From assembly GCF_003144245.1 (NCBI RefSeq), contig NW_020289980.1:620001-684000 (forward strand): DNA of 64,000 bases, read 5' to 3'. A program made the translations under genes and the position numbers. Each line of letters starts with the position of its first letter. Position 1 is the stretch's first letter. Source of the DNA: Jaminaea rosea. Lineage: Eukaryota > Basidiomycota > Exobasidiomycetes > Microstromatales. Of this stretch, positions 1 through 64,000 are shown one piece after another. The notes under the pieces are model-generated. The model did no database searches, was not told the origin of the DNA, and saw only the letters and a list, made by a program, of their open reading frames with translations.

Positions 1-93
1 TGCCACCTCGAGCTCCTTTGTCCAGATGGCCTTTCCCTCTCCGCCGATGACGTACAGTGGAGACTTGAGGTTGTGGTCGCCCGCAGTGCTCAT
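1..93 (-). CDS. 5' end of an unidentified gene, running off the left edge
   Basis: A minus-strand ATG at 93-91 opens a frame that stays open to the window edge (31 codons visible). The start reads MSTAGDHNLKSPLYVIGGEG and continues with KAIWTKELEVA. The even amino-acid mix is unlike the Ser/Pro/Arg-rich frames produced by non-coding GC-rich DNA here, which is the main argument for coding. No family is recognised from so short a piece. The start is the first ATG in this frame, but an upstream exon is not excluded. Confidence 0.4.
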   Translation of the reverse strand, partial: MSTAGDHNLKSPLYVIGGEGKAIWTKELEVA

Positions 94-1310
94 TGATGTG
101 ATGGGGAAGCTGGCGGGGCGGTTGGACGAAGAAGGCGCTGATGGGGAGTCTGTGCCGTACCTCTGCGAGAGCATATGGCTGACGTGGCTTGCCTGAACGA
201 GGGCCAATTGGGAATTGCGGCTGCCCAGGACAAACGTCGTCTCGGGATCAGCGGTCCTTGCCTCCTGCTCGGCCAACGGATTGATGTTGGCTGCAGCGAG
301 GAGCTCAGCGCGTGATCGCTCAGAGGTGGGCGTGTTGGTGCCGCTGGCACTAGCACTCTGCACATCGTCCTGCGTACGGAAGAAGATGCAGCGTGGGTCT
401 GTTGGCGGTTTGAGTGAGGAAGAGGGAGCCGTGGCAACTGCCGGGTGGCCAGGAGGGAGGGGTTGCTGAGCTGCATGTGGTACGGGACATTGTGCGTCAC
501 CTGCGTGTGGTGGGGCCGGGTTAGATGCAGATGCGGATGCTGAGGCTGTTGATGATTCTGACGATGTCATGCTGTGGTCCTGTATGGGGGGTTGAGGACG
601 TTGAAGAGGAGAAGAAGCAAGGCGAGTGGAGATGCCGGTTGTCGATCACCGTCAGCCGCTCAGCCGTCGGTCGGTCAGGCCAGTCGAGTCGGACCGCGCA
701 GACGGAGACGAGACGAGCGAGTCGAGGCAGAGGAAGAAGAAACCGGGGCTCTCTTCCTCTTCTTCCTGTCAATCCATCTCTCTTCTCGACCATTCCTCCT
801 CTCAAATCTCAGCCACTACCACATGACCAGCCTGACACCCCGCCTGTAGTATCTCAGCCTGTCTCCATCCCCGCAAACCCCCATCTCCCTGCTTCGTACC
901 CCCTCACCCAACGCTCCCCACTACTAGAGTCACCTGCCCTTTCTCTTACACCATGAATGCAGTTCTGCAGGCGCTCGTGGGGAGCAAGACCAAACCACCA
1001 ACACGCCGCCAGTGCTTCGAATCCTCGAATCAGAGCCCGGATACCAAACTGCTCAAGGTCGTCCATTGTGGACTCTCGAGTGGCCGGGTGCTGGTGATCG
1101 CTAGGGGACGACTGTGCTGCGGGGACAAATCTGCGTCTCCTCTTTCTTTTGTCAATGCGACCATACATTACGATGCCTATCTCGCGATGACAGTGTGTGA
1201 GACGGCAGGAATTCGTGTGAGATGGATTGGGGGGCACGCCGAGTGACAACAACATGTTGATAAGAACAGCAAGGTAGAGAGGTATGAAATGTAGAGAACG
1301 GTCGCCGCCC
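94..1310. other. Intergenic: upstream of the left-edge gene and downstream of the Snt2-like gene
   Basis: About 1.2 kb lies between the 5' end of the left-edge gene and the stop of the Snt2-like gene. Frames on both strands (for example 953-1246 plus and 854-1426 minus) mirror each other and are rich in Arg/Ser. I see no gene that can be supported. Confidence 0.4.
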
Positions 1311-4300
1311 TCATACCGCAGGTACGAGGGATGGCTGGCTCGTGCCTTGCTGACCGCCCCCAAGCGGCTGAGCCTGACGACTTGTTTCCCTTCCATCGCC
1401 ATCACCTCCACCGCTACCGCCACCATTCACATCCTCCATCTCCTCATCCTCATCATCCTTCCCACCGCCGGTATCATTCCGCCTCTCCGCCGCCTCCGCT
1501 ACACTCTCCAAGCTCGTCCGGCATATATTACAGCATACTGCCCTCTCCTTGGGCTGCTGTGAAGAAGGCGGACGCGTAGTACCATGGCTATTTGACGATG
1601 AGGACTGGCTGCTGCTTTGACTGTCGTCCGTCGCGGTCGAGCGATTGGAGACTGGCCACCAGATCGGGGAGAAGGTCGTATCGCAACGCACGCAATGCTT
1701 GGGGTAGGGTTTGGGGATCTTGGGTGGTGCGGGCGCGCCGTGACTTCGCGATGCGAGACCAAGCGGCGTGCTCGAGATTGGCTTGGAGGAAGATGATAGG
1801 CGGGCCGGGGTGGCTGGCGCTGAGGCTGCAGTAGGAGGTGGACCTGGCTTGGGTACCCCTTCCGTCTCGCCAAAGACGGCATCAAAGCGCTTGGCTCGTC
1901 GGAGTAGAGCGTACGTCGCATCTCCTGCTGCCGCCGACGATGCTGCTGATGCTGCCGCTGGCGCGTTGGCACCTCCTGCGGCCGCTTGCGGCGGCGCAGC
2001 AATGGCCCCTTTGTGCGTCCTCACATACGTCTGCAAAGCCGTCAAGCCCGTTTTGGGATCCACCTCTGCCAGGTCGTACGTCTGCTTCTCCTTGATCAGC
2101 TCCTTGTGCGTCTTGCAGTACGCCAAGGCAGACCAATGCCCTTGCTCATTCTTGAACCCTGCCGTCACAACCTGATCTCTCCTAGACGTTTTGACAGGGT
2201 TGATCTCAAACCCAAAGCTGTACCCCGAGTGGGCAAACGCGCAAGAGACGTGGAAGGTGCGCTTACATCCCGAATCAGAGCACTGGATGCACGCTCCGCC
2301 GGGTCGATTGCAGACCTCGCAAGTAGCAGCATATCTCCAGAAGGGGAGGTTGCCTACTCCTTCGACGAGCTTGAGCCTTTCCGTGTCCGTAAAGAGGACG
2401 TCGGGCATCCAGACCGCGCAGACCGCGTGCGCCCAATTGTTGCACTCCGTAGGCTTGAAAGCATCGAGAACGCTCAGCGGAGGCTCGTTGGAGGCTGCAG
2501 TGGCCGCGCTGGTGGAGGACAAAGGTGAGGATGTGGGACCATCGGCGTTGCGTGCACGAGAGGCACTCCCCGCTGCACTGTTCGCTGGTGTGAGGGTCTG
2601 AGTGGTGGTCGAGCCGTTCGCCTTCGACGCTCCTCCAGTGGCAGCGCTGATCTTGGGAGTGCTTGCAGCGGCGGCTTTGGTGGGGTCTACCCGCTGAAGT
2701 GGAGGGCACAGTGTACAGCGAGGTACCAAGGCGGCGTCGAGCGTGCGCTCATTGGTGCAAGCGTCGCAGAACCAGACGTCAGCAGCGACCTCCTCGTCCG
2801 TCAGCCCAAAGCAGCCCTGATGGACGCTAAGTGAACATTGGCGGCACTGCTGCAATCGCTTCTTTGGCTCCATCCTGCGGCACATGACGCAGCGAATGGG
2901 CTCTAGTCGAGCGGGAGGAGGCGGAGGAAGAGGGGTCGCAGCTGGTGATGAGGCTGCAGCAGAGCTCGAGGACGCGGCATGTGCGCCCGACCCTACCTTG
3001 TTGGTCTCATGCGCCTTGAGTGGTACCTTGGCCAGCTTGATGGGCGGAGCCACGCCAAGGCTACTGTTGTCCTCAATGATGTGCTTGCGCGGGTTCGTAG
3101 CGACGAGGTCCGTCGGCGACTGCTCTGCTGCATACTTGCGCCAGTATAGACCGCAGCTGTCGCAGAGGAAACGATTTGTCCAGACGCTGGGCCCCTTGTA
3201 CCAGAAAGCGCTCGCCTTGGTATCGCACATTTTGCAGGCGATGACGGGCGTGGCCTTGACCGTCTTCTCCTCGTGAACGGATAGCGTTGGAGATATAGCG
3301 CGAGCTACGGACGATGCACCCGGCGAATCGTCACGATCAGCCAGAGCTGCGGCTCCCTTGCTGCCTCGTGCACCATTCCTGGCCTTCTCTGCAGCTTGTC
3401 TCTCAGCCCGGTGCTTCTCGAGTAGCTTCTCATTCTTCCACGTAACAAAGAAGCGGACGATGTCGTAGAAGGGCTTCGTAGGGATGGCCTTCTTGAGCTG
3501 CCTCAGCTCGCAACCCCAGTCCTTGACAATATTTTCGAAGGCCTTGCGCTCCTTTGAGCTCCAGTGTACGATGCGGAAATCCTCCTCGGTCGATCGAGAG
3601 ATCTCCTGGAGTGCGGCAATGGGCTCGTAGTTGTGATCATTGAAAACTTTGAGGGCCCGGTCAATGAAGTCGACGTTGTACGCGTGCAGAGTGTGGAAGT
3701 GGTAGGCGGCACTCCTGGTACGAGGATGAGGGGGGAAGGAGAATGGTCAGCCGTTACTCTTCTCCATGCTGTCGGGGTAGCATTCGCACACTCACATCAT
3801 GTAGGCGTCTTGGAAGTGGTGGGCTTCGCTTCCGGCAGGAAGAGTACTGACGTTGGAGTAGACGTCGACGCTCTCGTCCGTACCTCTCTCAAACTCTCGC
3901 ACCGGTGAAGCTACAGCCTCGCCCGCAACGACGCCGTCGGATGGCAAGGCCGCTGAGGCGAGAGTCGGTGTGCCCACAGGCGTGTCCGCGTCTGTACCAC
4001 CGTTGCTCGCTGTTGCTGCCATGGCTGCTGCTGCTGCTTTTGGCGGTCGGCCTCTGCCTCGCCGATGCCGCGGGAGCTTCGTCAAGTAGGCCCTATGCGC
4101 GGCTTCGTCGTCTACGAGCGCCGTTGCGCCCGACGTAGATGAGCCAGCTGCTGCGTTAGCGTGTGTATCCGAGTCGATATTGACGGCGACGCCGATGCCG
4201 AGCTCTTTCTGCTCCTCCCAAGTTGGCAAGGTGACCTGAAACTTGGGGCCAAGGCGCGTGGTTGAGCGAGGATAGATGGAATCGTGTGCGTCGAGGACAT

Positions 4301-5675
4301 CGGGAGCGTGGGTGTGCTGGCCAAAGTAGCGATACGGCCATCCTTGGAAGCAGCGTGTGCCTCGTATGTCATCCAATGTCTTCTCCGGCGCCGGTGATCC
4401 ATTTGGCGTGCCGGCAGCTGAAGAGCCGTCATCGACGTGTCGGCGTTTGCTTCCAGGCGGTCGGCCTCTTCCGGCCGCAGCGCCGCCGATGGTGGCCGCG
4501 GATCGAGGCTTGACTGAGTGAGAGCCATAGTCGCTGCTACCGCTGCTGCTTCCCGTACGAACTAGGGCGCCTTGTGTGCCGGGGAGGCGCGAGAGATCGT
4601 CTGGTGTACCTGATCCAAGCTCAAGTGCTACAGTCTGCTCGTAGCGGCGAGAGCATGGAGCGCAAGTCCAGCTATAGCCTTTTGCCGGCTTCGAGGTGAG
4701 GGGAGGGTTGAGGCAGCGCATGTGAAAGTACTTTTTACATGTGTCGCATCGTACGCTCTCGGTGCTGTGCGCGAGCAGGGGAAAAGAGGTGGTCAGCATG
4801 AGTCGGCTTTGATTTAGGGGCCTGGCGCTGGTGCTCACGCAGAGGCCCACTGCTGGCAAACGACACAGCCTCGAAGAGCATCGCACAAGTCGCCGACCAT
4901 GCCGAGCTCAGAGACTACGAAGGAGTAACGCTTGCGGAGGACTGCGAGTACGTCGGCGGGAGCATTTTGCAGCTTTTGAGTGGGTATAACGTCGTAGGTG
5001 CGGTGGATATAGCGATCGTAGAGCTGGAAGTAGTAGAAATGGTCTTCACGCTTCTTCCAAGCGCTAACGTCTGGCGCATCTCCGATGAGGTCGCGGTGAC
5101 GAACTTCGCAGAGTCCTCTGACGTTTTCGAGGTTGAAAACATCAGAGTGCATGGTGGCGACGAGTAGCCGTGAGTCGTTGCTGGTACGATGAGAGATGTC
5201 GCGCATGCGGAGGAAGACGTTGGCCCGGACTTGGAGCGTGCCCGAAGAGCTAGCCAGAGCCGCCGCCCCGCTTCTTGATGACGAGGCGGTGACAAACTCC
5301 ATGACACGGGCGATGATGTACGGCTCGCCCGCGCCAGGAGCCCAAGGTGCGGTGATGTAGATGTGGTCTACGGAAGAGAAAGCGAGAGAGAGATAGCAAG
5401 CGCAACAGAGCAAAAAAGGCGGGCGAGAGTAAGGAGTAAAGGAGCGAAAAAGAAGGTGGGGCACAGGGGGGAAAGGGTGGTAGTGAGGAGAGTCAGTTTG
5501 CGCTTAGTCGAGAGCATAGATGGCGTAACATTCGATGAAGCCTCAAACGCGACTCACCATTGACTGCGATGCGCTTACCATCGCGGATGGCGACCTTGGT
5601 CACTTGGCCACCCGTCAGTCGTGTGCTTGCGCTTGGCCCGCCCAAGCCGCTCCCGACGACTTTGGAGGCCGACAT
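1311..5675 (-). CDS. SNT2: Snt2-like BAH/PHD/SANT/GATA-finger chromatin protein
   Basis: Four exons, 5675-5558, 5367-4839, 4764-3796 and 3714-1311, join in phase to 1,339 aa. Visible domains in order are: a BAH domain (about 30-170); a first PHD finger that begins at GCVVCQQW and crosses the exon 2/3 junction; a SANT-like segment (about 560-620, HWSSKERKAFENIVKDWG); a GATA-type finger (about 702-732, CKMC then CDSC); a second PHD (about 814-860, CVMC then WFCDAC); and an extended PHD (about 872-1040) with AHAVCAVWMP and TFHVSCAFAH. This order matches fungal Snt2. In yeast Snt2 works with Ecm5 and the Rpd3 deacetylase in stress gene control and has been linked to histone ubiquitination. A nuclear chromatin-reader role is inferred from the family. 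Long Ala/Ser linkers and an acidic tail make it large. The start ATG opens exon 1, whose donor GTGAGT is canonical. Confidence 0.9.
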
Positions 5676-6790
5676 GATGATGTCGAATCAGCTCCTCAGT
5701 CGTTGTGCGGCTTTGGCGTGATGCTGAGTACGATGCGCCGGTGTGGCGATCGCGTTGACGAGTTGAGAGAAGAGAGGGGAAGGAGGGAAAAGGGTGCGAG
5801 GCGGAGAGACGCGCGAGTGGTCGACGTCGAGTTGGAGCCGATGGGCCCAGGCGAGCGGCGCTACTCGAGCGGCGAGGCTAGCGGCTGCGATGAGGGCGGT
5901 GGGCTCAGCGCAGCGAGCTCACAAGAAAGAGAGGAGGGGATGGCGAAGAGAACGGGATGTCACAAGCACGATGAGATGATCGTTGCTCGCTCTGAATGCC
6001 TGCTTGGGTGGGTGATTTGAAGGGTGGCGATCAGGATGGATGCCGCGAAAGGAGCGCGCAAAAACTTCGTCGCCTCATCGAGGTCGCAAACTCACCTGAT
6101 GATGTCGAAGCAGATATACGGATGCTCGGAAGAGTTGAAAAGCTTCACAGCTGCAGCTTGGGCTGTCGTCGCTCGTTTTCGACGGTTGTAGATGTCAGGA
6201 GGCGTCGTTCGACACGGCGAGATGGGGAAGCAAAGGGAGATCGGAGAGCGATAGAGCTTTGTGCGCTCCTCTCGAGCGGGACGGCGGGGACGAGGAACGC
6301 AACCCAAGTTCAACGACGAGCGGCAGACGAGACCTAGAACACCTCAGCATGGCAAGAAAGGCGTAAGAGAGCGAGTGATTAGCAGCGCAAGTAATCGATT
6401 GACCGCATTGAGAGAGGATGACAACAGCTCACAGGCCAGCCTCAAGCAGTCCCCTAGGTAATCTGCCGGCAGCTGGAGGAAGCTGGACCAGTCTAGCATC
6501 GTTGGCCGGTCGAGCGCTGCCTCATCGAAGAGGGCTACCCTGTACTCGAATCTCGCAAGAAATGCGAGTTACCGTAGCTTCACGATTGAAGCGCAGACTC
6601 GTCGATAGCGTCTGGCGCAACACAGCCATCTGCTGGCGTTTGGTCTTGGTCAGTGCCCAGTAATCACGGTTTCAATTGGACGAAGTGCAGCAGACCACGC
6701 TCCTGGCTGGAGTTTAGTGACGAGGCTCGGATTTGCGCCAAGCGGCAGCACCATTGACGAGAGCCAGCGAAGGGCAGTGTCAGCTGATCT

Positions 6791-7168
6791 TCACGCTTTG
6801 AAGCAGCTTATACGGCCGCTCAATGGGATGCGTTTTTTTTTTTTTGGAGAGGTTGGCCGCCCATCATGTCTAGATTGCCCAGTCGTCACCACGCAGAAGT
6901 TCCTCTTTGGCCTGGACGTGCAGACAATTGCAATCAGAGCAACGAACAAAACTTCAAGCAGCTGAGATACGACTGAGATGGTAAGGCCGGCGATCTGAGC
7001 GTTCTCGTTGGAAAGAGCCCGGTCCAAGGGTGGCGGAGACGCGGCATCGGCGACAGCCACCACGAGAGCGATTCGCATGATGTCCGCGACCGACCAGATA
7101 CGCGCAAAGCCAATATCCGCTGCTCGCTGTCGCTCATTTGGCTCGGCCTGCTCACTGTCTTCAGTCAT
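6791..7168 (-). CDS. Possible small membrane protein (unrecognised)
   Basis: The frame from ATG 7168 runs 125 codons. Residues 1-22 are acidic and polar (MTEDSEQAEPNERQRAADIG). Two hydrophobic stretches follow, one around IMRIALVVAVADAA and a stronger one around VVSQLLEVLFVALIAIVCT, then basic residues TSRPKRN. That is a reasonable topology for a two-segment membrane protein. After about residue 90 the sequence becomes basic and low-complexity across a poly-A run, so a splice donor before then is likely (candidate GTGGTG near 6890). No family is recognised. It may be a chance frame. Confidence 0.25.
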   Translation of the reverse strand: MTEDSEQAEPNERQRAADIGFARIWSVADIMRIALVVAVADAASPPPLDRALSNENAQIAGLTISVVSQLLEVLFVALIAIVCTSRPKRNFCVVTTGQSRHDGRPTSPKKKKRIPLSGRISCFKA

Positions 7169-7456
7169 AGTCACCAGAGTTCTCTATCCCCTCGCATCAC
7201 AGTTACCTTGTACTTGTTTGCGCCGAGCACAGACGGGAGTGGACGCGAGGCGTCCCGCGCCCCGCCGCGTGGCACAAGATCGCAGAGAGGTGCTGGGCGG
7301 CGGCGACAAAGCGGCCGTCGATTGCAAGCATCTGGGCTGAGCTGGGTGCTGGACCTGGCCGCCGCCTGCTTGCCCGCCCACCCGCCGTCGAGGTGCATCA
7401 TACCCCGCGAGGGAGATCGACGGGCGGCTCACCCAACTCCACTCACACACACCCAA

Positions 7457-7469
7457 CCAATCAACCAAT
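7457..7469 (+). promoter_or_regulatory. Two CCAAT boxes upstream of the WD40 gene
   Basis: Two CCAAT pentamers lie at 7457-7461 and 7465-7469, about 125-135 bases before the ATG of the WD40 gene. CCAAT boxes bind the fungal Hap2/3/5 complex. That these two are used is inference. Confidence 0.35.
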
Positions 7470-7590
7470 TGCCTGCGAGGAGGTTGAGCTCGAGAGCAAC
7501 GAACGCAGTAGCGGCGTCGTGCAACGTCGCCGTCGTCATCACTGCCATCGCATACGCTAGCATTAGAGCATTTCTGGCAGACTGCCCGGT

Positions 7591-10071
7591 ATGACGGCTT
7601 CACAGGATGCCGTCTACATCGAGCCGGCGCCCGACGTCATCCCTGCTCGCTCCACCATCGAGCACGTCCAGCTGCGAGACATCCTTCAGCCATCCACGTC
7701 CAAGGGCAAGTGCCTCATCTTGAACCGCCTCAAGATTGACGAAGTCGACTTTAACAATACTCAGAAGGGTCAGCGCACATTCTGCACGCTCGACTTCCGC
7801 GCCAACTGCCTCGCCACTGCCCATGGTCTTCTGGCTGCCGGTGGGCAGAGCAGCGAGCTGGCTATTCGGCCTCTAATACCACCCTCGCATTGCAAAGACG
7901 GCCGCGGTGATGAGGAGAGTGACAGCGACGATGACCAATGGAAGCCGTCCAGATCGTCCGGAGCTTGGCTGCTGCGCACGCCTACAGGGGGCAGCATCAA
8001 CAATTCCATTTCAATTCACATCGACCCCTCAGCCATTGCCAACTACAAGACGCCTACGACGCTCTCATCTCCGCCTGCCCCGAGCTCAAGCTCTCAGCCG
8101 ACGTCAAAGAAGCAGCGTAGGCATTCGAGGCTGCCTCAGGGTCACCCTCGCGGGCCTCCGCCGCCAGATGGAGTGTGGCTGCGAGATGAGCCTATTGGGC
8201 GCGGCCTCGACGATCCTCAGAGCCATGCCTCGTCCTCTCGCAGCGATATGGAGATGGCCATCGACCTTAGCGACTCCGACGGCGAGGCTAGCATCTTCGA
8301 TGATGGTGGTGAAGAGGTCAAATGGGGCCGCACAGCCATACCCTCACCCGCGCCCCCTGTCCATCGCGTCTATGTTAGCAACAACGATCAGACGCTCAAG
8401 ATCTTCAAGCTACGTCCGCCGTCGGGAGCATCCGGAATGATGGGCGATTCATCTTCTGCATCGGGCAAGAAATCAGGCCGCAGCGGCGGAGCAAGCAATG
8501 CCTTTGTCCCCCACCTCGAAGGCGGCCTACCCGGCCTCTCTCGCTCCTACACCATCACCTTCCCCACCGCCGTGAATCACACTTCCCTCTCACCGGACGG
8601 TCGCTCCCTTGTAGCAGTCGGCGACACGCCGGACGTCTTCCTCTACCATCGACACGACGACGGCTTCTTCACAAAGACGGCTACCTATCAAGCTACGAGC
8701 GATGCGAGCTTCTCGACGAGCTGGCATCCTGATGGGACCAAGTTTGCCGTCGCCAGTCAAGACGGCGTGATCAGCGTGTGGGACGTGCGATCCAAGAAGA
8801 AGCTGGCGGAGATCAAGACGGCTCAGAGCTCTACGGTGGGACTGCTGACGTCGAATGGGGCGGACGGCGCTGCGCGCGTGGTCAAATTCAGCCCCTGTGG
8901 CCGCTTTCTCGCCTTTACGGAGCATCGGCTTTACTTTCACATCTATGATACCCAGACGTACAGCAAGGGCCAGAAGATTCGCGTACCCATTAGCGTGACG
9001 GATGGAGCGGGCAACGAGAGCAGCGGAGAAGGGGCTGCGGCTGGAGACAGCAGGATTCGTAGGAGGCAGGCGTCTCGTCCTAGTGTCCCTCCGCACCACC
9101 CCTACGCCTTCTCCCCATTCCCAGAGTCGGGAGAACGCAATGCCCCGGCGGAGACCGGAGCCAGGGACAGGTCCTTCTGGCGTCAGCTGCATCTCAGTGG
9201 GGGCGGACCAGGCGAAGGAGCAGGTCCAGCGTCAACATCTGCTCCTACTCGGTGGTCGTTGGATCGCGCCTCGTTTGAGGCAGAAGAGCTCAACAGTGGA
9301 GGCGGCGGCAGCGGGGACGAAATCGCTGTAGGAACGACTGCGAGCGCGACGGAGAACAACCCGGACAGTGCGGTACGTGCTCTACGAGATGCCCAACGAT
9401 CTCTACGCAGCGTACGGGAGCGACTGGCGTACCGCGCCTTCCAGCAGGTGCAGCGAGAGAGGGAACAATCCTCGCTGCGGAGAGGAAGCGTCATTCCTCG
9501 CACCTCGTCCATTACGACTGTGGAGAGGGCAGCGCTGCATCGCGCCTTGGCAGAAGGCTGGCAGCCGCAAGCCGTGCTCGATGAAGCTGGAGCAGGAGGA
9601 GGAGCAGAGGACCAGATCGCTGGCGGCGACGAGGATATCGCGCGCGAGCGGGCACAAAGCGAGGAGGCTGGTTCGAGCAACACATTGCCCATGCTGCGAG
9701 CTTACTCTGCCCTCTACTCGCCACTTGGCCCCCTCTCGGGCTGGCCAGACGCGCCGCGAGGGAGCACGACTACGACGACCTCCTCACGCCTAGAAGAGCC
9801 TCTCGACCGGCAGCTCAACGACGGCGGTAATGCCTGGCTTCCCTCTGCTCTCCCTTCCCTTGCCCGGTCCATCCCTTCTCCCTCGTCCCACATCCCCTTT
9901 GGCAGCATTGGCGGCTTGTCAGCAGAGGAGGAGGCGTGGCATAACATCTCGGGACTTTGCTGGGACCCATCAGAGGATGGGGACTGCTTGTACGTTGCGA
10001 CGGAGCGACTCGTTTGCAGGTATAGGATCAGAGAGTTGAGGAGAGGGAGCGAGAGGGGTGATGTCTGCTAG
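7591..10071 (+). CDS. WD40-repeat protein with DUF2415-like C-terminus
   Basis: Single-exon frame of 826 aa from ATG 7591. WD-type blades are visible at RVYVSNNDQTLKIFKLR (about 250), at LSPDGRSLVAVGDTPDVFLY (about 330-350), at WHPDGTKFAVASQDGVISVWD (about 375-400) and at VVKFSPCGRFLAFTEH (about 430-445). The C-terminus (about 785-818, SGLCWDPSEDGDCLYVATE) resembles the short DUF2415 motif found at the end of a family of fungal WD40 proteins. Between the fourth blade and this motif lies a long disordered insert of about 300 residues, rich in Ser, Gly, Arg and acidic residues. The N-terminus (about 1-70) is ordered and conserved-looking. The molecular role is unknown; a scaffold function is only a family-level inference. 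Confidence 0.75.
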   Translation: MTASQDAVYIEPAPDVIPARSTIEHVQLRDILQPSTSKGKCLILNRLKIDEVDFNNTQKGQRTFCTLDFRANCLATAHGLLAAGGQSSELAIRPLIPPSHCKDGRGDEESDSDDDQWKPSRSSGAWLLRTPTGGSINNSISIHIDPSAIANYKTPTTLSSPPAPSSSSQPTSKKQRRHSRLPQGHPRGPPPPDGVWLRDEPIGRGLDDPQSHASSSRSDMEMAIDLSDSDGEASIFDDGGEEVKWGRTAIPSPAPPVHRVYVSNNDQTLKIFKLRPPSGASGMMGDSSSASGKKSGRSGGASNAFVPHLEGGLPGLSRSYTITFPTAVNHTSLSPDGRSLVAVGDTPDVFLYHRHDDGFFTKTATYQATSDASFSTSWHPDGTKFAVASQDGVISVWDVRSKKKLAEIKTAQSSTVGLLTSNGADGAARVVKFSPCGRFLAFTEHRLYFHIYDTQTYSKGQKIRVPISVTDGAGNESSGEGAAAGDSRIRRRQASRPSVPPHHPYAFSPFPESGERNAPAETGARDRSFWRQLHLSGGGPGEGAGPASTSAPTRWSLDRASFEAEELNSGGGGSGDEIAVGTTASATENNPDSAVRALRDAQRSLRSVRERLAYRAFQQVQREREQSSLRRGSVIPRTSSITTVERAALHRALAEGWQPQAVLDEAGAGGGAEDQIAGGDEDIARERAQSEEAGSSNTLPMLRAYSALYSPLGPLSGWPDAPRGSTTTTTSSRLEEPLDRQLNDGGNAWLPSALPSLARSIPSPSSHIPFGSIGGLSAEEEAWHNISGLCWDPSEDGDCLYVATERLVCRYRIRELRRGSERGDVC

Positions 10072-10364
10072 CGTCGTGCGTGTTTCCGCCTCATATTTCA
10101 TCACTGTGTATCACTATCCTGCTCGCTTCATCACTGTCATGCCGATCATGCTTCGCTCTTGGTGCCATGGGTGGTCGTGTGCCATTGAGTGAGCCAAGGT
10201 CGCAAATCGTTGGCCCGTGCCTCTGTTTGAAGCCGCGCGGCGGACGACTCGACTTCCTTGTTCGCGCTGCCATTCACCTTCTCTTTGTCCCTTGCCTCGC
10301 TGCCGTCCCATCCAATCAGAGGCCACCGCAAACCTCATCAGCTACCTTTCCACACCATCGAAGC

Positions 10365-12684
10365 ATGTCATCCGCTGCTACCACCAGCGCGCGAGGGGCC
10401 GGCATGCCAGCCCCAACCCCAAGCATCCCAGCACGCAACGCCTTTGCCTCTCAAGTGCTAGGCGCCTCCTTCTTCGCCTCCCACGTCTCGTCATCTCGCG
10501 TGCTCCTCGTGGGAGCAGGTGGCATAGGGTGCGAAGTCATCAAAGACCTGGTCCTCTTTGGTTTCCGCCATATAGAGGTCATCGACCTGGACACAATTGA
10601 TCTGTCCAACTTGAACCGGCAGTTCCTCTTCAATCGATCGCACATCAAGAAGAGCAAGAGCATCGTTGCTGCGAGCGTGGCCGGCAGCTTTGAGCCAGAG
10701 GCAAAGATTGTGGCTCATCATGGCAATGTCAAGGATGGAAAGATGTTTGGGTACGACTTCTTTCGTGAGTACGGCGAAGCTACAGTAGCATACACTCTGC
10801 GCGAGTAGGACTGACGTTGACCGCTTCTCGTCCTTGCACACAGAGAGCTTCGACGTCGTCTTGAATGCGCTGGATAATCTCGATGCGCGACGTTGGGTCA
10901 ACAGGATGTGTATCGCGACTGGCGTATCCCTTGTAGAGAGCGGCACGACGGGCTTTTTGGGCCAGGTACAGCCAATCGTCAAGGTGAGACAGGCGGTGTG
11001 CGAGAGATGAGACGCTGATTGCAAGGAGATGACTCACAACGACTTACGTGCCTGCGCAGGATGCCATGGCATGCTACGACTGCACTGAGAAGCCCGTTCA
11101 GAAGACCTTTCCCGTTTGCACTATTCGATCCACGCCATCGACGCCCATTCACTGCGTTGTGTGGGCAAAGACATGGCTCTTCACCCAGCTCTTTGGCGAA
11201 GACGATGAGACGGAGACGGCTGAGCTAGACAAGGCCGAAGCTGATGGAGGGAATTGTGAGCGCCGTCAATGCTTCAGTGGAAGCTTTTCCATCATGTACT
11301 GACGAGTCCCTCTCTCCCTTCGCTCGCAGCCGATGAGATCAACGCACTTCGCAAAGAAGCCGGCGAGATGCGTGCCCTCCGCTCTACTCTCGCTACACCA
11401 GGCGCAGCGCAACGAGTCTTCGACAAGGTGTTCAAAGCTGACGTGGACCGCCTGTTGGGCATGGACGAGATGTGGCGAAACCGCAAGCGACCGACGCCGT
11501 TGGCCTACGCCGAAGCCTTGAAGTCCACAGCGGCAGCCCCTGCTCCAGCCGCGGCGACATCCACTGCTGCACCGGCCACTACTACCCAGACGCTGCGAGA
11601 CCAACGCCAGCTAAGTCTCAAGGAGACGGTCGAGATGTTCACGACCTCACTCGACGCTCTGGCCAAACGAGCCGCGGGCAGCAGTACCGCCTTGAGCTTC
11701 GACAAGGACGACTCTGACGCCTTGGATTTTGTGACCTCATCTTCCAACCTGCGCTCTATCGTCCACGCAATCGAGACCAAGACGCGCTTCGATGTCAAGC
11801 AGATGGCGGGCAACATCATTCCGGCCATCGCGAGCACGAATGCGATCATTGCAGGAGCGCTTGTCTTGCAAGCTCTGCACTTGCTTGCGGGCAGAGGCGA
11901 TGATAGCAGCAGTAGTGGTAGCGCTGCCGCAGCCTTTGGCCCCTCGCACGCCCACGACGTCATGCTAGGCAAGAGCACACGACACGTCCTCTCGGGCACC
12001 GCTCCGCCCAAGCCGAACCCGAGCTGCTCGGTCTGCAGCGACGTGTACGTGCCTCTCATCCTCACTGGCCCTTCGAGCAGCACCTCATCCGCGACCCTAG
12101 GCCAAGTCATCACCCTCGTCCGCCAGCCTCGTAGTGAGGGTGGACTAGGTCTAGACGAGGACGAGGAGCTCGGCGTCTATGAGGGCAATCGGTTGCTGGC
12201 AGACCCGGACTTTGATGACAATCACGAGAGGTCCTTGGCCAGTCTGGGCGTGGATGAGGGCAAGTTCCTGGCGCTCGTTGACGAGGATGGAGTCAGGCAG
12301 ACCGTACAGCTCATCGTTGTTGTGCGGGAGGGCGAGAAGATGGGAGTCAGCTTGCCGCCCTTCGAGAGGCTGCCTGCTATCAAAGCCAAACCCAAGACCG
12401 AGAAGAAGGAAGAGTCCGATGGGGAAGAGGTCGTCGCTACCTCGAACGGCAAGGCTGCCCCTGCCGTCGAGGAGGACGACGGATTCGAGATCGTGGACTC
12501 GGCCGCCGCTGCCGGCACTGCACCGTCGAAGAAACGCAAGGGCGAGGACGAAGCAGAGGAGGTGCTGAAGAAGAGGAAGAGCAACGGCGACGCCAGCGGG
12601 GGCAATGGCGAGGATGTTGTGGCAAAGAAGCGCCGCACGGGCGAGGCGGCTGCTAACGGCGACGATATCATCGTCCTCGACTGA
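10365..12684 (+). CDS. UBA2: SUMO-activating enzyme subunit 2 (Uba2)
   Basis: Exons 10365-10764, 10844-10983, 11060-11255 and 11330-12684 join to 696 aa. Uba2 is the catalytic half of the SUMO E1, pairing with Aos1 to adenylate SUMO and carry it as a thioester, mainly in the nucleus. Visible features are the nucleotide-binding loop [14 protein letters not shown] (about 49-62), [16 protein letters not shown] (about 74-89), the zinc pair CYDC (185/188) matched by CSVC later in the protein, and the catalytic cysteine in PVCTIRSTP (Cys200). A ubiquitin-fold region follows the zinc site. The tail carries basic clusters KKRK and KKRR and ends DDIIVLD, which looks like a SUMO-interacting motif. Intron sizes are 79, 76 and 74 nt. 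All junction phases agree with the family alignment. Confidence 0.95.
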
Positions 12685-13022
12685 ACGGCGTCACGATCAG
12701 GGCGCGAGCAGTCTTCACACACATCGTCACTAATCGAAACATCTTTACTGGTTCGTGGCGGCTGAGGGCTGATCAGTGAGGCATAGGCATGAGATTGTTG
12801 AGCTGAGAGGTGGGCTGGTGATTGCTCGGAGGGAAGCTCTGATGAGCCAGGCACAGGTACGCGTCGAAGCCGGAAAGCGGAGCAGGCTAGCTCGTCTGGC
12901 TCAGCAACGGGAGCCGAGCTCGCCCAGCTACTCAACCTCGACTGGCTCGAGCGGCGCTCAGCTTTTCTCCGTCTTTACCACCACTCGCCCATCTCTACAC
13001 AACTTTCATCATCATCAGCAAG
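12685..13022. other. Intergenic, Uba2 3' end to the next gene
   Basis: About 340 bases, presumably Uba2 3' UTR followed by the promoter of the next plus-strand gene. Nothing specific is seen. Confidence 0.4.
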
Positions 13023-15063
13023 ATGCCCGCTAATTTTTGGACCGAGCGAGAGGTCGCTCAGGTCGACAAAAGCGCCCAGAAGCACGTCGACAACCACAAG
13101 GTGAGCGGCGCCCTGCTCATGCCCACAAAGACTTTCATCACCGAGGAGTTCTACGCTGCCTTCCCTACCAGCACCAGGACGCCAAGGGCTGTTGAAACCT
13201 TCTTCGAGAAGCGTTTCAGCCTGGGCGGCACGCATGGTGAGAAGACCTTCAGTGCCGACCATGACGCATACATCAGCTAACTTGTGGTGTCTGTTGATGG
13301 TTGACAGGACCGAAGCGTGCTCCCATGAGCGTTGTGAGTTCTTGAGCGTCCAGACTAGCCGGTGTTCTAGCGAGCTGACAGTGTCCCCTACGTCGACAGA
13401 CCCCCGTCGCCAGGTAAACTGAGTACGCTCGTCGTCAGAGGGAGTGCCCAGAGTGAGTGCGCGACGTGATCCTTGGCCGCTACCCATTGCTCACACCCAC
13501 GCGCTCGTCAAACGCAGGGGGCACAGGGCTCAGCAGGACAGGACGAATACCGCTAGGAACAAAGAACGCGCTCGACTCAAGAAGGAAGAGCCTGAGTGAG
13601 TGCGTGCGTGATGGAGCTTGGCTCGCTGACTCACGCTCACATCGCTCAACGTTTCGCTTTCAGAAGGTACAAAGTCATGTTGGAGCGAAAGAGTGCTCGT
13701 GGGCGTGCAGAATATGCGCGCATCACCGCGGACCCTGACTCTGAGTGAGTGTATGAGAGCTCAGGCTGAAGCGCATCACTGAAATCTCCTTGCTCGCCGT
13801 CCCCGCTGTCTGCAGAGAATGCAAAGCAATGAGGAAGAGGCAGAGAACTGAGGATAAGGAGAGGAGGGCGAAGTGACTGCACTGGCGTCTGTGTGTGGCT
13901 CACAGACTGCTTCTGACCTGATGGCTCGCACTGATCGCAGGATCAAAGCAGACGAAAACGCCTACGAGGAATACCTAGCCAAGCAGAGCCGTTACAACGC
14001 CCGCAATGCAAATGAGAAGCGTGAGAAGCGCAAGGAGTCGTACGCTAAAGCTGAGGCCGATGAGAGGATGGATGCGGCCTTGGCGTGCTTCTACGAGGCA
14101 TCAGAGGACGAGTCAGAGGCTGGACCATCTTCGATGCCTCTCAAGGGAACGGCAACCAGCGATGCCGCCGCCTCGTCCTCGTTCGCTCCTTCTCGCAAGT
14201 GCAAGGGCAACGCGCCCTCGTCGTCGGACAACCATCTCGAAAATGCAGTAAGCAACTACATGGCCGGGCTGTCAGAGTCGTCCGCTCCCCGCAAGGCAGA
14301 GCCGGAGCGCACACGCAAGAGGAAGCTGAACTCGGCGCTGACATACTTCTACGAGCCGGACGAGCATGAAGGAGAGACGGCGTCGTCTTCGAAGCTTCGC
14401 AATCAGGCGGCAGGCAAGCACGCCAAGGCAGTGTCCTCGCCGACTCCTCACAAGAAGCAAGTTAGGACTCAAGTCAATGTCGCATCGTCGGCCAACGCTT
14501 CTCTCAAGCAGACTAGCCGTGCTACGGCTAAACCTCACGGCGCTACCAGCAGTGCCGCGTCGTCGTTCATGCCTTCCTCGAAGCAAGCAAGCAGCGCCCC
14601 TCGCATGCGCACGAGCACATCCTCAATCAACCAGGCAACCAGCGCCCCTCGCACGGGCACAAGCACATCCTCAATCAACCAGGCAACCAGCGCTCTTTGC
14701 GAGGCTACCAGCAATGTCTGCCCCTCTTCCAAGCGTCCTGGCAAGCAAGCTAGCAATGTCTCAAGCAAGACTACTAGCCGTGCGGGTTCGTCATCCCGCA
14801 AGCAGACGAACAGCACCTCTGGCAACACAGCAAGCACGCCTCCTTTCGACGCTCATCCTAAGCAAGCAGCAGGCCCTGCTCCGCTCAAGCACGCTACGGC
14901 CAACGGCACGCCCTCACTCAGCCCATCTCTCAAGACAGCCGCCGGCAACACCATAGCCGTTCATCCAAATGACGCTACGCTCAAGCAGGCAGCAGGAAAT
15001 GCAGCTCGCAAGCGCCCACGCTTGGCCCAGACTGACGTGGCTGCCCCACGCTCATACCTTTGA
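13023..15063 (+). CDS. Multi-exon Ser/Thr/Ala-rich basic protein of unknown family
   Basis: Seven exons join exactly in phase to 530 aa: 13023-13236, 13308-13333, 13400-13413, 13518-13595, 13664-13744, 13816-13872 and 13941-15063. The second and third exons are only 26 and 14 nt. The N-terminal 70 residues (MPANFWTEREVAQVDK...) look globular. Residues about 80-200 are strongly basic with recurring RxxR/K helical character (RNKERARLKKEEPE, then KRQRTEDKERRAK, then ANEKREKRKES), suggesting a nucleic-acid-binding or coiled-coil region. The rest is disordered and low-complexity, with internal tandem repeats. Related blocks such as MDAALACFYEAS and LNSALTYFYEPDE recur about 90 residues apart. I do not recognise the family. 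Confidence 0.7.
14593..14688 (+). repeat. Two tandem 48-bp coding repeats
   Basis: Units 14593-14640 and 14641-14688 encode the 16-residue pattern SAP-R-x2-TSTSSINQAT twice (SAPRMRTSTSSINQAT and SAPRTGTSTSSINQAT). A third copy begins as SAL and then diverges. The length is a multiple of three, so copy-number changes would keep the frame. Confidence 0.85.
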
Positions 15064-15263
15064 AGGGTCAAACGATGGAGGGGAGGACTCATCTTCGCTG
15101 CCTTGAAAGTGAGGTGGCGTCGAGCTGTCGCGCAAGACTGCTCGAGCTGTTTGAGGTACGACGGCGCAGACTTCAGAGCGGCGCAGACTAGAAAGTGGTG
15201 ACGATGAAGAAGAAGAAAAAGATTTGATTCTCTCGACTCTAACTCTGAAATCGAAAACACCTA
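15064..15263. other. Short convergent intergenic region
   Basis: Two hundred bases separate the stop of the plus-strand basic protein from the stop of the minus-strand gene. It is expected to hold both 3' UTRs. No other feature is seen. Confidence 0.5.
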
Positions 15264-17163
15264 TCACTCCTTCGAGCTGTGGTGGTGGGTGAGGTGGTGG
15301 TCGACCGCCTCGGGGTCTTCCTTGTCTACGTCTGCGAACCTCTCACCGTCACACTCGTCCCACGCCTCCCCTGGGCAGTCCTTGTGGCCAGCGTGGTGCT
15401 CACTGTAGTGGCTGCTCGACCACTTCTTCCACGGCTCGCCAGGCTGTCTCGGCACGCGCTCGCCCCTCTTGACGGCCTCGACTGCGGTGAGAAGGAGGGG
15501 AGGAAGGATGAAAAATCAGTACCCTGACGACGGCGTGTTCAAGCTGCGCTATCGTACGCACCGCAGCGGCTTAGGCACAAGCAGCACCAGTCCCTCTTCT
15601 TGCGCTTGAAGGTGCCCTTGTGCTTCTTGCTCTGCGACGTCGACGCTTCTGCCTCCTCGGGCGCCCTTTTGCTGCGACCTTGCCCCTGGTTGGCCTTACT
15701 GCTCTGGACAGACTTGCTGCTGGGCTGAATGCCCTCAGTAGACGACTGTACAGAGAGGCTGCTCGGGTTTGAGGCAATCGCTGCGTCCGAGTGCGCGACA
15801 TCAAAGAACAGGTGCTTCTTGATGATGTTCGCCTTGATCTCGCTGCCGGGAAGCTCGAAGGGCTCGATCCAGCTCTCACTGCCGCCGCTGGAGGGGTTGC
15901 TGACGATGGCGGAGGGGGTGATGGTGGTGGCTGTCGTCGTGGTGCTGCCAGCCGCCTCCATCCAAACGGCAGCCTCTCCCAGACCGCGCAAGAACTTGTA
16001 ACGTTGGACTGGCATACCCGCAAGGACAAGACTGGCAAGCCCTTCGAAAAGTCGTTGAGCGTGGCCTGCCTCCATATCCTCGATCAGACGACCTACAGGC
16101 GTCATGTCGCCTCTGCACATCGCGACAACGTCTGGGGCCCAGTATTTGTGATAGGCCGGCTTGCCGTCTTCATCGTCGTAGCCATAGACGAACCAGCAGA
16201 GCAAGCCCTCGAGGAAGTCGACTGCGATGATGGCGAGACGTCAGTGTACTGCGTCCATGACACACGCCAACTCAGCTCGACTTACCCATAGTCGCCTTGT
16301 CACAAGCATAGCCTGCGCGGCCGACAGCATAGACTGCGTCGCAGGTTTCGAAGGTCCGGCGAGTAGACTCCAAGAACTTGTGCCTGTTGAGCTTTGGCTC
16401 GGCTAGACTAGCCTGCGCTCAGAACCCTCCTTTGCCCCTATCTGGTCTCTTGAGCTCGAGTATGTAGCTCCTTGAGCTTCCTCCTTTTGATCTATCACTT
16501 TGAATCGACGTGCTTCACATTACAGTGCCGGGGAAGTCCGACTTTGCCTCGGTAATGACCGGCGCTACCGCATCCGTCCTTCCACTCCATGACCACCTCG
16601 AAGGGCTGTCCCTTTGGCGTCGTTTGCTTCATCAGTGCTGTGACCTCCGGGGTAAAGTCGTACTGCGTGCTGGTCTTGTGCTTCATCTCCGAGCCGAATC
16701 GCCCAAAGGAGCCGTACTTCAGAACGGGACGGCCAGTAGCAGACTTGGCTGAAAAGGGCGATGGGGCGGAAGACGAGGGTTGCGATGAGGAAGAAGAGCA
16801 TGCGTCGGCGGCGTTGGTCGTGTAGCTGCTCTTGCGTGGTCCCTTGTAGTGGGTCTTGGCCATCCTCCAAGCCCCTCGAGCGATGGTGAAGGCGGCGACG
16901 ACAAGCTCTCGATCTGTTGGAAGCAGCTTCTTGCCTAAGCCGACCTCCTTCTCGAGTTCCTCGATGAGCACCTTTAAGAGGCTCTTTTCATAGTCTTCTG
17001 CTTCCAAGCTCTTGAGCCATTTGTCCTTGTCTGCCACGTTGCCACCCCTGGCGCGTGTCTTGACCTCTTCTGAGACAGGCTCAGCAACGGGTGGAAAGGG
17101 CTTGGTGCGAGCGAAGTGGTACGATCGGTCCGTCAGGTAGTTCCCAGAGGATGCGCGTGGCAT
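15264..17163 (-). CDS. Unrecognised 544-aa protein with Cys- and His-rich C-terminus
   Basis: A four-exon model, 17163-16524, 16402-16286, 16221-15562 and 15481-15264, joins in phase to 544 aa. The last two junctions have good GTAAGT and GTGCGT donors. The first intron boundary (donor GTAATG, acceptor TAG) is the least certain. The N-terminal half is charged (KDKWLKSLEAEDYEKSLLKV) followed by a Ser-rich linker and a block with GCGSAGHYRGKVGLPRHC. The central part has FETCDAVYAVGRAGYACDK and FLEGLLCWFVYGYDDEDGKP, apparently a folded domain. Near the C-terminus are a basic stretch KRKKRDWCCLCLSRC and a His/Asp-rich end (EHHAGHKDC, HHLTHHHSS), which could bind metal. No known family is recognised. 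If the first intron is wrong, exon 1 would be a separate 222-aa gene ending at 16495. Confidence 0.6.
16382..16528 (-). repeat. Intron-sized sequence shared with 46189-46334
   Basis: This 147-bp stretch covers the presumed first intron (16523-16403) plus a few bases of exon 1 and about 20 bases of exon 2. By eye it matches 46189-46334 in the same orientation at roughly 85%. The match includes uninterrupted stretches such as TAGACTAGCCTGCGCTCAGA and CCCCTATCTGGTCTCTTGAG. Similarity stops sharply on both sides. Confidence 0.85.
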
Positions 17164-18037
17164 CTTGGGCAGCCATGAGGAGGTAGCGGTTGAAGCAGGA
17201 AGAGATCTAAGCTTGGTGAGGCTAATCGTGGCGAGGTGGGCGAGGCTGATGCTGTGCGATGCCGACGAGTGTGGCGTAGTGACGCGCGACTGTCTTGATG
17301 GAGGCAGGCGCAGGCGGGCTGTGGTGTGGGGCAGCTACGCAGCGCTGAGCGAGAGTGGGCGTGGTGGCGCTGAGCAACTTGATCTTGAGGAGGGGCGTAG
17401 AGAAGGGTGTGGTGGAGGAAGGACGACGAGCTGCCGGCTGTATGCTAGGCCTTTGTAGCGAAGAGGCAGGCTACGGCGTCCTTGGTGGTTGGTAGTGAGG
17501 GAGGTGAAGGGAAATTGCTAGCCATGGCTCTTTGTGTGCTGGCTCAGACTTGGCTGAGAGGGGGGCTGCTGCCTCTTTCGCTTCCTCGCCTGGACGGACT
17601 GCCAGGCTCGACGCGTCGCCGCTTGCCTCTTGTGCCGTGAGCCACCAGAGGCGCCGCCTGATGGCGGCTTTGCGTTGCTACGTGGCTTCTCCGGTTGCTG
17701 CTTTTCGCAAGATATACGAATAGATTTTCGATTTTCTTTGCAAGTCGTCGTAGCTACGTGGATGAAAGAGCAGATGTTGTTGATGGTCATAACGCAACAG
17801 CTCCCGCTCATCTCGTCGAGCGGCGTGAGCAGCTTCACCACTCAATAGCCGCGCGCAGCCTACGCACGCCAAGGCCGATGGTCACGAAGGCACAGCCACC
17901 AAGGCACAGCCACTAAGGCACAGCCACTCGGAGCGCATGCGGTTTGCCGCTTTGATTTCAATGCGGGCGCGGCATTCACAGCATCTGGTGCATCCTCTCC
18001 ACCTTTTCGCAAGCGAAGCGATGAGAGCGGGCGAAGC
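17164..18037. other. Intergenic region between the 544-aa gene start and the Lon stop
   Basis: About 870 bases, presumably the promoter of the minus-strand 544-aa gene and the 3' UTR of Lon. A small direct repeat reads AAGGCACAGCCAC several times near 17886-17926. No gene is seen. Confidence 0.5.
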
Positions 18038-21000
18038 TCACAACCTCCCCATCTCGCCCTGCTCGATCCACCTCCTTCTCCTCTCTCCATCCAACCCTTT
18101 GCCCTCTCCCCCATCCTCTCCACCCCAGATCTCGTCAGCCGGGAAGCCCAACACCTCTTGCAGGGCCTGCCAGACGTTTTCCACGTACCTGAACTCCATC
18201 TCCGCCTTGACGTTCTCGGGCACATCGTGCTCTACATCCTTACGGTTACGAGCGGGGAGGATACACAGCTTGATACCGGCTCGATGAGCTCCAAGGGTTT
18301 TTTCCTTCACACCGCCAATTGGCAGCACCAAACCCCGTAGAGAGAGCTCCCCCGTCATTGCTACCGTAGGCGGGATGGGCGTGCGCGTGTAGAGGGAGGC
18401 GAAGGCGCAGGCGATTGCCAGTCCAGCTGACGGGCCGTCCTTTGGTATCGCCCCGCCAGGTAGGTGGGCATGTACGTCGTTCTTTGGGAACGGCGCGTCA
18501 GCGCTGCTGGTGATGGCGAGATGGTGGGCGTGAGCTTGTACCCAGGAGAGGGCAAGCTGCGCCGATTCGCGGATGACGTCGCCGAGGGAGCCGGTGAGCT
18601 TGAGGCTGCCGTTGCCGGGCGGAAGCAGCAACGTCTCAATAAAGAGCAACCCGCCACTTCCCGACCCTTGGTATGCCAGACCAGTAGCCGTCCCCGGCCT
18701 GGCCTTCCTTTGCGCGACCTCTGGCTCGTAGGTCTCCAAGCCGAGGTAGGTGCGCAGGTCTTCCACCTTTACGACGGGAGAGTACGAGTCGCGCTGCCCC
18801 TTGCGATGCTCTGCATACTCGACAGCTTTCCCTCGCACCACCGTGGCGACGCAGCGCTCTAGTGAGCGCACGCCTGCTTCGCGCGTGTAGGACATGGCGA
18901 TCTTGAGCAGCACGTCGTCGCCGAGCTGCACATCCTCGCTCTTGAGCCCGACGGCCTTGATCGCCTTGGGCACCAGGTAGCTCTTGGCGATGTGCACCTT
19001 CTCATCGTGCGTGTACCCCGAGATCTGGATCACCTCAGTCCTGTCCAGCAGCGGTGGCGGAATGGTATCGAGCGTGTTTGCCGTGGCGATGAAGAGGACG
19101 CGGGAGAGGTCGATGGGGCAGCCGATGTAATGGTCCGTGAAGCTGTTGTTCTGCTCTGGGTCGAGTACTTCGAGCATTGCGGCCGAGGGGTCACCATGAA
19201 GCCCGTTGCCGCTTCCCAGCTTGTCGACCTCGTCTAGTAGGAGGACAGGGTCCGACACGCCTACCTTGCGGAGGGAGCTGACGATCTCGCCGGGCAGGGC
19301 GCCGACATACGTGCGGCGGTGACCACGCAGAGAGGCTTCGTCGCGGACACCGCCCAGAGACAGGCGTGTAAAGGGGCGACGCAGGGCAGTGGCGAGGGAG
19401 CGGGCGATTGAGGTCTTGCCGGTGCCCGGAGGGCCGACTAGAAGGAGAATGGGGCCCTTGTCGCTGGAAGTAGCTCGGCGAACCTTGCGAATCATGTCTG
19501 CCTCCGGGTTGGAGGAGCCAGGAGTAGCATTCTCTTCTTCTCCGCCCTCTGACTGCATCTCGGTGCCAGCGGCATCCTCGTGTGCAGGCCTGATCGTCTT
19601 GATCGACTTGTCGACCTGCTCGCCAGCTTGCTGCTTAGCCTGCTCTTCCTTTTCGATCTTCTCGCGCGCCTGAGCCTCCTTGAGCTCCAAGACGGCCAAG
19701 TACTCTACGAGACGCTTCTTGACCTTTTCCATGCCGAAGTGATCCTCGTCTAAAATACGACGAGCACGTGCTACGATGCCTTCGTCTGAGGCCCCCTGAC
19801 GCGAGGCAGACTCCGTGAGGGTGTCGTGGCCTGTGACGCGGGCGGTACCGTCCTGCTGAGCGGCCTGCTTGTTTCGCTCAGGTACCTTGACTTTGTTCAA
19901 ATCAGCCGAAACCCTGTCCCACGGCAGGTCCGCCATCACTTCAAGGTACGAGATGAGGACGCCACGCTCAACGCTCTGTGGCGGGATACGTGCGAGGCGC
20001 TTGAGCTCTCGGTCGCAGACTTTGCGCGCCTCCGGGGTGAGCTGCGCAGCCTCGAGCTTGCGTGTCAGCTCGGCGACTTCATCTTCTTCCTCTGAGTTGT
20101 CATCGTTGCCACCACCGCCCGGGGCGCCTCTGCCGGTCGGGGGCCCACCGCCAGTAATGCTACGGAAGGGATTGCCGCCGCTCCTGACTAGTGGGCGGGG
20201 ACCATTGTCGCCTGATGACGAAGGCTTGCCATTGGGCGCGCGAATGCGAATGATGCCGCCAACTCCACTACCGGGCTTGTTGTCGGACGAGGAGCCGTTG
20301 ATCGAGAATGATCCTGAACTGGTGGTGATCTTTGCGGAGATGTTTGGATTGAGAGCGGCCAACTGAGCGAGCAATGCCTCGAGCTGAGAGCGGATGAGCG
20401 TCTCCTTTGCGCTATCATTGAGCGGGGCAGCCAGGGATGTGAGTAGATCCCTGGCCAGTCGGACACGAGCTGCACCAATGGAGAGGACGCGCGCCGAATG
20501 ACGTACACGCTCCCACTGTTCGTACTCTGACAGGATGGCGAGGCGATCTGCCCACTCGCAGGCGCCCCCCAGCGAACCAACGAGGACGTCTGCGAGCTGT
20601 GGAGCTTGCGAGTCGCGAGCTTCACGCACAAAGGTGCGGATCTTGCGAATGAGGGCAGGTGGCATGAGCGGGATTGCCGTGGATCCAAAGACAGCTGCCG
20701 ATCCGGTGGTGGTGTGCAAGCTCATGATTGCGTCGAGGAGCTCCATTGCATTGACTCGCAGAGCATGAATATGCTCTCGATGCGAAGTGGGCCCGCTGCC
20801 AGCACCAGGGTAGACTGCATCATCGCTAAAGGTAGTGCAAGCTGCCAGTGGTACGGGTACGTCGGGCACGGTGATGTTGCGTGCTTGATCGAGTGCTGTG
20901 CTGGTCAGAGGTGCGCGCATAGAGAGCCAACGATCGACGCGGATGCGTGCGAGGCCTGTGACTGTAAGGATGCAAGTCTCGGTGGCTGGTTGGCGGGTCA

Positions 21001-21373
21001 TGCGCATCAGGCGAGCTACAACGCCCCATTCGTGGAGATCGTTGACCTTGACCGAAGGCGTCGTTGGTGTTGACGATCCATCCTTGTCGCTATTGTTGAT
21101 TGCCTTTGTGCTGGGTGGCTGAGGTTTGAGAGTCGGGATGCACGCCACTAGGATGGGCTTCGAGGCGTCTAGAGGTGGCGACGATGTCGAGTCATCGCTA
21201 GCCGGCTTGTTGTCCGTCGCCTGCAAGGCTGCTTTGAGGAGGGACAGCGAATGGGCGTAGGACAAGGGGATGGACAGGAGCAGCGAGGGATGCAGCACCA
21301 AAGGATAAGGAAGTGGCAACACCGGCAGGCGATTGGGAATCACCGGTGTCGAGTCGGGTGGCGATGACGACAT
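18038..21373 (-). CDS. Lon protease, peroxisomal type
   Basis: Single exon, 1,111 aa. Lon is an ATP-dependent serine protease that degrades damaged proteins. Visible parts are: an N-terminal substrate-binding domain starting RLPVLPLPYPLVLHPSLLLS; the Walker A loop GPPGTGKTS (about 646-653); the sensor and arginine-finger region LLDRTEVIQISGYTHDEK; and the protease domain with PKDGPSAG (catalytic Ser about 982) and IGGVKEK (catalytic Lys about 1023). The N-terminus is Pro-rich and carries no basic mitochondrial presequence. The protein ends GEMGRL. The last three residues, GRL, resemble a weak peroxisomal PTS1 signal, which together with the direct start on the Lon N domain points to the peroxisomal paralogue rather than mitochondrial Pim1. 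A disordered Gly/Asn/Ser insert near 345-430 is unusual. Localisation is inference. Confidence 0.93.
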   Translation of the reverse strand: MSSSPPDSTPVIPNRLPVLPLPYPLVLHPSLLLSIPLSYAHSLSLLKAALQATDNKPASDDSTSSPPLDASKPILVACIPTLKPQPPSTKAINNSDKDGSSTPTTPSVKVNDLHEWGVVARLMRMTRQPATETCILTVTGLARIRVDRWLSMRAPLTSTALDQARNITVPDVPVPLAACTTFSDDAVYPGAGSGPTSHREHIHALRVNAMELLDAIMSLHTTTGSAAVFGSTAIPLMPPALIRKIRTFVREARDSQAPQLADVLVGSLGGACEWADRLAILSEYEQWERVRHSARVLSIGAARVRLARDLLTSLAAPLNDSAKETLIRSQLEALLAQLAALNPNISAKITTSSGSFSINGSSSDNKPGSGVGGIIRIRAPNGKPSSSGDNGPRPLVRSGGNPFRSITGGGPPTGRGAPGGGGNDDNSEEEDEVAELTRKLEAAQLTPEARKVCDRELKRLARIPPQSVERGVLISYLEVMADLPWDRVSADLNKVKVPERNKQAAQQDGTARVTGHDTLTESASRQGASDEGIVARARRILDEDHFGMEKVKKRLVEYLAVLELKEAQAREKIEKEEQAKQQAGEQVDKSIKTIRPAHEDAAGTEMQSEGGEEENATPGSSNPEADMIRKVRRATSSDKGPILLLVGPPGTGKTSIARSLATALRRPFTRLSLGGVRDEASLRGHRRTYVGALPGEIVSSLRKVGVSDPVLLLDEVDKLGSGNGLHGDPSAAMLEVLDPEQNNSFTDHYIGCPIDLSRVLFIATANTLDTIPPPLLDRTEVIQISGYTHDEKVHIAKSYLVPKAIKAVGLKSEDVQLGDDVLLKIAMSYTREAGVRSLERCVATVVRGKAVEYAEHRKGQRDSYSPVVKVEDLRTYLGLETYEPEVAQRKARPGTATGLAYQGSGSGGLLFIETLLLPPGNGSLKLTGSLGDVIRESAQLALSWVQAHAHHLAITSSADAPFPKNDVHAHLPGGAIPKDGPSAGLAIACAFASLYTRTPIPPTVAMTGELSLRGLVLPIGGVKEKTLGAHRAGIKLCILPARNRKDVEHDVPENVKAEMEFRYVENVWQALQEVLGFPADEIWGGEDGGEGKGLDGERRRRWIEQGEMGRL

Positions 21374-21756
21374 GGCGGCTGTGGCCGGTGGGGATGATGT
21401 GGTTGTAGGGTTAGTCTAATCGGTGGTAGGGGTGCGTGGTAATATAGAGGACAAAGTGAAGAGGATGAGTGGCTGAGACACTCGCCGCCTCAACTGATTA
21501 GCACCTCGATGACAAGATGCCTCGCCCGCCGTCAACGCCCGGCCATCCGGCTCGCGGCGGCTTCCCCGCGCCCGCCATCTCAGCCGAGTCGCGAGAAGAG
21601 TGGAGAAATGGGCGGCAGCGCAGAGGCCACGCCGCCCCCGCGCCACGCTTACGAGTGCAGGGCCAGAGAGAGACGAGAGCCGCCTCGTTAAGCGTGTAGA
21701 TTACGACGATGCTTGGAGCAACTAGAATACAGTGCAGGGTGCAGACAATGCGATGC
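21374..21756. other. Lon upstream region and BRCT gene 3' flank
   Basis: About 380 bases between the Lon start and the stop of the minus-strand BRCT gene. Nothing specific is seen. Confidence 0.4.
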
Positions 21757-22965
21757 TCAACCTGAGCATCCTCTAGACGGTGCCTTGGCGATACTAGCCG
21801 CCTCTCTTCTCGCCAACTTCCTCCAATCGCCCGTCGCAGCGCTGAGGCCACTACTCGACGTCACCGTAGTAGCCGCCGCACCTGACGAGGCCAGCTTGGC
21901 CTGCTGCCCAGCAGAAGCCACAAAGGGCGTCGTTCCTTTGACCGGCTTCGTAATCCCACCCATCATCTCTCCAATTCCCCTTTGCGTCTCTGTCCCGTGC
22001 GAGTAGAGGTGCTCCGGCTTCCTCTTGCCAGCCTCAATTGAATCCAACACCCACTCCACCCGCACAAAGCGCTTTACTCTTCCCGCCTTGAGCTGAAGCA
22101 TCTCCTCGCGCTTCTTTGCGCTCAATTGCATCTCGCTGATCACATGCGTAGTACCGCCGTGAGGAAGAAAATGGACCTCACCGCCATGCAGGGTGATGAG
22201 TCGCATCAGGTCCTTGTTCCCAACGGACTCGCCCGTGTACCCATTGATGTACACTTTACAGCCCCGAAAGAGGTCCGACTGCTTGGCATGGTCCGTCAGT
22301 AGTTGGTGCCTGAGTTTGCGAGTGCGAGTAGCCCACCAACCCTCTGGTGCGCCAGAGGGGGTGGCCACACCTACGCGGTTGGCTACCTGGTGGCCCGTCG
22401 ACGAGGAATTGTAGTGCATCGTGCCGTGCCCTGTGGTAGAGTGAGTGATAGGATTGCGAGAGTCGGCCAGGGCAGTCTTGCTTGTGAGGGCGGTCAACTG
22501 GTCTTTCGAGCGAGAGGAGAAGAGGGATACAGGTGGTGGACGCATCGTCGAGGATGTTGATGCCTTCGCAGAGACGTCGTGAGCATCACGAGACGGTTCG
22601 GCGCCGTTGGCGTCGTGCTCTCCATCCTTTTGCTGAGCAGCCAGCTTGGCTAGGTAAGCTTGCCGCGGCCGTGAGGATGGGCGGCGTTTCAGAGGTGGCG
22701 CCGTTGAAACTGTATTCGCCTCCTCCTTGGGAGGCTCTACAATATTCGGCTGTTGCTTCGTCTCCTTCTCTCCGCAATCTGACGCCCTCTCTTTGCCCTT
22801 TCCCTCCTTCTGAGCCTCCTCTTCAGCCTTTCTCCTACTCCTCTCAAACCCAGCGTCCATGGCCCTCAAGATCTTTCTCGCCCTTAGCGGCGTCTTTGCC
22901 CTCGCGCCATGCGAGTAGCTAGATGATGACGAAGATGAGCTACATGAATTGAGTAGCGCCGCCAT
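21757..22965 (-). CDS. Single-BRCT protein of the Rev1 type, no polymerase domain
   Basis: Single exon of 402 aa. After a disordered, charged N-terminus (about 1-215), residues about 235-330 form a BRCT domain: LFRGCKVYINGYTG, then LMRLITLHGGEVHFL, then THVISEMQLSAKKRE, then VRVEWVLDSIEAGKR. The pattern, notably INGYTG and WVLDSI with a small residue at the helix start, is that of the Rev1 BRCT, which in yeast and animals tethers the translesion polymerase at stalled forks. No Y-family polymerase motifs follow. The C-terminal 70 residues are low-complexity. The start lies 65 bases from the boundary of the divergent gene's region. It may be a DNA-damage adaptor; function is inferred from the domain only. 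Confidence 0.8.
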   Translation of the reverse strand: MAALLNSCSSSSSSSSYSHGARAKTPLRARKILRAMDAGFERSRRKAEEEAQKEGKGKERASDCGEKETKQQPNIVEPPKEEANTVSTAPPLKRRPSSRPRQAYLAKLAAQQKDGEHDANGAEPSRDAHDVSAKASTSSTMRPPPVSLFSSRSKDQLTALTSKTALADSRNPITHSTTGHGTMHYNSSSTGHQVANRVGVATPSGAPEGWWATRTRKLRHQLLTDHAKQSDLFRGCKVYINGYTGESVGNKDLMRLITLHGGEVHFLPHGGTTHVISEMQLSAKKREEMLQLKAGRVKRFVRVEWVLDSIEAGKRKPEHLYSHGTETQRGIGEMMGGITKPVKGTTPFVASAGQQAKLASSGAAATTVTSSSGLSAATGDWRKLARREAASIAKAPSRGCSG

Positions 22966-23336
22966 CGGGCATTGCTGAATGAGTGCGTGAGAGATGAAGG
23001 GATGTTATTGAAGCTGCTAGGACCGTTGTTTTGGACATCTCGACGCCAGTCCGCCTTGCAGCAAAGGCCTGCAGCCAATTCTCTCAGTCCGCCTTCGAGT
23101 CGATCGCTCGCGTTGCTTTCAACTTGGGGCGTCGCGTGGGGTCAGGGCCAAATGCCGGTGGACCGAGCGAGCTTCGAAGGAGCATTGCCTTCTTTTCCTA
23201 TGCAAGCAAGCAATATCTCAAGGAGCTTTCTTGTATGCTCAGACGTCAGCTGGGCGCATTACTGTTACCCAAACCATCGATAAGGAAACCAATCTACATC
23301 CAGAGCTCCAACCACCTGCCTCCACGTCGCGCGACC
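22966..23336. promoter_or_regulatory. Divergent promoter, BRCT gene and DUF829 gene
   Basis: About 370 bases between the two divergent ATGs. A plus-strand frame extends upstream of the DUF829 start through this region, but its first codon is not ATG. Its composition changes before ATG 23337, so I treat it as leader. Confidence 0.4.
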
Positions 23337-24542
23337 ATGGCGACAACTTCGCAGCCTCAGCAACAGGCGGCGTCCTCTTCCAACAAGGACGACGCTTCCT
23401 CCTCCTCGCCTTTCATCCTCAATCCGCTCACACCCTCACTCCATATCTACCGTCCCCAACCTCAGCCCAAGAATGCTAAGCCCCCCTCGGGCGCCCTCAC
23501 CCTCACCAGTCCGACCGCCCCTCCCCGCATCATCCTCATCTTTGGCTGGATGAACGCCCCGCTGCGTCTCGTACAGAAATACGCTCAGCCATACAGCACT
23601 CTGTTCCCCTCGGCAACAGTCCTTGTACTCCTCTCCACTTCCAAGGGCTACTTCCGCGATCACGATGGGAGCATCGCGAAGCTCTGCTCCGTCCTTGGGG
23701 AGGAAGCGGGACGTATGGAAGGCCGAGAAAAGATGCGCGCAGAGATGCGCAAGGTCGAGGGAAAGAAGGAGGATATCACCCTGGACGGCGATGTACGGGC
23801 TACTGTTGCGGAAGCTGGGGAAGAAAAGCCCAAGCCGTTGGCACCAGCACCGAGGGGGATGATTATCCACTCTTTCTCAGACGGAGGAGCCTCGAACCTG
23901 TGCACCTTGCTCGACCAGCTGAAGCGCAGCAGTACGGTGACGGCAGGCCTTGCGGAGCACTTGGCCACGCGCGCATTGGTTCTGGACTCCTCCCCCTCGC
24001 TCGGCTCAGCCTGGACGGGGAGTGATGCCTTTACCCTTCCCTTGGGAAATCCAGCTACTCAGCCCTGGCTCGTCCGCCACGTCGTTAGGCGGCTGGCACG
24101 CGCCGTCATCTACGTGGTGATGCTGCTAGCGCGTTTCTGGGTGACCAAGGTGCGAGGTAGAAAGACGAGGGCAAGGAGGGTGAGGGAGGGGCTGAATGCA
24201 CCGACGAGTTGGGAATTGGATGATGGGACTGAGAAGGAAGGCAAGAAGGTGGAAGGCGTACCACCGCGCCTCTACCTCTACTCGCAGAGCGACGCGCTGG
24301 TACCATGGAGGGATGTAGAGGCGCATGCGAGAGAGCTAGACCCGAGCATTGAGCCGATTGATGCGGAAGGCGGCGGCAGCAGCGAGGAGAAGTCAGCAGA
24401 GTCCTCGTCGAAGGACGGCACTGAGCCGGATGCGGTTCGTCTGGTCCGCTGGAGGAATGCGCAGCACTGCGCGATCGTACGGCATGACCCGGAGGGCTAC
24501 TGGAAGCAGGTAGAGGCGTGGCTGAAAGAGACGCTGCGCTAA
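23337..24542 (+). CDS. DUF829/TMEM53-like alpha/beta hydrolase
   Basis: A 401-aa single-exon frame. The ATG at 23337 sits in the strong context ACCATGG. The core begins PRIILIFGWMNAPLRLVQKY, typical of the DUF829 (TMEM53, PaxU-like) family of alpha/beta-hydrolase folds. The nucleophile elbow is HSFSDGGASN (Ser near 180). An acid loop appears at YLYSQSDALVPWRD and the likely catalytic His lies in RNAQHCAIVRHDPE near the end, as in the family. A hydrophobic helix AVIYVVMLLARFWV (about 260-275) could be a membrane anchor. Substrates of fungal members are mostly unknown; some act in indole-diterpene clusters, but nothing here suggests such a cluster. Confidence 0.8.
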   Translation: MATTSQPQQQAASSSNKDDASSSSPFILNPLTPSLHIYRPQPQPKNAKPPSGALTLTSPTAPPRIILIFGWMNAPLRLVQKYAQPYSTLFPSATVLVLLSTSKGYFRDHDGSIAKLCSVLGEEAGRMEGREKMRAEMRKVEGKKEDITLDGDVRATVAEAGEEKPKPLAPAPRGMIIHSFSDGGASNLCTLLDQLKRSSTVTAGLAEHLATRALVLDSSPSLGSAWTGSDAFTLPLGNPATQPWLVRHVVRRLARAVIYVVMLLARFWVTKVRGRKTRARRVREGLNAPTSWELDDGTEKEGKKVEGVPPRLYLYSQSDALVPWRDVEAHARELDPSIEPIDAEGGGSSEEKSAESSSKDGTEPDAVRLVRWRNAQHCAIVRHDPEGYWKQVEAWLKETLR

Positions 24543-24703
24543 TTCCACGCCGAGAATGATGGATCATATTGCATGCCAGGTGGTAATGAGCGGATGCTGG
24601 TTTTGTTGGTCGTACAAGTACAATGGCCCCTTGAGGCGGGCTTGTAGTCTTATCTCGCTGTCCCTAGCCCCGTTTCTGTAATGTATCGTCCGCAGCCGAT
24701 CGC

Positions 24704-26365
24704 TCATCCATCAAACTCCTCGTCGAGAGAATCAATCGAGCCTTGCCTCGAGATGACGCGACGCGATTTGTTGCTGGCGTTGCCATGGCGAGAAGCGCTC
24801 TCATCTTCTTGCTCTTCACCATTCTCGACACGGCTACGACTGCGACTGCGGCTGCGACTTTGGCTCCGCTGACGACGGCTCGCGCTCGGTGCTCTGCTCT
24901 CGTCATCACTGTCTGGCGTCTGTTTCTGCTTGCGCTTGCGCCTGCCGCTGGCCACTAGGCCTTCGCCTTCGTCGCTTCTGTCTGCCGTCTCGTCGTCCTC
25001 GTTCTCATCGCCTGAATCAGACTCGGCGTAGTATGTCGACGGGAACGTGGAGTCCTCATCCAGTGGGGCGATCTGAGAGAAGCGCGGAGCGATGTCAGCA
25101 CGAACGCATCTTCGTCCTCCTCTCATTCTGCCAGTGCTCACCAAGAAGTCAAGGAAGCCATGCGATGCTTCCCCTGCCATCCCTCCTGCGCCGTTCCTGC
25201 CTGCCCTTCTCTGTTGCCTATTCGCACCAGCATCCTCAGCGCCCCCCGTCCCCTTGGGCATCATCAATTGCACACTCAACAAGCCCCTCTTCCTCGCCAC
25301 CCTCAAGCTACACCTCACGCTAGCCTGTAGCCCCTTGACCAAGTGGTACACGTGCGCCCAGCGATACCAGTGACTTGTGTGACGTTCGCATGTGAACTTC
25401 TCCAGCACGCTCCCAGTCGCGGAGGTGGTGCTTGCAGTGTTGTACGGGAACTCGACGTCTGAAGATCCGCCATTGGGACCTCCATCCCAAGTGAGTTTGA
25501 ACATTGCTTGGCCGGGGGGCAAGGAAGGGGCGGAGGACGCAGAAGAGGCGTTGGTGCGGGCGGATGAGGTGGGCTGCGATGCGCGCACACCGACTCGACT
25601 TTTTGACGCCGCTGATCTGTCTCCTACTGCGCCCGCTGATGGCTCGTAGCTATTCGTAAAAAGGAGCTGCACCTTCTCGCACGCCTTGACGTCTATCCCC
25701 TGCATGGCGTCGGCCAGGTGCTCGCTACTCATGATAGCCTGAGCTTGTGTCTCGTCGTGGTGGTACTCGAAGCCGAGTGGGATCGCCGACTCGAAGGTGG
25801 AGAGCTCACAGCGTGAAGTTGCGTTGGCCTCGGGGCTGAGAAGGAGGACCAGTGGAACGCCGGGCCCTCGCCATTGTAGGCGGAGGGAGACGGCCGAGGG
25901 GGCGCCGGGCAGGCCACCAAGACGCTGAGCAGCTTCGTCGCGGAGTGGGTGAAGACCATTGGTCGAAACTCCGGCTGTAGCTGCAGGCGGTCTGCCTGAA
26001 CCATGCGTGGACCCCGTGGCCACGCCGCTGAAGATCGTCAAGCATTCGAGGAGGGTGAGGAGACTGATGTCAAAGTCGATGGATGCTTCGTGCCCTTCCT
26101 CTTCTACTTCGTCGTCCTCCGCACTGTCTTGCGCTGACTCGGGCGGATTGAAGACAAAGGATTTGAATAGCCCCTCGGACACGTAAGCAACTGCCTGAAG
26201 AGAGCGTGCGAGCTCAGTCGTGACACGAATACCGGCATTGCTGATGGAGAAGTTGGCGACCGCCGCAAAGGAGATGGGACGCAGCAGCGAGATGAGAGCG
26301 CGTACGTCGCCCAGCTCTGCGCGCAAGACGTCAGGACGGCGTTGGGCTGACGCTGCCGTTGGCAT
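24704..26365 (-). CDS. RAD1: Rad1/Rec1 subunit of the 9-1-1 checkpoint clamp
   Basis: Two exons, 26365-25142 and 25072-24704, give 530 aa. The 69-nt intron is in frame, so an unspliced frame also reads through. The core starts LRAELGDVRALISLLRPISF and continues with FSISNAGIRVTTE, LARSLQAVAYVSEGLFKSF and FDISLLTLLECLTIFSG, the sliding-clamp fold of Rad1 (Rec1 in Ustilago maydis). With Rad9 and Hus1 it forms the clamp loaded at damaged DNA to activate the checkpoint kinase. Yeast and animal Rad1 are shorter. Here the C-terminus adds an acidic block (DSGDENEDDETADRSDEGE), a basic RRKRKQKQ and an alternating SR stretch SRSRSRSRSR. An extended tail is also what I recall for the Ustilago protein. 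The start is the first ATG directly before the clamp fold. Confidence 0.85.
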   Translation of the reverse strand: MPTAASAQRRPDVLRAELGDVRALISLLRPISFAAVANFSISNAGIRVTTELARSLQAVAYVSEGLFKSFVFNPPESAQDSAEDDEVEEEGHEASIDFDISLLTLLECLTIFSGVATGSTHGSGRPPAATAGVSTNGLHPLRDEAAQRLGGLPGAPSAVSLRLQWRGPGVPLVLLLSPEANATSRCELSTFESAIPLGFEYHHDETQAQAIMSSEHLADAMQGIDVKACEKVQLLFTNSYEPSAGAVGDRSAASKSRVGVRASQPTSSARTNASSASSAPSLPPGQAMFKLTWDGGPNGGSSDVEFPYNTASTTSATGSVLEKFTCERHTSHWYRWAHVYHLVKGLQASVRCSLRVARKRGLLSVQLMMPKGTGGAEDAGANRQQRRAGRNGAGGMAGEASHGFLDFLVSTGRMRGGRRCVRADIAPRFSQIAPLDEDSTFPSTYYAESDSGDENEDDETADRSDEGEGLVASGRRKRKQKQTPDSDDESRAPSASRRQRSQSRSRSRSRSRVENGEEQEDESASRHGNASNKSRRVISRQGSIDSLDEEFDG

Positions 26366-26627
26366 GGCTAGCCGCGGTGCAGGATCGAGAAGTGGACTGC
26401 TGAATCCGTAAGGAAAGAAGGCAAACCGGAGGAAACGCGGACCGAGCACTTTGTGGCCCGAGCGAAGTACGCGACCCTACTTCCGTCATCGCGTGGCTGG
26501 CCGATGGGTCTGCCTCGAGAAAATTGGCTCGAGGCGGGGCGAAGCGGAGGAGCTGCGAAATGCGAGCGACGAGCAACCAGCCAACCAACTTTTGCTTCGA
26601 ATCTTGATCATCAATTGGCAAACCACC
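26366..26627. promoter_or_regulatory. Short divergent promoter, Rad1 and Cox10
   Basis: Only 262 bases separate the two start codons, so the transcripts must share control sequence. No clear box was identified. Confidence 0.45.
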
Positions 26628-29123
26628 ATGGCCTCGAGCGCGGCGATGAACGTCGCAAAGGCGTCTACGCCCTCAGCAGCCAGAGTCGCCACGGTGGCAA
26701 AGCCATGGTCGGTCACAAGCGGCGTCTACAGCCACCCGACCCTCTCGCCTACCTTCTTCGACACAGCTGCGCTTGCTTCGTCATCGAGGAGCAGGCTGCC
26801 TGGCCCTCAAGTCGCTACCTCTTCGCCCGCAAGCTACGACCGCTTCACTCCCTCATACCCATTGCGATCATCACAACCGTCTTCCTCCTCACCGTCACCC
26901 CATGGCAGCAACTCGATCTCGGACCATGAATTCAACGTCCGCCTCTCCCGAGCGGTCTCCCTCCTCCGAGCAACGCTGAGCGACTTCATGCGCATCGGTT
27001 TGGTAGACTACGACACATCACACGTCTCCTCGTCTTCTTCATCCTCCGGTCTCGGCATCCCTGCACTCGACCGTCTAGGTCTAGGCGCGATCCTCGAGGC
27101 TTTCGGAGCTCGCTCATCTGCGAAAGCCAAGGCGAGGTCAGAACTGCCAACGCAGCATGGCGCGGACGATGCAGACTGTCCTGTTTATCACCCGAATATC
27201 GTCTTCAAATTCAGGCCGCCCTCGGCATCACTGCCCAACGATAGCGGTAGTGCGGACGCGGGGCTTGTCACCTTTTCCGGCCGGGCCATGTACTTTGGCT
27301 CAGCTCACGTCTTGCGGATGGCACTGAGCGCCCTCTTCTCGCAAACGAGCATCAATCTCGAGCGGGCTCACCTGAACAAGCCGGGAGACGGCTGCACGGC
27401 TGGCAGGGAGGACGCATCGCTCGTGCTGCGCATGACGTTTAACGGCGTAGTGCGAGTTACGCAGCAGGTGCACGAGTACACCGTAGTCTTCAAGTATCGC
27501 TTCGACCCAGAGACGGGCATGATCGTGCAGCACACCGTCGACAGGATTGAGCCTGCGCCGGGCAAGAAGATCTATGCAGGGCTAGCAGCAGCATTTGCGA
27601 GGTTGGCGGGATTGCAGCCGGGAGTAGCGGAGGGAGTGAGAAATCCGGCGCCGTACTGTGTGGGAAGGGTGGGCGTGAGGGCGAGCACAGCGGCACCTGC
27701 TTTTGCGCTGCTGCCGAGGGCGAGCGCAGCATCATCCAGGCCGATCTCTCATGCCGCTTTCATCGAAAGGCAGAGAAGACGGCGTGGGTATGCAACGCAA
27801 TCGAGGCGGAGCGACGCACCAGCGCACACGCCTGCCGCCAAGGGGCAGCATCGAGACGCTGCGGCTGCGACGACGGCTGCTGCTCCCAGTGAGTCCACTC
27901 AGCCGTCGTCCTCCTTCTTCTCGACGCCGACTGGTGCGAATGACATGCCTGGCCCCTCGCTGTCCTCCTTTCTCTGGCCTTGGGGCGGTGCAAAGGCATT
28001 GGAGTCCTCGCTGTCGTCGCGGCAACAGCGCTGGGCCCCTTCATCAGACGACCCAACACAGGTCGCCTACTCGCCCTCAGGCCCTTGGATGCACGATCGC
28101 CTGCCCTCCAGTCCCACCTCTCTCGCAACATATCGCCCGGCCCCTTCGCCGAGCCTGACCCGCATCATTGCCGGCCTCTCCAAGGCTCGTCTCACCTTTC
28201 TCGTCACTCTATCTGGCATGGCAGGGTACGCTCTCTGCCCCGCCACGCTAGCTGCCGCGACCACGAGCGGCGTAGGATCAGGGGTCACCACACTGCTCCT
28301 CCTCACAGCGGGCACGGCTCTCTGCTCCGCTTCAGCCAACGCGATCAATCAGTTGCGCGAGGTACCCTACGATGCGCAGATGCAGCGCACGCGCGGTCGC
28401 CTCTTACCGTCACGAAGCGTCACTCCTCTCCTGGCGGCCAGCTTCGCCACATCAAGCGCAGTGGGAGGCGTGGCGACCCTCTCCCTCCTCTCTCCCACGA
28501 CTGCCGCCCTCGGTGCAGCGAACATTGTCCTCTACTCCTTCATCTACACACCCATGAAGCGCACCAGCATCTTCAACACTTGGCTAGGCGCCGTAGTTGG
28601 GGCTTTACCCCCACTGATGGGCTGGTCAGCCTGCACTGGTGGGCAACTCTTCGACGTCTTCGGCGCAGACGCTCCGGCATGGGTGCTCGCTGTCGTCCTG
28701 TATTGTTGGCAATTCCCGCACTTCAATGCACTCGCGCACAACTTGGCGCCAGAGTATGCGAGGGGAGGGTACAGGATGATGAGCGTTCTCAACCCTGCGC
28801 TGAACAGGAGAGTGGCATTGCGTCATTCGATTGCCCTGCTCCCGATCTGCGGGCTCGCCCTGCCGCTGAGCGGGGCCGTCTACCCCTTGGCGTACGCCGT
28901 TTTGAGCCTGCCGCCTAACCTGGCCTTTCTGGCAGCTACGTGGCGCTTCTGGAGTAAAGGGGACGAGGGGAGTGCGAGGCGCTGTTTTTGGGTCAGTCTT
29001 GTGCATCTTCCCGCGGTCATGATCTTGGCGATGGGTTGCAAGAGGGGGTTGTGGGATTGGGTGTGGGGGGAAGAGCAGCGAGAGGAGGGAGAACAGGCGG
29101 GGGATGGGCGGGGAAAGGAGTAA
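26628..29123 (+). CDS. COX10: Cox10 (protoheme IX farnesyltransferase) with extra N-terminal NTF2-like domain
   Basis: Single uninterrupted frame of 831 aa. The C-terminal third is a UbiA prenyltransferase: LSKARLTFLVTLSGMAGYAL (about 517), the first Asp motif region NQLREVPYDAQMQRTRGRLL (about 570-590), YTPMKRTSIFNTWLGAVVGA, and WQFPHFNALAHNLAPEYARG. Cox10 makes heme O from protoheme and farnesyl-PP in the inner mitochondrial membrane for cytochrome oxidase. The first 380 residues are not part of Cox10. After a presequence-like start (MASSAAMNVAKASTPSAARV) residues about 105-330 resemble an NTF2-like/DUF2358 fold: VYHPNIVFKFRPP, ALFSQTSINLERAHL, YTVVFKYRFDPETGMIV. At about 370-390, just before the Cox10 part, PISHAAFIERQRRRRGYATQ has the look of a second mitochondrial presequence with cleavage site. 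The start is the first ATG, context ACCATGG. Confidence 0.88.
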   Translation: MASSAAMNVAKASTPSAARVATVAKPWSVTSGVYSHPTLSPTFFDTAALASSSRSRLPGPQVATSSPASYDRFTPSYPLRSSQPSSSSPSPHGSNSISDHEFNVRLSRAVSLLRATLSDFMRIGLVDYDTSHVSSSSSSSGLGIPALDRLGLGAILEAFGARSSAKAKARSELPTQHGADDADCPVYHPNIVFKFRPPSASLPNDSGSADAGLVTFSGRAMYFGSAHVLRMALSALFSQTSINLERAHLNKPGDGCTAGREDASLVLRMTFNGVVRVTQQVHEYTVVFKYRFDPETGMIVQHTVDRIEPAPGKKIYAGLAAAFARLAGLQPGVAEGVRNPAPYCVGRVGVRASTAAPAFALLPRASAASSRPISHAAFIERQRRRRGYATQSRRSDAPAHTPAAKGQHRDAAAATTAAAPSESTQPSSSFFSTPTGANDMPGPSLSSFLWPWGGAKALESSLSSRQQRWAPSSDDPTQVAYSPSGPWMHDRLPSSPTSLATYRPAPSPSLTRIIAGLSKARLTFLVTLSGMAGYALCPATLAAATTSGVGSGVTTLLLLTAGTALCSASANAINQLREVPYDAQMQRTRGRLLPSRSVTPLLAASFATSSAVGGVATLSLLSPTTAALGAANIVLYSFIYTPMKRTSIFNTWLGAVVGALPPLMGWSACTGGQLFDVFGADAPAWVLAVVLYCWQFPHFNALAHNLAPEYARGGYRMMSVLNPALNRRVALRHSIALLPICGLALPLSGAVYPLAYAVLSLPPNLAFLAATWRFWSKGDEGSARRCFWVSLVHLPAVMILAMGCKRGLWDWVWGEEQREEGEQAGDGRGKE

Positions 29124-29429
29124 AATCGGAGCACAGCGCGGATTGTCTTGACTTAGTCTGAGATGATACTCTCAATCATACCACTACTTGCGAGTCAGTC
29201 TCTGAAGCAGCGAGTGAGTCCCGGTGTCAGATGGTCGCAGGCTGTGAATTGGTGAAGGGCTAGTAAGGGGGATCAGAAAGGAAAGGGAAGTGGTGTGAGG
29301 CCAGAGGCGCTCCTTCGACAATGATCCGCCTTGCCTGTCCATCTCCCAACGCCTTGTCATGTCCACGCATCACCTGCACCTCCCACAACTGCTGCATTCG
29401 TTTTGAGAAAGGGCCGCCATTCGAGTCGA
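29124..29429. other. Convergent 3' region, Cox10 and calmodulin
   Basis: About 300 bases holding the 3' flanks of both genes. No separate gene is seen. Confidence 0.5.
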
Positions 29430-30496
29430 TTACTGCGGGGTGCGGGGAGTCAGCGCTTGGCCTTTCTTCCTGCAAGGACAACAACGCCGAGCTTACCTTG
29501 CTCATCATCATGTTCACGAACTCCTCTGCGAGCGCGGGGCGAGGGCCAGGGAGGGTCAAGGGTCAGTATCGCTGGAAGGTATCTTCAGGCTCCGCCTTGC
29601 CGCTTTGCACCCACGGTAGTTGATCTGCCCGTCCCCATCGACATCTGCCTCTCGGATCATCTCCTCGACCTCTTGGTCTGAGAGTTTCTCGCCCAAGTTT
29701 GTCATCCTGTGGTGTCGTGCGGGCCGCGATTGGCTGTCAGTTCCTTCGCGTCTTCTCCACTTCATGCTGCGAGTGGCCATGCCTAGTCGGCCACGTCCAC
29801 GCGCTCGCCCACGCCCACGCACACATGACGAAGCTCAGCGGCTGAGATGAATCCGTTGCCATCCTTGTCGAAGACCTTGAATGCCTCCTTGATCTCCTCT
29901 TCGCTGTCGACGTCGCGGAGCTTGCGGGCCATGAGTCCGATGAACTGGTGGCGCGGTGTGGCACAGAGCGTTGATGTCAGTCTAGTCCTGCACTCGTGGT
30001 ATCGCTCGGCCGCACGAACCTCTGCAAAGTCGACGCTTCCGTTCCCATCGGCGTCAACCTCGTTGACCATGTCCTGAAGCTCAGCCTCGGTGGGATTCTG
30101 GCCCAAGGAGCGCATGACGGTGCCGAGCTCCTTGACTGTGATGCTTCCATCGCCGTCCTTGTCGAAGAGGGAGAAGGCCTCCTTGAACTCTGTGAGCGCA
30201 GCGTGGGGACAGGGGTTGGAGAGGTGGAGTTGGTCAGATGATGTGCATATATGCGGGTGCGATTGCCAAGAGGGACGAGCGGTACTCACCAGCGATTTGC
30301 TCTGTGCGAAGAGCATGGTGAGCGAGGGAGGAAGAGAAGTAACGTGAGCACATCATGCCGCGGAGATCGTCGTGCTGGATATGCTGGACACTGCAGGTCG
30401 ATGCTCACCCTCAGTCTGCGAAGGAGCGCAATCGTTGATCAGCGATCAGTCTATGCCTATGCTGGATGTCTGCTCGCTCACCAGTTGGTCAGCCAT
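29430..30496 (-). CDS. CMD1: Calmodulin, with two micro-exons
   Basis: Eight exons: 30496-30482 (15 nt), 30415-30409 (7 nt), 30301-30290 (12 nt), 30189-30020, 29944-29823, 29706-29615, 29525-29497, and a last one starting with the stop TAA at 29432-29430. They give exactly 149 aa, the canonical calmodulin length. The first residues [20 protein letters not shown] are assembled from four exons. Four EF-hand loops are intact: [36 protein letters not shown] and [12 protein letters not shown]. The protein ends MMMSK. Calmodulin is the cytosolic Ca2+ sensor for kinases, calcineurin and myosins. Junctions all use GT-AG; donors GTTCGT, GTGCGT and GTGGGT are non-consensus but force the right frame. 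Confidence 0.95.
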
Positions 30497-30872
30497 GATA
30501 TATCGTTGTTCGTGCGGTGGTAGTCGTGAGTAGGAAGAAAGCGCTTGATACGATGCAATGGAAAGCGAAGTGTTGAGTTGTGCCTCTCTCTCGCTGGGAT
30601 CGACGCCGCCGCCGCCGTCTTGTCGTGATTGTGCGGCAGTGCCCTTCGTTGCTGCCACGCGGAGGTGTTGCTCGCCCGCCCGCCCGCCTGCCACGCTGCA
30701 GGCCACAGCGCCGCCCCTGCGCCAGACGCCCAATTGGCACTTTGGCCCGCTCGCTCGTCGGAGTCGAGTTGGACGGGAGTGAACGACGAGTCGAAAAGTT
30801 AGCAGATGCGATGCGTTCAGTCCAATCATCAGCCGCCGTCAGAGGCCGCATACACTCAGCGTTACCACGATC
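30497..30872. promoter_or_regulatory. Divergent promoter, calmodulin and Sen34
   Basis: About 375 bases between divergent starts. A GC-rich stretch with repeated CGCC units lies near 30675-30700. No defined site is recognised. Confidence 0.4.
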
Positions 30873-31835
30873 ATGAGCGTTGACGACACGATGGCCGTCG
30901 CCGGTCCATCATCATCCAAGGCCACGCCACGTCGCGTCCCCATCTCGATCCTCCCGCCCTCTTCTCCAGGCAGCGACCCCATCTCCCTCGTCTGGTCCCC
31001 AAACGACGTCCTCTACCTGCGCTCGCAGCACCGGATCATGGGCATCCTCACGGGCTCCCTGCCCCTCCTCCCGCAACAGAATGCCTACCTTGGCGTGCCG
31101 CTACAATTGATGCCAGAGGAGGTGCAATTATTGCTGAGCAGAGATGCTGTGGTGCTGGTAGACGACGAGGAGGCGCATGCAATGGGGCCTAGCAGGGAAG
31201 AGTGGCAGAGGTGGAGCGGCGAGAGGGAGAAAGAGCGCAGGGAGGAGAGAAGGCAAAGCGCCATTCAGGCACGAGAGCATCGCATTGCATTCGAAGAGGC
31301 ATTGAAGAAGGGCAAGGGGGCAAAGGCAGCAAAGCAGGATGCAGCAGAAGCTGGAGGGAGCACACCCGCAGTAGCAGAGCCAACCGAAGAGGAGTTGCGT
31401 CTTATCGCCTACAGTCACATCACGGCAGGTGCCTCTGACGATCTCCCCTGGTACTCTGGGCCAAACAAGGCAGCACACGATCGGCTCGTCTCCCTCTACT
31501 TCTCTCCCTCCTCCCACACAACTCGCTCCCTCGTCTTCTCCTCCCTCAACTCCCCGCCGTACAACTATTTCCTCTCTTGCGGGCTGCGCTTCGGCGGAGA
31601 CTTTGTTGCCTACCCGGGCGATCCCTTTAGATACCACTCGCACTATACGCTTACGGTGCCAAAGGACAGGAACGAGGGGATCGCGGCGGGGAAGCTGATT
31701 GCGGATGGAAGGCTGGGAACAGCCGTCAAGAAGGTACACGTGCTCGCGACCAAGGATGAGCGTGGAGAGGGGATCGATGAAGGAGAGGGAAAGCCGATCT
31801 TCTTCAGCTTGACATGGGCTGGATTCGGTACTTAG
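30873..31835 (+). CDS. SEN34: tRNA-splicing endonuclease catalytic subunit Sen34
   Basis: Single exon, 320 aa, starting at ATG 30873. The C-terminal nuclease fold contains the Sen34 catalytic set: Tyr in FVAYPGDPF (about 247), His in RYHSHY (255 or 257) and Lys in TAVKKVHVLAT (286 or 287). Sen34 cleaves the 3' splice site of intron-containing pre-tRNAs within the four-subunit Sen complex. The N-terminal domain carries YLRSQHRIMGILTGSLPLLP and GVPLQLMPEEVQLLL, typical of the family. A charged helical linker (about 105-170) with EREKERREERRQ separates the halves. No introns or anomalies are seen. Confidence 0.92.
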   Translation: MSVDDTMAVAGPSSSKATPRRVPISILPPSSPGSDPISLVWSPNDVLYLRSQHRIMGILTGSLPLLPQQNAYLGVPLQLMPEEVQLLLSRDAVVLVDDEEAHAMGPSREEWQRWSGEREKERREERRQSAIQAREHRIAFEEALKKGKGAKAAKQDAAEAGGSTPAVAEPTEEELRLIAYSHITAGASDDLPWYSGPNKAAHDRLVSLYFSPSSHTTRSLVFSSLNSPPYNYFLSCGLRFGGDFVAYPGDPFRYHSHYTLTVPKDRNEGIAAGKLIADGRLGTAVKKVHVLATKDERGEGIDEGEGKPIFFSLTWAGFGT

Positions 31836-31948
31836 GCGTGGACCAGCTACGAGAGGCAGGCAGAGAGTGGTTGGAGAGGAGCGTAGTCCGCATGGCATTG
31901 TCACTCTATGTACAATACACATTGTATCGTCACAGCCCGCGCTGAGCG

Positions 31949-34339
31949 TCACGCCTTGACCTTGATCAAGTTCTTGAGCATATCGAAGCTATTTCCATCC
32001 GGCTGCAAGTGCCAGACGTCATCACGGCCACGCAGCGAAGGCGACCACGCAGCATCGTCGTCGCAGCTGAGCGTTGAGCCCGCACTGAATCCGGCTCTGG
32101 CTCCTGGCCCAGAAGCGGGTACGACACGCAACATGCCTGTGTCTGCTGCGATGCCCACGATGCGCACCTCCTGTGGCGGTGAGACGGTCGTGAGGAGAGT
32201 GGGCTGGTCGCTATGCAGCCATACGTCGCGGTATCGTTGAGCGAGCGACGGACCGCCGAAGCCGGACGGCGTGGCCCATTGTCCCCCACAAGCCAGGAAG
32301 TCGGCCCAGACCCGCTCGAAGCTAGCGAGGACTGCGCCCGCTAACTTCTCCTGCGTTACGTGTGGGAGTGAAGCACCCGTCGCAGCGTTGTGATCGTCGA
32401 TGAGCGCCGAGAGTGATGTCGTGGGCAGGGGATTGAGGCAATTCACCCCACACCCGACGACGATCTGCCAATTGCCCGAGCTGTAGTGCGAGTTGACGAG
32501 AATACCGCCCATCTTCGCCCATGACTTGCCCATATGCTTGAAAGCTGATCGCTCATCGCTGCTCGTCTCGGCGTAGATGTCGTTGGGCCACTTGAGGCGA
32601 ATCTTCCTCCCCACAGCAGCGTACTCTTCGCCCAGACCCTGTCGCACTGCCTCGACGATGGCCAGGCCGGCAAGATATTGCGCAAAGACGAGCTTCGGGC
32701 CCACAATCATCGGCGTTGCTCCCAGCGGGCTTGTGGGCAAGACGTGCAGGAGAAGGCTGAACTGCAGACACCCGAGCGGGGAGATCCAGCTGTTCCCACC
32801 TCTCCCTCGACCCGAGATCTGGTGTGTCGCGAACGCAACAAATCCGGAGGGCAGGTGTGCGGCTAGACGCGGGTTCTTGTCGAGGAGAGTTTGAGTGGAG
32901 GTGACCCGCTCGCCATACAAGATGACGTCGCCGAGTGGTTCATGGTCGCTCGATGATGAGATGAGCCGCTGTCTCGTCTCGCTGAGGTGTCTGTAGTACG
33001 CTTCGCAGTCCCAGTGTCGGCAGATGGCCGCCTCCGGGCAGGCATTGAGCGAGCCTTCTCCAGTCCCTCCCGCTTCGCTAGGGAAGGTGAGGACGTACTT
33101 GGGCACGCGGTGCAGGTCCACCTCGCCTGTCTCTTCATCGGCAAAGTCTCCGTACGAGGCCTCGTCACAGATCTTGGCTGCCTCTCCCGCCACGGTCTTG
33201 CCCCTGCCAAAGTAGAAGTGCAGCGTGTCATTCGCATCGCGCATCGAGAAGAGGCGAGAGTCGTCACAACCGGTGCTAGTTGTGGCGCATTGTCCTGAGC
33301 GAGTCTTGATGTGTGGGAGTGGATCGGAAGAGGAGAGCTGTGCGGCTTGCTGAGCTAGTATGTCTAGTGTTGTGCGAAGGGATGCTGGCGGGCCCACGAG
33401 GATGAGGAGGGAGAGCTTGCCCTGCGCTGCGAGGTCGGAAGAAGATGCTGCAGGAGGTATGGCTAATGGCACTTGGACGCGCAGACCCAGCTTCTCTAGA
33501 CATTGCGCGAGGAAGATGCGACGCTCCACGTCGGCCTGCTCGAGCTCTCGTGCGTGCGCTGTGGCTACATGCTCCGCTCCATTGGCGGCATTTGCCTCGC
33601 CGTCCGTCGTGAGGGTCTCGGGCGCTGCGGTGAGCTTGACAGGCCTGCTGCCAGGGAGAAGGCTGAATTCGGGGTGCGTGCCGAAGAGAATCGCTTGGCC
33701 GCTGTTGATCTGGCAGTGTACGACCGCAGCTTGTCCGGCGTAGCTGGGAGAGGCAATGTAGTGATCGTCGCTCGGGTACTTGGCCAACGTCGTGACGCCC
33801 TGCTGATTCGCAGCGTCCATGAACGCCCCGCCGCCGTTGTAGTGCATAGCCGTGCGCTTCCCATCTGCTGCATCCAATCGTACCACCCTCGCTCCCGCAT
33901 CACTCTCGTAGACGAATCCCTTGTAGACCGTCCCCCTGCACTCGCCAGGGTAGAACTCTAACCCCGGCCTCGGTCCAACGACTTCCATCTTGCTCCCCTC
34001 CTCGAAGCTGCACCAGCTCGATGCGAAGTAGGCACCTGCACAGATACCCACGAAGCTCCCACCGTCTTCCGCAACCCAGGCTCGTACGGCATCCTGCGCC
34101 GTCACCTCCACGCCGTCCTCTCGCGCTCGTGGTTTGGAGAACTCGGCGACGTAAGGCAGGTCTCGCCCGCCTGGAATGACGACGAGGCACGTGTTGGCCT
34201 GCCATGGCTGCAGCGCTAGCTCTTCTGCTGATGTAGGACGCACGTCGTATGATGGACAGAGGTCGCGCAGCGCTTTGCGGGTATGCGCAAGTGCCGTGGT
34301 CGAGACGCCGGGACCTGAGTACACGAGGATGTTGGACAT
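31949..34339 (-). CDS. BPL1: Biotin protein ligase (holocarboxylase synthetase)
   Basis: Single exon, 796 aa. The start at ATG 34339 begins directly with the amidotransferase-like N-terminal domain MSNILVYSGPGVS, whose nucleophile elbow is FVGICAGAYFAS (Cys100). This domain is standard in fungal Bpl1 and is thought to be regulatory or structural. The catalytic domain has the biotin/ATP loop GRGRGGNSW (510-518) and KWPNDIY (about 583-589), followed by GGILVNSHY and VVGCGVNCLNP. A small SH3-like C-terminal domain ends the protein. It attaches biotin to acetyl-CoA carboxylase and pyruvate carboxylase. A longer upstream frame lacks an in-frame ATG, so the family-like start was chosen. Confidence 0.93.
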   Translation of the reverse strand: MSNILVYSGPGVSTTALAHTRKALRDLCPSYDVRPTSAEELALQPWQANTCLVVIPGGRDLPYVAEFSKPRAREDGVEVTAQDAVRAWVAEDGGSFVGICAGAYFASSWCSFEEGSKMEVVGPRPGLEFYPGECRGTVYKGFVYESDAGARVVRLDAADGKRTAMHYNGGGAFMDAANQQGVTTLAKYPSDDHYIASPSYAGQAAVVHCQINSGQAILFGTHPEFSLLPGSRPVKLTAAPETLTTDGEANAANGAEHVATAHARELEQADVERRIFLAQCLEKLGLRVQVPLAIPPAASSSDLAAQGKLSLLILVGPPASLRTTLDILAQQAAQLSSSDPLPHIKTRSGQCATTSTGCDDSRLFSMRDANDTLHFYFGRGKTVAGEAAKICDEASYGDFADEETGEVDLHRVPKYVLTFPSEAGGTGEGSLNACPEAAICRHWDCEAYYRHLSETRQRLISSSSDHEPLGDVILYGERVTSTQTLLDKNPRLAAHLPSGFVAFATHQISGRGRGGNSWISPLGCLQFSLLLHVLPTSPLGATPMIVGPKLVFAQYLAGLAIVEAVRQGLGEEYAAVGRKIRLKWPNDIYAETSSDERSAFKHMGKSWAKMGGILVNSHYSSGNWQIVVGCGVNCLNPLPTTSLSALIDDHNAATGASLPHVTQEKLAGAVLASFERVWADFLACGGQWATPSGFGGPSLAQRYRDVWLHSDQPTLLTTVSPPQEVRIVGIAADTGMLRVVPASGPGARAGFSAGSTLSCDDDAAWSPSLRGRDDVWHLQPDGNSFDMLKNLIKVKA

Positions 34340-35037
34340 GCCGAGGCGAGAGTGTATGCTGGGCTGACACGAGAGTATATGCTGGTCTGTGACGATGATG
34401 CTGAGCTGCGGATCAATGACGCCGACAATCACGGCATGTCTTTGCCGCTTTGCTCAGTCGATTGACCGGATCCAAGATTCCGGTGGGTGTTTGGACGATC
34501 GAGCAATGGAGAAAGGCGAGAAGAAAGTTGGGGATGCGAGGAGCGAGGCGCGGGAAGGGAAGGGCGGAAAAGGATTCGCCTCGCACGGACGCAGGGTCGC
34601 GTGGCCTCAATTAGCGCCACGGTCATGCTAATGTGGCTCCACCAACTTGCAATCGATAATCCGGTGCTGATGAAACATGCACTGCTCGCTAAAGGCTGCG
34701 ACGATGACGCTCCCCTGATGAGGCATTCTCGAAATGCACTATCGCGAGGGGGCAAGGCTCTACTCGGGGCACGCGGTTGGTTACACGACAGCGCGTCTGC
34801 TCGTGGTGAGTGAGGTGAATTCGTGGGAGTAAAGGAGTAGATGTACAAGTTTACGAGAGCCACACGGGCCCAAAGAAGACAAAAGGGGGCGCAGCGGAGT
34901 GACAGGTATCGTTGAAAGGAATGTGTCAGGGTGGAGTAGGCGCGGAGTGAGGGGCGGATGAAAACACCCGTGTCGGACATCCCGTAGATGAAGACGTGTT
35001 GGGGCGACGGCGAGCGTCTACGAAGCTCTTACGAGGC
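34340..35037. other. Region between Bpl1 and the ferritin-like gene
   Basis: About 700 bases comprising the Bpl1 promoter and the ferritin-like gene 3' flank. No gene is seen on either strand. Confidence 0.5.
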
Positions 35038-36285
35038 TTACGAGGACTGCTGGGCAGCCTTGGCCTCAGTTGCCGCGGACCTAAGGTAGTCAGATGCCAC
35101 GGGTCCCGCGACCGTGTTGTCGTCGCTGGCAGTCTTGGCGCCGGACTTGACGACCAACGCGTAGGTACGGCCCGTGGAGATCTGAGGGACCTTTACGGAT
35201 CCTCCCTGAATGGGGGCGAACAAAGTCTGGCCAGCCGTGAGGAAGGCGACTTGTTGGCCGTCCTGGACGCCCTTGCCGGAGACCTTGACGTTCTGTCCGG
35301 GCTTGAGGACCTTCTCGCTCAGAGTAAGAGCGGGGAAGGCCTTCACTGGGAGTGGCGTGTTGCCACTGGGACATTTGACAATAAGAGGCGCGGCAAGGGA
35401 GTACGTCTGATTGAAGTTCGTGGCGACATCGTAGGGCGCGCCAAATCCGTCACTCAAAGCAGCGCTCTGAGGAGCGAGAGAAAGGGTAGGAGGTGCTGCG
35501 GTCAGCCAAGGAGCCGCAGTCGCGTCTGGCGGTTACACCCTCTACTCACGGACTGCACCCAAGAGGCGTGACGAGACTCAGTGGTGAGGATAGAGCCCGC
35601 TGCAGTGAGGTAGGCAGGCGAAGTGATGTTCGCAGCAGCTCCGAGGTAAGCTGTGAGCAGTTCAGAGTTGTGGGAGGTAAGGGGAGGTATAGTACGGTCA
35701 GCGACGCGTCCGCGTGGTAGCAAGGTCCCGCGCGCGGAAGGATCATAATTTCGATACTAACCAGAAACACCAACTCCTTCTAAGAGCTGAGAAGTAGCAA
35801 TGAAGCTCTTGACATCAGTCACGCCGAAGTTGTAGGTACATTCCTTGACCGCCTGGTCCCCGAGGGCCTTGGTTAGAAATTGAACGTGGGCTTTTTCATG
35901 GGAACCAATCTCGATGAAGCGCTGGCGGATCCAGGGCTGGTAGCCGGCCTTGGAGAAGTCCTCGGCAGAGAGCTTCTTGAGAGAGTCGCGGTAGAAGGCG
36001 TTCTCAAGGTGCTCGAGGGTGAGAGCGTAGTTGAGGATGACCTGCGCGAGGGTGGTGCATTGCAGGTAGTGGCAGAAGCGATGTGGTAACGCGAGGAGCA
36101 AGGGGAGGGGCGTGCAAAGTCAGACATCTGTTGACTTGTTCTCACCACCTTCAGCCTCGCCTCGAAGCACTCACAGTGTCAATGTCAGCCTGGCCGGGAG
36201 CGGCACGCTTCTGAGCGGGGGCGCCCTGGACCGTAGCAGCGGCGGCGATAAGAGAGGTAACAGCAGCGAGAGAGATGGCGACCAT
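35038..36285 (-). CDS. Secreted ferritin-like domain protein (Rds1-like)
   Basis: Exons 36285-36175, 36041-35762, 35650-35550 and 35466-35038 join to 306 aa. The start MVAISLAAVTSLIAAAATVQGAP is a clear signal peptide and is followed by KR, a possible Kex2 site. The core has the ferritin-like helix pattern: LNYALTLEHLENAFYRDSL, FIEIGSHEKAHVQFLTKAL and AYLGAAANITSPAYLTAAGS, with Glu and His at metal-ligand-like positions. The C-terminal 140 residues form a beta-rich domain (VLKPGQNVKVSGKGVQDG). Such fungal proteins are known as stress-related Rds1-like or ferritin-like secreted proteins and enzymatic function is unproven. The gene lies at the edge of the gene-poor island. Confidence 0.85.
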
Positions 36286-38489
36286 TGTGTGAAAGTTCGA
36301 GGGGCGGATGGGTGGGTGAGAGAGTGGAAAGAGTGATGGGGGAGAGGCATCGAAAGCGACCGACGAGCTCGATCCCGCTCTTTATACCTTGGTTACGCAT
36401 CACACTGACCCCCTCCTGACCTGACTTGAGACCCGGGCAAGACACAGACACGCTCAGCTTCATTCTGTCGCCGCCGAGCACAGAAAGGGCCGTAGCGTCG
36501 TGCGGAACGCAGGCTCACAGTCGGCACATACCTACGACCTATCGACAGCTTGTAAGCGATCGAAGCCGCTGTAATTCCGCTTTGACCCCTTCGTTGCCGT
36601 CTACCCCCAGCCAAAGCCCGCCATCGCACGCCTACACCTTACTTATTTGCATTTTGTGCGCCTCCGCCGCCTTGATTTTGCATACGTAGCGCCGAGCGCC
36701 GAGCGCCGAGCAACGAGATGTTACGATGCGGCGATGCGGTGAGGCACATACTCAACGTTCTGTGGCTGGTCGAGTTGGCGCGCTGGCGTACGAGCTGTGG
36801 TGTTGCGGTTCAGAGTGCGGAACCCAGCTGAGCTTGACGCTGGATTTGGATCGCCGAGGCAACCAAGTCGACTCCTCCTGCACCTAACGGCCGGGCGCAA
36901 ACGCATGTCCACTTGCTCCCCCAGAGACCCCTCATCCTCCAGCAGGCTAGGAGAGCTTCCTTGCGTCCTGCGCTGCTGCTCTTCGCGTACCTCGAGTGCT
37001 CTCTCGTAGCTCGTACATCGTGCCCCGGCGATTGGCCTGCCACGCAATACAGATTGAGTGGCTGGACTGGGCGCGCACGAGCCTTATCGGCTACCAGCAG
37101 CAAGTGATCGAGACAGAAGAGTGAAATAAAGCTCGCGTGCGTGCGGAGAGCGTGGGCCTAAATCCAGGGTCCAAGCTCATCAATGTCTGAGCGTCGCAAC
37201 CATGGCACCTGTGGCGATGAGGATGCAAAGCTTCACGAGACAGTGATGCCGATCATGACGAACGATGAAACGACGATGATGACGAGCGTCTGGTATTTTC
37301 GAATTGCAGACAAAGCCAAGACTCGTCGTGCAGCCGCCGTGTGTTCGGTTGGTCTGACCTCGATTCCGCGACACACGCTTGGTTCCGCGCCTGCGAGCCT
37401 GCAGTCGTGCGCGTCTGCCGTCTGCTTCGGTGAGTGCGGGCTTGGCGGCTCAGAGTGAGGCTTATCTGATGCGACGCGTTGGGAGGAGCAGCGAGAACGA
37501 GGCTGCGTACGGGCGCGAAGCCTCTGAGCCAACATGTCTTCCGCGCTCATCATTCACTTCGCGAGGATGTCGTGACAACCGCAAATCTCTCCTCTTCCTT
37601 CGGCGCTCCACCTGCCTAGCGTCAGTCTGCCTTAGCGCTCGCGCCTGTCCACCTCCTTCCCTGATCCTCGCTCACATCTCCTCCTCCTGCCACAATCCTC
37701 TCCGACTCGAGATGACTACCCATGATTGAGGTTGAGGTTGTGCGGCACCGCCCGGGGCGAGGCGGACCAGCACAGTGGAACTTGATTGGATTCGCCTGCC
37801 CAAAGCCAGCGAGACGGCAGCCATGAGCAGCGCCGGCGAAGAGGATCGACTACGCGGCTACGAGGAGAAGATTGTTCAGGCGCATCAGAGAGATGCTGAT
37901 TTGTCCTTTGCCGGACTGTCACCATCTTGATGCTGCTATAGTGCTCTCTGCCCGCTGAAAGCCGATAGCAGCACCGCGAATCCAGCGACGACCTGGCTTT
38001 GAGATCACAACTTTCGAGGGCAAGACCGTGGACGCAAAGGTTGAGAAGTAGCACAGGCTTGACGTGCAATCGGATATCGCGTGTTGATGCTATTATGGTA
38101 TTGAATGATAGGCCTTGACAGTGACATGGATCTCTTCTCGTGTGCTACTTCGCCCGCATCGTGTCCTGGACGCAAGCCCGCGCCAGCTCTGTGCGCGCAA
38201 TCGTCCTCTCTTATCGTGTCTTTGCAACTGCTCAGACTCCGCGTGTATGTCCTTCAAGTGCCTTGTGACCAGTAGTACCTCCCTCGTGCACACTCTTTTT
38301 GGCGCGCCTACATCCTCTCCCTCGCACACGTTTCCTTCCCAATGCAGCCTCTGCTCGTCTCTTATTGCGGGACTTCCCCCTCCCAGCCCTCGCTGAAGCT
38401 CGCCGCCATCACTGCAGGCAAAAGCCATGTCCTTCCAATCCTCGCTTGGTCGCGGCCCTCACTCGTCCGCACTCATCCGCTCCTATGCC
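36286..38489. other. Gene-poor 2.2 kb with coding-like fragments
   Basis: No complete gene is seen. On the plus strand, 37823-37930 encodes a 35-aa frame starting MSSAGEEDRLRGYEEKIVQA with good coding composition. A second stretch ending at 38051 reads RRPGFEITTFEGKTVDAKVE. The two are about 45 bases apart in different frames and might be a two-exon small gene or a relic. The rest is Arg/Ser-rich noise. Confidence 0.35.
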
Positions 38490-41400
38490 CTAAAATTGCA
38501 GCGCACCTGTCGGCAGCGCGACTTTCGGGAAAGGCTTGCGTCCCTTGGACCAGTCCTGCCTCAGCGCATTGAGACAATCGTATTGCGCTACTCGGACAGC
38601 TGCCTTGTGCCACTTGTACTGATACCACGGGCTTGCTGGCACGATGTTGTCGCCGGTCACTGCGGGGCGCCTAATCCAGGTCTTGAACTTCTCAGCGCTC
38701 CAGCATGAGGGGGGGGAGATGTTCGTGACGAAGTCAGCCTTGAGCTCACCAGCGACCCAAGGCCCTTCGCCGAAAAGTGCCTCCATCAGGGCGGTCGGAA
38801 GGGAGACGGTGGTCTTCTTGTCTGGGACAATCGTCCAACTATGCCCACTGCGACGGACGGTCCAGGGGTTCACTGTCACTCCAGCAGGATAGGGGTATGG
38901 GCGCGGCGCCAAGCCTGCGATCTCGCGCAAGCTGTTCATCATGAGCTGGGCTCATTATGCGACCTTGCTTCTTGACGTCGTTACTAATCTGGGGAACGAA
39001 TTTGTGAGTGAACATCCTCCACGCTCCGTTTGAAGCCATGAGCTCAAAGCCCAGATGCGCCTCTTCGGGCAATGGAGCCTATCTATGCTGGTAGTCCAAG
39101 GGCCGTTGACCATTGAGGGTAGCACGGACCAAGACGGTAGGGTGCCTTTCCTGACTGCCGCGCGCAACCTTGTGATGACCCAGCAGCGCCCTCATTCGCT
39201 CTTGCTCCGCCTTGCGACCCTTGTTGGTTCCGATCTTGACGACGCGGCGCTTGCCATCCTCCTCCTCGACCAAAAGCTGCCTCAAGTCCCTCATGAGCCA
39301 TCTGCCCGCGACGAGCCTCTGCAAACGAGGCTTGAGGTTGGAAAAATCGGGACACGCAGCCTTGCAGGCCTCGATGTCGGCCTCAATTGCCCTCTTCTGC
39401 TCGAGACGCTCGGCCTTGTCAGCATCGCTCCTCCAGGAGAAAAGCTGATCCGATACTCGCTCGTACGGGGCACTCAAAGGTATTTGACCGCTGTGCATCT
39501 TGAGAGGATATTTGTCCGTGCCCTTGACCTTGCCATCAGCGCGGCAAATCTCAACGACCATGCCGCGGCGGATGGGGGCCTCCTCCCACCAGCTTGCGAC
39601 GATGAGCTCGCTCGGGTCGTCGGACGCGTCGATGTAGCGGACGCGTGCTGAAGCGGTGCCAGACGCCTCACCTGGGAAAAGAGCTTCCATCCTGCCGGCA
39701 AGCACGACGATATTCAGAGCCTTAAAGACGCTCTCACGCTTCCACTCCTGTGGCATGCCAGCAAAGTACAGGCTGGACATCATCGCCTCCTGCATAGCGC
39801 GAGCGTATGCCAGGAATGCAGTCGCGTCTGCCGCTCGCTGCCTCGCCGCCGCCACGTTGCTGGTCGCCGTGTCTGCCACTGCGTTGGCGAGCGTCGACGT
39901 CGCCAGGGCCAGCTTCGTCATTCCCACAACCTCACGATAATCGTCGAGGCCGGTGCGATCTGTGAGCTTCGCATTCCCAGGGTAGCGCGGCCCGTCGATG
40001 GCCATGTTGCCGTTCAGGCCAGTGACGTTGTGGAGCGAGGGAAGGGCAACGTTGGCTCTCGCCTTGAGAATCCCCGGCAGCCTTTGGCAGGCTCCGACGT
40101 TGGCGGCGAGGAGAGGCTCCAGCACCGACAAGAGGAGGTCCTGCTCCTTGAGCGGCACGCGATCGTTGATACGTGCCCAGTCGAAGCAGAGCACCTCTTT
40201 CCCGGCTGCGTATTGGTAATGCAGCGGGAAAAACCTGGCACCGACAGCCTCGGCCTTGACGACTTGCGCCCTGTGGTGACCTCCCCTCCTTGCCCAGAAG
40301 AAGCTCTTGCCCAGGTAGACGGCAGCCCACGAATTGGCGTCGAGGACCATCTCGGCGTATACGACGCAGCGGGGCACAGCCGAGAGGTCGGAGCTTGCCG
40401 TCTTGATGACGCCGTCGAGCGAAGCGGCAGCACGAGAGCGGATTCAGTCGGCGGAAGGGGTCTGGTTGGCGTCTAGCTGGGTCATGATCTCCTGGAAGAA
40501 GGGCGTGAACGCGACATCGCCCCTCTTGATGGCGGTCTCGAGCGCTCCGATACCACGGTTGAGGGTGGGAGGGATCTGGCACTTGAGATCCACTTGCTCT
40601 GCGAGGCGGAGTAAGGCGCGTGAGTACGGGCAGAACAGCGATTACGCGCGTCTAGCAGACTTACCCCCCGCGATCTTCCTCAGGAGACGGAAGCCCTTCT
40701 CCAGCGACGTGCCGGGCTGACCAGTCTTGGGCTCTGGCCTGGCCAAGAGGGTGTACATCTTGCGGCTCTCTCGATCCTTGAGAAACGTCGCCTTTGTCGT
40801 GACGATCGGAGTCTCGAACCACTCCGTGCCGTCGTTGTCGACGAAGTCTGGCTCAGCATCGGCTGCGGGCTTGCTGCGCCACGCCTCTTCCCTCTCGCGC
40901 ACCAGCTGGAGGAACGCCCGAGGGTCGACGCCTACATCGCTGAGCAGGCGAATCTCGTCCCCGTCGCCCAGCGCAGCGCTTGATGTTCCGTCTCCTTGCT
41001 CTGCATCCCCTTCTCCCTCTGCCGATGCGTCCCTTAAGGCGCCACAGAGGCGAGCGGCCAGCGCTTCCGTAGCCTCTTTTTCATCCTCGTCGTCTCCTCG
41101 GCCTCGCTCGGCTCCCAGTCGCTGTCGTCGCTGTCCGTACCCCCCTTGGATGCAGACTTGGCCGAGCCTGGCCTGCTTCTCTTTGAGGATGAAGCGGCCT
41201 GCGGCTTCTTCGAAGACGAGGCCGCAGCGGAGGAGGAGGAGGAGGAGGAAGAAGTGGCAACCCCTTTGCGACCAGACGCGGAGGGGGAGGAGGAGAAGGA
41301 GGAGGAGGAGGAGGAGGAGCAAGTAGCGTCGCGCTTGCTGCCAGACGACGAGGAGGAGGTAGCACCTCGTTTGCGGCCAGAGTAGGAAGAGGAGGAGGAG

Positions 41401-41735
41401 GTAGCGTTGCGCTTCATGAGAGGGACTTGCCTACGTCTCTTGATGTAGGCCTTGTCTTGGCCTTGCAGTCCTTCTTTATCCTCGCTGAGGTAGCCTACAT
41501 GCCCAGAGGTACCTTGGTCCAACCATGCTGGTCGCAGTTGGTAATGCCACGCTGCTCGAGAAGCTCGTGGAGGGCCTGCTTCCAATGCCGGCTTCAAGGA
41601 CCTGGCCACAGTGCCCTTGCCCTGGCGACGCTCGCGATACGCGGCCTCGTCGATGCACTGCGGCATGGCTGTGGACGACGAGTGGTGGAGCTTGGCGTGG
41701 GCGGTGAAGCTTGGTCTGACGACGAATGTCCGCAC
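38490..41735 (-). CDS. GIY-YIG-like nuclease gene spread over several frames (multi-exon or decayed)
   Basis: Coding-like segments in one orientation run from about 41666 to 38490. First comes a basic region followed by a long poly-Ser tract (41.2-41.4 kb), then an acidic segment with FLQLVREREEAWRSKPAADA. A clear intron follows (about 40667-40596, donor GTAAGT). Next is KCQIPPTLNRGIGALETAIK, and then the longest frame (about 40440-39079). That frame begins CVVYAEMVLDANSWAAVYLG followed by KSFFWARRGGHHRAQV, which resembles a GIY-YIG nuclease core with its Arg/His. Downstream, 39072-38490 adds FELMASNGAWRMFTHKF and a C-terminal block with PYPYPAGVTVNPWTV. The frame meets stops near 40.44 and 39.08 kb and shifts near 41.09 and 38.95 kb. 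Short introns of about 47-90 nt could explain three of the four, while the one near 40.44 kb has no convincing intron. It may therefore be a relic. A host function is unknown. Confidence 0.45.
41220..41410 (-). repeat. Ser-coding TCC-type repeat tract
   Basis: Runs of GGA/GAG triplets on the plus strand (poly-Ser on the minus strand) are interspersed with three related basic units of the form SGRKRGATSSSSS / SGSKRDATCSSSS / SGRKGVATSSSSS. It is a slippage-prone microsatellite inside the nuclease-like gene. Confidence 0.8.
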
Positions 41736-42017
41736 GCTTTTTTGAGTCGGTCAGAGCCTTCATGGCGGCTTTGCGAGCCGAACGCGAGGAGTTCATCGTG
41801 GGCAGCTTACGACGAGGAGTGAAGACCTCTGAAGTGGCCAGGAGTCACCTCTCCGCCGTTGCTCGACGCCCTACTTGGCTCGAATCGGTCTTGGTGGCCC
41901 TCGCCCCAGTCTGGCGCTTACGTGGCTCCTGCCTAGCGTGAGCATCCGCGGCTCAATTCCTTCTCGAGCAATCGACGTTCGGCGCTACCTCTCGAAGCAA
42001 GAAGGTCGGCCTGGCCA

Positions 42018-44592
42018 TCATGGCTGCGCTTGGAGATTGAGCGCCCTCGTCGCCACCGGTGTGTGAAAGATCGCTGTCACAGCGCTGTGGGCTTCCCTTT
42101 TAACCTTATAAGAGCATAAGAGCACAGGTGCGATGGCGAAGGTGCTGGGCCCGACTTGACGGGCACGAGGCAAGCAGTCGATCAGCTTTGCTGATTGGGA
42201 GCTGGAGGAGTTAATTTTGAACCGCCTGTGTACCACCGCGCACAACTGAAGACTACTGTATCGTAGGAAGACATCGCGAGGCAATGCTAGGCGTGCAGTC
42301 GAGCACGACATGCTATGAGTAGCCGCGGGAAGATGAGGTTGGTGGGTAGGCGCGAGTATATGCAGGAAACCCACTTTGACGGGTCCCATGCTACTGGCAC
42401 TCGTCGTGGTTGTTGTGGCCGCAGAGAAGCAGGCGAAAGTCCTTGGGCACGTATTTTCGGCCATTGTGTACGCGTCGTAGTCGCTGTCCTCCTCTGCGCT
42501 CCAGTCATCATCGCCTTCGTCGTCCAATAAGGCGTCGGGGTCCTTCACGTCCAGCCAGTCCGCCTTTGGTAGCGCTGTCCCCCGAGCGGCTGCCTGCTCT
42601 CCCTGGCTCAACACGACTGCAAGCAGCATCGCAAGCCGGTACGAAATCCAACATTCGTCGTGGTTGCTGTGTCGACGCAGCGCGTTATGACAGCGGAGGA
42701 TGAGGCGAATGTTGCCGGGCACGTATCCGTGGCCATCGTGAAGGCGATCCACGGACGCCAGCGTCATGGGCAGCACCATGCCATCAGCGCTCAGAAAGGC
42801 GTCTTTGCCTGCCCTGCGCTCCAAGCAGAAACCCTCCACGTCGCCAACAGTGAGGAAGTTCCAGTCCCCGCTGCGCTGCTCTGTACTTGAGCTCGTTCCA
42901 CCGGATGGTGGCGAGCTCGCGGTTTCGCTGGCGCTCATCGTCCAGAATGGGAGGCGGAGGGGAGAAGACGAGGTGCATGCCGGCGTCGAGGGTGCGACCA
43001 GGATTGCCGTCAATGGGAGAACCGAAGAGAGGAGTGAAAGAGGGACCAAGGGCTTCGCAAGAGCTGGCGATGTGACGCAGAAGGACGCGAGCCTCGTCCA
43101 TTGAGCACGTGTACTTGAGGAAGTTGCATGCGTTGCAGAGCATCTGCACGTTTCCCGCAAATACAGCCAACCAGAGACGATCTGGTCCGCAGAAGCATTG
43201 TGTGGCTCCGGTGCCCAGGGATGCGTCTGATACCAGTAGACACTGTTGAGCACGGTCCCAACAAGACTGTCGGCTGGGTAGGTGGGCCGAGGAGGCGCTT
43301 GGTTTGCCTTGGCATGCCCGCGGACATGACCGCCCGCATCCTCATCTTCCTCGCCATCTTCCATCACCTCCATCGCGCCGGTCAAGATGACAGCGTCCTC
43401 ATCTAGACCATCTCCCGCTTCCTCCAATTCCCCACTTTGTGTAGCCTCGTCGCCTGTGACCGTCGCTGCCGCACCTCACGCGCCTCCTCCGCCCGGTAGC
43501 ACTGTCACTGGCGAGAGCACTGCCTGCAGCCCTTTCCCTGAGTTGCACGTCGGAGTAATTCCTTCGCCTGCCGAGCCGCGTCAATTCTGCCCCACACAGC
43601 GCGCACTTGTTGCCTTGTTCGTGCAGCTTGGCCTCGAGAAGGTCGCTCAGCTGCTGGCGCGAAGGAGGCGCAGGGTCGTCCGGATTACGCTGACAGGCTT
43701 CCAGCCAACGGTCCCGTGCGTTCTTGTCGAGACGCGTCATGAAAGCGCCGTCCCCGATGATGTAGGCGGGCGGGCCTTCGGCAACTCGCTCCCAGATGTC
43801 CTCCAGTGCCGTTGTCCATGCCTCCAGCTCACCAGGTCGCAGTAGCTCGCTGGCAGGGACGTTAAGCTGAGCACCTGCGGGCCTTCGAGCCCAGCGACGG
43901 ATGATGGGCGCAAGTGCGACGGCCGAAATCGCATCCTCGGTACTTCAGAGGGGGAAATCGTCACCCGTGCCGTGCGTGATTGCACCGACTATCCCTCGAA
44001 GCTCGATTTCGTCGTACGTCCCGATGAGAACCGACTCCTGCAGGTGGTTCTGTCCCTGGCGCCTGAGGCGGCTACGAAGGACCGGCAGGAGGTCTTGCAG
44101 ATCGGCGGGGAACGGGTAGCCGTCGATGCGCAGGTGAGGGAGACTGGGCAAAAGACCCAGCGACAGGACGTACGCCCGGAGGGAAGGATGAGCATCTGCT
44201 CGAGTAGCTTCTGCCAGCACTGGAGCTGGATCATCTCCCTCCGCCATGGCCAGAAATTGCTCGATGAGATCGTCGTAGCGATCCTCGATCTCACCTTCCT
44301 GCGAAGTGAGATGAAAAGCAGCGCATGATTTGGCCGAGTCATCGCATCGTCTGGCAAGAAGCTGTGGGGACGACACCACGCCGGAGATCGCGAGGTACGA
44401 GACTGCACCCCTTTCGTCGGTGACACGGGCGCTGCAGCCATTCGAGATGATGAGTGGTAGCGTGAGCGGCTGGCAGAGAGTGATGCTGCCTGTGCGCGTG
44501 AGAAGCGGGGTGTGAGAGGAGGCTGCAATCAGCATATGGCGTGTCGCGACTCGGCATACCCAACTTTGACATACCTTCAGCTCGTCTTTCAA
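42018..44592 (-). CDS. HNH-like nuclease gene spread over several frames (multi-exon or decayed)
   Basis: Segments in one orientation read, in order: LCQPLTLPLIISNGCSARVT with an acidic helical domain (44.5-43.97 kb); AVALAPIIRRWARRP and FMTRLDKNARDRWLEACQRN; a zinc-finger-like KLHEQGNKCALCGAEL (about 43.6 kb); an Asp/Glu-rich linker; VQMLCNACNFLKYTCSMDEA (about 43.15 kb); and finally LASVDRLHDGHGYVPGNIRL plus ILRCHNALRRH (about 42.7 kb). CxxC plus D-R-x-x-x-G-Y-x-x-x-N-I-R-L followed by CHNxLR is the pattern of HNH-family nucleases. A good intron with donor GTATGT precedes the first segment. The stop near 43.95 kb can be removed by a 75-nt intron that keeps phase. A frame change near 43.2 kb has a 110-nt candidate intron, but one near 42.87 kb has none that I find, so decay is possible. 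The exact start and end are unknown. Confidence 0.45.
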
Positions 44593-45768
44593 TCTGCTTC
44601 GAGGTATGTCAGAGCCTGACGAGGTCGCGTATGCAGATCACATCGTCTTGAGAGAGATCGAAGGCGCCGAGGATGTATCACTAGTCGCGGAGATGCTTCA
44701 TAGGTCAGTCACGCGTGTCTTCTCGGCCGAAACAGCTTCGCCCACGACTCACCAGCGGCCCGTCAATAAGCAAAGCGATGCGATTGGTGCTCTGGCCCAG
44801 AGACTGGTTTCACCGTATCACTGCGTGTTCCCATCTCCATTAGCTCTTGTGCTTGCAAAGAGCGTAAAACTGGTTCAGACGACGGTCCATGATCTGGGTG
44901 GTGTCGTTTGAGTGTCGGTCGCGGAGTTGGACTAGAGCAGTAGTATGATCGCTTGCTGCCAGGATCGAGCGTGAATGACTGAGCAATCTGGCTGTGCTTG
45001 ACGATGAGTGGCGCAGGCTCAAATTTCGGAGGTCCTGCGATGACGGAAGCAAGGTGACAGGACAAGGCGGGACCGTCTCCATCGTGCTTGACGAGCGAAG
45101 TGGGCAGAGAGCTGATAGACTGACTTGGAGTCGCTGTGATTAGCGGTGACGCCTGCTGGCTGAGCGCGCCACCGCTGATGGGATGCGTAGCGTAGTCTTG
45201 GGCTGTGCGCGCGGTGGTACGTGAGGAGGCGATTGATGGCCTGGGAGTTGGTCGAAGCAGGGAGGGGCTCAATGAAGTAAGAGGGAGATGGGTGCAGATG
45301 GTAGGGAAGGGAGAAAGAGAGCGGGGCCACGATCACAATCTCGACCTAATCATCGAGCGAGCTCAGGCGGTGCGGTGCAGAGCAGAGCGGCTGGGCGGCA
45401 ATGCGGGCCAGGGCGCGCGCGGCGCTTGATTGGTTCAAGCGAGCGAGATGAGCGGCGGCGAGCAACGACGAGGATCGACGGTGCGGACGTGACTCGAGGG
45501 GGCAAAGCAGTCAGGGCCAGCCAGAAATGAGCAAATTGATCACTCCCATCCCCCGAGGAACAAGCATGCAATCAGCTTGGCGGGCCGTCAACATTGATCA
45601 AGCAGGGTCGAGAACAAAGGAATCGCGAGACGAGCAGGCTTACTCGCGGTCCATCAAAGTGCAAGAGTCATGGAAGGGAGTCCGGAGCGGGTATCTGGAT
45701 GAAGGGGGAGGCGAATGGGAAGAATGATCAAGTCCGCTCGCCCTGGTGTTGTAGAGTGTCCGAATTGC

Positions 45769-46182
45769 TCAATCAGGCTGGGTCGACCTGGCGCCTTTGG
45801 CACTGCTGATATTCGCTTTGGAGGGAGTCGTGGCGACATCAGTCTTGTTGACATCGGCTTTGCAGTGAACGACAGATCCTACGCACCTGCTCCAACGAGG
45901 TGCTGAGATCAACATAGCCTCTCTGAAGCGCCTCTTCACGCTGCGCAGCTGCATCTTCTCGAGCTCGACGTCTTCGAGTCGCTGCTGGCAGACCGTCAAG
46001 TGGTTGGCCAAATCAATGATCTGTCTTCTGAGGACTTGTTCGGCCGCCTATGCGCTCTGCAGGTCGTACTCTAGTCTGTTGATGCTGCTCTTGAGGTCTT
46101 TATGGCGCTCAAAGTCTTCTCGGATGCGATTGAAGTACGAGACGGCCTCGAGTTCCTTTGCTTGCTGCTCTTCGGCAAACAT
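45769..46182 (-). pseudogene. Broken coiled-coil gene fragment
   Basis: From ATG 46182 the minus strand reads MFAEEQQAKELEAVSYFNRI, then REDFERHKDLKSSINRLEYD, and ends after 44 residues at a TAG (46050-46048). The same frame continues beyond with AAEQVLRRQIIDLANHL and QQRLEDVELEKMQLRSVKRR, an evident coiled coil. It begins a few bases after the repeated sequence at 46189-46334. The family is unknown. It could be a gene cut down by a stop, or a short upstream frame followed by a second coding piece. Confidence 0.4.
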
Positions 46183-46188
46183 GGTCTT

Positions 46189-46334
46189 GCTTGTTGAGCT
46201 TTGGTTCGGTTAGACTAGCCTGCGCTCAGACCCCTCTTTGCCCCTATCTGGTCTCTTGAGCTCGCGTCTGTATCTCCTTCAGCTTCTCTCTTCTGACTGG
46301 TCACTCTGATTCGACGTGCTTCACATCACAGTGC
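46189..46334 (-). repeat. Second copy of the intron-sized repeat (partner at 16382-16528)
   Basis: This matches 16382-16528 in the same orientation at roughly 85% by eye. Read on the minus strand it starts with codons for GLKHCDVKHVESE and a TGA. The 16-kb copy reads GLPRHCNVKHVDSK and TGA at the same place. Donor-like GTGATG replaces GTAATG, and the acceptor TAG used in the 16-kb model has become TAA here, although an upstream CTAG remains. Confidence 0.8.
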
Positions 46335-47118
46335 TTGAGTCCAATGGGGGAGTCGCAGGAGGCGTCATTGCCTTGTGACGGCCTTCGACATAGGAACAGG
46401 AGATGGCAAAGAGGAGGTGGCACCTCGTATGACTTGCGTCGGAGAGAGTCTTGGTAGACAGGACATGAGAGGACAGCAGCAGCAAGATGTGACGAAGACT
46501 GGATCAGAGTAACCCTGGTGGCGCCAGCTTGCTCGTCAGATGAATAGCGCCTGATGGTCGTGCGGTAGATTTGCTCGGTGGTGATGATGGTAGAGAGTCA
46601 AGAAAGGAGGGGCCGCCGCGGTCTCAGATGATGGCCGCCCCCTCGAGACGCGGCTCGCCTCAGTCTCGCAAGACTCAAACGGCCTCACTCATGACTCACC
46701 AGCAGTACGTAGCGAGGCACCAGCCGAATGATGCGGCTATCAGATTTTCCTCCTTGACCCCTCACCATCAGAGATTCTACTCTCTTTCATCGAAGGAACA
46801 TTGTCCCCGGATCTCGCCTAATGAAAATAGTTGCTGATCTCCCTCTCGTCTCGCCTCTCCATCTCCCTCCCATCTTATATGTATCGTCAATTCGCATGCA
46901 CATTAATCAGTCAGCTCGACTGGGCAGCAAACACGACCGAGTAGCACGGTAGTCTGAGCAAAACGGATGTATTGGCATGACTTGGGAATAGATGTTGGTG
47001 CTGTTTGGTATGATGCGGAGCAATGAGCACTGTTCTTCTGGTCCTACTTTCTGTGCACTCTCCTCCTTCTGCCTCTGCTTCCACGCCTCATCACCTCCTC
47101 TGCACTCGATGATCCTGC

Positions 47119-47838
47119 TTAATTGCTGTGACGATGGCAGCCATGATTGCGGGCTCGCTGGCCAGGAGTTTTGCACGCTTCAGCGTCATCGTAGACGATA
47201 TCGCAGTCGCAGCTTGCGCCCTCGGTGAGCGCAATGTCGCTGGCTGTCTCGGCCTGTGACAGCGGTGCCAGTAAGTGCGGTGCCGTGATGGGTGAAAAGG
47301 AGGATGAAGTCGTCTGTGGCGCTTGCTCGTGGCTGATCTCGACGTTGCGGCTGTTCTTTGCGAAGTTGGGTGGCTGATCTTGCTCAACGCCCTTGTCGTC
47401 GGTGGGTGAAGGCAGCATGGCCGCATACAGACTCAAGTCGCAGCTGCTAGTCCTCGTTCGTGACGTACTACACCCCGCAGCACTCTCCCTGCTCATTGTC
47501 CCCCACTCCCTCTCCAGCCTGGCTACCCTCGTCTTCAAGTCGCCGAGCTCTCCCTCTTTCTTCGCCTCAGCATCGTCCCTGTCCCTCAAATCCACCTCAA
47601 TCTGGCCGTGCAGCTTCTCCATGTGCGCCTGTAGAGCCGCAATCCTCTGCCTATCAACGCCTCTCTGGCTTTCCAGCTCGATCACACGCGCCTGTAGCAC
47701 GGCCGCTTGGGTGGATCTTAGTGCTGATGTTGACTTGAGCTGTCTGAACTTCGCGATGTGCGATCGCAGTGATGTGATTGTACTCCGTAGTGCTTGCTGA
47801 TCATCCTCGCCGCGAGAAGAGGCAGGCGGATCGGCCAT
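47119..47838 (-). CDS. Small coiled-coil protein of unknown function
   Basis: A 239-aa frame from ATG 47838. Residues about 12-120 are a strong coiled coil (ALRSTITSLRSHIAKFRQLK, then AAVLQARVIELESQRGVDRQ, then MEKLHGQIEVDLRDRDDAEA, then LGDLKTRVARLEREWGTMSR) with regular hydrophobic spacing. The remaining C-terminal part is disordered, with a Cys/Asp-rich end (GASCDCDIVYDDAEAC). The frame extends upstream of the ATG, but there it is Arg/Pro-rich and starts at a non-ATG codon. The gene is divergent from the disordered-protein gene at 48186. No family is recognised. A cytoskeletal or kinetochore role is possible, but that is a guess from the coil alone. Confidence 0.6.
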   Translation of the reverse strand: MADPPASSRGEDDQQALRSTITSLRSHIAKFRQLKSTSALRSTQAAVLQARVIELESQRGVDRQRIAALQAHMEKLHGQIEVDLRDRDDAEAKKEGELGDLKTRVARLEREWGTMSRESAAGCSTSRTRTSSCDLSLYAAMLPSPTDDKGVEQDQPPNFAKNSRNVEISHEQAPQTTSSSFSPITAPHLLAPLSQAETASDIALTEGASCDCDIVYDDAEACKTPGQRARNHGCHRHSN

Positions 47839-48185
47839 GCTGCGCGTGTGCGTGATGTTGGTTGATTGCGAGGTCAAGAGGCGCGAGGAGAGCGGGCCAG
47901 ATGCAACGTCGCCCGCCCTCCTCGGCTCGACGCTTCGACACACTGGCGGGCGGGTCGAAATCTCATCTTGTGCGGGCGGCGCTTCGCTTGGCTCGACTCG
48001 ACTTGATTCCCTGAAGCCACCCACCACCAATGAGGAGCCGCGACGCTCGCTCAGCTCACCGCCCGCCCGCCCGTGTGCGTGCGAGCAAAATGCAAAGTGG
48101 GTCCTCGAGATGAAGTTGTGCCCTTGACTTGACTCTCACAACTGACCCTCGCCCTCATCCTCTCGCATCACTCGCGCCACTCGCC

Positions 48186-49724
48186 ATGCCTGGCGCCCGG
48201 CCACAGCCACACTCAGCGATCCCTCGCCCTCACCCCTCGATAGCCTGGCCAGACCCACCTCCTCGCCCAGCATCTCCGCCGCCGCAGAGCGCACGACTTG
48301 ACTCTTTGCCTCTCCCATCATCATCATTACCATCACACCCTCATCCGCCCGTCGCACCACGCTCAATGCTCCCCCCGCCGCACGGCAGCCTACCTTCCAA
48401 GCCTACTGTCAAGAAGGGCGTACTAGCATCAGCTCCCCGCGCTCGCCATCTCATCGGCTTCAGCGAAGGACTGCGCAGCGTTCCGGCGCCTAAAGACGTG
48501 CAAGAGATGCTGGCTGAGCGTAGGAGAGAGGATGGAGACGAGGAGCCAGCAGCCACATACCCGCCACCACCGCCCGCACCCACCCCACGCTTCTTACCTC
48601 TACGCCGAGAATCGAGCATCGCCGAGGAGTGGGATAATGCCACTTCTACCTCTTCTACCCCTTCTGTGACCAACTTCTCCGCTCGAGGAGCTACGGCCGA
48701 ATGGATCAACAAGCTCGGCGAGGCGGATGTAGCTGCTCACCCTGACGACTGGGCGGGCAGTGCTGCATCTTACCACGAGGACGACGAAGACGAGCAGCAA
48801 GAGCATCTCGAACTCGGTGCAGAAGCACGCTGCGTCGCAGAGGCGAGCCCTTCAGCCGCAGAGGTCGCCGAAATGCGAGACATCCAGCCGCGTTTGGAGG
48901 CTAAGAGGAATGCCAGGAAGGCGAAGCAGAAAGAGGCAAAGATGAGGAAGAGAAGAGAGAGGGAAGCGCAGGTGGCTGCGCAGCCACAGGAGGCCGTTTA
49001 TGGTGCGGGAACCAACGGAGTAACAACAGCAGCTTGGAATGAAGCACCGCGCACGAGCGCCGGCCCTGATGCAAAGGAAGCAGCTTCAATTCCTTTCCCA
49101 AGCCTGCAGGTTGCGCAATCTTACCAGCAACAGCCTGTTCAGTCGGTCGCACACGCAGCATCAGCGTGGGACGATCCAGCTGGCCTGCTCGACCCCGAGC
49201 CTACTGCGTCGCTCAGTACCATCCAGCGCACATCTCCAGCGGATCAGGCACAAGCTCCTCCCCAAGACTCCTCAAGGAATGGCGCATGGGATGAATCCCT
49301 CACTCCCGTCGCCCCATCAGCAGCTCCTCGTCACCCTGCTTCAGGGCGACACCAGCGAGGCACCTTCTACAAAGGACAGAGAAGCGGTCGCAACTATGCT
49401 CGAGCAGCCGCTTCGCGCGGGACTCCTTTCACAGAGCTGATCGGGCCCCCGTCCATGCAGCTGGATCTGGATGCCTGGGATAGTGCCTACGATGCGCCGG
49501 TGAAGGGAGCCTCGATGAAGGCGGCGAAGCAGCCAGCAGGAGCAGATGGTATTGAGGCGGAGGGGAGTGCCAAAACACAGGGCAAGAAGAAGGGCTGGAA
49601 GAGCGCCAAAGGAAAGGAGCGCGCTCTGACCACCACCGTTACTGCTCAGAGGAATGGAAATGCAGGATCAGTCGGGTGCCGAAGGGAGACGAAGCAAGCC
49701 GAGCAGGAGGTTGGGTGGGATTGA
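48186..49724 (+). CDS. Pro/Ala-rich disordered protein, unknown function
   Basis: Single-exon frame of 512 aa from ATG 48186 (first ATG in frame). It starts with a Pro-rich stretch, then a short conserved-looking segment KKGVLASAPRARHLIGFSEG and LRSVPAPKDVQEMLAERRRE. Later come FSARGATAEWINKLGEADVA, a basic helix RLEAKRNARKAKQKEAKMRK and, near the C-terminus, HQRGTFYKGQRSGRNYARAA and PPSMQLDLDAWDSAYDAPVK. These islands in disordered sequence suggest peptide motifs binding a partner. The RG/basic part could contact RNA. No family is recognised. The C-terminal end may be altered by an unrecognised intron. Confidence 0.6.
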   Translation: MPGARPQPHSAIPRPHPSIAWPDPPPRPASPPPQSARLDSLPLPSSSLPSHPHPPVAPRSMLPPPHGSLPSKPTVKKGVLASAPRARHLIGFSEGLRSVPAPKDVQEMLAERRREDGDEEPAATYPPPPPAPTPRFLPLRRESSIAEEWDNATSTSSTPSVTNFSARGATAEWINKLGEADVAAHPDDWAGSAASYHEDDEDEQQEHLELGAEARCVAEASPSAAEVAEMRDIQPRLEAKRNARKAKQKEAKMRKRREREAQVAAQPQEAVYGAGTNGVTTAAWNEAPRTSAGPDAKEAASIPFPSLQVAQSYQQQPVQSVAHAASAWDDPAGLLDPEPTASLSTIQRTSPADQAQAPPQDSSRNGAWDESLTPVAPSAAPRHPASGRHQRGTFYKGQRSGRNYARAAASRGTPFTELIGPPSMQLDLDAWDSAYDAPVKGASMKAAKQPAGADGIEAEGSAKTQGKKKGWKSAKGKERALTTTVTAQRNGNAGSVGCRRETKQAEQEVGWD

Positions 49725-50011
49725 TGGGGAGACATCAGCCCGTAGCGCTCTCACACATTTGCCCTGATGGGCTCCACGCACACAAGACCAACAGGCCACC
49801 ATACCCACCGCATCAACGCACTCGCATATCGCCGCCATCACCACCCACGTCATCACTCAATCAATCACATCGATTCTCTTCGACCAAAGCCTGACGTCAC
49901 TCCCGCACCCGCACCCAGTCAAAAGCTACTTGAAAGAGTGATATTTTTCAAGCTGCCGCGCGTTGCGCATCTACATACTACTATACAAACTCGCTCGCTC
50001 GCTCGCCACGC

Positions 50012-52504
50012 TCAAACCCTCCCCTCCCCCTCCCTCGCCCCATTCCACCACGACCCCACCCCTCTCCCCCACCCAGCCGCAACACTAGCCGCCGTCGACC
50101 CCCACCCCTGGCGGGACGCCTCCGCACCTGCGCCTGACCCGCCTTCCTGCCCAGTAGTCGAAGCCCTACGCTCATACTCGCCCCCACTTGCATCATCCCC
50201 CGCGGCCACGAGCGCGGGTACATGTTCCGCGGACGGCGAGGAGGAGGAGGCATGGAAGACGTCTCGCGCAGCACGGTGCGTTCGTCCACTGGATCGACGT
50301 GCTGAATGATTCGTACTTGCCGTCCCGCCCAGAGAACCTCCCGAGCCCGCACTCGCGCTCGCGCTCGCGCTGGAAGTCGAGGAAGCGGCAGGTGAGACGG
50401 AGCCGTCCTGCGTAGTCGGGGGGAGGAGAGTCTGCTGCTGCTGCTGGCGCGAACGACGCGAAGAGGATCGGTTGGGCGTGCTCGCCTGCGAGGAGGAAGA
50501 GGGGCGAGAGCTACTGTCCCGCGGCGGCGGCGGCGCGGCGGCTGCACTGTACGGTGGCGGGCTGGGCGAGTTGGATCTCCCGCCAGGTGCTGCGGTGGAG
50601 ATGGCGGGGAAGTAGCTGCCTGTTCCTTGCCTGGTCGTCGTTCTGCTCCCACTCTCCGGCCTCGCCTCGCCGCGTCTACGATAGCGCCTTTCCCCACCGC
50701 TGAGTGCGTGCAGACTGATGTCCAAATTGTTGGGAGTCGGCGGGTTGTGCGTATACGCTGAGCCCGCCGAGGCGGCGGATGTGCTGCGCTCTCGGAGGTC
50801 GGGGGCTGCGTACGCCGTTTGGGAGTCCTCGTCTTCCTCGGAGTCGGTATGGTCGCTTCGCGCAGCCAGGACGGATGCTTGGTGAGAGGACGGATTGATC
50901 TCGATGCGATGCTGCCCTGCACGCCTGCCGCTGCTCGAGGCTGGCCCTGCGCGCCTGCTACCTGGGTACGGCGATGCCTCCCCTGGCGGCGTAGGCGGGG
51001 GTGGCGGCGTCCTCCTTCCACCGTTGCCCTCTGCCCTCGCACTGGGTCCCGCCGCCTCAATCAGTATGCTCCCCCTCTCCTGACCATAAGCAGGCGGAGG
51101 CGCCAAAGTCCCCGTCATGGGCGCGAGTCCCCACTTCTTGACATTCGCTTCGATGAAGACGAAGCCCGCCTGACCTAGGTTGACGTGCACCTCTGCTGGC
51201 CCATCGGCGCCTATAGTCGGGAAGACGTTGTAGCGCTGCAGACCTATAAAGGCGTCTTCCAACTTCTTGCCATTGCGCGTGTAGAAGACGGTCCCCGTTC
51301 GCGGGCGATAGCCCACCCCGATGACATCGCCTTGCACGTAGCTAGGCCCGTAGGACTGCGCAGCAAAGGGATAGTTGTGGCACTTGAAGCCGTCCTGACT
51401 GAAAAAGCCGACTGAATGCTTGCTCCATCCGGGAAGCCTGAACGAGGGGTAGGGCTTCGTGGCGAGACCCAGACTGATGTTGGTAGACGCCGGCTTGGAG
51501 AACATCTTGGCCTCCCAGTAGTAGACGTCGTTGACTTTGGGCAGTGGCAAGTTGGACTGCACACTACATCCTCCTCCCTCGCGCGGGGACATGCCCTCTC
51601 CATCTGCCACAAAGGTAATCTCCGTGCGCGCCTCGACAAAGCACGACGAGTTGGATTCGTAGTCTGGCTCAAAGCTCCATGCGCTCACGCCCTTTTCCTG
51701 AATCGACAAGAATTGGCTGATGGTAATCTCGCTCGCTACGCTCCCCGGCGGGTGGCTGAGCAGCCAGTCTTTCGCCCTCGCATAACCACTGCGGGTGGCC
51801 TCGTCCTGCGTGGAGAGCCAGCGCTCTTCGACTCCCTCTAGCCCACCAGCTCCCTCGAGCTCTTCCTCACGGCCAATGTCCAGTGGGCCGTCACCTGATG
51901 CGAGCGCGATGCGCGCTCGACGCCGAACGATTATGAGCATGATGAGGAAGAGGAGTAGCAGGAGGAGTAGGGTGGAGAGGAGGACCAGCAGGGGTACGAG
52001 GACCGCGAGAACGTTCTCCGTTGGGGTGGTGGGTGGGGCGCCAGGCTGATGAGACGGTGAGGATGGTGGTGGAGTGGCGCTTGGTGGCGTGGGAAAGGGA
52101 AGTTGCGGATTGTCCACGAGCTTGACGAGCGAGGAGCTCGAACGCTTAGGGCTGGAGAAGGCAGCCTTTCCCGCCTTTTCGACCGCCCTGCTCCCTGCGT
52201 GCTCCTCTGCCAATCGTGGGCTGGACGGAGTGTACGACAGGCGAGGCGTGGATGGTCCTGCCACTGCGCCGCCAGCCCCGTGCTCGTCGACGGCGGCTTG
52301 CAGCGTGTCGACCCATTGCTGCCATAGCGGTCTTGATGCGTCATACTCGGAGGGGATGCGAGAGGAGAGGATGTCCTCCCAGGTACGATCGTCGCTTGGC
52401 GTCAAGCGTGGGGGCGGGGCGGTCGAGTGCTGCTTGGCTGGTGATGATGCGGAAGATGACATGTCGGTGTGGAAGAAGGATGGTGGGAGGAGTGGGGCCG
52501 CCAT
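50012..52504 (-). CDS. Ssh4/Ear1-like membrane adaptor for the Rsp5 ubiquitin ligase
   Basis: Single exon, 830 aa. One transmembrane segment lies at about 164-193 (VLAVLVPLLVLLSTLLLLLLL...), followed by a basic RRRARI. A SPRY domain follows at about 310-460: VYYWEAKMFSKPASTNISLG, LPGWSKHSVGFFSQDGFKCH, and GVGYRPRTGTVFYTRNGKKL. PPxY-type motifs follow (PPAY at about 473 and PPPY further on), as expected for proteins that recruit the Rsp5/Nedd4 ligase. In yeast Ssh4 and Ear1 sit in endosomal/vacuolar membranes and direct cargo sorting by ubiquitination. The C-terminal 350 residues are disordered and Ser/Arg/Pro-rich. The start at ATG 52504 precedes a second ATG 14 codons downstream, which is equally possible. 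Confidence 0.82.
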   Translation of the reverse strand: MAAPLLPPSFFHTDMSSSASSPAKQHSTAPPPRLTPSDDRTWEDILSSRIPSEYDASRPLWQQWVDTLQAAVDEHGAGGAVAGPSTPRLSYTPSSPRLAEEHAGSRAVEKAGKAAFSSPKRSSSSLVKLVDNPQLPFPTPPSATPPPSSPSHQPGAPPTTPTENVLAVLVPLLVLLSTLLLLLLLFLIMLIIVRRRARIALASGDGPLDIGREEELEGAGGLEGVEERWLSTQDEATRSGYARAKDWLLSHPPGSVASEITISQFLSIQEKGVSAWSFEPDYESNSSCFVEARTEITFVADGEGMSPREGGGCSVQSNLPLPKVNDVYYWEAKMFSKPASTNISLGLATKPYPSFRLPGWSKHSVGFFSQDGFKCHNYPFAAQSYGPSYVQGDVIGVGYRPRTGTVFYTRNGKKLEDAFIGLQRYNVFPTIGADGPAEVHVNLGQAGFVFIEANVKKWGLAPMTGTLAPPPAYGQERGSILIEAAGPSARAEGNGGRRTPPPPPTPPGEASPYPGSRRAGPASSSGRRAGQHRIEINPSSHQASVLAARSDHTDSEEDEDSQTAYAAPDLRERSTSAASAGSAYTHNPPTPNNLDISLHALSGGERRYRRRGEARPESGSRTTTRQGTGSYFPAISTAAPGGRSNSPSPPPYSAAAAPPPPRDSSSRPSSSSQASTPNRSSSRRSRQQQQQTLLPPTTQDGSVSPAASSTSSASASASAGSGGSLGGTASTNHSARRSSGRTHRAARDVFHASSSSPSAEHVPALVAAGDDASGGEYERRASTTGQEGGSGAGAEASRQGWGSTAASVAAGWGRGVGSWWNGAREGEGRV

Positions 52505-53204
52505 TACGATGAAGCGGGGAGGATTAGGAGCTGATGAGCCCTCGCTCTAGCGGCGATGGTGCAAGTGGCGGCGCAACGGTGCGGCGGTGTGGGCGTCACT
52601 GAGCCGGGTGAACGGATCTCAGCTCGACGTGGTGATGATGCTGAAGACGAAGGCGATAGCGAAGAAGGTGCTGCGATGTCCCTCAGCCCTCGCGGTGATG
52701 GTCAAGATGGCAACGACTAAGCCGGCGACTGCCTCACAGTCAGGGTGCTTTGGCCGGCGCTTCACCCGCCCGCCCGCCCGCCCGCTTGCCTGCCCGCCTG
52801 CACCGCTCCTCCGCCCAGCCGCCTTAGCGCCGCCTGCGCCCCTCAAGCAGCAACGGGCAGCACCAAGGCAAGCCACTGCGAGCTCACTCCGCACGCGGAC
52901 GAGGGTCGAGGCTCGCGCCCACCACGCTCATCGCTACCACCTTGATCAACGACGCGATGGCGGCGACTCGTTGCAGTCTATCTTCGAAGGGAATCAGAGG
53001 ATGGATTTGACCAATCGAGGAGATATTACACGTGGAGCTGGAGACTGAAATGAAATGAAACATGTGACGTCGTGTGTGCTGTGCTGCGCTGGCGTAGATC
53101 GTGGTGTCACACCACCGATCTTCATCCTCCTCTCTCATCCTCCCCGCTTCCCCGACCGTCGGTCTAGTCACCCTTGGTATCATGCCGTGCCTCTGACCAG
53201 CTCA
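52505..53204. other. Region between the Ssh4-like gene start and the bZIP stop
   Basis: Seven hundred bases, including a CGCC-type tandem repeat near 52766-52800. Open frames here are low-complexity on both strands. No gene is supported. Confidence 0.45.
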
Positions 53205-54179
53205 CTAGGCCTTCTGACGCTTGCCTCGAGCAGGCGCTGTAGTCGATTTTCCCTCTTCGCCCTGCCCCTCCTGAGTCGCCGACTGCTCGACTCCACCATC
53301 AGCCGCCTCATCCGCCTCCGAGGTCAACCTTGCCGCCTCTACCGCCGCACTGGCAACGGCATCCAGCCCCCTCTCCTCCTCGAACTCATTCGCTCCTCCG
53401 CCGCTCGGCCCCGTTTGCTCCCCACCACCTCCTCCCGCTTCCCCATTCCCCTCGCCACCCGCACCGCCACGCAGCATCTCATTCTCCACGCGCAGTGCAT
53501 TCAGGATTCCCAGCGCCTCGTTGTATCGCGTCTGTAGCTCATTGTACGAAGCCTGCAGTGTCTCGAATTGCTGGCTTCGCGCCTCGAGCTCCTTGACGTG
53601 CTTGTCGCGGCGCTCACGAAAGGCGCGTTGAGCTGCACGGTTCTGCGCTGCGCGCTTCGTGCTGCTGAGGACGCGTGAATTGGGAGAGGTAGCACCGCCT
53701 GCGCTCGCTGAGGGGTCGTCGTCGTTGTCGCCTTGGGCCGTGGCGGGGTCGGCGGCTTCGAGGGTGGTAGAGGAGGACTCGCCTGCCGTAGACGGGCCTG
53801 CGCCTACAAATTGCTGTTGAGCATCGTCGAAGTGCCCTCCATCTGAAGCCCAGGCTGTTGCTGCTGCTGCTGCTGCTGCTACAGCGCTGGCGTCCGTTCC
53901 CGCTGATGAGCCGTCGGGCTGCCCTTGGCCGCTTTCCTCTGCATCCCCTCCTGAGGTTATCTTGACCGCCTTTCCCCTTCGCCCGCTTGCTGAGCCCCCA
54001 ACATTCGCTCGCTTCCCTCCTCTCCCTCCTCGAGAGGGCTTGTTGGCGCCGCTGCTACCGCTGGCAGAGGTCGAGCTCGATGCGGCAGCGTTGTCTGTGT
54101 TGGCCGTTGCATCGTGCGTCCCACCGGGAAGGTAGGAATGGTTGCTCGCCGCGCGAGCAAGCTCCATTACTGCGTCCAT
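53205..54179 (-). CDS. bZIP transcription factor, fungal AP-1/kapC-like
   Basis: A 324-aa frame from ATG 54179. The basic region and zipper occupy about 174-237: SSTKRAAQNRAAQRAFRERR then DKHVKELEARSQQFETLQAS. The Gln in NRAAQRAFRERR is the hallmark of fungal AP-1 (Yap/Pap1/kapC) factors that bind TTAC/TGAC half-sites. The N-terminus is Ala/Gly/Ser-rich with basic clusters and a poly-Ala run (about 99-108). No clear cysteine-rich redox domain of the Yap1 type is visible, so it is closer to kapC. An upstream non-ATG extension was rejected. Targets cannot be inferred. Confidence 0.85.
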   Translation of the reverse strand: MDAVMELARAASNHSYLPGGTHDATANTDNAAASSSTSASGSSGANKPSRGGRGGKRANVGGSASGRRGKAVKITSGGDAEESGQGQPDGSSAGTDASAVAAAAAAATAWASDGGHFDDAQQQFVGAGPSTAGESSSTTLEAADPATAQGDNDDDPSASAGGATSPNSRVLSSTKRAAQNRAAQRAFRERRDKHVKELEARSQQFETLQASYNELQTRYNEALGILNALRVENEMLRGGAGGEGNGEAGGGGGEQTGPSGGGANEFEEERGLDAVASAAVEAARLTSEADEAADGGVEQSATQEGQGEEGKSTTAPARGKRQKA

Positions 54180-54827
54180 ACTATCTGGCGAAGTGTCAAG
54201 AGGAAGGGAGGGATGTCAGGGAGTTGCTCGTGTGCGAATCTCTGGAAAAGGGTCCAGCTTCTCAATCCCCCATCCGTGCGAGGGATGTGTTAGCTAAGCA
54301 GGGTTCAGAAGGCGGACAGAGACGCGCATCGGGATGGAGGCGCGACGTCGAGCGCCAGGCGAGGGGACGACACTGCGAGGCGTGGTGGGGCGGTGGGGGC
54401 CACTTCGAGGTACTCACGCTGGCTGCGAGTGGTGATGACGGTGGTGGTGGTGAGACGGATGCTCTTGAGCTCAGCGTCGTTGTTATCGCGCCAGGAGAGC
54501 GGCCAGCGCGCTGCTGACGCTGGAGATGGGGGAGACAACAGCTTATTGCTCGTGACAAGCGTGACGAGACTCTGAGAGGGAAAGGACGTGCCGCAACAGC
54601 GTGGTCGACAGAGTGACGTCGATGATGATGGGGAGCGAAAGGTGAGGATCAGCTCCACGCTCGCGACTGACTCTTGTCCTCGGCCGTCTCGCGTTTTACC
54701 ACGTGGCTCTCCCCTTCCGTGCGTCCGCCGCCCTTAATTGCTCGACTCGCGACGCGCCTCGTCCATTTCCAACACTTCCTGACATCCTTTACCCCCCCTC
54801 TTCTCGTCCCCCTCACCACCGCCCAGC
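54180..54827. promoter_or_regulatory. Divergent promoter, bZIP and Pri2, with a CACGTG box
   Basis: About 650 bases between divergent starts. A palindromic CACGTG lies at 54700-54705, about 125 bases upstream of the Pri2 ATG. It is a binding site for bHLH factors in fungi. Use is inferred. Confidence 0.4.
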
Positions 54828-56881
54828 ATGTTCCGCACAGCAAATCCAACATCAGCCCTCCCCTCACCGTCAGCAATGCAACGCCATGCCGGTGCGCCTT
54901 CTTCATCAGCATCACCAGCCATCGACCGACACGCGACGGGCTCATCGCGAATGGCGGGACCCAAACGATATCCGCATCGTCTCAACTTCTATAACAGACC
55001 GCCGACGATGGAGGTCACAATCGATCAGTTTGAGAGCTGGGCGATCGATCGACTGAAGGGTGCGTGCGGCGCGTATAGGCAGGAGACGTAGACGACATGC
55101 TGATCCGCTCGCGACCCCCGCTCGCAGTGCTCGCCGAAATCGAGTCGCGCCAGTCGCGCAACAATTCGTGGAAGGAGCTCAAGGAAGGCGTGCTCAAGAA
55201 GATGGTGAGCGTGAGCGAGGTAGCGCTGCTGGATCCACAAGCTGACACTCCGCTGCACAACCAGGACACGCACCTCCCCCTTTCTGCCTCGACGGCCTCA
55301 CGCAACGGCATCGACATCGAGATGGAACGCATGAAGGACCACATCTCCCACTTCGTGCTGCGGCTGGCCTTTTGCAAGACTGAAGACTTGCAGAGACGCT
55401 TCGTACGCGCGGAGAATGTCCTTTTCCGCCTGCGCTTTGAGACGGACGACTCCACTGCGCGTGAGGCCTTTCTACGTACGCTCGATCTGAACTGGGAGCC
55501 AGTCTCACAGCAGGAGAAGCAGCAGTTCAAGGAGGAGCTACTCGCCGCGACGCCGTCGTTGGGGCAGAGAGATTGGGACGGGGAGGCATTCTTCAAAGTG
55601 CCCTGGACGAAAGTGCCAGACCTCGTCGAGAAACGCCGCGTCTTCTTGCGCCGCGGCGTAGCGTGGGTGCCCATGCGCGAGCAGTCCAGCCTCATCATGG
55701 CCGAATTCACCAACCGCCTTAACAAGGAGCTAGAGTACACTGCGCGCTCTCTGCCCCGTCTGGACGAGGACGATCGCTTGCTCCCCCTACTCAACCACCT
55801 CTCCCTCGGCTTCCTCGCTGGTCTCTCCTCCGACTTCACAAACAGCTCAGCAGCAATGGTAGGCGAGGACGGGCAGGCTCTCGAAATCCGCGCAGAGATG
55901 ATCAACGCCCTCGTCAAGAAGCACGCCCCCATGTGCATGCGCCAATTGGGCCAGACGCTCGAGGAGCGCAAGCATCTCAAGCACCAGGGCCGCCTGCAGT
56001 TCGGCCTCTTCCTCAAGGAGCTCGGCCTAGGCGTCGAACAGGCCCTCCTCTTCTGGCGACGCTCATTTGCCAACATCACAGACGACAAGTTCAACAAGGA
56101 GTACAAGTACAATGTGCGATACAATTACGGGTTGGAGGGAAAGCGAGTGGACTACCCTGCACGATCATGCGCGAGGATCATCATGCAGGACACGCCTGGA
56201 CCGCAAGATACGCACGGATGCCCGTTCCGCCACTACTCGCCTGCCAACCTGGCGTCCACCCTGTCTACCACTTACGGCTTGGGTCAGGCGCAGAGTAGCG
56301 AGATTCTGGCGACTGTCAAGTCGGGCCACTATCACGTCGCCTGCACGCGATTGTTCGAGATGACGCATGGCGTGGCGAGGGGCAAGGGACTGGATGGTAA
56401 AGGGGAGAGTGTGGCGCATCCGAACCGATACTTTGAACGCAGTTGGAAGTTGCAGCAGAGCGGTGCGGTCGATGAGGCGGGGGATGACGAGGGAGATAGC
56501 AAGGCGGGGATCAAGATGGAGACGGGTAATGACGAGGAGCCCAAATGGACCAAGGCGGCGCTCAAGGCAGATACGAGTGCGCCGCGTTCCATCCTGGCGC
56601 AGGTGGGTGCCACGCCGGTCGCAGCGTCGTCGAAGCAAGCGGCGCCCATTGACGTCGATGAGTTTGGGGACGATGACTTTGACTTTGATGCGCTGGATCA
56701 GGTTGAGGCGGCAGAGTATGAGAAGAGGGCAGCTGCGACGGGCAACAGCGGGACATCGTCGCCTGCTGCAGCGATTGAGACGCCAGGATCAGCTGGCAAG
56801 GGAGACGACGGCGAGGGCGAGGGCGAGGGCGCCGGCGAAGCTGCAGCGCCGAGCGAGGAGATGGAGGTTGATGAGGATTGA
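54828..56881 (+). CDS. PRI2: DNA primase large subunit
   Basis: Exons 54828-55059 and 55128-56881 join to 661 aa. It is the regulatory subunit of primase, working with Pri1 and DNA polymerase alpha to start Okazaki fragments. The N-terminal helical part starts with PHRLNFYNRPPTMEVTIDQF. The C-terminal iron-sulphur domain has the four expected cysteines at PMCMRQL (about 345), YPARSCARIIM (about 423), HGCPFRHYS (about 442) and HVACTRLFEMTHG (about 482). An acidic low-complexity tail of roughly 120 residues (DEFGDDDFDFDALDQVEA) extends beyond the domain. The 68-nt intron has donor GTGCGT and acceptor CAG, and the junction restores RLKVLAEIESR. Confidence 0.94.
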
Positions 56882-57198
56882 GTTGTACGACTCACGATTA
56901 CCCTGCTGGCTGGCTCTCATTTACGCTGTCATGTTCAATAGCATCGCATTCGATATCATCGTAGCGCGCCGCCGGGGTGTCGCATGCAGCGCCAAGGGCT
57001 CACGCGTCGAGGCTCGCGCGGCATGCGGACTCGAGCGCAAGACGACCACAACCAACACTTTTCGCCTTCCGTCCTTGCCCTGCAACTCGTCGTCGTATCA
57101 CGCATCTTCATCTCCCTGCTCGAGCAAAGCCACAAGACGAGAAGGGACGCTCGCTCTGCGCTCGCTCTGTTCATCGCTTGCCCCGTCACCTCGCCACG
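56882..57198. other. Intergenic, Pri2 to Pch2
   Basis: About 315 bases between tandem plus-strand genes. No specific feature is recognised. Confidence 0.4.
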
Positions 57199-59073
57199 AT
57201 GTTGCAACCAAGCCCCGCTCTGGGATCACGGACGATGCCAGAAGACGCAGCGATGAGCAGCGCCAATGACCCGTCCTCCTCTTCCTCGTCGTCGTCGTCT
57301 GCGAGGAAGGACATTGTGCATGGTGGGCACAACTGCGACTCCTCCTTTGCTGTCACTTCTTTTCTGAACGTCTTCTACTCCTTCCCGCACACACGCACGC
57401 GCAGTTGAAGTCCGTCTTCGACCACCCCACCACCACCACTCCTCCTACCATTCATCAGACTGGCAATCTCACAGCGTTTCACAGCGCGTCGAGCTCTTCC
57501 TTCGCCGTAACTGCGTCTCTGTGGACTGCGATGCTCGCTTTGAGGGTAAGCTATGGGCGGATTGTGATCCTTTCCTTGCGGAGAGGGTCGAGAGCATCCG
57601 GGTCGCAGAGGCTGGTGAGCGCGGCGCGACGTCCCCCCTTTCGGCTCTTCGCTGACGATCAAAATGAGTCCTGGCTCGATTGCCCGCCCGCCGCGCAGCA
57701 TCTGGACGCTTACGAGTTCCAATCGAGGAGTGCGAGTTCCGCGTCTACGAGTACGAGACGGTCAACACAGTCGAGGAGCTCTCGGCGGGGGATCCAGAGG
57801 GACAAGATGAAGGGCAGGATTTGATGGCCGCAACGGTCAGTGAGCTGCCCAGCAACAGCATTGATGGGACCTGGGAGACGTGCGTGCGACGCGACTGCCA
57901 CTGTCGAGGGGTGCATATAGGCTGACGTCTGCCTCGCTCGCCTCGCCAGCCTCATCTACGGCGACGATACCAAGCAGAGGCTGCTGCGCTACGTTCAATC
58001 TACGCTGCTCTTCTCAGCGATGAAGGTTGACTTCAATGTCATCAACTGGAATCGGTGAGTCCGCTCTGTGCCTTGTCTCACTCACGGCTCATGGCCATCC
58101 TCCCCTTTCCTTCGCAGCGTCGTCCTCCTCCACGGCCCCCCAGGCACAGGCAAAACCTCCCTCTGCCGAGCCCTAGCACACAAGCTGTCCATCCGTATGC
58201 GCCACCAATTCTCGCACGGCAAGCTCGTAGAGATCAACTCGCATTCCCTATTCTCCAAATGGTTCTCCGAGTCCGGCAAGCTCGTGCAGCGCCTCTTTGC
58301 GCTCATCGACGAGCTCGTCGAAGACGAAAAGGCTTTTGTGGTCATCTTGATTGATGAGGTGGAGAGTCTCACTACGGCAAGGCAGGCAGCGGCGAGCGGT
58401 ACTGAGCCGAGCGATGCGGTTCGTGTAGTCAATGCTGTGCTCACGCAGCTGGACCGTCTCAAGTCGCGGGAGAACGTCTTGATCATGACGACGAGTAACA
58501 TCTCCGGCAGCATCGACCATGCCTTCATCGACCGAGCGGACATTAAGCAGTACATTGGCTTACCACCACCGGCCGCCATCTACTGGATCCTGCGATCGTG
58601 CTTGGACGAGCTGATGCGGGCGGGTGTGGTCGCGCACGAGATCCTGTACTCATGGCAGACGTTGGATGCTGGCGTGGGAGGCGGTGTAGATGGGCAGCAG
58701 CTCCAACAGTCAGATCGAGACAAGAGGGCGAGCTGGAGGTTGAGGGCATTGGCCGAGAGCTGTCAGGTGAGCGGGGGCGGGTCCGCGTTCGAGGAGCTAC
58801 GATGTCCGAGCTGACCTTGTCTACCTCCTCCTCTCACCACGACAGGGCCTCTCTGCACGCACCCTACGCAAGCTACCCATGCTAGCCTACGCTCGATACA
58901 TCTCTGCTTCCACATCAGCTCTGCCCGTGGGCTTCGACGCCTTTATGGACGCGCTGCAGATGTCCCTCGCTGACAGCTTGAGAGAGGCGCAACATGCGGC
59001 AGAGGGGCACGCGGGGACAACGGCGGGAAGTGGGCCGAATGGGGCTGGCATAAACGGCATGATGAGGTCGTGA
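57199..59073 (+). CDS. PCH2: Pch2/TRIP13 AAA+ ATPase
   Basis: Exons 57199-57322, 57405-57614, 57699-57879, 57950-58054, 58118-58766 and 58846-59073 join to 498 aa. Pch2 remodels HORMA proteins (Hop1, Mad2) in meiotic and spindle checkpoints. Visible motifs are the N-terminal [28 protein letters not shown] before the ATPase, Walker [14 protein letters not shown] (about 208-220), Walker [13 protein letters not shown], and sensor/arginine-finger stretches [19 protein letters not shown]. The C-terminus has [17 protein letters not shown], characteristic of the family. All five introns are 63-84 nt with GT-AG borders. The start could also be the Met at 57238 or 57253, because the first residues are Ser-rich and not conserved. 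Confidence 0.93.
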
Positions 59074-60190
59074 GCACGCGTGTGCACGGCGTCATCGAGG
59101 GCGGGCATAGACGCTCCTTGTACCATCAGTGGCCCCTTGCAAATCTGTACTCGAGCACATCATCGCCATCGCCGCCCGCGATCATCGTGACCACTCTCTC
59201 CTCACGACTCGTTGCCCGCCCGCTTGCTCCTCTCCCAGGGTCCCAAGCGACCAAGTGTTGCTTTCTTTGCCTTGCTTGTTCCTATCCGTCTTGGCCCTGA
59301 GCTCCGCGCCGCTCGCCCTGAGTTGGCGGCGGCGGTCCTTCTTCGCGTGGCCCTCTCTCTCACTCCGATCTTGCTGGGCTGCGTCGGCGAGGGTGGGTGA
59401 GAGAGAGGACTTGACCCTCATCATCCTTCTAACCCCTCTCTTCTCTTCTTCTTTCCCCGCAACACCCACTGCTGGTCTTTGTCGCCGCGAGAACGGAGCA
59501 TCGACTCTCTAAGGGAGAAGCGTCGCATACATATAGCACGCAGCCAGTAGCAACAGCAGCCGCAATTCTTGGCACGCCGCGCTCCTCGTCACCCTTGATC
59601 TCTCACGGGTCGACCTCATCATAGCACCGTGCAAGCACAGCAACACCGCCAAATCCCAACACCACCACCGCCACCACCGCCACCACCACTCCTCCACTAC
59701 ACACGCACACGCACACCGCGGACTGCATCGTCGCATCCTGCAAACTACCCGCTGCTCCCATTTCGTGCTTCGCTCCTACCCCACACACCTGTTGTTCAAC
59801 TTCCCGCCAAAACCCCCTCTTGTATCAACGTCCTCATCTGTTTCAGTACCTTCACACCTTTGACGTGGCGACAAGCAAGGGCTCTTGACGAAGCAATCTG
59901 TACTTCAGGCATCAGCACGACGAGACGAAGCGCCGCCAGCACGCAGCTCTAGAGACACGCGCGCCACGAGCTACTACCACGCAAAGCACACATTCGATTC
60001 CCAACTTCGACGCACTCTGTCGCACCTCGGTAGCATCAGCACACTCATCACTTGCCAACCGCAACCCTCCGCAGCTTCGTAGGCATTCGCGGTAGTCAAG
60101 GTGAGCGGGCGATAATAGCATATACGCAGACGGCCACACGCACTGACGTCGACAATCGGCATACCGCCTGACAGATCACCCCGGCACATC
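59074..60190. other. Long 5' region of the PUF gene
   Basis: About 1.1 kb between Pch2 and the PUF start, including a CAC/CCG-rich stretch (59655-59695). Long leaders are common for fungal RNA-binding protein genes. No gene is supported in it. A spliced 5' UTR is possible. Confidence 0.4.
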
Positions 60191-63100
60191 ATGGAAGACG
60201 CTGCAGCCAACGGCCATCTCTCAGGCCCTGACTCCCCTTCGGACGCAGCCAAGAAGCGCCTCTCAATGAATGGTCAATCCCCCATCGGATCTGAGCGTGG
60301 CAACTCGCCCAACGGTGGAAATCGAGCAGCCAAGTTGATGGCTTCCGTGTCTTCTCTTCCATCAGGAGGCACCAGCATGGCCTCGGCGCCCTCGGAGGAC
60401 TCGCTGCCCGCGCGCACATCTTCGCAGCATTCTCCCGTCTCGCCGGCTGTGCTGGGCGATGACCTCAGTGGGAGCGGCGTGCTCGACGGCGCGGACAAGG
60501 AGAGCTCGATCAAGGCGGTGAGTCCCACACGACGCTTGAAGGTCGAGACTCGATGCTGATCCCTTCTCTGCCCGCACAGCGCATCGAACGTAAGCGTCTC
60601 GAGCACGAACGTCAACGTCTCTTGCAACGTCAAGCCTTCGAAGAGCAGATGAAGATGTTGGAGCGCCAGCAGCTAGAGGAAGAGGCCAATCTGCTGCGTC
60701 AAGAGGGCACCTTGGCGCCTGGACAAGGTCGAACAGCTTCCTCGGTCAACTTTGCGGCCGCTTCTGCTCCCTCGACTCCTCCTTACTCGGATCGTCTGGC
60801 CTTTGCCTCGCGTGCAGGCGGGGCTGCCCCGGCTGCTGCTCCTTCTAGTCTGCGCGGCAGTCGAGTCGCCAGCCCCAATCCGCTCGGCTCGGGACTCAAT
60901 GATCTCAATGACACCGAGGACGGCTTGAATGGCAGCAATGTGCCTGGTCTCCCTCCCCTCAACAATGTCCGCTCCGTCCCTTCCACACGCCGCACCAGCC
61001 GTGAGGTTAAGCCTAGCCAGCTGGGCCCGCACCAGGATGTCGCTCTGGCTCCCGTCCCCTCGAGCGGGCCTCGTCGCAGCATGCCCGGGCCTGGCGACCT
61101 GGCCAGCTCCTTCAATCGCATGGCCCTTTCCGGCGGTGGCGCACGCCCGGACGGCCAGGTTCAACAGCCCGGCAACGCACCCAACGCACCCACTGCACCC
61201 GCTGGCTCAGGCTTCCAACGTCTCCTCTCCAAGACCGGCGTGGACACGAGCAGCGATGCACAGGGAGGTGTCAACACGGGCATGACCCCTGTCTTCAACG
61301 AGCGCTTCCTCTTCGACGACGAGCTCGACGCAGAGGACTCGGCATTTGTCCGCAAGTACAATCTCTCTGGCGATGACGACAAGTTCCCACTGCTCCGTGG
61401 AGACAAGTTCCAAGAGATGCCCAACCACCACTCTCAGCTCTCCACCTCCTCTGCTGCTCTGGATCTCGCCCCACTCAGCCAGACCGAGGGGCGACGTGGG
61501 CCGGCAGGAGACGGAGCGCCTCACCTCTCGGAGTGGCCGCAGTTTGACAAGCAGGCGGGTGGGCGTGGCCGATCGGAGCGCACCTCGCCGCACGGTACAG
61601 CCTTGGGCGCTCGTCCTTCCCCACTCGGCATGCCTACGTCTGGCAGCGCGCAGGGCCTCTCCACCTCGGCCAATGCTACCAGCCCCGTCGCTCGCTTTGC
61701 CAGCAACCCAGGCCAGCAAGGTGGAGCAGGCTCAGGCTTCAGAGCTGCCTCTGGAGGGCGCGGCTTCGCAGGCGGGGACCGCTCCTTCCCTTCCTCCTTT
61801 GGCAACGGCGGTCCCACATCTCGCCTTCCCAGCAGCGGCGCTCCCGTCCCTTCATCTCAGCAATCGTCACGCCCCACATCGGGCTTCTTCCAGGCCTTTG
61901 GCAACGGTACAGGCGTCGACTCGGCCTTCCGTGGCGATTCGAACACTATCATGACGACGGACCCTGCTCTCGACCCACCCGGCCGCAAGGGAGAGCTCGA
62001 CGTCAACACTCGTCTCGAGGACTTGAAGGGCGAGATCTTCACCCTCTGCAAAGACCAACACGGCTGCCGCTACCTGCAAAAGAAGCTCGAGGAGGGCGTC
62101 CCCGCGTATCGCGACATGATCTTCACCGAGACTTTTGCGCACTTTGCCGACTTGATGACGGACCCATTTGGCAACTACTTGTGCCAGAAGATGCTCGAGC
62201 ATTGCACTGATGAGCAGAGGAACTGCATTGTGGAGAGCGTAGCCAACGAGCTGGTGACCATCTCGTTGAACATGCACGGGACGAGAGCGGTGCAGAAGAC
62301 GATTGATTTCTTGTCGACGTCGAGGCAGATTCACTCGATCATCCTCGCGCTGGGCATGAATGTGGTGACGCTGATCAAGTGGGTGCGCCCCCAGGAGGCT
62401 AGCCGTGTTCTCACCGTATCTGACTTATTCTTCTCCTCTTCGCCACCGCGCAGGGACCTCAACGGCAACCATGTCATCCAAAAGTGCCTCAATCGTCTGA
62501 GCGCCGAGGACAATCAATTCATCTACAATGCCGTGGCTGCACATTGCGTCGAGGTGGCCACGCACCGGCACGGTTGCTGCGTCCTGCAGCGTTGCGTCGA
62601 TCACGCTTCGGACCAGCAGCGTGTCCAGCTCGTACAGGAGATCACCTACAACGCCTTGACGCTGGTGCAGGATCCCTTTGGCAATTACGTGAGTAGGGCG
62701 AGTCGTGACTCAGCGCTACCACCGCGCCCCTTACTGACGTCCATTTAACCCCTCTGCCCCCGCGCAGGTCGTGCAATACATCCTCGATCTCAATGACGCC
62801 CGCTTCACGGAGGCTATCATTCGCCAATTCATCGGCAACATCTGCCTCCTCTCGGTGCAGAAGTTCTCCTCCAATGTCATCGAGAAGTGCATCCGCGTCG
62901 CCGACGCCAAGCTGCGTCAACTCCTCGTCGAGGAGCTCCTCAACCGTGCGCGATTGGAGAAGTTGCTCCGCGACTCCTTTGCCAATTACGTGGTGCAGAC
63001 TGCGCTCGATTACTCGGAGCCGCTCCAGCGGGCGCAGCTCGTCGAGTGTATCCGTCCCATTCTGCCCATGATCCGCAACACGCCGTACGGGAAGCGCATC

Positions 63101-63754
63101 CAGAGCAAGCTGCAGAGGGACACCTTCGACCCCTCGGCTGGCCCTGCGGGAATGGGTGGGCCGATGGGTGGGATGGGCATGGGTGTTGGTGGTCACGCAG
63201 GGCTCGCAGGAGTCCCCTACCACGTTCTCCAGGCCGCAGCTCACCAGCAGCATCTCCAGGCCATGGCTGCTATGCAGGCGCAGGCTCATCATGGGGGACA
63301 GGGACGCTATCCCATGGACTACGGTGGGTACGGGAGGGGTAACCCGTACAGCGGCGGTGCGACTGGTCCCTACCCTAGCGGGCCGGCTGCTGCCGGGTAC
63401 GGCGGGGGACGGGGCGGAGGTGGAGGGGGACACGCCCTTCCGGCTCCTCACCAGCTGTACGGCGGCAACGATCGTGTCATGAGCGGGCACGGACACGGAC
63501 ACGGCCACGCCGGCGGTGGGATGGGCATGAATCGCTTTCCCTCCGGCGGCGGGCCTACCAGCGGGTATGGCGGCGGCGGTGGCGGCGGTATGGGTGGGGG
63601 CTACGGCAATGCTGCTGGTGGGTACGGAGGCGGCTATGGCGGACATCAGCAAGGCAACGCGCACGCGCACGCTCACGCAGCCAATGGACCCCTCAATCCC
63701 TCTACCTCGACCGGCTCCGTAGGCGGATTTGGGCAGGGTGGGCCGGGCTTCTAA
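60191..63754 (+). CDS. Pumilio-family RNA-binding protein (Puf4/Mpt5-like)
   Basis: Exons 60191-60517, 60580-62378, 62454-62688 and 62768-63754 join to 1,115 aa. The PUF array lies at about 580-905, with repeat cores reading CRYLQKK, NYLCQK, TRAVQK, NHVIQK, CCVLQR, NYVVQY, SNVIEK and NYVVQT. These eight repeats specify the bases of a target 3' UTR element. The combination CRYLQ plus NHVIQK plus CCVLQR is closest to the Puf4/Mpt5 branch, which represses or localises mRNAs in the cytoplasm. The N-terminal 580 residues are disordered and Ser-rich, with a charged coil near residues 110-140 (ERKRLEHERQRLLQRQAFEE). The C-terminal 200 residues are Gly/His/Ala-rich (GHGHGHGHAGGG, NAHAHAHAANG), likely a low-complexity condensing region. 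Junction phases are exact. Confidence 0.92.
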
Positions 63755-64000
63755 GCCCTCTTCCCCCCCCTCGCGCCGCCCGCCGGTCACGATCGGATGA
63801 TCAAGAACAACTTTTTATCAACTACCAGCACCGCTGTAGCATCTCTCTTCGCGTTCGTACCACTTCACTGCGCTCAGACGCCCACTCCAGGCCGATTTGC
63901 CCACCTGTTATCTTCTCCTTTCCTTCTCGCCTCGCCTCGCCCTCCTTATACAACATATCGTCCTCATCTGTACTTCGAAGCTACCTCTCATCATCAAGAT
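63755..64000. other. 3' flank of the PUF gene
   Basis: The last 246 bases hold the presumed PUF 3' UTR, with pyrimidine-rich stretches. Nothing else is visible before the window edge. Confidence 0.4.

Follow-up and report, generated by a model that had tools for sequence, protein, structure and literature searches.

The window analysed here is a stretch of 64,000 nucleotides of Jaminaea rosea DNA (contig NW_020289980.1, positions 620,001 to 684,000), and at 26628-29123 on its forward strand it holds a single uninterrupted reading frame of 831 codons, closed by TAA, that encodes a heme O synthase (Cox10) with a possible DUF2358-like domain fused ahead of it. The ATG stands in a strong context (accaccATGG), and upstream of it the same frame stays open back to 26412 without an earlier in-frame ATG. 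Chance does not account for this frame: in 4000 first-order resamplings of the ORF, an open run of 831 codons never resulted. The linker at residues 337-515 by itself came out open 196 times out of 4000. Codon scores were trained on 16 long ORFs from elsewhere in the window, which were picked by length with no curation as genes. In windows of 40 codons these scores mostly favour this frame on both sides of the junction between the two halves, and they become slightly negative in the last such windows, from residue 761 onward. Residues 1-44 (26628-26759, +) form a presequence-like segment by composition, being free of acidic residues and containing three K/R. The layout of a tandem precursor is thus present, with one frame, two modules and a presequence-like stretch before each, the identity of the first module being uncertain.

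The second module is a heme O synthase domain at residues 516-802 (28173-29033, +). These residues match the heme o synthase model TIGR01473 at 225.8 bits against a cut-off of 210.3 (NCBIfam, with the whole protein as query), and UbiA (PF01040) matches residues 536-790 at E 5.2e-50 (Pfam). Aligned with CtaB of eight cyanobacterial genomes, this half agrees at 55 of 136 invariant columns, polar residues conserved in prenyltransferase loops among them; the matching positions include N574, D582, R587-T588-R589, R591, K644, R645, P697 and H698. Conserved Asp of CtaB is represented by E at 578 and P at 580, both within the loop NQLREVPYDAQM, which we take to be the eukaryotic form, and we read the Cox10 part as an intact enzyme. 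The domain is preceded by a low-complexity linker at residues 391-515 (27798-28172, +), presumably the N-terminus of mature Cox10, in which M440 and M488 are possible internal starts. Viral contigs yielded no relatives of Cox10 in a search that detects close relatives only. The preliminary description had proposed one unbroken frame, a presequence-like N-terminus and a Cox10 prenyltransferase in the C-terminal half, and on these points, and on the fusion at the DNA level, it is borne out.

On one side of the frame, and divergent from it, lies an ORF for a Rad1/Rec1/Rad17 checkpoint clamp protein (24704-26476, -; Pfam E 1.4e-44), and on the other a calmodulin gene (29430-30500, -), for which a complete frame was recovered across seven introns. 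This gene has micro-exons of 7 and 12 nt near its start, and its stop codon opens the last exon.

The region ahead of Cox10

About 250 residues following the N-terminal presequence-like segment are without a Pfam match. Residues 90-351 gave none at E values up to 10, PF10184 included, and Tim44/Mba1-type NTF2-like domains, considered as an alternative identity, likewise had no Pfam match; across Pfam and NCBIfam (the latter queried with the whole protein only) nothing was found beyond the Cox10 part. An NTF2/DUF2358 domain, previously placed at about residues 105-330, is therefore not confirmed, as Pfam is blank here and the weaker comparisons are mixed. What we mark at residues ~100-345 (26925-27662, +) is a possible NTF2-like / DUF2358-like domain, suggestive only, which a low-complexity stretch at ~123-180 would interrupt.

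For these comparisons we used two sources of DUF2358 sequence. The first was a profile from cyanobacteria, where PF10184 was found in 18 of 20 genomes with 29 matches, 24 of which were aligned; three matches missed by phmmer at E 1e-3 and two fragments were left out. The second was a provisional animal DUF2358 sequence of 315 aa, which matches PF10184 at 5.2e-32, so that its family is vouched for and its individual letters are not. With the 24-sequence cyanobacterial profile, the Cox10-fusion ORF was not listed among the 625 six-frame ORFs of the window at E up to 100. In hhalign the untrimmed first domain scored 14.5 against this profile, while 60 shuffles had a mean of 11.9 and a maximum of 17.7. 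Once the low-complexity insert was removed, the real score was reached by 2 of 100 shuffles with the cyanobacterial profile, by 1 of 100 with the cyanobacterial and provisional animal sequences combined, and by 2 of 100 with the provisional animal sequence alone. For residues 181-345 only, the corresponding counts were 13, 45 and 2 of 100, and hhalign's own probability did not exceed 3.0% in any of the first-domain comparisons. Against the provisional animal protein, BLASTP aligned 33 columns of the first domain with an E value of 0.003, and when local alignment was run with low gap costs, 2 of 1000 shuffles did equally well; phmmer gave a domain score of 0.0 bits with six other ORFs ranking higher, and the combined DUF2358 HMM placed the fusion ORF outside its first six.

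Searches of PDB sequences with the first domain returned nothing below E 1.1, and with the whole protein two matches only, both to a GPCR (E 0.29 and 0.51); the best PDB match of the cyanobacterial DUF2358 profile was a designed NTF2 (E 0.33). No relatives of the first domain were found in prokaryote contigs, again by a search that detects close relatives only. Single-sequence AlphaFold models were of low confidence, with a pLDDT of 44.9 for residues 94-351 and, for residues 180-347, a pLDDT of 60.5 and a pTM of 0.60 for an arrangement of helix, four strands and helix. Foldseek found no match to either model at E <= 0.001. Among the 50 rows listed for the 180-347 model, 32 (19 of 29 entries) are NTF2-like by our reading of their names, none of them significant and all with TM-scores of at most 0.37; the names include LinA, ketosteroid isomerase, SnoaL-type isomerases and NTF2 itself. 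Twelve of the remaining 18 rows are BPIFA1/SPLUNC1.

The order of motifs in the first domain resembles that of the provisional C6orf136-type sequence, including G-I-x2-H-x2-D and a P-x-K-K near the C-terminus. C6orf136, in the mouse RIK, is described as a mitochondrial DUF2358 protein (PMC11617004). C6orf136 is a separate gene in animals, whereas the domain described here fails the Pfam model and carries long inserts. We regard the NTF2/DUF2358 call for the first half as plausible, and the DUF2358/C6orf136 family as the likeliest identity of this module, one that we hold with fair confidence.

The junction between the two halves

Residues 325-394 (27600-27809, +) form the most negative coding-score segment of residues 1-800. 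Their score is -13.9, and the lowest segment in any of the 16 control ORFs is -12.1 under a model that the controls themselves helped to train. When no control contributed to the model that scored it, windows of 80 codons as low as this make up 0.1% of 856 control windows and come from one of the 16 ORFs. No coding dip is seen at the N-terminal presequence. The dip weighs against a simple tandem precursor, as an intron or DNA that was noncoding until recently would show the same signal. We infer that intergenic DNA captured not long ago could also explain it, because a separately encoded first protein would finish, and the presequence of a separate Cox10 would start, in this segment.

Because of the same dip, we retain intron candidates at this position as part of a rival explanation in which the two products arise through RNA. 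A transcript that begins or is spliced differently (for example at 27636/27675-27773), or initiation inside the frame at M440, would then give Cox10 alone, and the long frame would be one isoform or a read-through of two adjacent genes. Splice rules derived from the seven introns of the neighbouring calmodulin gene, their sole training set, point to a candidate in-frame intron of 138 nt at 27636-27773 (+), or of 99 nt at 27675-27773, with GTGAG donors at 27636 and 27675, a shared acceptor at 27773 that keeps the frame in both cases, and a branch-like CTCAT; that a single gene of the same organism has seven introns also speaks for heavy splicing. However, candidates of this kind are at background frequency in this ORF and no denser than in the control ORFs, as this ORF of 2.5 kb has three intron-like acceptors and the controls have 1.23 per kb, with a frame-keeping candidate at 18 of 36 control acceptors and GTGAG at 0.58 per kb. 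CTCAT is absent from the branch motifs of the seven calmodulin introns. Taken by themselves, the 46 codons that the longer candidate spans do not stand out, since 4.3% of 1808 control windows score at least as low (10.0% when only synonymous choice is counted), and the frame remains fused after removal of either candidate. On the strength of the weak coding signal and the candidate in-frame intron, we allow a separate Cox10 product made in this way, which the preliminary description had named as a refutation, a minor but appreciable chance. Two further intron-like stretches inside the ORF, at 27250-27406 and 28226-28335, would break the frame and are taken as chance.

The protein sequence at the junction is rich in positive charge. 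Residues 336-379 are free of acidic residues and contain five K/R, and the 45-mer with the highest net charge in the protein (+9) begins at 350-351. An acid-free, charged junction is a weak sign alone: stretches without acidic residues that run for 35 residues or more and carry at least six K/R turn up 13 times in the 16 control ORFs, and the amphipathic moment at the junction peaks at 0.40, lower than in the first domain (0.46) and in Cox10 (0.57). Stronger junction evidence than this stretch is, in our reading of the sequence, the decapeptide RQRRRRGYAT at residues 381-390 (27768-27797, +), within which a cut by the matrix processing peptidase (MPP) is predicted between G387 and Y388, in agreement with the cut near residue 388 suggested in the preliminary description. 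The Tyr exposed by such a cut would be removed later by Icp55.

The decapeptide overlaps the Arg-rich stretch RRRRGYATQ (residues 383-391) in which the preliminary description saw a second cleavage site, and at the sequence level that resemblance stands, as RQRRRRGYAT follows the same pattern as an internal MPP site described in the literature. In a 2023 study the Su9 presequence of Neurospora was shortened to RGGGRRAFHT for use as an internal site, and in E. coli yeast MPP cleaved polyproteins at this peptide to completion (PMC10450427). The same report describes the use of a double copy in yeast mitochondria, where the double site worked best, and a non-cleavable version of the peptide in which Arg at -2 and -3 is changed to Ala (PMC10450427). 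It also describes an 11-residue peptide with the native Su9 ending YSS as more poorly cut than those ending in FHT or FST (PMC10450427), and the YAT ending in the window resembles native YSS. Those engineered polyproteins (S10 peptide) and the frame described here have R-x3-R-R-x-[FY]-x-T between two proteins in common (PMC10450427), and they differ in that the former are artificial and carry double copies in yeast.

This pattern, which we formulated only after the junction site had been seen, matches once in the 75,753 residues of the 625 ORFs, at the junction, and nowhere in the 9,730 residues of the 16 control ORFs. Looser forms match four and nine times in the 625 ORFs and not in the controls. 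A shorter motif, R-x-[YFL]-[AST]-[ST], is present once in the fusion protein and five times in the 9,730 control residues. If the chain stayed uncut, the first domain would remain attached to Cox10 on its matrix face and serve as an integral accessory domain; we consider this improbable, given that the junction holds both the only decapeptide match in the window's ORFs and the protein's peak of positive charge.

A proposed tandem precursor of a DUF2358-like protein and Cox10

The explanation that we favour, with somewhat more confidence than doubt, is that MPP processes a single tandem precursor and so yields Cox10 together with a matrix protein of DUF2358-like type. The frame, the intact Cox10 and the lone match to an MPP decapeptide pattern are established from the sequence, whereas the import, the cleavage, and the identity and role of the first domain are what we infer. 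One mRNA would give an 831-residue precursor that its N-terminal presequence brings into the mitochondrion, where MPP would take off the presequence in a first cut and make a second cut in RQRRRRG/YAT (387/388). The products would be a soluble NTF2-like matrix protein, probably of the DUF2358/C6orf136 type, and a Cox10 destined for the inner membrane, both arising simultaneously and in a 1:1 ratio. By a Rosetta-stone argument, which speaks to association only, the first module may be a biogenesis factor of cytochrome oxidase, in the simplest case for heme O synthesis or for the stability or oligomer state of Cox10. In a more specific version, it would work in the matrix as a partner dedicated to Cox10, perhaps carrying or gating heme b or heme o by means of an NTF2-type pocket; this seems improbable to us. 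That the fusion is not functional, being an assembly error or a lineage-specific accident without consequence, is very unlikely in view of the 831 open codons, the intact Cox10 and the in-frame codon scores on both sides.

Internally cut mitochondrial tandem precursors are a known kind in fungi. Etp1 combines Cox15 with a ferredoxin and hence also carries a heme-pathway assembly protein of cytochrome oxidase. For Arg5,6 cleavage by MPP has been shown, and for Atp25, Etp1 and Rsm22-Cox11 the sites are predicted, according to a published account of these precursors (PMC8847149). Like the ORF in the window, Arg5,6 of Saccharomyces joins two mitochondrial proteins in a single chain that has one MPP site at its N-terminus and another inside, and Etp1 and Rsm22-Cox11 of Schizosaccharomyces pombe are composite precursors with predicted internal sites (PMC8847149). 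Arg5,6 differs in that it joins two enzymes of one pathway and its cleavage is experimental, whereas the first partner here is uncharacterised and the cleavage predicted; Etp1 and Rsm22-Cox11 carry Cox15 and Cox11 where the window's ORF carries Cox10, and the partners differ. With the MPP pattern at the junction and these comparable precursors, the earlier idea of an Arg5,6-like precursor holds up.

If true, the fusion would tie an uncharacterised mitochondrial protein to cytochrome oxidase assembly, and a natural 1:1 fusion would provide a direct and testable link between a DUF2358 protein and Cox10. Mouse RIK is listed as mitochondrial and without recognised function in a study where its loss is lethal to mice soon after postnatal day 24 and lowers mitochondrial transcripts in the brain (PMC11617004). 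The catalytic site of Cox10 is predicted on the matrix face, and the account giving this prediction describes nothing as known about delivery of heme b there (PMC7140478). Should the reading as a Cox10 partner be true, the fusion would reveal the function of the whole DUF2358/C6orf136 family. The literature matches listed, from a search with most subscription journals outside its scope, contain no report of a DUF2358-Cox10 pairing.

In cyanobacteria we considered whether DUF2358 genes adjoin ctaB, and rejected this, as tblastn gave no Cox10-like match in 20 neighbourhoods of 16.5 kb, which cover 20 of the 29 PF10184 matches. The two genomes of 20 without a PF10184 match are a metagenome assembly, which may be incomplete, and uoEpiScrs1, presumably a non-photosynthetic diatom endosymbiont, whose lack of the family would fit a role of DUF2358 in photosynthesis in cyanobacteria. 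In 11 of 13 neighbourhoods of the short-type gene, DUF2358 lies directly upstream of an ORF for an ArsA-like ATPase on the same strand. The gap between the two stop-to-stop ORFs is -73 to 143 nt in 10 of these 11 and 935 nt in one, and the only one of the 11 ATPase ORFs that was scanned is an ArsA_ATPase with an HSP20-like tail. Short DUF2358 and the ArsA/GET3-type ATPase thus look like an operon.
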